Source: Akkermansiaceae bacterium
Lineage (GTDB): Bacteria; Verrucomicrobiota; Verrucomicrobiia; Verrucomicrobiales; Akkermansiaceae
Assembly (NCBI GenBank): GCA_903934285.1
Contig: CAIZNN010000211.1
Location: 1-36,871 of the forward strand
Reading direction: 5' to 3'
DNA length: 36,871 bases
Below the pieces are notes generated by a model. That model saw nothing but the letters and a program-made list of their open reading frames with translations. It was not told the origin of the DNA and did no database searches. Each line of letters opens with the position of its first letter. Position 1 is the first letter of the stretch. This document shows, piece by piece, positions 1 through 36,871 of this stretch. Made by a program: the position numbers and the translations under genes.

Positions 1-618
1 AGCGAACCCTGCGCGCTCGCCCGACACCACCGGCACGGTGACGCTGCGCTGTTCGGTGGGGTCGACCCCGTTGCCGACCAGCACCCTGGTGGTGGTTTGG
101 GGGAGGAAGCCGGTCTTGGCCAGCGCGAGTTGCGCGGTTTCCTGGCGGGTGCCGGAGATCAACCAGCGGCGGAACCCGCTGGTCTTGTCGTACGACGGTT
201 TGTCCAGGGTGAACAAGGGCAATGCCGTGGGCGCGGCGGTCCACACTCCGGTCAGGCGGGGGTGGCGCACCCCGTCGCAGGCCGGGGTGAGCGGATTGCT
301 GTCCAGAATCCCGCTCGGCGCGCTGATCCGCCGGTCCGGGCCCATCTCCAATTGGAGTTGGCCGAGGGCTAGCAGCATGGCGACGCGGGCATTGGCCCGG
401 GCCTCGGCCATGGCCATGCCTTGGGCGGAGCTGCGCAACGCGACCGACGACAAGCTCAGCAGCCCCACCGCCAATAGCGTGAGCAAGACCATCAGGCTGA
501 GCGTGACGATCAGGGCGAATCCGTTAGGCCGGCACCGGGTGGCGTGGCGCGACCGCCGCTGGCAGCGGCGGACTTGCGGGCGGACTGCGGCGGGCCTGTT
601 GTTAGGGTTGGTGGTCAT
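1..618 (-). CDS. Verru_Chthon cassette protein A-like, 3' end cut by window
   Basis: The reading frame on the minus strand is open from an ATG at 616-618 to the window edge (206 codons), so the C-terminal part is missing. A basic N-terminus (residues about 1-28, rich in Arg) precedes a type IV pilin-like segment, GFALIVTLSLMVLLTLLAVG, followed by a helix rich in Ala and Met (MAMAEARANAR) and the motif LLALGQLQ..MGPDRRISA. That arrangement is characteristic of the Verru_Chthon cassette protein A family (TIGR02600), large prepilin-like proteins of Verrucomicrobia encoded in cassettes with smaller pseudopilins. Function is unproven; a role in a secretion- or pilus-like envelope complex is inferred from the pilin-like N-terminus. 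The other cassette genes would lie to the left of the window. Family assignment is fairly secure, the biochemical role is not. Confidence 0.75.
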   Translation of the reverse strand, partial: MTTNPNNRPAAVRPQVRRCQRRSRHATRCRPNGFALIVTLSLMVLLTLLAVGLLSLSSVALRSSAQGMAMAEARANARVAMLLALGQLQLEMGPDRRISAPSGILDSNPLTPACDGVRHPRLTGVWTAAPTALPLFTLDKPSYDKTSGFRRWLISGTRQETAQLALAKTGFLPQTTTRVLVGNGVDPTEQRSVTVPVVSGERAGFA

Positions 619-1111
619 GGGGAAGCGGAGCTTGGGTTGGAGGGCTGGAACAAGCGGGTTGCGGCAGAACAAGTAGGCTGGGGAAACGCGGAAGGGAAGA
701 AAATCCTGTGATCCGCGCTAGAACGGCGGATCCGTACCAGACACGGGTGAGTGCAGCCGGAGTCATGGGCAAAGTCATTCGTAGGTACAATAGCGTTACA
801 TCGCACTTTGCCAAGAAATTTTTTCACGGTGGGTGGGGTGATCTCAGGGCGGGCATGCGGATCACCCGGTGGTGGTCACTACCGGTGTTGCTCTCCGGGC
901 TAGCCATCCGACCCGGAAAACAAAAAGGGCCGCGCTGCTGCACGGCCCGTTCTGTTTTTTCACAATCCCTTATGAAACCGGGGGATCTCTCCCCGCGACG
1001 CAGGCACCTTGGCCCACAACCGGATTGTTGTCATGTCCCTAAGATTTGGGACACGGGTGTGATGGCCCCCTGATGCCACCGCCAAGCACAGCGGGCACTG
1101 CCAGCATCGGG
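619..1111. other. Gene-free interval with a run of stem-loops
   Basis: No convincing protein is encoded here. Several inverted repeats follow each other: GGTGATC/GATCACC (837-843 with 860-866), CCGGTgGT/ACtACCGG (about 867-887), CCGGG/CCCGG (895-899 with 912-916) and a terminator hairpin at 927-948. A good -10-like hexamer TACAAT lies at 786-791 on the plus strand, without a clear -35. The interval could be a small RNA gene (about 798-957, plus strand), or simply the 3' region of the response regulator and the leader of the Verru_Chthon gene on the minus strand. Confidence 0.4.
920..960. terminator. Bidirectional intrinsic terminator
   Basis: The stem GGGCCG (927-932) pairs with CGGCCC (943-948) around a 10-base loop. 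On the plus strand it is followed by a T-rich run ending in six Ts (955-960). On the minus strand it is followed by five Ts (complement of 922-926) and further Ts. It can end the response-regulator transcript coming from the right, and any plus-strand RNA starting near 798. Confidence 0.7.
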
Positions 1112-1792
1112 TCAATCGGAGAGATCGAGGAAGCCGCGGCGGATCGCCTCACTGACGGCCGCCGGCAGGTTGCGCACATGGAGTTTGTCAAAGCTGCGTT
1201 GGATGTATTCGGTCACCGAATGTGGGCTGAGACCCAGCGTGTCGGCGATTTCCTGGCGGGTGAGGCCTTTGGCGGCGAGTTGGAGCACCTCGCACTCGCG
1301 GCCCGAGAGCGACTCGGCGTCGGGGATCGGGCTGAGTTTGCGGAACGTCTGCAGGATCATGCCCGCGATTTTGGGATCGAGCGGGGTGCCGCCTGCGAGC
1401 ACTTCCTCCAAGGTTTCCATCAGGCGTGATGCGCTGCCGGCCTTGACCAGGTAACCATGGGCGCCGGCCTCCAGCGCCGCGAACACCTTCGCCTTGTCGG
1501 TGAATGCCGTCAGCACCAAGACCCGCGCCTTGGGCAACAACTCGCGCACCTTGCGGATGCCCGCCACCCCGCTCATGCCCGGCAGGCCGAGATCGGACAA
1601 CACGAGGTCCGCCTCGAGCCCGCCGCGCAGGGCCTCCAGCGCATCTTCCATGGTGGAGAACCCGCCCACGCAGTGGTAGCCACCCCGCTGCTCGAGCACC
1701 ATCGATACCGACTCGCGGAAGTCGGCGTGATCTTCGATGAGAATCAAGCGGATTGGCTTCTCGTAGGTGGTTGGGAAATGGGCCATGGCCAA
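1112..1792 (-). CDS. NarL/FixJ-family response regulator
   Basis: This 226-residue protein has the two-domain layout of NarL/FixJ regulators. The receiver domain (about residues 13-130) shows the acidic pair E20-D21, the phosphoacceptor D67 in LVLSDLGLPGMSG, T95 and K117. A LuxR-type helix-turn-helix occupies residues about 161-210 (LSGRECEVLQLAAKG...RQEIADTLGLSPHSVTEYI). It should be a DNA-binding transcription regulator switched by phosphorylation of D67. No histidine kinase gene lies in the window, so it is an orphan here and its signal and targets are unknown. It lies 87 bp downstream of the GNAT acetyltransferase gene on the same strand, and a strong terminator follows at 920-960. Length and motifs are complete. 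Confidence 0.92.
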   Translation of the reverse strand: MAMAHFPTTYEKPIRLILIEDHADFRESVSMVLEQRGGYHCVGGFSTMEDALEALRGGLEADLVLSDLGLPGMSGVAGIRKVRELLPKARVLVLTAFTDKAKVFAALEAGAHGYLVKAGSASRLMETLEEVLAGGTPLDPKIAGMILQTFRKLSPIPDAESLSGRECEVLQLAAKGLTRQEIADTLGLSPHSVTEYIQRSFDKLHVRNLPAAVSEAIRRGFLDLSD

Positions 1793-1879
1793 GAGTCATA
1801 GCGCATTCCCGCCGCTTGGCAAAGCAAAGCTTTACCACGCGTTGCCCGGCGCAGGCCTGGTGCAGCGGCCGATTGCGCC

Positions 1880-2350
1880 TCAGGGCAAAATGTCGCCGTA
1901 GATGCCGGGATCGCTGCCGGGGATCTCGGTGGCGCCGCAGGCTTGGGCGTAGAATTCCTTGGGGCCGACCCCGCCGATGATGGCGTAAGCGTAGCCGAGT
2001 TCGCGCAGGGCTTCCAGGGATTTGAACAGGAGCGCCTTGCCCAAGCCCTGGCCGCGCGCACCCTCAGCCACTCCGGTGGGTCCGAAAAACCCGCGCTGCG
2101 TCACATCAAAGCAGGCAAAGCCGAGGATGAGTCGGTCGCGGGTGGCAATGAAGCAGGCGACCGGTTGGCGGCTGAGCGCCACCTCGACCTCGCTGACCCA
2201 TTTGGCTGAGAAATGCTCCCTGGCGAAGGCCGCCACCGTGTGGGTTTCAAATGCCCGTGCCCGCCGCAGCGTCACCCCCGTGGCCGCCACCGCGCGATAC
2301 CACCCCGCAGCATCCGGCAAATCATATAAGCGCACCAACATGTCAGTCAT
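1880..2350 (-). CDS. GNAT-family N-acetyltransferase
   Basis: The protein has 156 residues. The acetyl-CoA binding motif A is visible around residues 90-105 (GPTGVAEGARGQGLGKALL, with the R/Q-x-x-G-x-G core RGQGLG at 99-104). The preceding strand LGFACFDV and the following helix KSLEALRELGYAYAII fit the GNAT fold. It should transfer an acetyl group from acetyl-CoA to an amine; the substrate cannot be told from the sequence. The end FYAQACGATEIPGSDPGIY is typical of stand-alone GNAT proteins. The start ATG at 2348-2350 has no good Shine-Dalgarno sequence, which is common in this window. The 142-bp palindromic element begins about 70 bp upstream. Confidence 0.85.
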   Translation of the reverse strand: MTDMLVRLYDLPDAAGWYRAVAATGVTLRRARAFETHTVAAFAREHFSAKWVSEVEVALSRQPVACFIATRDRLILGFACFDVTQRGFFGPTGVAEGARGQGLGKALLFKSLEALRELGYAYAIIGGVGPKEFYAQACGATEIPGSDPGIYGDILP

Positions 2351-2420
2351 GCCGCGGAGTTAACCCCAAGCCGCCGCCCCGGCAAAGCCGAAAGTTTCGC
2401 TGCGGGAATGAGGGCGGGGT

Positions 2421-2562
2421 GCCCAATACGGTTTACTTAAGACGAGACAGGGACGAGACAGAAAGAGGCGGCGGGCAGGATGCCCGCGCCACAGGTGGCC
2501 CGGGCATCTTGCCCGGAGCCTCGACTCAAACCACCAAGGGTGCTAAGTAAACCGTATTGGGC
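2421..2562. mobile_element. 142-bp palindromic mini-element, copy 1
   Basis: This is a non-autonomous element with perfect 19-bp terminal inverted repeats: GCCCAATACGGTTTACTTA at the left end and its reverse complement at the right. It is flanked on both sides by the 5-bp direct repeat GGGGT (2416-2420 and 2563-2567), a likely target-site duplication. The outer bases GGGC (2412-2415) and GCCC (2568-2571) show that the empty target was GGGC-GGGGT-GCCC. Two perfect internal hairpins with three-base loops lie near 2474-2490 (GCGGGCA-gga-TGCCCGC) and 2499-2516 (CCGGGCA-tct-TGCCCGG). It encodes no protein. A second copy of the same length lies at 28319-28460 and differs at about two positions. Confidence 0.85.
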
Positions 2563-2813
2563 GGGGTGCCCATTGCCTCAAGCTGCGGCCCGGCTCCGCG
2601 CGATTCACCAACCGCCCTACCCCATCAGGACATTGCCTCGCCGGAGGTCGACGTGGCCGGCTGGCGTGTCAGGCGGCACACCACGCCCACGAAAGTGGCA
2701 ACCGCCTCACCGCCCGAAACCGCGCGCCCGCGGCCACACCTCTTGCAGCGGATATTCCCGCCCCCGCCAAATGGGCGCGGCCTGCCGCCCTCGCGTCTAA
2801 CATCTAACGTATG

Positions 2814-2855
2814 GTGTCTTGTGTCTTGTGTCTTGTGTCTTGTGTCTTGTGTCTT
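2814..2855. repeat. Heptamer array (GTGTCTT)6
   Basis: Six perfect tandem copies of GTGTCTT are seen, directly preceded by a CTAACATCTAAC string. The unit closely matches the heptamers GYGTCTT in the inverted repeats that bracket the four-helix-bundle gene at 13938-14414, which suggests a shared origin. Confidence 0.9.
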
Positions 2856-3311
2856 CCCCGCAAGGTGATTTGGCGGGGACTGCTTCCATGCGGAGCAGGG
2901 CCCGCCAGGGCCCGGGCCATGCCTGCTAGCTCCTGCATTTTCGATTATGCCAAGGTATAACAAACTTTTCCTTGCCATCCGCCTCTTCTATCTGCCACTT
3001 TGCAACCGTTAATTCCTTGCCTTTCTGAAATCTTAAATTCCAAATTCGAAGTTCTAAATCCGAAACCAAGAACTCAACATCCCTTGATCATCACCTTCCA
3101 TGGCATTCCTCCCGGGGATTTCATGCTTCGAATTTCGTGCTTTTTCTTGCGCTCATCGTTCTTAACTAATCAACAACAATCCTTCGTCCTCCCGGGGTGT
3201 TCGTCGCTGCCGCTCCTCGACCCCGGGCTAATGGATGGAATCCCTCCGGGATTCATCTCACCCGCCCACCTTCCCTCACCGCCCGCCCCTCCTCTTCGCT
3301 CTTGCTCTCTT

Positions 3312-3413
3312 CCTCTTCTCTTCGTTTAGGATTTCATGCTTCGAATTTAGTGCTTCCTCTTGCACCTCTTCTCTTCGTTTAGGATTTCATGCTTCGAATT
3401 TAGTGCTTCCTCT
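3312..3413. repeat. Direct repeat of 49 bp, two identical copies
   Basis: Positions 3312-3360 and 3365-3413 are identical and are separated by 4 bases (period 53). The unit contains TTTAGGATTTCATGCTTCG and is AT-rich. A diverged third version of its core lies near 3118-3150. The repeat lies about 70 bp upstream of the start of the secreted-protein gene. Confidence 0.9.
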
Positions 3414-3481
3414 CCTCTTCCTTCCCCCGCGCAGCGGTCTTTCCCAATAACTTCTAACGGATAATATCTAACATCCTACCC

Positions 3482-5803
3482 ATGAACGCCCCATCCGCTC
3501 CTCGCCTAGCCCGCCCCGCTCGTCTCCTGGCTTCTCCCGTTCCAGCTTTCAGCGCGCTACTTTCAGCTTTTTCTTCCTCCTCCCCCAACCGGAGGATGCT
3601 TGCTTCGCACGCGCTGGCTAGGATCACGCTAGTGGCCTTTTTTACCTGCACCGGAGCGTGGACCGCGCATGCAGGAAACAACACTTGGGATGGCAGCGCT
3701 TCAACTGACTGGAACACCGCCGCCAATTGGTCGAGGAATCGCGTACCTACTTCAGCCGATACTGCGGTTATCAATACCAGCGGAAACGGTAACCAGCCGG
3801 TTGTGAGCAGTTCAGTCGGTGGGACCCCCGGCGGCATTACTCTCACTTCAGGCACTCTAACTATCCAGACTGGGGGTAGTCTAGCGACATCGGGTGGCAC
3901 GGGCATCTCTGGTGCCGGTAAACTCACAATGACGGGCGGCGCGCTTACTGTAGGATCAGCAAGCAGCAGTGGCAGCGACTTCAGTGTTACTGGGACGGTC
4001 AGCTTGAGTGGTGGTCTTCTTAAGATTGGGCATGACTATAAACCGACCGCTACGAAGGTCACCGCAACAGGCGGCACCGTCCAGTTTTTCGGATCAGCTG
4101 GCGGCGGGGGGTTTGGCATTGCCGGGACGTATCGCTTTTACAATGTCGTGGTAGATGCCGGTTTTGACCCCAACTTCGACGGCCAGACCACCACCATCAT
4201 TGCCATAGCCGGGAGCCTGACCTTGAATGGCACTACCGCAGTTCCCTTCCCGACCAGGGATGGCAGTACCGCCGGCAGTCTTTTTCTGGGAACGTCTCAA
4301 CAAGTCGCAGGAACTTATACCGGCAATGGTGAAGGGACGAGAATTTCAGATTATCTTTCCGGATCAGGCCGGGTCACGGTCGGCTTCGGCGCGGTTAACA
4401 AGCTTGAATTCACAACACCGCCCTCGTCGAGCACTGTGGCTGGTGTTGCGTTTGCGACGCCACCAGTGGTGAAGATTCAGGACGCATCAGGAAACACAAT
4501 CACAACCGGTGCGGACTCGACCGCGAGCGTTACCCTGACTCTGGTTACGGGCACGGGGACTCTCGGAGGCACGGTGACCATGACTGCCGTTGCCGGTGTG
4601 GTCGACTTTTCAGGCATGGGTCTCAATATCAACTTAGAGGGCTCTGACAAGGTGCTCAGGGCGACTGCAACACTGGCAGGGGTGTCCAAGACAACGGATA
4701 CTAGCCCGGCCTTTACGGTCGTGGCGGCATCAGCGACGCAGACGCGAGTTGAAACCGCCGCCGACGGCACGGGCACGGTGGTATCGGCCCGGAATGTGAC
4801 GGCGGGCAGTTCGGCAACGGTATATGCGATCACCCGCGACACCTATGGCAACTTTGTGGGCAATCCGAGCGCGACGTGGTCGTTGCAGAGCAAGACGGTC
4901 GGTGTGGTGGGTGGGGATCTGGTGGGTGGCGGCGCCAGTGCGGTGTTTACCGGTCATCTGGTGGGCACGGCTACGATCCGTGCGGTTACGTCGTTTACCG
5001 GCGATTCGGGGGCGCAGGCGGTGACGCCTGCCGCGGCGAGCAAGCTGGCGATCACGACATCGCCGGTGACGGTGACGGTGGGCGCGGCATCTAGCAGTAT
5101 CACGGTGCAGCGGCAGGATTCTTTTGGCAATCCGAACACGGCAGATGCAGACCGGACGGTGACATTGTCCAGTAACTCGACCGGGACGGTGACGTTCAGT
5201 TTGGCCAATCCCCTGATGATTTCGAGTGGTACGAGCACTGTGAGTTTCACCTATACTGATAGCAAGGCCGGCAGCCCGACGATCACGGCGGCGAGCACGT
5301 CGCCGACGACGATCAGCCCGGCCACGCAGCAGGAGACGTTGCAGAGTTTGTATCAAGCGTGGCTCGTGGGTTATACCTTCGCGACCGGCGATGACCAGTC
5401 GGCCACCGGCAATCCGGATGGGGACGCATGGAGCAATCTGCAAGAATATGCGTTCGGCACCAATCCGACCAATGGCGCGGCCACCAGCATTGCCTATGCC
5501 GGGGTTCTTCTAACATCTTCCGGTCCGCCCCAGGCGGCCAATTTTGCGAGCGGGACCGGGTGGGACTACCGTGCGGTGTTCTGTCGGCGGGTGAGTTATG
5601 CGTCCATCATATTGACTTACACGGTGCAGTTCAGCGCGGACAATCTGGTCTGGGTGGACAGCACGGTCACGCCGACCGTGCTGGCGACGGATGCGGGCAA
5701 CGTGATGCAAGCGGTGTATGTGCGCTACCCCTTGTTCATCAGACCCGGCGGGGTGGTGAAGAAAGCCCAGTTTTTCCGGGTGGGAGTTTCCACGGCACCA
5801 TGA
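3482..5803 (+). CDS. Large secreted repeat protein with Ig-like domains
   Basis: This 773-residue protein is probably exported. A hydrophobic stretch (ITLVAFFTCTGAWTAHA, about residues 47-64) ends in an AHA-GN signal-peptidase site. The in-frame ATG at 3596 would give a more usual signal peptide than the one at 3482, so the start is uncertain. After the cleavage site comes NTWDGSASTDWNTAANWS, the opening common in autotransporter-like proteins, then Gly/Ser/Thr-rich beta-repeat sequence. Two or three bacterial Ig-like domains follow (about residues 300-620; motifs such as VKIQDASGN and VYAITRDTYGN). Near residues 640-660 the segment NPDGDAWSNLQEYAFGTNP resembles a calcium-binding verrucomicrobial C-terminal region. 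No PEP-CTERM tail or outer-membrane barrel is visible. A surface or matrix role is inferred. It lies 43 bp upstream of the PEP-CTERM gene. Confidence 0.8.
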   Translation: MNAPSAPRLARPARLLASPVPAFSALLSAFSSSSPNRRMLASHALARITLVAFFTCTGAWTAHAGNNTWDGSASTDWNTAANWSRNRVPTSADTAVINTSGNGNQPVVSSSVGGTPGGITLTSGTLTIQTGGSLATSGGTGISGAGKLTMTGGALTVGSASSSGSDFSVTGTVSLSGGLLKIGHDYKPTATKVTATGGTVQFFGSAGGGGFGIAGTYRFYNVVVDAGFDPNFDGQTTTIIAIAGSLTLNGTTAVPFPTRDGSTAGSLFLGTSQQVAGTYTGNGEGTRISDYLSGSGRVTVGFGAVNKLEFTTPPSSSTVAGVAFATPPVVKIQDASGNTITTGADSTASVTLTLVTGTGTLGGTVTMTAVAGVVDFSGMGLNINLEGSDKVLRATATLAGVSKTTDTSPAFTVVAASATQTRVETAADGTGTVVSARNVTAGSSATVYAITRDTYGNFVGNPSATWSLQSKTVGVVGGDLVGGGASAVFTGHLVGTATIRAVTSFTGDSGAQAVTPAAASKLAITTSPVTVTVGAASSSITVQRQDSFGNPNTADADRTVTLSSNSTGTVTFSLANPLMISSGTSTVSFTYTDSKAGSPTITAASTSPTTISPATQQETLQSLYQAWLVGYTFATGDDQSATGNPDGDAWSNLQEYAFGTNPTNGAATSIAYAGVLLTSSGPPQAANFASGTGWDYRAVFCRRVSYASIILTYTVQFSADNLVWVDSTVTPTVLATDAGNVMQAVYVRYPLFIRPGGVVKKAQFFRVGVSTAP

Positions 5804-5846
5804 GCACGACAGCCGATCCAACCAACAACCATTTCCTCAAAGCACC

Positions 5847-7115
5847 ATGAAAGCCAACCTGCGAAATTCTGCGGCATTCGTCACTCTCGCGCTGATCGTT
5901 CCTGCCGCGGCAGACGTCACCTACAGCAACCTTCTCGATACTGCGATTCCCACCGGTTGGACCGGCGTGACGGTGAGCGTCAATGGCGGGAGCGTCAACC
6001 CGTTCTTCGGCGGGGTGGGGGTTTTAAACGACAGCCTGTTTCAGCCCGCGCGCGTCGGCACCGACCAGTTGGCAACCATTCTGAACTTGCCGGTGGGGAC
6101 GACCATCAGTTCCAGCAATGGCACGCTGAGTTTTTCCAGCGGGGTTGGCGGCTCGGAGGATCACCTGGGTACCAACTTCAGCGCCGGCACGGAGGGGTAC
6201 ATTGGCTTCAACTCCAACGGCAATTACGGCTGGATGCGGGTGGCCTTCACCTTCGACACCGCAGGTGCCGTAATCAAGGACTGGGCCTATGACAACGGCG
6301 GCAGCGGCGGTTCGATTGTCGTGGGCCGGGTGCTGGAAAACGTGGTGGACGGCACGCACAATCTGGTCACTCTCTCGCCCGGCACGGGTGAGACGTTCAC
6401 TCTCGGCTCCACGCTCGCCGACAAAGGCGGCGGCGTCATTAATGGCGTCACCAAGACGGGAGCGGGAACCACGACCCTGGGTGCCACCAACACCTACAGC
6501 GGTGCGACCGCCGTGGATGCCGGCACCTTGGTGATCAATGGCAGCACCAGCACCAGCAGCGCGGTGACGGTAAGCAACGCCGGCAGCAAGCTCACGGGCA
6601 GCGGCACCGTCGGTGGCAACACCACGATCAACCCGGGGGCAATCCTCGCGCCGGGCAGCGGGGTGGGCAAAGAAAGCTTCAGCAACAATCTGACCCTCGG
6701 CGCGGCGAGCGGCTCGATCTTCGAGTGGGATCTGGCGTCCACGCCCGCCGCAACGGGTCGCGGCACCAGTTACGATGCGGTCAATGTCGCGGGAACGCTG
6801 GCTGGCAGCGACGCCATTTTCCGGGTGCTGCTCAATGGCGGCCAGGATTTCAGCGAGACTTTCTGGGATACCGCCCGCACTTGGACTGATATCTTCAAGT
6901 CCGCGGATGGCGGTAGCAACCTGAGCATCGCGGCGATCTTCAGCGGCGTGGAATATTACAACAGTGCCAATGGTGCGCTGACCGGCATCCCGACAACTCA
7001 AGGGTACTTTTCATTTAGCGGCACCTCCATGAATTGGACCGCCGTGCCCGAGCCGAGCACGGCGCTGGCGGGGCTGTTGTTAGGTGCGGGCCTGCTGCGA
7101 CGGAGAAGGGAGTGA
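5847..7115 (+). CDS. PEP-CTERM sorted protein with autotransporter-type repeat
   Basis: The 422-residue precursor has a short signal peptide (MKANLRNSAAFVTLALIVPAAA) and a textbook PEP-CTERM tail: VPEPST, a hydrophobic segment ALAGLLLGAGLL and the basic end RRRRE. Proteins with this tail are processed by an exosortase, often in exopolysaccharide-producing bacteria; no exosortase gene is in the window. Around residues 195-275 lies a passenger-associated repeat (GVTKTGAGTTTLGATNTYSG...DAGTLVING...GSGTVGGNTTINPGA), as found in beta-helical autotransporter passengers. The N-terminal part includes GYIGFNSNGNYGWMRVAF, frequent in PEP-CTERM proteins. It probably resides at the cell surface. It follows the 3482 gene and may share its transcript, and a palindromic hairpin follows at 7138. 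Confidence 0.9.
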   Translation: MKANLRNSAAFVTLALIVPAAADVTYSNLLDTAIPTGWTGVTVSVNGGSVNPFFGGVGVLNDSLFQPARVGTDQLATILNLPVGTTISSSNGTLSFSSGVGGSEDHLGTNFSAGTEGYIGFNSNGNYGWMRVAFTFDTAGAVIKDWAYDNGGSGGSIVVGRVLENVVDGTHNLVTLSPGTGETFTLGSTLADKGGGVINGVTKTGAGTTTLGATNTYSGATAVDAGTLVINGSTSTSSAVTVSNAGSKLTGSGTVGGNTTINPGAILAPGSGVGKESFSNNLTLGAASGSIFEWDLASTPAATGRGTSYDAVNVAGTLAGSDAIFRVLLNGGQDFSETFWDTARTWTDIFKSADGGSNLSIAAIFSGVEYYNSANGALTGIPTTQGYFSFSGTSMNWTAVPEPSTALAGLLLGAGLLRRRRE

Positions 7116-7137
7116 AGAGGCGAGATCGGGACGAAGA

Positions 7138-7157
7138 CCGCACAGGGGACTGTGCGG
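7138..7157. repeat. Palindrome CCGCACAG-GGGA-CTGTGCGG
   Basis: This is a perfect 8-bp stem with a 4-base loop, 22 bp after the PEP-CTERM gene stop and preceded by GAAGA. The same core CACAGGGGACTGTG occurs three times in tandem at 30120-30229 and once, inverted and with one mismatch, at 30053-30072. It may act as a transcript end, but no T-run follows. Confidence 0.85.
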
Positions 7158-7202
7158 AGTACTCCGCCGAAGGGGGCGGGAGGAAAATTGCGCGGGAAAT
7201 CG

Positions 7203-7231
7203 TTGGCGTGTCGGCTGCATTGCGCTAGATT
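7203..7231 (+). promoter_or_regulatory. Sigma70-type promoter of the cytidylate-kinase-like gene
   Basis: TTGGCG (7203-7208) and TAGATT (7226-7231) are separated by exactly 17 bp. A start near 7238 would leave a leader of about 135 nt before the ATG at 7373, long for this window, where other promoters sit close to the start codon. Confidence 0.5.
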
Positions 7232-7372
7232 CCCAAGGGGAAGGCGGAGGAGAAGACCGCCGGAGCCGGACCGCCAGTCCTGCCGGCGCGGGCGTTTGGG
7301 CGGCGGGTGCGGCGCGGGCCGGGTGTTCGAGCCGACAAGCCGAAAGTGAACAAGCAGCGGAAAGGAACGACG

Positions 7373-8080
7373 ATGAATATCGGAACTCACGCAGACAGAT
7401 GCCTGTCGTTCATCAAGTGTGATTTGAAACCACAAGCCAGGCAATGGCTGCCTCACACCAAGGTCCTGCCGGCCGTGACGCTGTCACGCCAGACCGGGTG
7501 CGGTGCGATGGCAATCGCCGCGGAATTGGCGGGGGATTTGCAGTCACGCTACGGGGCGCAGTGCACGTGGATGGTTTTCGACAAGAACCTCGTCCAACGC
7601 GTGCTTGATGAGCATGCGCTGCCCAAGGAGGTCGCCAAGTTCATGCCGGAGGAGCACGTCTCGGCCATTCAGGGCGCGGTGGAGGAGTTGCTCGGCTTGC
7701 ATCCATCCTGCAGGACGTTGCTGGAGCAAACCGCCGAGACGATTTCGCATTTGGCGGACTTCGGTTGCGTCATTCTGGTCGGCCGCGCGGCCAATATCAT
7801 CACCCGCGATATGAAGAAGGTGTTCCATGTCCGGCTCATCGCGCCTGTGGAGATGCGCATCGAACAAATCATGCGCCGCAATGCACTCGACTACAAGGCG
7901 GCGCGGGACTTCGTCCGCAAGAGCGACATCGGCCGCAAGCGCTACCTCAAGGTGCATTATCACGCGGACATCGACGACAGCCTGCAGTACGATCTTGTGA
8001 TCAACACCGCCCGCATCCCGCACTGCGAGGTGGCGCACCTGATTGGCGACGCCATGGCGCAGTGGGCCAAGGCGCTGTAG
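7373..8080 (+). CDS. Cytidylate kinase-like family protein
   Basis: The protein has 235 residues and fits the cytidylate kinase-like family (Cytidylate_kin2). A nucleotide-binding loop lies at residues 38-49 (SRQTGCGAMAIA; the more usual form is SRE.GSGG, so the glycine-rich loop is slightly altered, with Cys in place of Ser). Further family signatures are GCVILVGRAANII (131-143) and FHVRLIAPVEMRIEQIM (151-167). Members are predicted P-loop kinases whose substrates are mostly unknown; genuine CMP kinase activity should not be assumed. The ATG at 7373 is preferred because it follows a purine-rich GGAAAGGA at a suitable distance and starts just before the conserved part. It is transcribed alone from the promoter at 7203, and repeats follow the stop. 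Confidence 0.82.
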   Translation: MNIGTHADRCLSFIKCDLKPQARQWLPHTKVLPAVTLSRQTGCGAMAIAAELAGDLQSRYGAQCTWMVFDKNLVQRVLDEHALPKEVAKFMPEEHVSAIQGAVEELLGLHPSCRTLLEQTAETISHLADFGCVILVGRAANIITRDMKKVFHVRLIAPVEMRIEQIMRRNALDYKAARDFVRKSDIGRKRYLKVHYHADIDDSLQYDLVINTARIPHCEVAHLIGDAMAQWAKAL

Positions 8081-8129
8081 CACCAGGCAAAGCCGGCGCG
8101 GGGTGGGCCTCGGTGATTTTGTGGGGAGC

Positions 8130-8170
8130 GCCGGCGTCCCGCCGGCTGGATTCGGCATCCTGCCGAATCC
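8130..8170. repeat. Pair of perfect stem-loops with TCC loops
   Basis: GCCGGCG-TCC-CGCCGGC (8130-8146) is followed one base later by GGATTCGGCA-TCC-TGCCGAATCC (8148-8170). The layout of two adjacent hairpins with three-base loops is the same as in the interior of the 142-bp element, though the stems differ. It lies between convergent genes and probably belongs to a dispersed REP-like family. Confidence 0.8.
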
Positions 8171-8280
8171 TCTTCAGCCAAGGTGACGCCCAAGCCTGCC
8201 GCCAAGCGGGCGGTCTCGCTCCGGGCAGTCCTTCACGATGATGTGGCGGTGGACTTCTTCGGTGTTCTGGCGCATCAATC

Positions 8281-8352
8281 CGACTTGTCGGACTTGTCGG
8301 ACTTGTCGGACTTGTCGGACTTGTCGGACTTGTCGGACTTGTCGGACTTGTC
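8281..8352. repeat. Nonamer array, 8 units of GGACTTGTC
   Basis: Eight tandem 9-bp units (the first reads CGACTTGTC) end three bases before the stop codon of the dehydrogenase gene on the opposite strand. The same unit in reverse orientation forms the array at 10222-10266, so the two arrays flank the dehydrogenase/hydrolase pair. Confidence 0.95.
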
Positions 8353-8355
8353 CGG

Positions 8356-9249
8356 TTAGTCGGCCGTTTCCATGCGGCCCGGGAACGTGAGTTCCGCGAT
8401 GCCGGACTTGTCGAGTTCGCCGAGGCCCGCTTGCACCATGCGCTCGAACTGGGCGCGGGTGGCGGCGGCGAGCGGCAGCTTGAGGCCGAGGCCGGTGGCG
8501 AGGTGGAGGGCGATGCCGCTATCCTTGGCGGCGTGTGCGGCGCTGAAGAAGCACGCGTGGTCGCGGTTCTGCATGTCTTCGCCGTCGGTCACCAGCACCC
8601 GCGAGGCGGCCCCGGTTTGCGCAAAGATTTCCCGTACCATGGTGAGATCGAGGCCGAGGGCGGCGGCCAGGCCGAGGCCCTCGGCCAGGCCGGCGGTGTT
8701 GATGTTCATCACCATGTTGACGAGCGCTTTGACCTTGGCCGCCTCGCCGGTCGGGCCGACATGGCGCATCTGGCTGCTGAGTTTCTCGAGCACGGGTCTG
8801 ACGCTCTCAAAGACTTCCGGCCGGCCCGCCATCATCAGATAGAGCGAGCCCTCGCGCGCCTGGGTGATGCTGCTGGCCATGCAGCCTTCCAAGGCATGGG
8901 CTCCGGCTGCCTCGGCGGCGGCTTCCACTGCGAGGTGCGTGGCAGGGGCCAGGGTGGCGCAGTTGATGAAGGTGCGGCCTTGGGCGCCGCGCAGCAGGCT
9001 GTCGCCATTGGCGGCGAAGATCGCGCGCATGGCCGCATCGTCGGTGACCACGGTGATGATGAGATCCGCTGCGGCGGTCACCCCGGCGAGGGTGGTGCTG
9101 GCGGTGCTGCCGAGTTCCTGCGCCAGCGCCGCGGCGGCGGCGTGGTTGATGTCGTGGATGGCCGTGACGCGATAGCCGCAATCATGCAAGCGCCGCGCCA
9201 TGTTGGCACCCATGCGGCCGACTCCGACAAATCCGATTTTCTGTGACAT
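8356..9249 (-). CDS. NAD(P)-dependent beta-hydroxyacid dehydrogenase family oxidoreductase
   Basis: The 297-residue protein belongs to the 3-hydroxyisobutyrate / 6-phosphogluconate dehydrogenase superfamily. The N-terminal Rossmann fold begins IGFVGVGRMGANMA (residues 5-18, GxGxMG dinucleotide motif). The predicted catalytic lysine is K172 in GPTGEAAKVKALVN, followed by an all-helical C-terminal domain containing AEGLGLAAALGLD. The substrate motif usually written DAPVSGG is changed to LEGCMASSITQAREG (120-134), so the substrate is uncertain; glyoxylate/succinic-semialdehyde reductase or a tartronate-type reductase are possible. The ATG at 9247-9249 starts right at the conserved MSQKIGFVG. It lies 25 bp after the MBL hydrolase gene on the same strand, probably in one transcript, and its stop abuts the nonamer array. 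Confidence 0.85.
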   Translation of the reverse strand: MSQKIGFVGVGRMGANMARRLHDCGYRVTAIHDINHAAAAALAQELGSTASTTLAGVTAAADLIITVVTDDAAMRAIFAANGDSLLRGAQGRTFINCATLAPATHLAVEAAAEAAGAHALEGCMASSITQAREGSLYLMMAGRPEVFESVRPVLEKLSSQMRHVGPTGEAAKVKALVNMVMNINTAGLAEGLGLAAALGLDLTMVREIFAQTGAASRVLVTDGEDMQNRDHACFFSAAHAAKDSGIALHLATGLGLKLPLAAATRAQFERMVQAGLGELDKSGIAELTFPGRMETAD

Positions 9250-9274
9250 GAGGGTGTGATGGGTTGGTTGTGTG

Positions 9275-10090
9275 TCAGGCGGTGAAAAACGGGTTGTGGA
9301 CCAGTTCCTCGCCCACGGTGGTGAGCGGGCCGTGGCCGGGGCACAACACGGTGGCCGCGGGCAGGGTGAGGATTTGCTCGCGGTTGGTGCGCAGCGCGTC
9401 GGCATAGGACACCCCGCCGCCGCCCATCGAGCTGGCGAACACGGCGTCGCCGACGATGGCAAGCGGCCGCTCCAGGCCGTCGATGAGGTAAGTGATGCCG
9501 CCGCGGGAATGGCCCCAGGTCAACCGGGTGGCGATGTGCAGGCTGCCGCATTGGAATTCGCGGCCGGCCGCGAATGGTTCCGCTCCGGCAAGCGGCTCAC
9601 CGTCGCCCACCCAGGCCGGCGCGCCGGTTTGTTGGCGGAGGCGGTCGAGGTCGAGAATGTGGTCGGTGTGGGTGTGGGTGAGCAGGATGAGTCTGAGCGT
9701 GAGTTTCTCCCGTGTTAGAAACTCCAACATGCCGCGGCAATCCGCGCCGGTGTCAAACGCCACAGCCTCGCCGCTGCGGCGATCGAAGGCGAGGTAGCTG
9801 TTGACGGTCATGTCGTGGTAGGGCGTGTTGAAACAGGCCACTCCGCCAACTGTCACCGGCTGCGGGCGCCACGCATGCCGGCCGAGGGCCGCCAGCGCCG
9901 CGGCGCCAAGGTGCAGCACCGGCGCGACGGCGCGGGCGGTGGCCTCGTGGTAGTGGCCGTCACGCAGGTTGGCGACGGCGGCCGCGCTGACCCCGGCCCG
10001 GGCGGCGACTTGGGTGTCGTCGAGTTGCAGGCCGCGCATCGCCTTGCCGACGATGTCGGCGACGGTGTCTTCTAACGGGATGGGAGCCAT
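9275..10090 (-). CDS. MBL-fold metallohydrolase with N-terminal helix-turn-helix
   Basis: The 271-residue protein combines two parts. Residues about 12-62 look like a XRE-type helix-turn-helix (TQVAARAGVSAAAVANLRDG). Residues 80-271 form a metallo-beta-lactamase domain with all metal ligands visible: THTHTDH at 138-144, H194 in TWGHSRGG, D215 in VGDAVFASSMGG and H253 in CPGHGPLTTVGEE. The last three motifs are those of glyoxalase II-like hydrolases (hydroxyacylglutathione hydrolase family), suggesting thioester hydrolysis. The ATG at 10088-10090 is chosen over a TTG 36 bp upstream. The helix-turn-helix may mediate DNA binding or dimerisation; this is inference. It is followed 25 bp later by the dehydrogenase gene. 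Confidence 0.88.
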   Translation of the reverse strand: MAPIPLEDTVADIVGKAMRGLQLDDTQVAARAGVSAAAVANLRDGHYHEATARAVAPVLHLGAAALAALGRHAWRPQPVTVGGVACFNTPYHDMTVNSYLAFDRRSGEAVAFDTGADCRGMLEFLTREKLTLRLILLTHTHTDHILDLDRLRQQTGAPAWVGDGEPLAGAEPFAAGREFQCGSLHIATRLTWGHSRGGITYLIDGLERPLAIVGDAVFASSMGGGGVSYADALRTNREQILTLPAATVLCPGHGPLTTVGEELVHNPFFTA

Positions 10091-10221
10091 GGGGGGGTGG
10101 TTTGGTTGGATGTCGCGGTGACCCAATCACCGAGCCCGCGATGATAGCCGCAATTGCGAAAAACGCAACCTGGGTTCGGCGATTTTTCGCCCGGGCACCG
10201 GCACTGGCGGCGTGGGTCCCG

Positions 10222-10266
10222 CACAAGTCGGACAAGTCGGACAAGTCGGACAAGTCGGACAAGTCC
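10222..10266. repeat. Nonamer array, 5 units of GACAAGTCG (inverted relative to 8281)
   Basis: Five tandem units are seen, the first with C for G and the last ending in C. This is the reverse complement of the array at 8281-8352 and lies 25 bp past the esterase stop at 10292, in the interval between that gene and the start of the MBL gene. Confidence 0.95.
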
Positions 10267-10291
10267 GCCCTTGCCGGCGCACTCCATGCTC

Positions 10292-11446
10292 TCACGGCTT
10301 CCAATGCTTGGCGGCGAAGTCCATGAAATGCTGCCAGTCGCTGATTGTCAGAGCGTGGGGACCCGTGCGCATGTGATAGCCGATGCTGCCGTCCAGCAGT
10401 GCTTGGTCGGGTGGCGGCAGGGTCGTGGAGGGCAGGCCGGTCTTGGCGAAGAGCGCATACACGGGACTGGCGCGGACACAGGATTCGAACTCGCTCCTGC
10501 CATCCGCCCAGTCGTCCTGGGTGGCGCTGGCAACATAGAGCAGGCGCGGCGCGATCAAGCCGAGCAACTGGTGCTGGTCGACCGGCAGGTCATCCTCGCG
10601 GTTCCGATATTTCTGATAGTTCTCGCAGAACCAGTAGGGGAAATGGCTGGTGATGTCCGCAACGCGCTCGCCCTTCTTGGTGCGGGCCAACGCGGCTCCG
10701 CCGCACCCGGAGTTGTTGGATATGACGTAGCTGAAGCGCTGGTCCTCCGCCGCGCACCACAGCGCGGCCTTGCCACAGCGCGAGTGACCGATGACCGCCA
10801 CGCGCGTGGCATCGATGGCGTGGTCGGTTTCCAAATAGTCCATGATGCGGCTGGCGGCCCAGCCCCAGGCGGAGAGCGCCCCCCAGGCATCGGCGGGGCG
10901 TGGCTGCTTGCCGAAGACCGCGCGCACGCCATCGCCAAAGCCATCGGCGCGATCCGGGTCGACTTCGGAAACCTCGAAGGCGACCGTGGCGAAGCCGCGG
11001 GCCAGAAGTTGCCTAACCGGCCAGGCGCCTTTGATGTTAGGCTCTGCCAGCGGGTCGGGTTTGGTGAAGCCGAACAGCAGAAATGTCGGGGCCGGGGCTA
11101 TTGCGGCATTGGGAATGAGCAGAACCGGATGAATCCTGACCGACCCGTTAGGGCCGGCGAAAGTGATTTCGATTTCCTTGAGTGTGGCCGTCCCGTCCAG
11201 CGCCTGCGGATCTTCGCGCACGACTCTGGCCTGCGACACCGCGGGTTTTGCCACTGGTCTGACGCCGTAAACCTGCTCGCGGAAAAGTTGCAACGTCCGG
11301 GGGCGCACTTGTTGCTGCCACGCCTGCGCCGAGGTGACCACCTGGCCGGTCGCGGTGGCAAGGGGGTCGGGGAGTTCGGCGGCGCACAGCGGGGTTGCCA
11401 GCAAGAAGGTGACGGAGCTACGAACGATGCGGGACAGGATCGGCAT
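10292..11446 (-). CDS. CE15-like carbohydrate esterase (glucuronoyl/acetylxylan esterase type)
   Basis: The 384-residue protein starts with a signal peptide (VTFLLATPLCAAELP, cleavage near residue 23) and carries an alpha/beta-hydrolase domain. The nucleophile serine S222 sits in VIGHSRCGKAALW (218-230). It is followed by VISNNSGCGGAAL, by the family stretch LPVDQHQLLGLIAPRLLYVASA (287-308), and by H364 in GPHALTISDW as the probable catalytic histidine. This pattern matches bacterial carbohydrate esterases of family CE15 and relatives, which cleave glucuronoyl or acetyl esters on plant xylan. The protein is presumably periplasmic or secreted. The ATG at 11444-11446 directly precedes the signal peptide. 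It is probably transcribed alone. Confidence 0.85.
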   Translation of the reverse strand: MPILSRIVRSSVTFLLATPLCAAELPDPLATATGQVVTSAQAWQQQVRPRTLQLFREQVYGVRPVAKPAVSQARVVREDPQALDGTATLKEIEITFAGPNGSVRIHPVLLIPNAAIAPAPTFLLFGFTKPDPLAEPNIKGAWPVRQLLARGFATVAFEVSEVDPDRADGFGDGVRAVFGKQPRPADAWGALSAWGWAASRIMDYLETDHAIDATRVAVIGHSRCGKAALWCAAEDQRFSYVISNNSGCGGAALARTKKGERVADITSHFPYWFCENYQKYRNREDDLPVDQHQLLGLIAPRLLYVASATQDDWADGRSEFESCVRASPVYALFAKTGLPSTTLPPPDQALLDGSIGYHMRTGPHALTISDWQHFMDFAAKHWKP

Positions 11447-11933
11447 GGCGGATGACTACGGAGAATTTCGGGGCGTTCATGCAAACCTTAATGACGCCCG
11501 CGGCAGCCGGTCCGGCAACAAGCCATTGCCCTGCTGAAAGCTGCCATCCGTGGCCGACCCGCGAGGCGCTCCGGACAAAAAAAGTGAGCCGGGCGATTTT
11601 CCCAGAGCATCGCTCATCCTCGGTGGATTCACGGTGTCCTCCTACTTCCTTTCGGATTCCACTCTGGCCTCGTCCGGCTCACAGGATAGATCGCACGGGA
11701 ACGTCAACGTGCAAGGGTTTTTTTGCAGTTTTTTTTAATGCGGGTGGCGGTGGGCTGGAGCGGCTGAAGCATGCAGACTTCCCGACCTCGGCATTGCATT
11801 GACGCGGAATTGACCGGCCATGCCGGAAAATGACATGGCACTCTTCCTGCCGGCAAGCGTTGGGGCATGACGGCCTGGGACCACCACCGATTACGCGTTA
11901 CTCAGACACACGCCGGCTGAAGCCGGCGATCCG
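11447..11933. other. Gene-free interval of 487 bp
   Basis: No protein is recognisable. The interval contains T-runs at 11718-11738, a sigma54-like site at 11836-11850 facing right, a 17-codon frame starting at 11868 (low support), and a perfect 8-bp stem CGCCGGCT/AGCCGGCG at 11911-11928 just past the WbuC gene stop. The upstream region of the esterase gene lies at its left end. Confidence 0.5.
11836..11850 (+). promoter_or_regulatory. Possible sigma54 (-24/-12) promoter
   Basis: TGGCAC-N5-CTGC has the exact spacing of the sigma54 consensus TGGCAC-N5-TTGC, with one mismatch. No gene is recognised directly downstream on the plus strand, so it may be fortuitous or drive a short RNA ending at the 11911-11928 hairpin. 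Confidence 0.25.
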
Positions 11934-12422
11934 TTAGAGGCGCTCCGGAAGAGGGGCCGGGATGCCCAACGCGGCGAAGATTCCTGCGAGGAAATCCCGG
12001 GCGTCAGGGGTGGCTTCGCGGGGTGCCCAGGGCGCGGAACTGGCTTCGGTATGCGGCACAAAGGGCCCTTCCTTGATTTCATAAACCACCGAGCCGGATT
12101 CGAGGGAAGTGAGCATATGGAACGAATTCTCTTCGAATTCGATGCCGAGGTTGCCGGTGGCGGCATTCAAGACACAATGATCGCGGATCGATCCGTCATC
12201 GTTGAAAACCACTGCCAGCACCGTGCCGCGCAGTAACACAAAGGATTCTTCTTTCGTCACATGCTTGTGCGGCCGGATGTACGTCCACGGCTCCAAGGCG
12301 TTGAGCAGGCGCTGCACGGGGTCGTCCAGTTCGGCATGAAAATTATGATTCATCCGCAGGCGCGGCGACTGCCTGGCGCTGGCTGTGACTGCGTCGAGTA
12401 AGCTGCGGTCGATCTTGATCAT
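11934..12422 (-). CDS. WbuC family cupin-fold metalloprotein
   Basis: The 162-residue protein matches the WbuC cupin family along its whole length: IDRSLLDAVTASARQSPRLRMNHNFH at the N-terminus, DDPVQRLLNALEPWTYIRPHKH (about 34-54), the cupin strand EESFVLLRGTVLAVVFNDDG, and SFHMLTSLE with a second histidine, then the end SSAPWAPRE. Histidines in RPHKH and FHML are likely metal ligands. Family members often occur near O-antigen or lipid-A genes; the reaction is unknown. Here it lies 72 bp downstream of ahcY on the same strand, separated by a very stable hairpin, so joint transcription with the SAM-cycle genes is possible but not certain. Confidence 0.8.
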   Translation of the reverse strand: MIKIDRSLLDAVTASARQSPRLRMNHNFHAELDDPVQRLLNALEPWTYIRPHKHVTKEESFVLLRGTVLAVVFNDDGSIRDHCVLNAATGNLGIEFEENSFHMLTSLESGSVVYEIKEGPFVPHTEASSAPWAPREATPDARDFLAGIFAALGIPAPLPERL

Positions 12423-12446
12423 TTTTTTGAAGATTCTGGAGATGGC

Positions 12447-12481
12447 GCAACAACGCGGGCGGGGGCCGCCCGTGTTGTTGC
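12447..12481 (-). terminator. Very stable 16-bp hairpin after ahcY
   Basis: GCAACAAC-g-CGGGCGG (12447-12462) pairs with CCGCCCG-t-GTTGTTGC (12466-12481), with one mismatch or wobble and a 3-base loop. It begins 13 bases after the ahcY stop. There is no T-run on the minus strand directly after it, so it may be a processing or stability element rather than a full intrinsic terminator. Confidence 0.55.
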
Positions 12482-12494
12482 TTGGATCATCTGC

Positions 12495-13901
12495 TCAATA
12501 GCGGTAGTGGTCGGCCTTGTAGGGGCCATCGACGGGCACGCCGATGTAGTCGGCTTGCTCGGCGGTGAGCTTGGTGAGCTTGACGCCGATTTTGGCGAGG
12601 TGGAGGCGGGCGACCTCCTCGTCGAGGATCTTCGACAACACCATGACCTGGCCGGCTTGATAGGTGTCCTTGTTTGTCCACAGGTCGATCTGGGCGAGGG
12701 TCTGGTTGGTGAAGCTGTTGGACATGACGAAGCTCGGGTGGCCGGTGGCGCAACCGAGGTTGACGAGGCGGCCCTCGGCCAACATGTAGAGGCTGTTGCC
12801 GGTGGGGAAGGTGTATTTGTCCACCTGCGGCTTGATGTTGGTGCGGATCACGCCGGGGGCGGTGTTGAGCTTGTCGATTTGGATTTCGTTGTCGAAGTGG
12901 CCGATGTTGCACACAATCGCCTGATCCTTCATTTTTGCCATGTGTTCGAGCCGGATGATATCCTTGTTGCCGGTGGTGGTGACGTAGATATCGCCCCAGC
13001 CGAGGGTGTCCTCGACGGGCAACACGCGGAACCCTTCCATGGCGGCTTGCAGCGCACAGATCGGATCGACTTCGGTGACCACCACTTGGGCACCCTGGCC
13101 GCGCAGCGCCTGGGCGCAGCCTTTGCCGACATCGCCATAGCCGCAGACCACGCCGACCTTGCCGGAGATCATCACGTCGGTGGCGCGCTTGATGCCATCA
13201 ACCAGCGACTCGCGGCAGCCGTAGAGGTTGTCGAATTTCGACTTGGTGACCGAGTCGTTGACGTTGATGGCGGGCACCAGCAGGGTGCCGGCCTTGGCCA
13301 TTTGATAGAGACGGTGCACCCCGGTGGTGGTTTCCTCCGACACGCCTTTCCAGGCGGCGACGATCTGGTGGAAGATGCCGGGTTGTGCGCCTTGGATGTG
13401 CTTGAGCAGGTCCTTGATGACTTGTTCCTCGTGATTGCCGGAGGCGGTGTGGATCCACTCGGCCCCGTTCTCCATTTCGTAGCCCTTGTGGATGAGCAGG
13501 GTGGCATCGCCACCGTCATCGACGATGAGTTGCGGGCCAAGGCCAGCGGGATTGACCAGCGCCTGCCAGGTGCACCACCAATATTCTTCGAGTGTTTCAC
13601 CCTTCCAGGCGAAGACGGGAATGCCCGCGGCGGCCACCGCGGAGGCGGCGTGGTCCTGGGTCGAGAAGATGTTGCAGGACACCCAGCGCACTTCGGCGCC
13701 GAGCGCGACGAGCGTCTCGATGAGCACGGCGGTTTGGATCGTCATATGCAGTGAGCCCATGATGCGGACCCCTTGCAGCGGCTTTTCCGGCCCGTACTTG
13801 GCGCGCGTCGCCATCAAGCCGGGCATCTCGTGCTCGGCAATTTCAATTTCCTTGCGGCCGAAATCGGCCAATGATATATCACGAACTTTGTAATCTGACA
13901 T
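12495..13901 (-). CDS. ahcY: Adenosylhomocysteinase
   Basis: S-adenosylhomocysteine hydrolase splits SAH into adenosine and homocysteine, removing the inhibitory by-product of SAM-dependent methylation. At 468 residues it has normal length. Substrate-binding segments are [12 protein letters not shown] (75-86) and [13 protein letters not shown] (213-225). The NAD-binding motif is GYGDVGKG (254-261), and the protein ends in the conserved KADHYRY. The ATG at 13899-13901 gives the usual N-terminus ([15 protein letters not shown]). It is read leftward in the same direction as metK. An inverted-repeat cassette carrying a small gene separates them; without it they would be about 57 bp apart, so the ancestral arrangement was probably a metK-ahcY unit. 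A strong hairpin follows the stop. Confidence 0.98.
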
Positions 13902-13937
13902 GGTGGGGTGGGGGGGGGAGTGGAGTGTGTTAGAATG

Positions 13938-13976
13938 GAGACGCAAGACTTGAAGACGCAAGACGCAAGAGAAGAG
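13938..13976. repeat. Left inverted repeat (39 bp) of the four-helix-bundle cassette
   Basis: Made of heptamers such as AAGACGC, this arm matches the reverse complement of 14376-14414 at 35 of 39 positions by eye. It touches the stop codon of the four-helix-bundle gene. Confidence 0.85.
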
Positions 13977-14360
13977 TTAGAAGAAGAAAGAGAGCATTGC
14001 GCTGAAGATGCTGCCGCCGAGATGTTTTCTAAGGCCTTCGATCATGGCAGCGATTTCCTTGGTTTCTTGAATCAACGGGGTGGCTTCCGCCGCGGTGAAA
14101 ACACCGGCATGAAGTCCGATGTAGAGTTGTGTGCGAAGTTCACCAGCGGAGCCTTTGGCGATGGAAAGAAACCGCCGGAATTCCCGGTCACTCTCACGCT
14201 CGGCACCCTCGGCAATGTTGGAAGGCACCGAAATGCAGCACCGCGCCATTTGATCCCGCAAGGCGTAAAGCTTTACCGGATCAATTAACTTGAGAATGGA
14301 AACAGCCAGATGCGAGCTTCGTTTCCAAACCTCCAAGTCTTCAAAGTGATGCAGCGGCAT
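13977..14360 (-). CDS. Four-helix bundle protein (23S rRNA intervening-sequence type)
   Basis: The 127-residue protein matches the four-helix bundle family first met in 23S rRNA intervening sequences: HFEDLEVWKRSSHLAVSI at the start, then ALRDQMARCCISVPSNIAEGAERES (about 52-77), the family's hallmark, then FRRFLSIAKGSAGELRTQLYIG. The function is unknown; members form small helical multimers. The gene lies between metK and ahcY and is bracketed by 39-bp imperfect inverted repeats (13938-13976 and 14376-14414), so the whole 477-bp unit looks like an insertion into the SAM-cycle operon. It is oriented with the operon and would be co-transcribed. Similar heptamer repeats elsewhere (2814-2855) lack the gene. 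Confidence 0.88.
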   Translation of the reverse strand: MPLHHFEDLEVWKRSSHLAVSILKLIDPVKLYALRDQMARCCISVPSNIAEGAERESDREFRRFLSIAKGSAGELRTQLYIGLHAGVFTAAEATPLIQETKEIAAMIEGLRKHLGGSIFSAMLSFFF

Positions 14361-14375
14361 GGCGAAATCTTCTTT

Positions 14376-14414
14376 CTCTTCTCTTGTGTCTTGCGTCTTG
14401 TAGTCTTGCGTCTT
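14376..14414. repeat. Right inverted repeat (39 bp) of the four-helix-bundle cassette
   Basis: This arm contains GTGTCTT/GCGTCTT heptamers and mirrors 13938-13976. It starts 15 bp upstream of the four-helix-bundle start codon and lies between that gene and the metK stop. Confidence 0.85.
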
Positions 14415-14435
14415 GCGGTCTTCTGTCTGTCGGCT

Positions 14436-15632
14436 TTAGCCGACGGCTTTTTTCAGTGCGGCGGCCTTGGCGGTGGACTCCCAGGTGAGCTCGGCGTCAT
14501 TTTTGCCGAAGTGGCCGTAGTTGGTGGTCTTCGAGTAGATCGGGCGCAGCAGGTTGAGTTGTTTGACGATATCGGCCGGCTTGAACGAGAACACCTTGAG
14601 GATGCCCGCGAGGATCGCCTCGTCGCTGGCCGTGCCGGTGCCGAAGGTGTCGACGTGGACACTGACCGGCTTGGGGTGGCCGATGGCATAGGCGAACTGG
14701 ATTTCACATTTGGTGGCGAGGCCGGCGGCCACCACGGTTTTGGCAACCCAGCGGCCCATGTAGGCGGCGGAACGGTCGACCTTGGAAGGATCCTTGCCGG
14801 AAAACGCGCCACCACCGTGGCGGCCGGTGCCGCCGTAGGTGTCCACGATGATTTTGCGGCCGGTCAGGCCACTGTCGCCTTGCGGCCCGCCCACCACAAA
14901 CTTGCCGGTCGGATTGATCAGGTATTCGGTGTCCTTGGTCAGCAACGCCTTGGGCAGCACCTTCTTGATGACTTGCTCGATGCAGAATTTCTCGATTTCG
15001 GCGTGGGACACATCCGCCGCGTGCTGGGTCGAGATGACCACATTGACGATGCGGGTCGGCTTGCCATCGACGTACTCGACGGACACCTGGGACTTGGCAT
15101 CGGGGCGCAGCCACTTGGCGAGCTTGCCGGCCTTGCGGATGCGGGTGAGTTCGCGGCCGAGGCGGTGGGCAAAGATGATGGGCGCGGGCATGAGCTCCGG
15201 AGTTTCGTCGCAGGCGTAGCCAAACATGATGCCTTGGTCGCCGGCACCCTGCTCCTGGGTTTTTTTGCCATCCGCAGCCTTGGCGTCCACCCCTTGGGCG
15301 ATATCCGGCGATTGGGTGGTGAGGTAGTTGTTGATGAAAATCCTGTCGGCGTGGAACACGTCGTCATCGTTGGTGTAGCCGATGCCACGCACCGCGTCGC
15401 GGATGACCTTTTCGATGTTGATGACCGAACTGATGGGCTTCAGGCCGATTTTCGGGATGGTGATTTCGCCGCCAACCACCACCAGGTTGCTTTTCACGAA
15501 GGTCTCGCAGGCGACCCGGCTCTTGGGATCCACCGCGAGGCAGGCATCGAGGATGGCGTCGGAAATGGTGTCGGCTACCTTGTCAGGATGGCCCTCACCA
15601 ACGGACTCAGAGGAAAAAATGTAGGTGCTCAT
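14436..15632 (-). CDS. metK: S-adenosylmethionine synthetase
   Basis: MetK makes S-adenosylmethionine from methionine and ATP. The 398-residue protein is full length. It shows GEGHPDK (12-18, ATP site), [12 protein letters not shown] (129-140) and the phosphate-binding [19 protein letters not shown] in the C-terminal half. The ATG at 15630-15632 gives the standard start [18 protein letters not shown]. It is the first gene of a leftward group, metK / four-helix bundle / ahcY, and faces the divergent ArsR-methyltransferase gene across 57 bp that hold a near-perfect palindrome (15651-15676). No SAM riboswitch fits in that short leader, so control by the ArsR protein is the likeliest mode. A small hairpin (14429-14444) overlaps the stop codon. 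Confidence 0.98.
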
Positions 15633-15650
15633 GTGCTTTTTTTATTTTCG

Positions 15651-15676
15651 TATCGTCAAATCGTGATTTGTTGATA
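15651..15676. promoter_or_regulatory. Palindromic operator between metK and the ArsR-methyltransferase gene
   Basis: Arms TATCGTCAAATC (15651-15662) and GATTTGTTGATA (15665-15676) are inverted around GT with two mismatched positions. This is the size and type of site bound by ArsR-family dimers. It lies 13 bp before the start codon of the regulator and 18 bp from the metK start, so a bound protein would cover both promoters. Confidence 0.65.
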
Positions 15677-15689
15677 TATCCTCCCGGCC

Positions 15690-16613
15690 ATGCCGTCAAC
15701 CCTAAAATCGCTAAAACTTTTATCGGATCCCACGCGTCTGCGGATTTTGATGCTGCTTGGGCAGGAGGCGCTGTCGGTGGCTGAGTTGCAAGAGGTGCTG
15801 GGGATGGGGCAGAGCCGGATCTCGACGCAGCTCTCGCAGATGAAGGCGGCGGGCTTGGTGGCTGGCGAACGCAGCGGCAAAAACAACATTTACCGGGGCG
15901 CGGCCAGCACCGACCTGCTGGACGTGGTGCGGATGGCCGCCACGGAAATTCCGGAAGTGGCCGACGATGAGGCGGCGCTGCGCCACCTGCTGCGCAAGCG
16001 CAAGGACACGGCGCGGGCGTATTTCGATGAATTGGCCGGGCGCTTCGGCAAGGACTATGTGCCGGGGCGCTCGTGGAAGGCGCTGGCCGAAGCACTCATC
16101 AAAGTGCTCAACTACCGGGTGGTGGCCGATTTGGGCGCAGGGGAGGGGGCCTTGGCGCAACTCCTGGCCCAGCGCGCCGACCAGGTCATCGCCGTGGACA
16201 TCTCCCCGAAAATGGTCGCCTTCGGCCAGGAACTGGCCAGGAAAAACGGCCTCGCCAATCTGGAATTCCGCATTGGCGACATCGAGGATCCGCCCATTGA
16301 GGACGCCGCGCTCGACCTCGCCGTGCTCAGCCAGGCGCTGCACCATGCGGTGCGGCCGCAGCGCGCCATCGCCGCGGCGTTCCGGATTCTCAAGCCGGGC
16401 GGGCGGCTCATCGTGCTGGACTTGTTGCTGCACACCTACGAGGACGCCCGCGAACTCTATGCCGACCGCTGGCTCGGATTTTCCGAATGCGATCTGGCCA
16501 CCATGCTCGAACGCGCCGGGTTCACCGGCATCGAAACGGTGGTGGCCGACCGCGAAAGCGCGGCCCCGAGGTTCCAGACTTTGTTAGGTATCGGGGTCCG
16601 GCCGCCGATTTGA
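15690..16613 (+). CDS. ArsR-family regulator fused to a SAM-dependent methyltransferase
   Basis: The 307-residue protein joins two domains. Residues about 1-75 are an ArsR-type winged helix (LKLLSDPTRLRILMLLGQE, then SVAELQEVLGMGQSRISTQL as recognition region). Residues about 125-300 are a class I methyltransferase with motif I VVADLGAGEG (144-153), D170 in VIAVDISPKM and the post-motif LKPGGRLIVLDLL (234-246). No metal-binding cysteine pair is seen in the ArsR part, which argues against metal sensing. It is divergent from metK/ahcY with a shared palindrome. SahR, an ArsR-family regulator of the SAM cycle in Proteobacteria, is the closest functional parallel; sensing of SAM or SAH through the methyltransferase fold is inferred. 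Confidence 0.88.
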   Translation: MPSTLKSLKLLSDPTRLRILMLLGQEALSVAELQEVLGMGQSRISTQLSQMKAAGLVAGERSGKNNIYRGAASTDLLDVVRMAATEIPEVADDEAALRHLLRKRKDTARAYFDELAGRFGKDYVPGRSWKALAEALIKVLNYRVVADLGAGEGALAQLLAQRADQVIAVDISPKMVAFGQELARKNGLANLEFRIGDIEDPPIEDAALDLAVLSQALHHAVRPQRAIAAAFRILKPGGRLIVLDLLLHTYEDARELYADRWLGFSECDLATMLERAGFTGIETVVADRESAAPRFQTLLGIGVRPPI

Positions 16614-16788
16614 TGGGCAGGGGCGGTGGCCGGCAGGACCACCACGGAGGTCATGGCCGTTCGCTTTGCCAACGGTGGCAAGATGTGTGGCCATGCCAGG
16701 GGGGCCACGGCGGCGGTGAGTCCGCCGGTGACGCGACGGGACTGTTAGCCCGGACCGCGGTGGGGTTGCTGGACGGCGCTGGTTAATG

Positions 16789-17967
16789 TTAGAACGAGAC
16801 CCGGATGCCGGTCAGGGTGGTGAGGCCCGCGTAGCCGGCGGGGTGGCCGTCGCGGGTCAGTTGGGACCATTCCGCACCGGCCATCAGTTTGAGGTGGTTG
16901 CCGCGGATGAAATACTGGGCACCGAGATAGACGGCCTGGTATTGGTCGCCGCGATTGCGGCTGCCCACCACGCCGGGAATCGGGACGATCGGGATTTCAC
17001 GTTCGTAGCGGCTTTGGGCCACCACGCTCGCCGGGCCGTCGCCGGTGGTGCAGCTGTATCTGCCGACCAGTTGCAATTTGGCGGGAAGGATGTCGTAGGT
17101 TGGCTGGAGATAGAACCCGAAGACATCGCCGTTGACGCCGTCGCCCCCGCTGGCGGCGAACGCCTCGGCGGTTAGATTCCACGGGCCTTGCTTGCACAGC
17201 AAGCTGGCACTCACAATATCGTCATAGCGGTTCAGCACCACGTCGGAGGCCTTGCGTTCGCTGTGCAACCAATCGATGCGCAGCAGGGCCTTTTCCACCT
17301 CGAGTTGATGATGGAAGTTGTAGCCCACGCCGAGAGTGACGCCATAGCCGCCGTTGAGGTCGCCGAATTCGCCGTCGCCCCAGGCGCCGCTGCCGCCGGT
17401 GGTGGCGGGGGTTTCGTTAGAGTAGATTCCCGCCTGCCAGAGCAGGCCCTGAGAGTCCCCCTCCACGGTCAGCGCGGTGGCACGGTTGATATTGAGTTGG
17501 TTGAAGATCTGGGACCGGTCGAAGGTGGGGGTTTCGTTAGTCGAAGGAATCCAGTCGCCATAGCCGACGAGGGGCTTGGTTTTGCCGAGGGTGACGGCGA
17601 TGGTCGGATTGGGTTTCCATTTCAGGTAAGCATCCACCAGGCCGTCATAGCCATCTGCAAACTCGTTGTTGCTTTGGAAGTCGAGTCGCACTTCGAGTTG
17701 TTTGTCGAGGAGTCTGGCATCCAATCCGAAGCGTGAGCGGCGGTCCTCCCAGCCGCTCGCATCGCCGCGCCCGGCGTCCACATCGTGGTATTGGCCGTGG
17801 TAGCGGCCGCGGAGTTTGAACTCTTCCAGAATCGGGTTGTGGGCGTTTTTGTAGAGTGTGGCCATGCCCCAAAGCCGGTCCAAGGCGGTTGGGTCGGGGG
17901 ATTCGGCGGCGCTGTTCTGTGCGATGAGCAGGCCCGCGATGGCGAGGGGCAGGTAGGAGCTGGACAT
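16789..17967 (-). CDS. Outer-membrane porin (phosphate-selective porin O/P-like)
   Basis: The 392-residue protein has a signal peptide (LPLAIAGLLIAQNSAAES) and a sequence typical of 16-strand porins: alternating aromatic/polar strands, repeated YGxxLGVGYNF and LxxRIDWLHSERK segments, GVVGSRNRGDQYQAVYLGAQYFI near the C-terminus and a terminal phenylalanine (RVSF) for outer-membrane insertion. Segments such as RLDFQSNNEFADGYDGLVDAY and WKPNPTIAVTLGKTKP resemble OprO/OprP-type porins. It should form a passive channel in the outer membrane; substrate preference is not visible. It appears to be transcribed alone, with an AT-rich upstream region at 17990-18110. Confidence 0.8.
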   Translation of the reverse strand: MSSSYLPLAIAGLLIAQNSAAESPDPTALDRLWGMATLYKNAHNPILEEFKLRGRYHGQYHDVDAGRGDASGWEDRRSRFGLDARLLDKQLEVRLDFQSNNEFADGYDGLVDAYLKWKPNPTIAVTLGKTKPLVGYGDWIPSTNETPTFDRSQIFNQLNINRATALTVEGDSQGLLWQAGIYSNETPATTGGSGAWGDGEFGDLNGGYGVTLGVGYNFHHQLEVEKALLRIDWLHSERKASDVVLNRYDDIVSASLLCKQGPWNLTAEAFAASGGDGVNGDVFGFYLQPTYDILPAKLQLVGRYSCTTGDGPASVVAQSRYEREIPIVPIPGVVGSRNRGDQYQAVYLGAQYFIRGNHLKLMAGAEWSQLTRDGHPAGYAGLTTLTGIRVSF

Positions 17968-18080
17968 GGGGGGGATCGGTTGGAATGGAAAGCGGCGGCG
18001 AAAAGACGAACTAAAAGGTATAGATTAAAGGGTGGAAATCAACAGGTTTTTTCAAGGTGCTAGAAAAGCCTCATAACGCG

Positions 18081-18109
18081 TTGAAAACAAGTTTAATAAG
18101 GGAAAATAA
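18081..18109 (+). promoter_or_regulatory. Possible sigma70 promoter facing the nspC gene
   Basis: TTGAAA (18081-18086) and AAATAA (18104-18109) are spaced by 17 bp in a locally AT-rich stretch between the divergent porin and decarboxylase genes. The leader to the ATG at 18271 would be about 155 nt. Confidence 0.35.
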
Positions 18110-18270
18110 ATGGGCGTGGCGGGGGGTGCTGGCTGGTTAGGTTGGGATTGGCGGGGGAATTCGGAGCGGCGGGTTGGATGGGGAGGGTGCGATTATCGCG
18201 ACAGAACGCCGACAGTTGAGGAATTTTGGTCGAACTGCGGCGGATTGTCCGGCAGTCTCGTTGCGCCGCC

Positions 18271-19452
18271 ATGTTTGTCATTTCCATACCAGCCCTGCAG
18301 CGCAACGCCGCGATCTTACGTGAGGTCAAGGACGCTGCGGGATGTCGCCTGGTGGTGGCCCTCAAAGGCTTTGCCTGCTGGAAAACTTTTGCCTATTTCC
18401 GCGACGAGCTCGATGGCTGCTGTGCCTCCGGCTTGTGGGAAGCCCGGCTCGCCCACGACCATTTTCAAAAACATATCGTCACTTATGCGCCGGCCTATGA
18501 TGAGGCGGATGTGACGGCACTGTGCGAATTCACCGGGCATCTGGATTTCAACTCGCTGTCGCAGTGGTTCCGCTTCCGTGCGCAAGTGATGGCCCACCCG
18601 CGGTTCAAATCCGGCGCGCTGCGTTGTGGCTTGCGCATCAATCCGGAGTGCTCGACGGGCACCACCCCGCTCTATGACCCGTGTGGCGCCGGATCGCGCC
18701 TCGGCATCACCGCCAGCCAACTTGCCGGAGCGGATCTAACTGGGATCTCGGGTCTGCACTTCCACACCCTGTGCGAGCAAAACTCCGACGACCTGGAAAC
18801 CACCCTTGGCGCCGTGGAGGAGAAATTCGGCCACTGGCTGCGCCTGCCGCAAGTGACCTATCTGAACATGGGCGGCGGCCACTGGATCACCAAGCCGTTC
18901 TACGATCGCGAGCGCCTCATCCGGTTGGTAACCCAAACCCGCGCGCGCCACGGCGTGGAAGTCTGGTTAGAGCCTGGCGAGGCCGTGGCCATTCACAGCG
19001 GGGTGCTGCGGGCCACCGTCATGGATGTGATAGAATCCGCCGGCTTGCGCCTGGCCATCCTCAGCGTTTCGGCCACCGCGCACATGCCCGATGTGTTGGA
19101 AATGCCCTATCGGCCCGCCGTGTTTCTGGTCGATGCCGCCCCCTCCGCGGCCACGCCCGCCGTGGTCTTCGCCGGCGAAAATTACCACTTGGCCGGCGCG
19201 GCCGGGCCGTGGCTCTATCGGCTCGGCGGGCCGACCTGTCTGGCCGGCGACGTCATCGGCGACTTCGCGTTTGCCCGCGCGCTGCGGGTCGGCGACACGC
19301 TGGTGTTCGACGACATGGCCCACTACACCATGGTCAAAACCACGCTGTTCAACGGGGTGAAGCACCCGCCGATCGTGCTGCAACATGCCGATGGGCGGCT
19401 CGAAACATTGCGCGAGTTCACCTACGAGGATTTCCAAAGCCGGTTGGCGTGA
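18271..19452 (+). CDS. nspC: Carboxynorspermidine decarboxylase
   Basis: This PLP-dependent enzyme of the alanine-racemase-fold decarboxylase family converts carboxy(nor)spermidine to (nor)spermidine, the last step of the alternative spermidine route. The ATG at 18271 gives 393 residues; an upstream TTG at 18226 adds 15 residues unlike the family. The PLP lysine is K32 in VVALKGFACW. Other family marks are SGLWEARLAH, GLRINPECSTGTTPLYDPCG, the dimer-interface segment GLHFHTLCEQNSDDL, NMGGGHWITKPFYD and EPGEAV. The partner, carboxynorspermidine synthase, is not in the window. The gene stands alone, followed by a hairpin cluster and then radC. Confidence 0.93.
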   Translation: MFVISIPALQRNAAILREVKDAAGCRLVVALKGFACWKTFAYFRDELDGCCASGLWEARLAHDHFQKHIVTYAPAYDEADVTALCEFTGHLDFNSLSQWFRFRAQVMAHPRFKSGALRCGLRINPECSTGTTPLYDPCGAGSRLGITASQLAGADLTGISGLHFHTLCEQNSDDLETTLGAVEEKFGHWLRLPQVTYLNMGGGHWITKPFYDRERLIRLVTQTRARHGVEVWLEPGEAVAIHSGVLRATVMDVIESAGLRLAILSVSATAHMPDVLEMPYRPAVFLVDAAPSAATPAVVFAGENYHLAGAAGPWLYRLGGPTCLAGDVIGDFAFARALRVGDTLVFDDMAHYTMVKTTLFNGVKHPPIVLQHADGRLETLREFTYEDFQSRLA

Positions 19453-19578
19453 TGGCTTCCGTGCCAGACAAATCCGGCGGCATTCAAGGAGCGGCGGACT
19501 CCGGCCGCCGTTGCCCATGGTGGGCCAATGAGTGGCGGTGAAGCCGCTTGCCATTGGCTCCTCCTGGGCCTGGGGGGG

Positions 19579-19623
19579 GGGCGGTGACCGCCCCTCCTTG
19601 CCTGGGCGGTTCGGAGACCGCCC
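19579..19623. repeat. Two GGGCGGT...ACCGCCC hairpins
   Basis: GGGCGGT-G-ACCGCCC (19579-19593) and GGGCGGT-TCGGAG-ACCGCCC (19604-19623) share the same 7-bp arms, and each is followed by CTCC. Together they form a REP-like unit between nspC and radC. Confidence 0.75.
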
Positions 19624-19696
19624 CTCCGCCAAGCGGTGGCTGGGCGCGATTTGTCCTTTCCAGGGAGCGTGGAGAAGTGTTAGTCTGCGGCCAACC

Positions 19697-20392
19697 ATGA
19701 GTGATCGCATCCAAGACATGCCGTTCGATGAGCGGCCGCGGGAAAAACTCGCGCTGCTCGGCCCGGCCGCCCTGAACAATGCCGAATTGATGGCCTTGTT
19801 CATCGCCTCCGGCACCAAGGGCCGCAGCGCCATCGACCTCGGCCGCGATCTCATTGCCAAATACGGCTCGCTGAGCGCGCTGGGCGGCATTCCGGTGTCC
19901 GAACTGGCCAAGGACAGGGGCTTGGGCCTGGCCAAGGCGTCCAAACTCGCCGCCGCCTTTGAACTCGGCGCCCGCGTCGCCCGCGAACAACTCGCGCACG
20001 CGCCGCTGGACACCCCGGAACGCATCCTGGAAGCGTTCGGCCCGCAAATGGCCCACCTGTCCCAGGAACAAGTCGTCGTGGTCACGGTGGACACCCGTCT
20101 CAAGCACCAGGGCAGCACCGTGGTGTCGCTGGGCACGGTCAACGAATCCAACGCCCATCCGCGTGAGATCCTGCGCCCGGTGATCACCCGCGATGCCTAC
20201 GGCTTCATCCTCATTCACAATCACCCCTCCGGCGATCCCAGCCCGAGCCGCTCCGACGAGGCCACCACCCGGCGCTTGGTCGAGGCGGCCAATCTGATGC
20301 AGGTGCGTTTCATCGATCACATCATCATCGGCAAGCCCTCGCCCGGCCGTGCCGCCTACTATTCCTTCCGCGAGGCCGGCCTCATTCCCTGA
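19697..20392 (+). CDS. radC: RadC family JAMM-domain protein
   Basis: The 231-residue protein has the usual RadC size. The N-terminal part holds the helix-hairpin-helix region (LGPAALNNAELMALFIASG, then GLGLAKASKLAAAFELG). The C-terminal part has the JAMM metalloprotease-like motif HNHPSGDPSPSRSDE (174-188) with H174, H176 and D187. RadC was once linked to recombination repair but its biochemical role is unresolved. A TAGTCT -10-like hexamer at 19681-19686 sits only 10 bp before the ATG, so the mRNA may be nearly leaderless. The AsmA-like gene follows after 75 bp and has its own promoter. Confidence 0.95.
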   Translation: MSDRIQDMPFDERPREKLALLGPAALNNAELMALFIASGTKGRSAIDLGRDLIAKYGSLSALGGIPVSELAKDRGLGLAKASKLAAAFELGARVAREQLAHAPLDTPERILEAFGPQMAHLSQEQVVVVTVDTRLKHQGSTVVSLGTVNESNAHPREILRPVITRDAYGFILIHNHPSGDPSPSRSDEATTRRLVEAANLMQVRFIDHIIIGKPSPGRAAYYSFREAGLIP

Positions 20393-20419
20393 AAATGCCG
20401 CGCCGGGGCAAGCTGCGGA

Positions 20420-20447
20420 TTGCTTTTCCGGGGGCGCCCGCTAGGCT
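20420..20447 (+). promoter_or_regulatory. Promoter of the AsmA-like gene
   Basis: TTGCTT (20420-20425) and TAGGCT (20442-20447) are separated by 16 bp. The start codon at 20468 is 20 bp past the -10 hexamer, giving a very short leader. A similar TTGCTT arrangement lies before the 26837 gene. Confidence 0.45.
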
Positions 20448-20467
20448 GACGGCAAGCCGATCCGCCG

Positions 20468-22945
20468 ATGACCCGCCTGCACCTCCTCCGCAACCTCCGC
20501 AGCGCCGCCTATCTGCTGGTGCTGGCCGCGGTCATCGCCGTCATCGCCACCCTGTGGTGGGCCAATCACACCGGGCTGCCCGCCACTTGGCGCGCCGCCA
20601 TTGAGCGCGAATTTGCCAAACAAGGGGTCCATGTCACCCTTGGCAGTTTGAGCTACATCCCGTTCACGGGCATTGTCGCCAGCGAGGTGCGGGTGTTTGC
20701 AGGCCCCGACCACGCCGTCATCCTCTCGCAGCTCGAGCGCATCCTCATCGATCTGGACAAGGCCAAACTCGCCCGTGGCGAGGTGCGCCTGACCCGCATC
20801 CAGATCAGCGACACGAGCTTGCGCCTGCCCATCCAACCCGGCAACCCCGACACCGAAATCCTGGATATCCACGGCCTGACCGGCACGCTGCTGATGCCCG
20901 GCGGCCGTTTGTTAGAGCTGCGCGATGCCCGCGGCACGGTGGCGGGCATCGAGGTGACCCTCGGCGCCCGCTTGCTCAAGTACCGCGACACGGGGGCGCC
21001 GGCGCAAGCGGATCCCAACAAGGAATCGCGGCTGCGCCTGTTCTCGCAGATCCTCAAGGAACTAAAAAACTGGCACTTTGACACCACCCACCCGCCCGCG
21101 TTGCGCATCTTCATCGAGGGCGACCTGTCGGACGGGGCGTCGCTGGTGGCACGCCTGGCGCTCAACGCCAAGGCGGTGGAAAAAAACCGCCACGTGATCG
21201 ATGAGGTGACGGCGGAAGGCAATCTAACCGGCAGCCTGCTGACGCTCGCGGCGGTGCGGGCCCGCGATGCCCACGGGAGCTTCGAGGGTCGGGTGGACTA
21301 TGATGTGTCTGGCCGCGAAGGGCGGTTTGATGGCACTTCGTCGCTCAACGTGCCGCAGTTGCTCAAGTCCTGGCTCGGCCTGCCGGAGTTGCAAGACATC
21401 ACCTTTGGTGGCGGCCAGGCGCTGGAGGCGGCCGGCGATTTCAAGTTGGATCAGGACGGGGTGCCGCAGGTGCGCATGACCGGCCATGCGCGGTGTGAGG
21501 CGGTGGTGCTGCGCGGCATCCCCTTCGATGTGATCGAAGGCTCGTTCGCGTGGCGCGCCGGCGAAGCGTACCTGCGCGATTTGCGCTTCGTGCGGCCTGA
21601 TGGCGAGGCGCGCGGCAAGATCATGATCCAATGGCCGCTGGTGCGGATGGCCCTCACGACGACCCTGCCGATTCCGGTGTACCGGCCGTTTTTTGTGGGC
21701 CAACCGCTCCAACAGGTGCTCGCCGACTTTGGCGAACGCGCCAACGCGGCGGTCCAAGTGTCGCTCGAAGGCGGCTTTGACGCCACCGACACACAATCCT
21801 GGGCGTTCAGCGGCAGCGGGCAGGTCAACCACATCACCTACAAGGGCGTGCCGGTGGATTCCGCCCAGTGCAAAATGTCGCTCGACCATCGCGCCTTGGA
21901 TTTTTCCGAAGGCACGGTGGTGTTCAACTATCAGGACTATCCCCTGCGCAAGGCCTTTGCCGGACCCGCCAGCGGCACCATCCATGCCGGACGCATCCGC
22001 TATGACGCGTCTAACAAAACCGTCGCGGTCGAGGAGGTTGTCGGCAGCGTCTGGGCCGCCCCCGTGGTGCGCCTGTTTGCTCCGGCCATCGCCGAGTCGT
22101 TGGAGGTCTACCGCTTCCACCGCCCGCCGCGGTTGGCGGCTGGCGGCATCATCGATGTGACGCCGCAGGGGCGCACCGCGCTGACGGTGGATTTTCGCGC
22201 CAAGGACCCGGCGGAATACGTTTTTCTCGGCAAGAACCTCACCCTCGAGCAAGCGTCGGGCAAGGTTGCCATTCGCGGCAGTTCGGTCCTCATCGATGAC
22301 TTGGAACTGGTCACCTTCGGCGGCCCGGTGGCGGGCCGCGTTCACGTCGTCAACCCCAAGAAGGTCAGCGGCGAGTTCAGTTGGACCGACCTGTCGTTGT
22401 CCGCCATCAACTCCACTTACGGCTTCAACATGAAGGGCGGCGGCACCCTCACCGGCCGGCTCGACTACGCCTTCATCGAAGACAAGCTGGAAACCTTCAA
22501 CGGTTCCGGGCTCTTCGCGGTGGAAAAATCCGAGCTGTTTTCCGCGCCGATCGCCGGGCCGCTCTCGCCGCTGATTGCCGCCGTGTTAGGCGACCGCCAC
22601 GCCGGCTTTGAGCGGGCCGAAAACGCCTTCTGCACCTTCACCATTCAAGATGGCATCCTCCACACCAAAGACTTTCACACCTCCACCCCCTCGCTGGTGT
22701 TTGCCGGCGATGGAGCGGTGGATTTGAAAAATCGCACCCTCGACATGAACCTGCGGGTCGACGCCCGGGGCTTGCTCGGCCTCGTCACACTCCCGCTGCG
22801 GCCGTTTTATGGCTTGTTCCAGTTCCGCGGCAGCGGCCCGCTGGCCAAGCCGGAGTGGCACAAAGCCGGCTTCACCCAACCGCCGCCAGAGCAAAGCAAA
22901 ATCCTGGCACTGCCGCCCAAGGCACGCGTTATCGAGGGGAATTGA
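20468..22945 (+). CDS. AsmA/YhdP-like inner-membrane-anchored envelope protein
   Basis: The 825-residue protein has one N-terminal membrane segment (LLVLAAVIAVIATLWWANH, about 16-34) and a long, beta-rich periplasmic part. Near the N-terminus VHVTLGSLSYIPFTGIVASEVRVFAG has the look of AsmA-type domains. The C-terminal region (INSTYGFNMKGGGTLTGRLDYAF, then LDMNLRVDARGLLGLVTLPLRPFYGLFQFRGSGPLAKPEW) matches the AsmA-like C-terminal domain of YhdP/TamB-type proteins, thought to bridge the periplasm and help move lipids to the outer membrane. That role is inferred from family. It is transcribed from its own promoter and followed 110 bp later by the YqjD-like gene. Composition is like its neighbours. 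Confidence 0.78.
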   Translation: MTRLHLLRNLRSAAYLLVLAAVIAVIATLWWANHTGLPATWRAAIEREFAKQGVHVTLGSLSYIPFTGIVASEVRVFAGPDHAVILSQLERILIDLDKAKLARGEVRLTRIQISDTSLRLPIQPGNPDTEILDIHGLTGTLLMPGGRLLELRDARGTVAGIEVTLGARLLKYRDTGAPAQADPNKESRLRLFSQILKELKNWHFDTTHPPALRIFIEGDLSDGASLVARLALNAKAVEKNRHVIDEVTAEGNLTGSLLTLAAVRARDAHGSFEGRVDYDVSGREGRFDGTSSLNVPQLLKSWLGLPELQDITFGGGQALEAAGDFKLDQDGVPQVRMTGHARCEAVVLRGIPFDVIEGSFAWRAGEAYLRDLRFVRPDGEARGKIMIQWPLVRMALTTTLPIPVYRPFFVGQPLQQVLADFGERANAAVQVSLEGGFDATDTQSWAFSGSGQVNHITYKGVPVDSAQCKMSLDHRALDFSEGTVVFNYQDYPLRKAFAGPASGTIHAGRIRYDASNKTVAVEEVVGSVWAAPVVRLFAPAIAESLEVYRFHRPPRLAAGGIIDVTPQGRTALTVDFRAKDPAEYVFLGKNLTLEQASGKVAIRGSSVLIDDLELVTFGGPVAGRVHVVNPKKVSGEFSWTDLSLSAINSTYGFNMKGGGTLTGRLDYAFIEDKLETFNGSGLFAVEKSELFSAPIAGPLSPLIAAVLGDRHAGFERAENAFCTFTIQDGILHTKDFHTSTPSLVFAGDGAVDLKNRTLDMNLRVDARGLLGLVTLPLRPFYGLFQFRGSGPLAKPEWHKAGFTQPPPEQSKILALPPKARVIEGN

Positions 22946-23055
22946 TTTGCGGATTTTGTAAGTCGCACCTTGCACGCGAGGCTGCGGCGTGTCATTGTCT
23001 GTGCGCACGGCACTCCACAGGGGGGTGCCCGGCCAACTCCAACCTATCGTGAGCC

Positions 23056-23496
23056 ATGACACAACCACTCTCCACCGCCACCAGCCTTGATCCAGATACC
23101 GGGTTCACTCCAATTCCCTCGGTTTCTCAGGCTGCCAATGACCTGCGCGCCGCCGCCGGCGAAAAGGCCAGGGAACTCGCCCACAACGTCAGCACCCAAG
23201 CGACCACCCTCAAGGATCGGGCTATCGAATCGGCCCAACATTTCCGCGACGTCGCCAGCGAAAAGGTCGGCCAACTGAAAGCCAGTGCCGCGGAGAGGGC
23301 CGATGAGATCAAGCACACCGCCGCCGAACGCGCGCAACGGCTCGGGGAGTCCGCTGCCGAGCAATGGCGCGATACCCGCGTCATGACCAAGGAGATTCAC
23401 GTCACCGCCGAGGATTACATCCGCCAAAACCCCACCAAATGTGTGCTCGGTGCGCTGGGCTTGGGGGTTCTCATCGGCTTGATCGTCCGCCGCTAG
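23056..23496 (+). CDS. YqjD/ElaB-like (DUF883) membrane-anchored helical protein
   Basis: The 146-residue protein is mostly charged, Ala-rich helix with likely coiled coil (about 22-120) and ends in HVTAEDYIRQNPTKCVLGALGLGVLIGLIVRR, of which the last part is a glycine-rich membrane anchor with a terminal Arg pair. This ending is diagnostic of the ElaB/YqjD/YgaM (DUF883) family, C-tail-anchored inner-membrane proteins; E. coli YqjD has been reported to bind ribosomes in stationary phase. The next two genes resemble YqjE and YqjK, so the gene order of the E. coli yqjD-yqjE-yqjK cluster is kept. Confidence 0.85.
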   Translation: MTQPLSTATSLDPDTGFTPIPSVSQAANDLRAAAGEKARELAHNVSTQATTLKDRAIESAQHFRDVASEKVGQLKASAAERADEIKHTAAERAQRLGESAAEQWRDTRVMTKEIHVTAEDYIRQNPTKCVLGALGLGVLIGLIVRR

Positions 23497-23565
23497 GCTG
23501 GGTGACCACTCCTGCACGACAGCTCGTCCCTCTCCGCTCAGGCCGGGACGCACGCTTGCCGCCTC

Positions 23566-24003
23566 ATGAACGCTTCCTCTGGCATGGATTCATCTGCTCC
23601 GCCCGCTGCTGCTGAGCAGCAGCAGGCGGCGTCGCCGCCGGGCTGGAGTGAGGCGCTCGCGACCCTGCTCAGCGCGCGCCTCACCCTGATTCAGCTCGAA
23701 TCACAAGCTGCCGGCAGGCAGGCTGCCACCCTCGCCGCCGCCCTTGCCGCCGCCGCTCTCGCCGCCGTATTTGCCTGGGCGCTGGCGCTGGCCGGCGGCA
23801 TCGCCGCGGTGGCCGCCGCCAGCGCGTGGCCATGGCATTGGCTGGCGCTGGCCGCAGCGGTGCTGCATGCGCTAGGCGCTGTGCTCTGTCTGCGGGTGGC
23901 GCGCGCCGCCAGGCCGCCGCTTTTCCCCATCACCCGCGCCGAATTCCACAAAGACCGCGAATGGCTCGCCACCCTCAAAACTCCCCGCAAATCGAACGAT
24001 TGA
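23566..24003 (+). CDS. YqjE-like phage-holin-family membrane protein
   Basis: The 145-residue protein has a cytoplasmic amphipathic N-terminus (WSEALATLLSARLTLIQLESQAAGRQ) followed by two Ala-rich membrane helices (about 54-78 and 90-112) and a basic C-terminus ending ITRAEFHKDREWLATLK. This is the layout of the YqjE / putative actinobacterial holin-X family. It is probably an inner-membrane partner of the YqjD-like protein just upstream (69 bp) and of the overlapping downstream gene. An alternative ATG six codons in is equally possible. Confidence 0.75.
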   Translation: MNASSGMDSSAPPAAAEQQQAASPPGWSEALATLLSARLTLIQLESQAAGRQAATLAAALAAAALAAVFAWALALAGGIAAVAAASAWPWHWLALAAAVLHALGAVLCLRVARAARPPLFPITRAEFHKDREWLATLKTPRKSND

Positions 24004-24374
24004 TTCGTCTCAGCGCGGCCTCCCGCAGCCGCTTGAGTCACGACGCTGCCGCCCTCCGCCACCGCCTGGATGGGCCGGCCCGGGCGTGGCACTCGCTGCG
24101 CAGCCATCCCGTCCGCTGGCTGGGCGGCTCGCTGGCCACCGCTTTTGCCGCCACGCTCCTGTTCCGCCGCAAGACCGCCAGCCCCAGCCAGCATCGCGGT
24201 TGGCGCGGGCTGCTCGGGGGGCTGGTCCTCACCGCCCTGCGGCCGGCGGTCACAACCTGGGTCTCCGTCCAGCTCAAACAATTCATCGCCTCACAGCTCC
24301 ACCCCCAGCCCCAGCCCCTGTCCCGCCCGCTGCCAGCCCATCCCGGCCACCCCACGCCCCGCCCCCAGCCCTGA
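23961..24374 (+). CDS. YqjK-like small protein overlapping yqjE-like gene
   Basis: A 137-residue frame starts at an ATG 43 bp before the end of the preceding gene. It shows a basic amphipathic N-terminus (IERLIRLSAASRSRLSHDAAALRHRL), a short hydrophobic stretch around RWLGGSLATAFAATLLFRRK, a second around GLLGGLVLTALRPAV, and a proline-rich tail (about 113-137). Position and layout parallel E. coli YqjK behind YqjD and YqjE; sequence similarity is too weak for a firm family call. Its reading frame differs from that of the upstream gene, and the overlap suggests translational coupling. Confidence 0.6.
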   Translation: MARHPQNSPQIERLIRLSAASRSRLSHDAAALRHRLDGPARAWHSLRSHPVRWLGGSLATAFAATLLFRRKTASPSQHRGWRGLLGGLVLTALRPAVTTWVSVQLKQFIASQLHPQPQPLSRPLPAHPGHPTPRPQP

Positions 24375-24469
24375 GCGACTTGCCAGACAATTTTTTTCTC
24401 CGGCTTTCCAACCAGTCCACACCCGCTTTTCCCCAACTTCTCCCACCATTTTCCACCATTTTCCCCACC

Positions 24470-25552
24470 ATGTCAGGCCATCAAGTTCTCGATCACGTTG
24501 ACCAATATCTGCAACTCGGGCGGGAGTACGAGTGCTCGGACGTGCACCTGCCCACCTCATTTCCCCCGGCCTGGCGGCGTTACGGCCAACTCGCGCCGAT
24601 CTGGGATGATCACCTGCCGCTGACCCCGCAGGATACCGAGCGGCTCGCCAGTTCCTTCCTCGGCCAGCACGAGTGGGACCGCCTTCAGGAGAAGGGCGAC
24701 GTGGACTTCGCCTATGCCAATGATCACGGGCGCTACCGCGCTTCGGTCGTCAGACAACGCCTCGGCTACGACATGGCCTTCCGCGTCATCAATACCCGGA
24801 TCCGCTCCATGGCTGAAATCGGCCTGCCCCTCGAGCACATCACCCCGCTGACCCGCTATCAAAACGGCCTCATTCTGGTCACCGGTTCGGTCGGTTCGGG
24901 TAAGTCCACCACCCTGGCGTCGCTCGTCGATTTCATCAACATCGATCGCGAGGACCACATTCTCACCCTCGAGGACCCCATCGAATATGTCTTCGAATCC
25001 AAGGGCTGCCACGTCAACCAGCGCGAAGTCCACGCCCATACCGAATCGTTCGGCAAGGCCCTTCGCGGCGCACTGCGCGAAGACCCCGACGTCATCATGG
25101 TCGGGGAAATGCGCGACCTCGAGACCATCCAACTCGCCCTCACCGCAGCGGAAACCGGCCATCTGGTGCTCGGCACCCTCCACACCGGCAATGCCCCCCG
25201 CACCCTCGACCGCGTGCTGGACGTTTTCCCCACCGACCAGCGCGAGCAAATCCGCGTCATGGTCTCCGAGTCGCTGCGCGGCATCCTCTCCCAACAACTC
25301 GTCCCCTGCATGGACGGCAGCGGCCGCGTCCTCGCCCTCGAACTGCTGGTCAATACCCCCGCGGTAGCCAACTGCATCCGTGAGGGCAAGACCTTCATGC
25401 TGCCGGGCGTCATGCAAACCGGCAAAAACGTCGGCATGATCACCATGGACGAATCGCTGCGCCAACTCTACATCCGCGGCACCATCTCGCGCGAGGAGGC
25501 ACTCTTCCGTGCCGAAGACAAACATCAAATGCGCGATTTCTTCAAATCCTGA
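24470..25552 (+). CDS. PilT/PilU-type twitching motility ATPase (first of two)
   Basis: The 360-residue protein is a hexameric-type secretion ATPase of the PilT family. Walker A is GSVGSGKST (139-147; the common form is GPTGSGKST), followed by the Asp box ILTLEDPIEYVF (164-175), Walker B DPDVIMVGEMRD (205-216) and the His box HLVLGTLHTG (231-240). The N-terminal PAS-like half begins with CSDVHLPTSFPPAWRRYG (22-39). It should disassemble type IV pilus fibres at the inner membrane. The ATG at 24470 starts at the family N-terminus; longer frames upstream run through the YqjK-like gene and are rejected. It is followed after 53 bp by a second pilT-like gene, recalling pilT-pilU pairs. Confidence 0.92.
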   Translation: MSGHQVLDHVDQYLQLGREYECSDVHLPTSFPPAWRRYGQLAPIWDDHLPLTPQDTERLASSFLGQHEWDRLQEKGDVDFAYANDHGRYRASVVRQRLGYDMAFRVINTRIRSMAEIGLPLEHITPLTRYQNGLILVTGSVGSGKSTTLASLVDFINIDREDHILTLEDPIEYVFESKGCHVNQREVHAHTESFGKALRGALREDPDVIMVGEMRDLETIQLALTAAETGHLVLGTLHTGNAPRTLDRVLDVFPTDQREQIRVMVSESLRGILSQQLVPCMDGSGRVLALELLVNTPAVANCIREGKTFMLPGVMQTGKNVGMITMDESLRQLYIRGTISREEALFRAEDKHQMRDFFKS

Positions 25553-25605
25553 CCGTCGCCGCCGCCCCCCTAACTCCCATCCCAACCCGCTTCCCCACTC
25601 CGCTC

Positions 25606-26715
25606 ATGGCATACATCGACGCCTACTTCCGCTATCTCATCGAGAGCAAGGGCTCCGACCTCCATCTCTCCGAAGGCCAGCCGCCGAAAATCCGCGTCCA
25701 CGGCTCCGTCACTCCCATCCCCGAGCAACCCAGACTGGATGGCGGGAGTTTCCGTGCCATGTTAGAAGAGATTTGCGAGCCCTCCGCCTTCGCCCGCTAC
25801 CTCCAAACCGGCGACCTCGACTTTGCCTACGAAATGGACGAGGACTCGCGCTTCCGTTGCAATTATTTCAAACAACAAAACGGCCTGGGCGCCGTGTTCC
25901 GCCTCATCCCCACCGAAATCGCCTCGCTCGAATCCTTGGGCGTGCCCGCCGTGGTCAAGGAATTCGGCCACATGCGCTCCGGCCTGGTGCTGGTCACCGG
26001 GCCGACCGGCTCGGGCAAGTCCACCACCCTCGCCGCGCTGTTAGATTACATCAATATTAATTTCAACCGCCACATCATCACCGTCGAGGAGCCCATCGAG
26101 TTCATCCACAGCAACAAACGCTCGATCATCACCCAGCGGGAAGTGCCGATCCAGACGCCGTCCTTCGCTGACGGGCTGCGCGCCTCGCTGCGCGAAGATT
26201 CGGACATTGTGCTGGTGGGCGAAATGCGCGACCTGGAAACCATCTCGCTGGCGCTCACGGCGGCGGAGACCGGGTTGCTGGTATTTGGCACGCTCCACAC
26301 CAACAACGCCCGCAAGACTGTGGACCGCATCATCGACGTGTTCCCTGCCGACCAACAATCGCAAGTGCGCACCATGCTGGCGGCTTCGCTGCGCGGCGTG
26401 GTGGCCCAACTCCTGTGCAAGCGGGTGGACCGTCCCGGCCGCACCGCGGTGCACGAAATCATGTTCGCCACCCCGGCGGTAGCCGCCATCATCCGTGAGG
26501 GCGCCACCCAAAAGCTCTACGACGTGATCACCAGCGGGCGCTCCGAGGGCATGCAGTTCATGGATGAATCGATCTGGACCAAGCTCAACGCCGGCATGAT
26601 CTCGCCGCAAGAGGCGTACATGAAGGCCATCGACAAGACGCGCTTCAAGAAATTCCTGCCGGCCGCCCTGGCCCACCTCGGGGATGCGTCGGGTGAAAGC
26701 CCGCTCGACCATTGA
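25606..26715 (+). CDS. PilT/PilU-type twitching motility ATPase (second of two)
   Basis: The 369-residue protein is a second PilT-family ATPase. SDLHLSEGQPPKIRVHG (17-33) is the standard N-terminal motif. Walker A is GPTGSGKST (132-140), the Asp box is HIITVEEPIEFIH, Walker B is IVLVGEMRD (201-209) and the His box is LLVFGTLHTNN. It differs clearly from the first protein, so the pair is not a recent duplication and probably divides labour as PilT and PilU do. Which one is the main retraction motor cannot be decided here. No other pilus genes are in the window, apart from the pilin-like protein at the left edge, which belongs to a different family. Confidence 0.93.
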   Translation: MAYIDAYFRYLIESKGSDLHLSEGQPPKIRVHGSVTPIPEQPRLDGGSFRAMLEEICEPSAFARYLQTGDLDFAYEMDEDSRFRCNYFKQQNGLGAVFRLIPTEIASLESLGVPAVVKEFGHMRSGLVLVTGPTGSGKSTTLAALLDYININFNRHIITVEEPIEFIHSNKRSIITQREVPIQTPSFADGLRASLREDSDIVLVGEMRDLETISLALTAAETGLLVFGTLHTNNARKTVDRIIDVFPADQQSQVRTMLAASLRGVVAQLLCKRVDRPGRTAVHEIMFATPAVAAIIREGATQKLYDVITSGRSEGMQFMDESIWTKLNAGMISPQEAYMKAIDKTRFKKFLPAALAHLGDASGESPLDH

Positions 26716-26745
26716 GGGGGTGGCGAATTTATCCGGAAATGAGGA

Positions 26746-26773
26746 TTGCTTTTGCTAGGGAGGAGCTAACAAT
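26746..26773 (+). promoter_or_regulatory. Possible promoter of the zinc-ribbon gene
   Basis: TTGCTT (26746-26751) and AACAAT (26768-26773) are spaced by 16 bp in the 121-bp gap after the second pilT-like gene. The -35 hexamer is identical to the one before the AsmA-like gene. Confidence 0.35.
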
Positions 26774-26836
26774 ATCCGCTTGTCCGGATGCTGGCGCCCT
26801 CTAACGCCACGGAGTTCCGGCACCACTTTCTGACAA

Positions 26837-27244
26837 ATGCACCGCCTGCCCAATCAACAAGCCGTTAACCGCATCCGTTTTGTGTCCTGTTTGATGCTTG
26901 TCAACGGGTTGATCGTTACCGGCTCGCCGGTGTTGCTGGGGGGGGCGCTGGTTGTGGGGGAGCGCGATCTGACCCACCTCGCGCTGGGCATGATGGGTCT
27001 CGCCCTGGTCATCGCCATCATCCAATGGCTCGGTGCCGCGCGCGTGCGCTGCCCGCTGTGCCTGGGAACCCCGCTGGCGTACAGCACCTGCATCAAGGCG
27101 CGCGACGCGCGCCGCTTGTTCGGCAGCTACCGCCTGCGCGTCGCCCACACCACCATGATGCAAGGCAAGTTCCGCTGCCCCTACTGCGGCGAATTCACTG
27201 CCGTGCAGGCCCGCCGCCGGCGCCAGGGCGGCTATGAGCCGTGA
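26837..27244 (+). CDS. Small membrane protein with C-terminal zinc ribbon
   Basis: This 135-residue protein was not assigned to a family. Two hydrophobic segments (about 14-41 and 48-67) are followed by a cytoplasmic part with two CxxC knuckles, CPLC (about 72-75) and CPYC (about 113-116), spaced 37 residues apart, which suggests one structural zinc. The end QARRRRQGG is strongly basic. Verrucomicrobial genomes hold similar small proteins of unknown function, to my recollection. It stands between the pilT pair and the FKBP gene with its own possible promoter. Function is unknown. Confidence 0.65.
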   Translation: MHRLPNQQAVNRIRFVSCLMLVNGLIVTGSPVLLGGALVVGERDLTHLALGMMGLALVIAIIQWLGAARVRCPLCLGTPLAYSTCIKARDARRLFGSYRLRVAHTTMMQGKFRCPYCGEFTAVQARRRRQGGYEP

Positions 27245-27292
27245 CCGGCGCGCCGCCGGCGGCAAAAAGTGCGTTTCCATGGCGGCGCGGGG

Positions 27293-27321
27293 TTGACAGA
27301 TAATGGGAGCGCCGCCAAGCT
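27293..27321 (+). promoter_or_regulatory. Promoter of the FKBP gene
   Basis: A perfect -35 TTGACA (27293-27298) is 17 bp from CAAGCT (27316-27321), a weak -10 of the TAGGCT type. The ATG at 27328 is only 6 bp past it, so the transcript would be close to leaderless. Confidence 0.45.
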
Positions 27322-27327
27322 GCGGCC

Positions 27328-28182
27328 ATGCATGCCTGCCTCAACATCCCACGCGCCTGCGTCCGCCCAGCGGTTGGTTTGGCTCTTGCCCTCACCCTTA
27401 GCCATAGCCTCCACGCCGAACCGACCATGCCTGAAACTCCCGCCGATGTAGCCGCCGCACCCGCCGCCGCCACCACAACCGCCTCCGGCCTAGCCTCCAC
27501 CGTCCTGAAAAAAGGCAGTGGCAGTAAAAAGCCGGCCGCCACCGACACCGTCACCGTCCACTACTCGGGCTGGACCACCGATGGCAAACTCTTCGATAGC
27601 TCGGTCAAACGCGGCGAACCCTCCAGCTTCCCGCTCAATGGCGTCATCAAGGGGTGGACCGAAGGCCTCCAGCTCATGGTCGAAGGGGAAAAACGCCGCT
27701 TCTGGATTCCGGGCAAGCTCGCCTACGGTGACGCCGCCGTGGGTGGCCGCCCCGCAGGCACTCTTGTTTTCGACGTGGAACTGCTCAGCATCAAAGAGGC
27801 GCCCAAACCCCCGGCGGTCCCGGCGGATGTGGCCGCCGCCCCCAACGATGCGGAGAAAACCGCTTCGGGGCTGGCCTCCAAGGTGCTCACCAAGGGCAGC
27901 GGTGCCATCCATCCCAAGGCGAGCGATCAAGTCAAAGTCCACTATTCCGGCTGGACCACCGATGGCAAACTCTTCGATAGCTCGGTGTCGCGCGGGCAAC
28001 CGATTGTGTTCGGGCTCAATCAAGTCATTGCCGGCTGGACCGAGGGGGTCCAACTCATGGTCGAAGGCGAAACACGCCGCTTCTGGATTCCCGCCAAGCT
28101 CGGCTATGGCGAAAACCCCGGCGGCGGCCGTCCCGGCGGACTCCTCGTCTTCGACGTGGAACTCATCCAAATCGTCAAATGA
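27328..28182 (+). CDS. Periplasmic double-domain FKBP-type peptidyl-prolyl isomerase
   Basis: The 284-residue protein has a signal peptide (AVGLALALTLSHSLHAEP) and two FKBP domains (about 52-153 and 179-284), each opening SGLAS.VL.KGSG and carrying VTVHYSGWTTDGKLFDSSV, GWTEGLQLMVEGE(K/T)RRFWIP and LVFDVELL. Each is preceded by a PADVAAAP linker. It should catalyse proline cis-trans isomerisation and assist folding in the periplasm. The two halves repeat with a period of 381 bp, and about 37 bases around TGGACCACCGATGGCAAACT are identical, so the duplication is recent or kept uniform by conversion. The gene overlaps the rhodanese gene by ATGA, showing a coupled operon. Confidence 0.92.
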   Translation: MHACLNIPRACVRPAVGLALALTLSHSLHAEPTMPETPADVAAAPAAATTTASGLASTVLKKGSGSKKPAATDTVTVHYSGWTTDGKLFDSSVKRGEPSSFPLNGVIKGWTEGLQLMVEGEKRRFWIPGKLAYGDAAVGGRPAGTLVFDVELLSIKEAPKPPAVPADVAAAPNDAEKTASGLASKVLTKGSGAIHPKASDQVKVHYSGWTTDGKLFDSSVSRGQPIVFGLNQVIAGWTEGVQLMVEGETRRFWIPAKLGYGENPGGGRPGGLLVFDVELIQIVK

Positions 28183-28826
28183 GTTGCGCCGCGATCAGAT
28201 GGATCGCTGCCACTTGCCTCCCTGCCGCCCTCTCATGTAGCGGGCCCACCGCGGTTGGGGCGGCGCACCCGCCTGCTCCCGCGCCTCCCGCAACCTCCGG
28301 TCAGGCGGCGGGCACCCCGCCCAATACGGTTTACTTAAGACGAGACAGGGACGAGACAGGAAGAGGCGGCGGGCAGGATGCCCGCGCCACAGGTGGCCCG
28401 GGCATCTTGCCCGGAGCCTCGACTCAAACCACCAAGGGTGCTAAGTACACCGTATTGGGCACCCCGCCCGCGCCCACACCCGCGCCCGGCAAGGTCACCC
28501 GCATCCAGCTGGACACGTTCTTCCCGCTGCAACAAGCCGGTGCCGCCCTCATTTACGACGTGCGCCCCGGCTTTTCGTTCCGCCGCGGCCACATCCCGCA
28601 CGCCATCAGCTGGCCCAAAGGCCAATTCACCACCCAGCTGGCGGCGCGCGAGGCGGAAATCCGTGCGGCCCGAGCGGCCAGGCGGCCGATCATTGTTTAT
28701 TGCACCGACCTCGCTTGTCCGGATTCCAACAAGATAGCCACCCGTCTGGCGGCACGCGGCCACTCCGTGTCCATCCTTGACGGCGGCTACGCGGCCTGGA
28801 CCAGCGCCGAGTTGCCATGCGAATGA
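28179..28826 (+). CDS. Exported rhodanese-like protein interrupted in frame by a palindromic element
   Basis: The 215-residue product has a weak signal peptide (IRWIAATCLPAALSCSG), a Pro/Ala linker and a rhodanese domain (about 105-212: LIYDVRPGFSFRRGHIPHAIS, IIVYCTDLACPDSNKIATRL, SILDGGYAAWTSAELP). C175 is the probable active-site cysteine, C180 a possible partner. Residues 46-94 are encoded by the 142-bp element plus one 5-bp target duplication: exactly 49 extra codons, inserted between GTPP and TPPAPTPAPG. In the first element copy this frame contains TAA; here the codon is TAC (Y90), so the gene stays open. The signal may be a lipobox-like AALSC. It overlaps the FKBP gene stop (ATGA). Sulfur transfer or persulfide handling in the periplasm is inferred. 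Confidence 0.85.
   Translation: MSCAAIRWIAATCLPAALSCSGPTAVGAAHPPAPAPPATSGQAAGTPPNTVYLRRDRDETGRGGGQDARATGGPGILPGASTQTTKGAKYTVLGTPPAPTPAPGKVTRIQLDTFFPLQQAGAALIYDVRPGFSFRRGHIPHAISWPKGQFTTQLAAREAEIRAARAARRPIIVYCTDLACPDSNKIATRLAARGHSVSILDGGYAAWTSAELPCE
28319..28460. mobile_element. 142-bp palindromic mini-element, copy 2, inside the rhodanese gene
   Basis: Same length and internal orientation as the copy at 2421-2562. The terminal repeats begin GCCCAATACGG and end with its reverse complement; one base in the right repeat is changed (A to C at 28448), which removes an in-frame stop. The 5-bp direct repeats are ACCCC (28314-28318 and 28461-28465), and outer GGGC/GCCC rebuild the target GGGC-ACCCC-GCCC, the reverse complement of the target of copy 1. 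Confidence 0.88.
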
Positions 28827-28900
28827 ATCGCAAAACCCAAGATAGGTGCTCCGGCGGAGCCGACCGGCCGCGTTCCCAACCAACCGACAGCTAAATCCCC

Positions 28901-29221
28901 ATGTCCAGCTTCCCTAACGTCACCGTCGATGCCAAAGCCAACATCTATTTCGATGGGCGCGTGGTGTCCCACAGCGTGCATTTCCCCGATGGCAGCAACA
29001 AAACCCTGGGCCTCATCTATCCCGGCGAATACCACTTCGGCACCGCCGCCGCCGAGCGCATGGAAATCATCGCCGGAAATTGCACGGTCGTCATGGACGG
29101 CACCGCGGCGGTTCTAACCATCGCGGCCGGCCATGCCTTTGAGGTTCCCGCCGAGAGCGGCTTCACCATCACCGTCGACGCGGGAATCTGCGAATACATC
29201 TGCTCGTTCCTGCCCGCGTGA
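28901..29221 (+). CDS. ppnP: Pyrimidine/purine nucleoside phosphorylase PpnP
   Basis: The 106-residue protein matches PpnP (formerly YaiE/DUF1255) along its whole length: NIYFDGRVVSHSVHFPDGSNKTLGLIYPGEYHFGT, then ERMEIIAGNCTVVMDG, and the end VPAESGFTITVDAGICEYICSFL. This small cupin phosphorylyses a broad range of nucleosides to free base and ribose-1-phosphate. It is a cytoplasmic salvage enzyme. It follows the rhodanese gene by 74 bp, and its stop codon overlaps a possible GTG start of the next gene. Confidence 0.93.
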   Translation: MSSFPNVTVDAKANIYFDGRVVSHSVHFPDGSNKTLGLIYPGEYHFGTAAAERMEIIAGNCTVVMDGTAAVLTIAAGHAFEVPAESGFTITVDAGICEYICSFLPA

Positions 29222-29295
29222 GTGGCTCGCTACAGCCTGCAAGCACGCGCCACGTGTCATGCGGCGCGGGTGTTCTATCAACCAACAATGCAGCC

Positions 29296-30051
29296 GTGAC
29301 CCGTTTGCTCTCCCGAATCAGGCATCTTGCCGCCGCCGCCGGCGTCGCGGTGCTGGCCAGCGCCTGCATCCGCATTCCGCCGCCGCCGGCCACCGCCAAG
29401 CGCCAAATGCACGTCGCCATGACCCCGCTGGCGACCGCCCCCACCGGGCCATTGCATGGGCCGGCCCGTGATCCGGACGTGATGGTGTGGCTGCTTGCCG
29501 ACACCCTCCACACCGCGATGGTTTTCCCCTACGCCTGGTTGTTGGAATCCGGCTTCATCCCGCCTGCGGGATTTGGCCATCCGTCCCATGTCACCCTCAG
29601 TTGGGGCGAGCGCACCGCTTATGTCCAGAAAGCCTGGCTCAATCCGTGGCAGGTGTGGCGGGCGTTTTTCACGCCGTCGCCATCGGTCATGGAGATCATC
29701 CCGATCAACGGGTATGTCGTCAATGTCTGCCAACATCAGCGCGTTTGGCGCAAACTCGTCCCCCGCGCACGCGGCCCGCAACTCGCCGCCTTCCTCAACC
29801 ACGTCAGCCGCAGTGGCGCCGATGGCCGGCCGCTGGCCATTGGCCCGTCGAGTTGGGGTGATGGGTTCCTGTTGGAATCCAAGCACAGCTACCACCTGCC
29901 GCGGATTTGCAACGTGTGGACCGCTCAGGCCATCGAGGCTTGTGGCGGCGATATGAACCCGTGGCTCGCCCTAACCGCCAACGGGCTGGTCCGCCAGGCG
30001 CAACGCCCGCGCAACGGCTTTGAGAATGTCTGGCCCGGCGATAAGGAGTAG
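29296..30051 (+). CDS. DUF2459 family putative lipoprotein
   Basis: A GTG at 29296 gives 251 residues beginning with a signal sequence (LLSRIRHLAAAAGVAVLASAC), where the cysteine could be lipidated although the lipobox is imperfect. An upstream GTG at 29218, overlapping the ppnP stop, would add 26 residues ahead of the signal and is less likely. The mature part fits DUF2459 (TIGR02117): VMVWLLADTLHTAMVFPYAWL, HVTLSWGERTAYVQKAW, PSVMEIIPINGYV and the C-terminal HSYHLPRICNVWTAQAIEACGG. Family function is unknown; conserved His, Trp and Cys suggest an enzyme-like site. Two palindromic repeats follow the stop. Confidence 0.78.
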   Translation: MTRLLSRIRHLAAAAGVAVLASACIRIPPPPATAKRQMHVAMTPLATAPTGPLHGPARDPDVMVWLLADTLHTAMVFPYAWLLESGFIPPAGFGHPSHVTLSWGERTAYVQKAWLNPWQVWRAFFTPSPSVMEIIPINGYVVNVCQHQRVWRKLVPRARGPQLAAFLNHVSRSGADGRPLAIGPSSWGDGFLLESKHSYHLPRICNVWTAQAIEACGGDMNPWLALTANGLVRQAQRPRNGFENVWPGDKE

Positions 30052-30052
30052 T

Positions 30053-30072
30053 CCGCTCAGTCCCCTGTGCGG
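30053..30072. repeat. Inverted copy of the CACAGGGGACTGTG palindrome
   Basis: CCGCTCAG-TCCC-CTGTGCGG, one mismatch from a perfect palindrome, followed by TCTTC. It begins 2 bp after the DUF2459 gene stop and is the reverse complement of the element at 7138. Confidence 0.8.
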
Positions 30073-30119
30073 TCTTCCCGATGATGCCGGGCGTACGGCT
30101 TGTGCCATGGCACCACCCT

Positions 30120-30229
30120 GGCTTGAAGACATCACAGGGGACTGTGATGACTACTTGGCTTGAAGACATCACAGGGGACTGTGATGACTACCTTGGCTTG
30201 AAGACATCACAGGGGACTGTGATGACTAC
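30120..30229. repeat. Three tandem palindromic units
   Basis: A 35-bp unit starting GGCTTGAAGA occurs at 30120-30154, 30157-30191 and 30195-30229, separated by TT and CTT. Each unit contains the perfect palindrome CATCACAG-GGGA-CTGTGATG (30130-30149, 30167-30186, 30205-30224). They fill the gap between the DUF2459 and DoxX genes. Confidence 0.95.
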
Positions 30230-30295
30230 TCCTTCCCTGCGCCCGCCCGCACAATCCGCTTGCCGCGCGGCGCGCCATGCGGGATGCTCGCGGCC

Positions 30296-30820
30296 ATGGA
30301 GCGCAAGGGGCATTATCTAACATCGCTGGCATGGTGCCTGCGCGTGGGGCTGGGACTGTGGTTCATGTGGAGCGGCGGCCACAAGGTGTTTGTTAGCGGG
30401 CTGGACCGCTTCACCCAGGATGTGGCCAATTACCAACTGGTGGCGGCGCCGCTGGACGCCCTGGCGGCCTACACGGTGCCGTGGGTGGAGATGGTGGCGG
30501 GGACGTGTTTGCTGTTAGGCGTGCTGCGGCGCGGCACCCTGCTGGTGTGCTGCGGCTTGGTGACCACCTTTGCCGTGTCCGTCGGCTGGGCCTGGGCGCA
30601 CCAACTCAACATTGCCTGTGGTTGCCACGGCGGGGATGCGCCCATCCGGTATTGGTGGAAGTTGTTGGAATTCGCCGGCTACTACGCGGCGTTTGCGTTC
30701 CTGTGGTGGCTGGAGCGCCGGCGTGTGCCGGCGTGTGATGGTCCGGCCGGGCCGGGGCCGGCCGCGGCGACCACGCCGGCGCAAGCCGGCGCTGCCACAC
30801 GAAGCCGCGAGGGTGGTTAG
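30296..30820 (+). CDS. DoxX/MauE family membrane protein
   Basis: The 174-residue protein has four membrane helices: LAWCLRVGLGLWFMWSGGHKVF, LAAYTVPWVEMVAGTCLLLGV, GTLLVCCGLVTTFAVSVGWAWA and LLEFAGYYAAFAFLWWLE. The pattern, with FMWSGGHK in helix 1 and a Cys pair CGCHGG after helix 3, fits the DoxX/MauE group, some of which support periplasmic disulfide or sulfur chemistry. The last 30 residues (RRVPACDGPAGPGPAAATTPAQAG...) are low-complexity and are encoded by a cluster of GCCGGC palindromes (30719-30791), so the tail is probably a repeat insertion rather than functional. The ATG at 30296 is preferred over an upstream TTG. Confidence 0.8.
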   Translation: MERKGHYLTSLAWCLRVGLGLWFMWSGGHKVFVSGLDRFTQDVANYQLVAAPLDALAAYTVPWVEMVAGTCLLLGVLRRGTLLVCCGLVTTFAVSVGWAWAHQLNIACGCHGGDAPIRYWWKLLEFAGYYAAFAFLWWLERRRVPACDGPAGPGPAAATTPAQAGAATRSREGG

Positions 30821-30833
30821 GGCCGGTTCCGGC

Positions 30834-32003
<1,170 letters not shown>

Positions 32004-32048
32004 CTAGGCCTTGCAGCCAGCAGCCTGCCAGTGCATCATGCCGGCGGC

Positions 32049-32351
32049 ATGAAGACAGTCACCGATAAATTGAAGAACTTTCTCCAGTATGTGGCCGTCA
32101 AGTTGATTGACGAGCCGAGTCAGGCGCAATTGAAGGTGGCGGAGGTCGGACCCAAGCGCCTGCGTTTCAAGCTGGTGCTGGCGCAGGCGGATGTGGCGAT
32201 GTTGATCGGGCGCAATGGCTTCACCGCCTCCTCCATCCGCAGCGTGCTCAAGGCCGCCGCCGAGCGCGAGGGCGTGCAGGTGTCCCTGCAGATCCATTCG
32301 CATGAGGAAGAGGCCGAGCTGATGGCCAGAGAAGGCAGCGCGGGCAAGTGA
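32049..32351 (+). CDS. KH-domain RNA-binding protein (KhpA-like)
   Basis: The 100-residue protein consists of a single KH domain: LQYVAVKLIDEPSQAQLKVAEV, then the GxxG loop in LIGRNGFTASSIRSVLKAAA (53-72), followed by VQVSLQIHSHEE. This is the KhpA (formerly YlqC) pattern; KhpA binds RNA, often with KhpB, and affects cell-division genes in Gram-positive bacteria. In most bacteria khpA lies between rpsP and rimM, which is not so here. The ATG at 32049 fits the family start. A 9-bp inverted repeat (32507-32515 with 32542-32550) lies in the 249-bp gap before the next gene. Confidence 0.88.
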   Translation: MKTVTDKLKNFLQYVAVKLIDEPSQAQLKVAEVGPKRLRFKLVLAQADVAMLIGRNGFTASSIRSVLKAAAEREGVQVSLQIHSHEEEAELMAREGSAGK

Positions 32352-32600
32352 GGGGAGCGCGCGGGCAGGCGGATCTAACCAGACAGCGGTGTTGCCGCGC
32401 CCGGAGAGGGGCGCGGAGAGGGGCCCGGCCAGTGTGGCCGCGAGTGAGTGAGGGAGGGCGATGGCCGCACCGTATCATGAGAGTTGCTAGCCACGGGCGC
32501 GCCATGCGGAAAATTTCGGCCAATCAGCCAACGCGGCGGGGAATTTTCCGTGTTTCGTGCTGGCGGAGCGGGGGATTGCCGGTTAGTTTGCGCTCGGCAG

Positions 32601-33854
32601 ATGGAAAAACCAGTGATGCAGACGCGGCGGAAGTTGGAACCCCTCTTGGGCGGAGTGGCGTTGTTGTTGTTGCTGGTGGGTTGCGTGGTGGTGCTGCAGC
32701 CGTTCTTGTCGGCCCTGATGTGGGCCATGGTGCTGGCATTTTCCCTGTATCCGCTGCAACGGCGGTTCACCCGCTGGTTCCGCGGCTCGCGCACTTTGGC
32801 CGCGTGCTTGGTCACCCTCACCCTCACCGTGGTGCTGGCCGGACCGGTGGTGTGGATCGGCTTCAGTCTGGCTGAGGATGGCAAGGCGCTGGCCACCGCC
32901 ACGCGCAAATGGTTTCTCTCGATGCCCGACGAGGCGCCCACCTGGGTGAGTCGGATGCCGGTGGTCGGCAGCGAACTGGCGGATTATTGGGTCGACTTCG
33001 CCATGGGGCGCCGGCTCTGGCTCGACCAATTGGAAAAGGCGTCGCAAGACCCGCCGCCCCGGGCGAAAATCGTGGTCGAAGGGGCGCCCGACGTGGTGGT
33101 GGATGCCACCCCGGTGCCACCGCCGGCCGCCGCAGTGCCGGTGACCGGCCCGGGCCGGCCGGATTCGCCGGGGGTGGTTGTGTTGTTAGGCCAGTTGATC
33201 GCGTGGGCGCGCACGGGGCTCATTTCGGTCGGCCTGGCCGTCGGCCACGGTGTGGCGCAGGTGTTGGTGAGCGCGTTTCTAACTTTTTTCATGCTGCGCG
33301 ACGCGCAGTTGTTGTCGGAGCGTCTGGGGGTGGCGGTGGACCGCTTGACCGGCGGGCGTGGCCGGCATTTGATGAATGTGGCGGGGGCGACGGTCAAGGG
33401 GGTGATTTACGGGATATTGGGCACGGCCTTGGCGCAAGCGGTGGTGGCCGGGATCGGGTTTGGCATGGCCGGGGTGCCGGGGGCTGTGTTGTTAGCATGT
33501 CTGACGTTTTTCTTTGCGGTCATTCCGTTTGGGCCGCCGGTCATCTGGATTCCGGCGGCGTTGTGGTTATTCAGCCAAGGTTCGCCGGGGTGGGGGATGT
33601 TCATGTTGTTGTGGGGGGTGTTGGGCATCAGCGGGGTGGACAATTTCCTGCGGCCCTATCTGATCAGCCAGGGCAGTAAGATGCCTTTCGTGCTGATTTT
33701 TTGCGGGGTGATCGGCGGCGCGCTGGCATTCGGCCTGGTGGGGGTGTTTCTCGGGCCGACCTTGTTAGCTGTGGCGTTCCGTCTCATCGAAGAGTGGGCA
33801 GTGGCACCGCCGGGGCCGGCGCAAGGCGCGCCGCCGGGTGCCGTCACTTCGTGA
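32601..33854 (+). CDS. AI-2E family transporter
   Basis: The 417-residue membrane protein shows the AI-2E (PerM/YdiK/TqsA) layout: three N-terminal helices (GGVALLLLLVGCVVVLQPFL, ALMWAMVLAFSLYPL, LAACLVTLTLTVVLAGPVVW), a long polar loop of about 110 residues with a proline-rich insert (VPPPAAAVPVTGPGRP, about 168-183), then five more helices with SAFLTFFMLRDAQ, GVPGAVLLACLTFFFAVIPFGPPVIW and the end DNFLRPYLISQGSKMPF...LVGVFLGPTLLAVAF. Members export small molecules or ions; autoinducer-2 is proven only for one subgroup. The ATG at 32601 is the first in the frame near the conserved part. The HMG-CoA reductase gene follows after 35 bp, probably in the same transcript. Confidence 0.88.
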   Translation: MEKPVMQTRRKLEPLLGGVALLLLLVGCVVVLQPFLSALMWAMVLAFSLYPLQRRFTRWFRGSRTLAACLVTLTLTVVLAGPVVWIGFSLAEDGKALATATRKWFLSMPDEAPTWVSRMPVVGSELADYWVDFAMGRRLWLDQLEKASQDPPPRAKIVVEGAPDVVVDATPVPPPAAAVPVTGPGRPDSPGVVVLLGQLIAWARTGLISVGLAVGHGVAQVLVSAFLTFFMLRDAQLLSERLGVAVDRLTGGRGRHLMNVAGATVKGVIYGILGTALAQAVVAGIGFGMAGVPGAVLLACLTFFFAVIPFGPPVIWIPAALWLFSQGSPGWGMFMLLWGVLGISGVDNFLRPYLISQGSKMPFVLIFCGVIGGALAFGLVGVFLGPTLLAVAFRLIEEWAVAPPGPAQGAPPGAVTS

Positions 33855-33873
33855 TTGCCCAGGGGCGCGGCGC

Positions 33874-33881
33874 GGAGGAGG
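33874..33881 (+). promoter_or_regulatory. Strong Shine-Dalgarno site of the HMG-CoA reductase gene
   Basis: GGAGGAGG lies 8 bases before the ATG at 33890. It settles the start and is unusual in this window, where most genes lack a clear ribosome-binding site. Confidence 0.8.
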
Positions 33882-33889
33882 ATCAACCC

Positions 33890-35173
33890 ATGAGTGGCAA
33901 ACGCGAGCTAACCCAGAACCACGTCGCGCAAATGCTCGCGGGTGGCAGTGTGGAGGAGGCGGCGGCGCGGCTGCGCCCGGATTTCACCAATCTGCCGCAC
34001 GTGCCCGCGGGCAGTGCGGGGGTGTCGCTGGAGCGGGCGATGACGTGGTGGGCCGAGGCGGGTGTGGCGCCGGAGATCCACGATGTTTTGTTAGGCGGGG
34101 CGGCGGACGATTTGTCGCGTTATGAGGGCAACATTGAGAATGCGATCGGGCTGCTGCGCGTGCCGCTGGGAGTGGCCGGGCCGTTGCGCGTCAACGGGCT
34201 GGCGGCCCACGGCGATTATTGGATTCCGCTGGCCACCACCGAGGCGGCGTTGGTGGCGAGTTATCACCGGGGCTGCCGTTTGTTGACGGCGGCGGGCGGG
34301 TGCTCGGCCATGGTCCTGAATGAGAGCCTGAGCCGGGCGCCGGGCTTTGTGTTTGACACGGCGGTGGAGGCCGGGCGGTTGGTGGTGTGGGTGTTGGAAC
34401 ATTTCGATGAGTTCCATGCGGTGGTGGCTGCCACCACGGCGCATGGCCGGCTCATCGACGTCGGCTGCACCATCGAGGGCAACCATGTCTATCTGAACTT
34501 CGAGTTCACCACCGGCGATGCCTCCGGCCAGAACATGGTGACGCTGGCGAGTCAGGCGATCTGCGACGACATCCTCGCCCGCTGCCCGGTGGTGCCGCTG
34601 CGCTGGTATGTCGAATCGAATTTGTCAGGCGACAAGAAGGCCTGCGCCCGCTCGTTCACCTCGGCACGCGGCAAGAAGGTCACTGCGGAAGTGCGGCTGT
34701 CGGCACTGTTGATCGAAAAACACCTCCACACCACCGCGCGCGCAATGGTGGACTACTGGCGAATGTCGGCCATCGGCGGCGTGCTCAGTGGCACCCTCGG
34801 GATTCAGGGGCAATTCGCCAATGGCCTGGCCGCGTTGTATCTGGCTACCGGACAGGATGCGGCGTGCGTCGCGGAATCGGCCACCGGGGTGACCCGCTTC
34901 GAAGAGACCGCCGATGGCGGACTGTATGCGGCGGTCACCTTGCCCGGCATCATGGTCGGGACGGTGGGCGGCGGCACCGGGTTGCCGACGCAGCGGGCGT
35001 GTCTGGAATTGATGGGACTGGCCGGCCCGGGCAAGGCGCGGGCGCTGGCGGAGGTGTGCGCGGGGTTGTTGTTAGGTGGCGAGCTGTCGATCACCGCGGC
35101 GCTGAGCGCCGGCCATTTCGCCAGGGCCCATCACAAGCTGGCACGCCAGCGGCAGCATCCGGAGCCGCACTGA
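33890..35173 (+). CDS. Hydroxymethylglutaryl-CoA reductase, class I-like
   Basis: The 427-residue protein resembles class I HMG-CoA reductases, which reduce HMG-CoA to mevalonate with two NADPH. Visible signatures are ENAIGLLRVPLGVAGPL (83-99), the catalytic glutamate E118 in ATTEAALVASYHRG, the catalytic lysine of SGDKK (247-250), GQDAAC with D323 (321-326), and GTVGGGTGLPTQ (357-368). The C-terminal GHFARAHHK supplies candidate catalytic histidines. The cofactor/substrate segment usually DAMGMN reads DASGQN (210-215), a noteworthy variation. It has no membrane anchor. Most Verrucomicrobia are thought to use the MEP route, so a mevalonate-making enzyme is unexpected; no other mevalonate gene is in the window. 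It is preceded by a strong Shine-Dalgarno site and by the AI-2E gene. Confidence 0.92.
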   Translation: MSGKRELTQNHVAQMLAGGSVEEAAARLRPDFTNLPHVPAGSAGVSLERAMTWWAEAGVAPEIHDVLLGGAADDLSRYEGNIENAIGLLRVPLGVAGPLRVNGLAAHGDYWIPLATTEAALVASYHRGCRLLTAAGGCSAMVLNESLSRAPGFVFDTAVEAGRLVVWVLEHFDEFHAVVAATTAHGRLIDVGCTIEGNHVYLNFEFTTGDASGQNMVTLASQAICDDILARCPVVPLRWYVESNLSGDKKACARSFTSARGKKVTAEVRLSALLIEKHLHTTARAMVDYWRMSAIGGVLSGTLGIQGQFANGLAALYLATGQDAACVAESATGVTRFEETADGGLYAAVTLPGIMVGTVGGGTGLPTQRACLELMGLAGPGKARALAEVCAGLLLGGELSITAALSAGHFARAHHKLARQRQHPEPH

Positions 35174-35240
35174 TTGCATGTGTGATCCGCGCTGACGAAC
35201 CAGCGCAGATTGAATCGAGGTGGCCACGCAATCGAAATGC

Positions 35241-35516
35241 TTACGCCGGTCCCCCGGCCACGTCATGTTGGGCGGTTCTTTGCTCCAGCACTGCCTCCTC
35301 GTAGAGCGTGTCGGGACAGATGTCCTGTTCGTGCGGCCATGATGCCGTGCCGTATGTCACGGCGACTCGGCGGAAATACTCCTCATCACGAAGTTCGCGA
35401 AACACGCCGAAATCGAGCAGATGTGAACAGTCGAATACTCCTCTCTCTCCATTCGTGAAGAGTATGTGGAGCCGATAGTTTGCCTCGGCTTGTATGGAGG
35501 CGACGCGCGGATTCAT
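35241..35516 (-). CDS. DUF2442 domain protein
   Basis: The 91-residue protein reads IQAEANYRLHILFTNGERGVFDCSHLLDFGVFRELRDEEYFRRVAV..GTASWPHEQDICPDTLYEEA, the complete DUF2442 pattern (a small beta-rich domain ending in W....DICPDTLY). It lies 3 bp after a DUF4160 gene on the same strand. DUF4160/DUF2442 pairs are common in accessory regions and resemble toxin-antitoxin modules in arrangement, although activity is not established. GC content is lower than that of the core genes to the left. Confidence 0.85.
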   Translation of the reverse strand: MNPRVASIQAEANYRLHILFTNGERGVFDCSHLLDFGVFRELRDEEYFRRVAVTYGTASWPHEQDICPDTLYEEAVLEQRTAQHDVAGGPA

Positions 35517-35519
35517 CGT

Positions 35520-35834
35520 CTATTTCAGCGGTTCGATTTTGTAAGGCTGCTGGCCAATCGCGGCGAGGTCCCAGTCAGCGAGAAGTTCATCCCGGTGAAT
35601 CTCCATCCACGCCAGCGCCAGTTTCAGCTTGCTGCCGGGAATCGACCCTTCCAGAATTTCCCCGTCCGGAATTGCTAGGACAACTTCGTGCTCCTGATAA
35701 CGGACGTGGACATGCGGTCGTTTGTGCCTCCTGTTAGCCATGACGTTTCCCCATCCATCAGCCTCCAAGTCGGCTTCCGGGTTCGTGTTGTTCACGCGGT
35801 GCCTCCCGCGAAGTTCCAATGGCTTAGCTGTCAT
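35520..35834 (-). CDS. DUF4160 domain protein, possible toxin-antitoxin-like partner
   Basis: Residues 40-104 match DUF4160: RPHVHVRYQEHEVVLAIPDGEILEGSIP..KLKLALAWMEIHRDELLADWDLA and the end IEPL. The usual N-terminal strand before HVHVRY is missing or replaced by ELRGRHRVNNTNPEADLEADG, so the gene may be shortened or rearranged at its 5' end. An internal ATG at 35741 (M32, preceded by a purine-rich GGGGAAA) is an alternative start giving 73 residues. It is translated just ahead of the DUF2442 gene. The function of the pair is unknown. Confidence 0.78.
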   Translation of the reverse strand: MTAKPLELRGRHRVNNTNPEADLEADGWGNVMANRRHKRPHVHVRYQEHEVVLAIPDGEILEGSIPGSKLKLALAWMEIHRDELLADWDLAAIGQQPYKIEPLK

Positions 35835-35991
35835 GTCTGCAACACTCGGTAGTTTCTACTGGCTTGGTTTTGAAACATCAGATCTTTCATCTGACAAGAA
35901 GCGCCTTGCTTGGCTCGGCGCACGTCCAGGTGTGGCACCGGCTACCGGGAGCGCCACTCCGCAACAGGGTTAAGGGTTGTAATCAAGAGGG

Positions 35992-36720
35992 TCATTTCGA
36001 CTCGGGGCGGGTAGCCGGTTGTCCACCACCGTCTTGTTCGCCGTTGGTTGGTTTGGCTGTCTTTATCTGTGGAACAATGCCCGCCATGAGATCAGCTTCA
36101 TGGTCAAAGATCTTCAATGCCTCCTCATACTCCTGATCGGTCTTGAACTCATTGCGAACCACTCTGCCAGAGTCCAGTGTGCTCAGAATAGAGGGATGCT
36201 CCCGCCGGAGATCGTATAGAATATGCTGCCGAAAAGAGCCTGTTCCTGACCACTCCAACGTTGCCACATAGCCAAAGACCACATCTCTGCCGCTTACGAA
36301 CTGCCCGCGATAAAGCTCAGGCTGAGCACCAAAGAAAGGGGAGAACCACTCCGAATCACGAGCCGTCTCGATAGCGAGAAGAATCGTTCCGACGGTCTTC
36401 CCAAAACTTCCCTTCTCGGGATACACAACTTGAATGACCTTGCGACCTTCGACTGTGGCGATGGTCGTGACCGTCGGCTCCTTCTGTCTCTCGATCCATG
36501 TGAAAGCCTTCTCCGTCGGCTCGGAAAACTGATCGTCAACGTATGGCATCTGCCGGTTCAGTAGGGACAGCCGAAACTCTGTAGAAACCTTGGCCGTCCA
36601 GTTTGGACCCTTGCCCCACGAATAAAGGTAGCAGTCTTTCGGAACCCCGGAGCGCAGATCATCTTCAGCGCTCACGACTGAGGAAAACGTTGCAAGCAGG
36701 ACGATTATGAGAGAGCGCAT
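35992..36720 (-). CDS. Secreted protein of unknown function
   Basis: The 242-residue protein begins with a clear signal peptide (MRSLIIVLLATFSSVVSAED). I do not recognise the mature part; it contains aromatic and charged stretches (CYLYSWGKGPNWTAKVSTEF, DSEWFSPFFGAQPELYRGQF) and ends in a polar, probably disordered tail (KPTNGEQDGGGQPATRPESK). Base composition is visibly lower in GC than in the core genes, and codons such as AAA, GAA and ATA are commoner, which suggests acquisition. The 3' end of a group II intron lies about 18 bp upstream, so its natural promoter has been displaced or is supplied across the intron. Confidence 0.72.
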   Translation of the reverse strand: MRSLIIVLLATFSSVVSAEDDLRSGVPKDCYLYSWGKGPNWTAKVSTEFRLSLLNRQMPYVDDQFSEPTEKAFTWIERQKEPTVTTIATVEGRKVIQVVYPEKGSFGKTVGTILLAIETARDSEWFSPFFGAQPELYRGQFVSGRDVVFGYVATLEWSGTGSFRQHILYDLRREHPSILSTLDSGRVVRNEFKTDQEYEEALKIFDHEADLMAGIVPQIKTAKPTNGEQDGGGQPATRPESK

Positions 36721-36738
36721 TTTATTTTGGCGATTGAG

Positions 36739-36871
36739 GTAGGGACGCCGGTTATCCGACGCCCCCCTCGCAGATCCCGGCGTGCGGAACTACCGCACCG
36801 GGCTCCTCGGAGGACGCGCACACAGAGCGGGCCTTGATTGTTCGGTTGGAATTTGATCCTACAGGTTTGGA
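36739..36871 (-). mobile_element. 3' end of a group II intron (domains V and VI)
   Basis: On the minus strand, 36805-36773 reads as a 33-nt domain V: GAGCCCGGTGCGG, loop TAGTT, CCGCACGCCGGGATC, with the catalytic AGC triad. Directly after it comes a domain VI-like stem, GGGGGGCGTCGG paired with CCGGCGTCCC and unpaired ATAA containing the likely branch A, ending near CCTAC at 36739. The domain V sequence is of the bacterial (class C-like) type as remembered. The intron-encoded reverse transcriptase would lie to the right of the window; 36806-36871 shows no recognisable coding end. Confidence 0.72.

Follow-up and report, generated by a model that had tools for sequence, protein, structure and literature searches.

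In-frame "selfish" palindromes within proteins are already known, and best from Rickettsia, where the RPE are small palindromic elements with an open frame that are tolerated in frame inside conserved protein genes (PMC10969869, PMC2229807; statements on these and the other papers cited apply to the portions of them available to us). Guanylate kinase remains active with an RPE insert, the open-frame form of the Correia element (107 bp) is fused in genes and its stop form (155 bp) is almost only intergenic, and ERIC fusions are in frame (PMC2229807). In-frame MITE fusions are described as not unusual (PMC10969869), and the QMITE1/2 families of Coxiella, with ~50 copies, show occasional in-frame insertions (PMC5896051). 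Among the matches listed from the open-licence literature we found no paper on in-frame MITEs in Verrucomicrobiota.

We analysed a 36,871-nt stretch of DNA (the window) in which a palindromic element lies inside a rhodanese gene. Like RPE, its family showed repeated stop-free in-frame insertions in genes, in a sample partly selected by this frame. The host was not Rickettsia: among the best 80 loci, the closest named match of a 465-aa window protein was from Haloferula sp. BvORR071 (91%) and the next from Verrucomicrobiota bacterium JB025 (90%), which agrees with the placement of the family outside Rickettsia in an earlier note on this DNA. Besides the host phylum, the element is set apart from RPE by description through its IS4-type candidate parent and its 11-bp target duplication, versus an entry of "?" for the RPE duplication in the available part of PMC2229807. 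Correia/NEMIS of Neisseria and ERIC of enterobacteria follow a similar rule of open frames in genes and stops between them, with in-frame fusions, but occur in other taxa and have other ends, with TA at the termini (PMC2229807). The QMITE1/2 families, likened here by description and not by ends, belong to a different host. The mechanism is already known, and the window element appears to be an independent case of it, derived from IS4, in Verrucomicrobiota.

The repeated element

The 152 bp at 28314-28465 were part of a repeated mobile element, clearly beyond chance. The flanks and 28 rebuilt empty sites placed the mobile unit at 28322-28457 (136 bp, plus strand), with ends CAATACGG...CCGTATTG; the left terminal inverted repeat CAATACGGTTTACTTA occupied 28322-28337 and the right one, on the minus strand and with a private A-to-C change, 28442-28457. 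In the rhodanese gene this core was bordered by a perfect 11-bp target duplication, GGCACCCCGCC, at 28311-28321 and 28458-28468. Core and duplication together add 147 bp, or 49 codons (PNTVYLRRDRDETGRGGGQDARATGGPGILPGASTQTTKGAKYTVL), with the core in frame among them. The earlier note had divided the same 147 bp into 142 bp of element and a 5-bp duplication; its sum stands as 136 + 11, and its limits give way to those drawn from the flanks of the 28 copies. The second copy in the window was intergenic (2424-2559, plus strand) and had its own duplication, GGCGGGGTGCC, at 2413-2423 and 2560-2570. Both copies, their inverted repeats, their duplications and the dozens of further copies bear out the description as a mobile palindromic element.

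A copy on another contig of the same genome (L022 on C258) was decisive for the limits. It was flanked twice by CCCACGCAGTC, which has no GGC/GCC, so GGC and GCC belong to the target and not to the element ends. Across the 28 window-genome copies with both flanks present (nested and partial copies left out), the duplicated target was 11 bp and usually GGCN5GCC. Such a target recalls the GGGN5CCC of IS231A. The 11-bp duplication had at most one mismatch in 20/28 copies and not in the other eight, one of which (L017) reads as a 10-bp duplication. Copy length was exactly 136 bp in 15/28 and 124, 125, 134, 135 or 137 bp in the remainder.

The window genome (4.80 Mb in 282 contigs) held at least 86 matches to the 152-bp query, 41 of which, among the 86 listed, were long best-orientation copies, the others being shorter or reverse-strand matches to the palindrome. 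Copies number in the dozens, and the true number is uncertain because 40 of 178 first-look candidates were scored and many copies sit at contig ends. Contigs C26, C130, C133, C136, C138, C231, C233, C234, C237, C240 and others start or end in a copy, so the assembly of this genome breaks at the element. A lone inverted repeat at C148:26236 was discarded, there being no complete element there, and an exact 28-base pattern had no match in a genome-contig collection that may omit close neighbours of the window genome. Short length (136 bp), multiple copies, 16-bp inverted repeats, lack of a transposase and a target duplication were the MITE hallmarks found, and by these sequence features the element is classed as a MITE with IS4-family features.

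Relationship to IS4-type insertion sequences

A genome of the same genus (G061) contained a 1456-bp insertion sequence (L132, 252-1707) between a left end CAATACTGTTTACTTAGCAC and a right end AAATACTGTTTACTTAGCAC, the latter with an altered first base. Both flanks were GGCN5GCC, with three differences between their 11-mers. Its single 471-aa ORF matched Nterm_IS4 (2.3e-20) and DDE_Tnp_1 (2.5e-15), and a Y-2-R-3-E-6-K (YREK) motif was recognized by eye in YPERWEIELTIKESK. An IS4-type transposase thus lies between ends similar to those of the element in a relative, and G061 was the only relative in which a DDE transposase with a YREK motif was found between matching ends. For subgroup IS4 of the IS4 family, Table 1 of De Palmenaer et al. 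(2008; PMC2266710), in the part available, gives ends of -AATR--------WTW----, a length of 1400-1650 bp and duplications of 10-13 bp. The window element's ends (CAATACGGTTTACTTA) fit this pattern, and its 11-bp duplications, with the one of 10 bp in L017, fall within the tabulated range; the G061 insertion sequence is alike in its length, single ORF, Nterm_IS4 match and YREK motif seen by eye (PMC2266710). The window element differs in having no transposase, and its apparent place in subgroup IS4 is by features only.

A PF01609 search of the window genome returned no IS4 transposase. With tblastn, N-terminal pieces of a transposase of the G061 type (62% over 29 residues) were found at the ends of contigs C123 and C224, carrying an end, CAATACTGTCAGTTTAAG, that is less similar to the element ends; the rest was probably lost at contig breaks. 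The G061-type insertion sequence is a candidate parent of the MITE. IS4-type ends were seen at 1-175 of C224 (L186) and 1-125 of C123 (L187), the former adjoining a partial MITE copy.

The rhodanese gene and its orthologues

The interrupted gene (28179-28826, plus strand) encodes a 215-aa protein with a rhodanese domain at residues 119-209 (PF00581, 5.8e-13; alignment A1). Upstream lies an FKBP-type peptidyl-prolyl isomerase gene with two FKBP_C stretches (27328-28182, plus strand; PF00254, 1.4e-53), whose TGA overlaps the rhodanese ATG at 28179; downstream, as context only, is a Ppnp gene for a pyrimidine/purine nucleoside phosphorylase (28901-29221, plus strand; PF06865, 1.6e-31). The rhodanese protein reads in the order N-terminal signal (by eye), Pro/Ala linker, insert and rhodanese domain, and sequence and domain position agree with the proposed in-frame insertion between linker and domain.

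Twenty-three orthologues from the same genus shared a layout of N-terminal signal, linker and rhodanese domain; by eye, the signal closes with a cysteine motif and appears lipoprotein-like. Orthologues in distant taxa with the same 49 residues but no element hallmarks had been named in the earlier note as evidence against an insertion, and none of the 23 examined carried them (22/23 in alignment A1, from which L040 was left out). The closest, in G019, is 165 aa long, versus 215 aa in the window. Of the 13 columns that do not vary among the 22 aligned orthologues the window protein keeps 12, and of the 22 columns conserved in at least 20 of them it keeps 19. The one invariant column it has lost holds the signal cysteine, placed one residue earlier in the window protein than in the orthologues.

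Translation from a start behind the insertion was the other observation said to count against the original proposal. The FKBP frame ended at most 32 nt from the chosen start in 23/23 orthologues (starts chosen by script), with a 4-nt ATGA overlap in 13. The codon-usage caller started the filled gene at TTG 28407, inside the insert, and extended it to ATG 28179 when the insert was removed (L001). Since the orthologues have a signal and linker, an FKBP-adjacent start and no 49 codons, translation of the rhodanese probably starts upstream of the insertion and so runs through it. Orthologue signal and FKBP position thus favour the upstream start, and the caller's preference for the later one stands against it. 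In the predicted structure the insert region had a pLDDT of 45-59 and the rhodanese domain 76-93; this is weak evidence that the insert is disordered, because the whole N-terminal 100 residues were low and the insert columns have no relatives.

Loss of the in-frame stop

The second copy has TAA at 2548-2550 and the rhodanese copy TAC at 28446-28448, by one A-to-C change that comparison with the consensus confirmed. This change, at element position 127 (28448), was the only difference between the rhodanese copy and the consensus, was unique to it among 25 ungapped copies and removes the sole stop in the frame of the rhodanese gene. The consensus has one stop in each of five frames and two in the sixth, so that none of the six is open. 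The frame used in the rhodanese gene is opened by 7 of 408 possible single substitutions (1.7%) and was open in 2/25 ungapped copies, namely the rhodanese copy (L001) and an intergenic one (L070). We regard a loss of the stop beyond chance as suggestive; the change is one base in one fragmented genome. That the stop was repaired after insertion, as first proposed, goes too far: the A-to-C change may have come before the insertion or after it.

Copies in and between genes of the window genome

In the window genome, 25/28 copies with both flanks lay between genes and three inside a called gene: the rhodanese copy (C211) and those on C176 and C258. In the window, 0.79 of bases were called coding, as were 44/56 GGCN5GCC sites and 5/9 GGGCN5GCCC sites. 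Given these coding shares of bases and target sites, the element is depleted from genes.

The C176 copy (L010, 1505-1640, minus strand) had a perfect 11-bp duplication and was in frame in an ORF fragment, and the stop of its own frame, another than the rhodanese frame, was changed from TAA to TAT. The fragment lacked both a Pfam match and a clear start, which shows that an open frame can also arise where no gene is evidently functional. The C258 copy (1501-1637) was identical to the consensus and lay inside an FGE-sulfatase-like gene (1e-07, partial query), which is cut by the element's stop and, by eye, also frameshifted beyond the insertion. The own-frame stop was lost in both the rhodanese and the C176 copies. 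From the per-frame open rate of 22 non-genic ungapped copies, at least two of three genic copies being open has P ~0.0015, a value from small numbers computed after the fact. A 538-aa open frame through L070 on C41 was considered as a second intragenic case and rejected; the gene caller puts the copy between genes, and we take the frame for an antisense shadow.

In-frame insertions in other genomes

DNA matches to the element occurred in 20/99 genomes including the window's own, several of them to the central palindrome only. Outside the window genome, 23 copies had both flanks, and 11 of these overlapped a called gene. Five of the 11 were stop-free in the same frame (PNT...TVL) as the rhodanese copy, each adding 133 + 11 = 144 bp. 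Two were in the rRNA methyltransferase RsmE, in genomes G051 and G073; they lie at the same place and therefore count as one event. The others were behind the Wzy_C domain of an O-antigen ligase-like protein in G105 (2.5e-13), 17 codons before the end of a lysyl-phosphatidylglycerol synthase-like LPG_synthase_C protein in G051 (5.9e-93; L265), hence a tail insertion, and between a signal-like start (by eye) and the first domain of a Rha78A-like protein in G068 (7.9e-41). We are less sure of the last, the weakest of the set, because its frame stops early, at 439 aa, and the start chosen by the caller lies after the insert. When the element was present, the caller put the start after it in L362 and L382. 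These further in-frame cases, in genes of related species, go beyond what the window alone could show. 

A further five of the 11 genic copies carried stops in the gene's frame. Four were at gene edges and were set aside (L064 502/515, L204 407/421, L380 476/512 and L387 440/483 aa, called with the element), as was L069, which has a stop, is out of frame and has its ORF end within the element. L201 was set aside as uncertain. Window genes served to train the gene caller. Because loci outside the window genome had been selected by matches to the DNA, the ends or the peptide in the frame used in the rhodanese, the five clean genic copies among 23 ("clean" includes being stop-free) are not an unbiased rate. 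Several other long open frames at tblastn hits (G069:C35, G061:C233, G051:C7, G061:C171 and others) were rejected as in-gene cases for want of two-sided same-strand codon support or as antisense by eye; L269 had positive codon scores on both sides, yet was set aside by eye. The tabulation of copies by frame and stop that the earlier note had called for thus found same-frame, stop-free genic copies elsewhere; it gave less in the window genome, where 3/28 copies were genic and, of these, the C258 copy bears a stop and the C176 copy lies within an ORF fragment.

Outside the window genome the PNT...TVL frame was open in 11/16 copies, in and outside genes and some of them partial (18 rows minus the window-genome copies L217 and L224). 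It is open there because the ends are often GTTGACTTA or similar and not GTTTACTTA, and therefore no stop needed repair in those species. The form amplified in the window species has TAA, and there the rhodanese copy is an exception.

Constraint on the RsmE insert

RsmE was matched in 64/73 genomes of the genus. Among the matches listed, only the G051 and G073 proteins align through residues 167-208, and the insert was absent from the 26 other RsmE orthologues in alignment A2 (L247 and L255 left out). Between G051 and G073, 112/135 bases of the insert and 587/702 of the flanks were identical. The insert had a dN/dS of 0.56 (bootstrap pN/pS 0.29-1.39) versus 0.17 (0.15-0.31) in the flanks. This reads as tolerance with little constraint, weak at most or absent. 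The RsmE insert had a pLDDT of 42-58 in the structure prediction, and both it and the rhodanese insert are predicted to be disordered.

Origin and fate of the rhodanese insertion

Our preferred and, we believe, probable explanation is an in-frame MITE insertion, tolerated and read through, in the rhodanese linker. An IS4-type transposase would have inserted the 136-bp non-autonomous element at a GGCN5GCC site within the linker of the rhodanese, a secreted protein and probably a lipoprotein. The 11-bp duplication would have made the addition 147 bp and kept the frame, and with the sole in-frame stop changed the gene would be translated through, its protein gaining ~49 residues of flexible linker. 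The insertion would persist because it is tolerated, with translation of the domain behind it maintained by selection. The element belongs to a family found across part of the genus, and some of its copies sit inside other genes with the frame open and kept. There is good support for a tolerated in-frame insertion from the element and its duplication, the insert-free orthologues, the open frame and the same-frame insertions elsewhere; from these, and from the transposase between similar ends in a relative, we infer movement by such a transposase, translation in vivo, and tolerance instead of a benefit.

True domestication would mean that the rhodanese has acquired from the 49 residues a new property, such as anchoring, spacing or partner binding, and that the peptide itself is selected. 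The rhodanese copy's single change from the consensus is exactly at the stop, and the rsmE insert has remained open since two species diverged, which both speak for it, but the inserts are of low model confidence and probably disordered, and the higher dN/dS of the rsmE insert than of its flanks argues that constraint on the peptide is weak or absent. We consider domestication unlikely; the word, used in the earlier note, goes too far in the sense of a gained function, for disorder is predicted in the inserts and that of rsmE is under weak constraint at best. It is quite unlikely that the gene is instead decaying into a pseudogene with a frame open by chance. The protein keeps 12 of the 13 orthologue-invariant columns and the frame spans the whole rhodanese domain, chance opening by one substitution stands at 1.7%, and other same-frame insertions exist, against which can be set the shifted signal cysteine and some intergenic copies with an open frame of their own (L002, L070).

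Very unlikely, too, is a restart of translation inside or behind the insertion, which would make the open frame of the insert irrelevant. In-frame TTG codons do occur in the insert and the caller prefers the one at 28407, but the same caller returns to ATG 28179 once the insert is removed, the 23 orthologues keep the N-terminal signal and linker with a start at most 32 nt from the FKBP frame end, and a restart leaves the stop loss unexplained. That the 49 residues are an old, merely element-like part of the protein is barely credible: we found no support for it, and the perfect 11-bp duplication, the inverted repeats, the many intergenic copies and the absence from the 23 orthologues all speak against it.

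A broader idea, which we offer as a tentative possibility, is that an IS4-derived MITE family in Verrucomicrobiota is a recurrent donor of flexible protein segments. Core plus duplication is a multiple of three in the main forms (136 + 11 and 133 + 11), and one frame, which is naturally open in most of the copies sampled from other species than that of the window, is the frame found in genes. Pro/Gly/Ala-rich segments would be placed in linkers, loops and tails and behind signal sequences, and the stop in the window species' amplified form would have been returned to open by one base in the rhodanese copy. To the in-frame palindromes already described, this family adds a clear target duplication, an IS4-type candidate parent, insert-free orthologues, another phylum and an rsmE insertion common to two species. 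Whether such segments are tolerated or useful becomes testable in ordinary enzymes (RsmE, rhodanese), and annotators are warned that extra low-complexity stretches in Verrucomicrobiota may be transposon remnants. A mobile element appears now and then to add floppy segments to proteins in this bacterial group.

The central palindrome

The stem of the element contains two GGGCN5GCCC palindromes (28371-28383 and 28400-28412). The predicted RNA fold of the element is a single long hairpin (-72 kcal/mol, z -8.3) that ribosomes would need to unwind. The internal palindromes are themselves possible target sites. Nested or tandem copies or pieces were seen in L077 (C14), L083 (C260), L085 (C216) and L009 (C234). 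The central palindrome (GGCGGGCAGGATGCCCGCGCCAC...), which we take to resemble a REP element, also occurred between quite different flanks (...GGATGAGACC... / ...GGTCTCACATGATTT) in L102 (C49, 1188-1240) and L084 (C277), as if one hairpin module were common to two element families.
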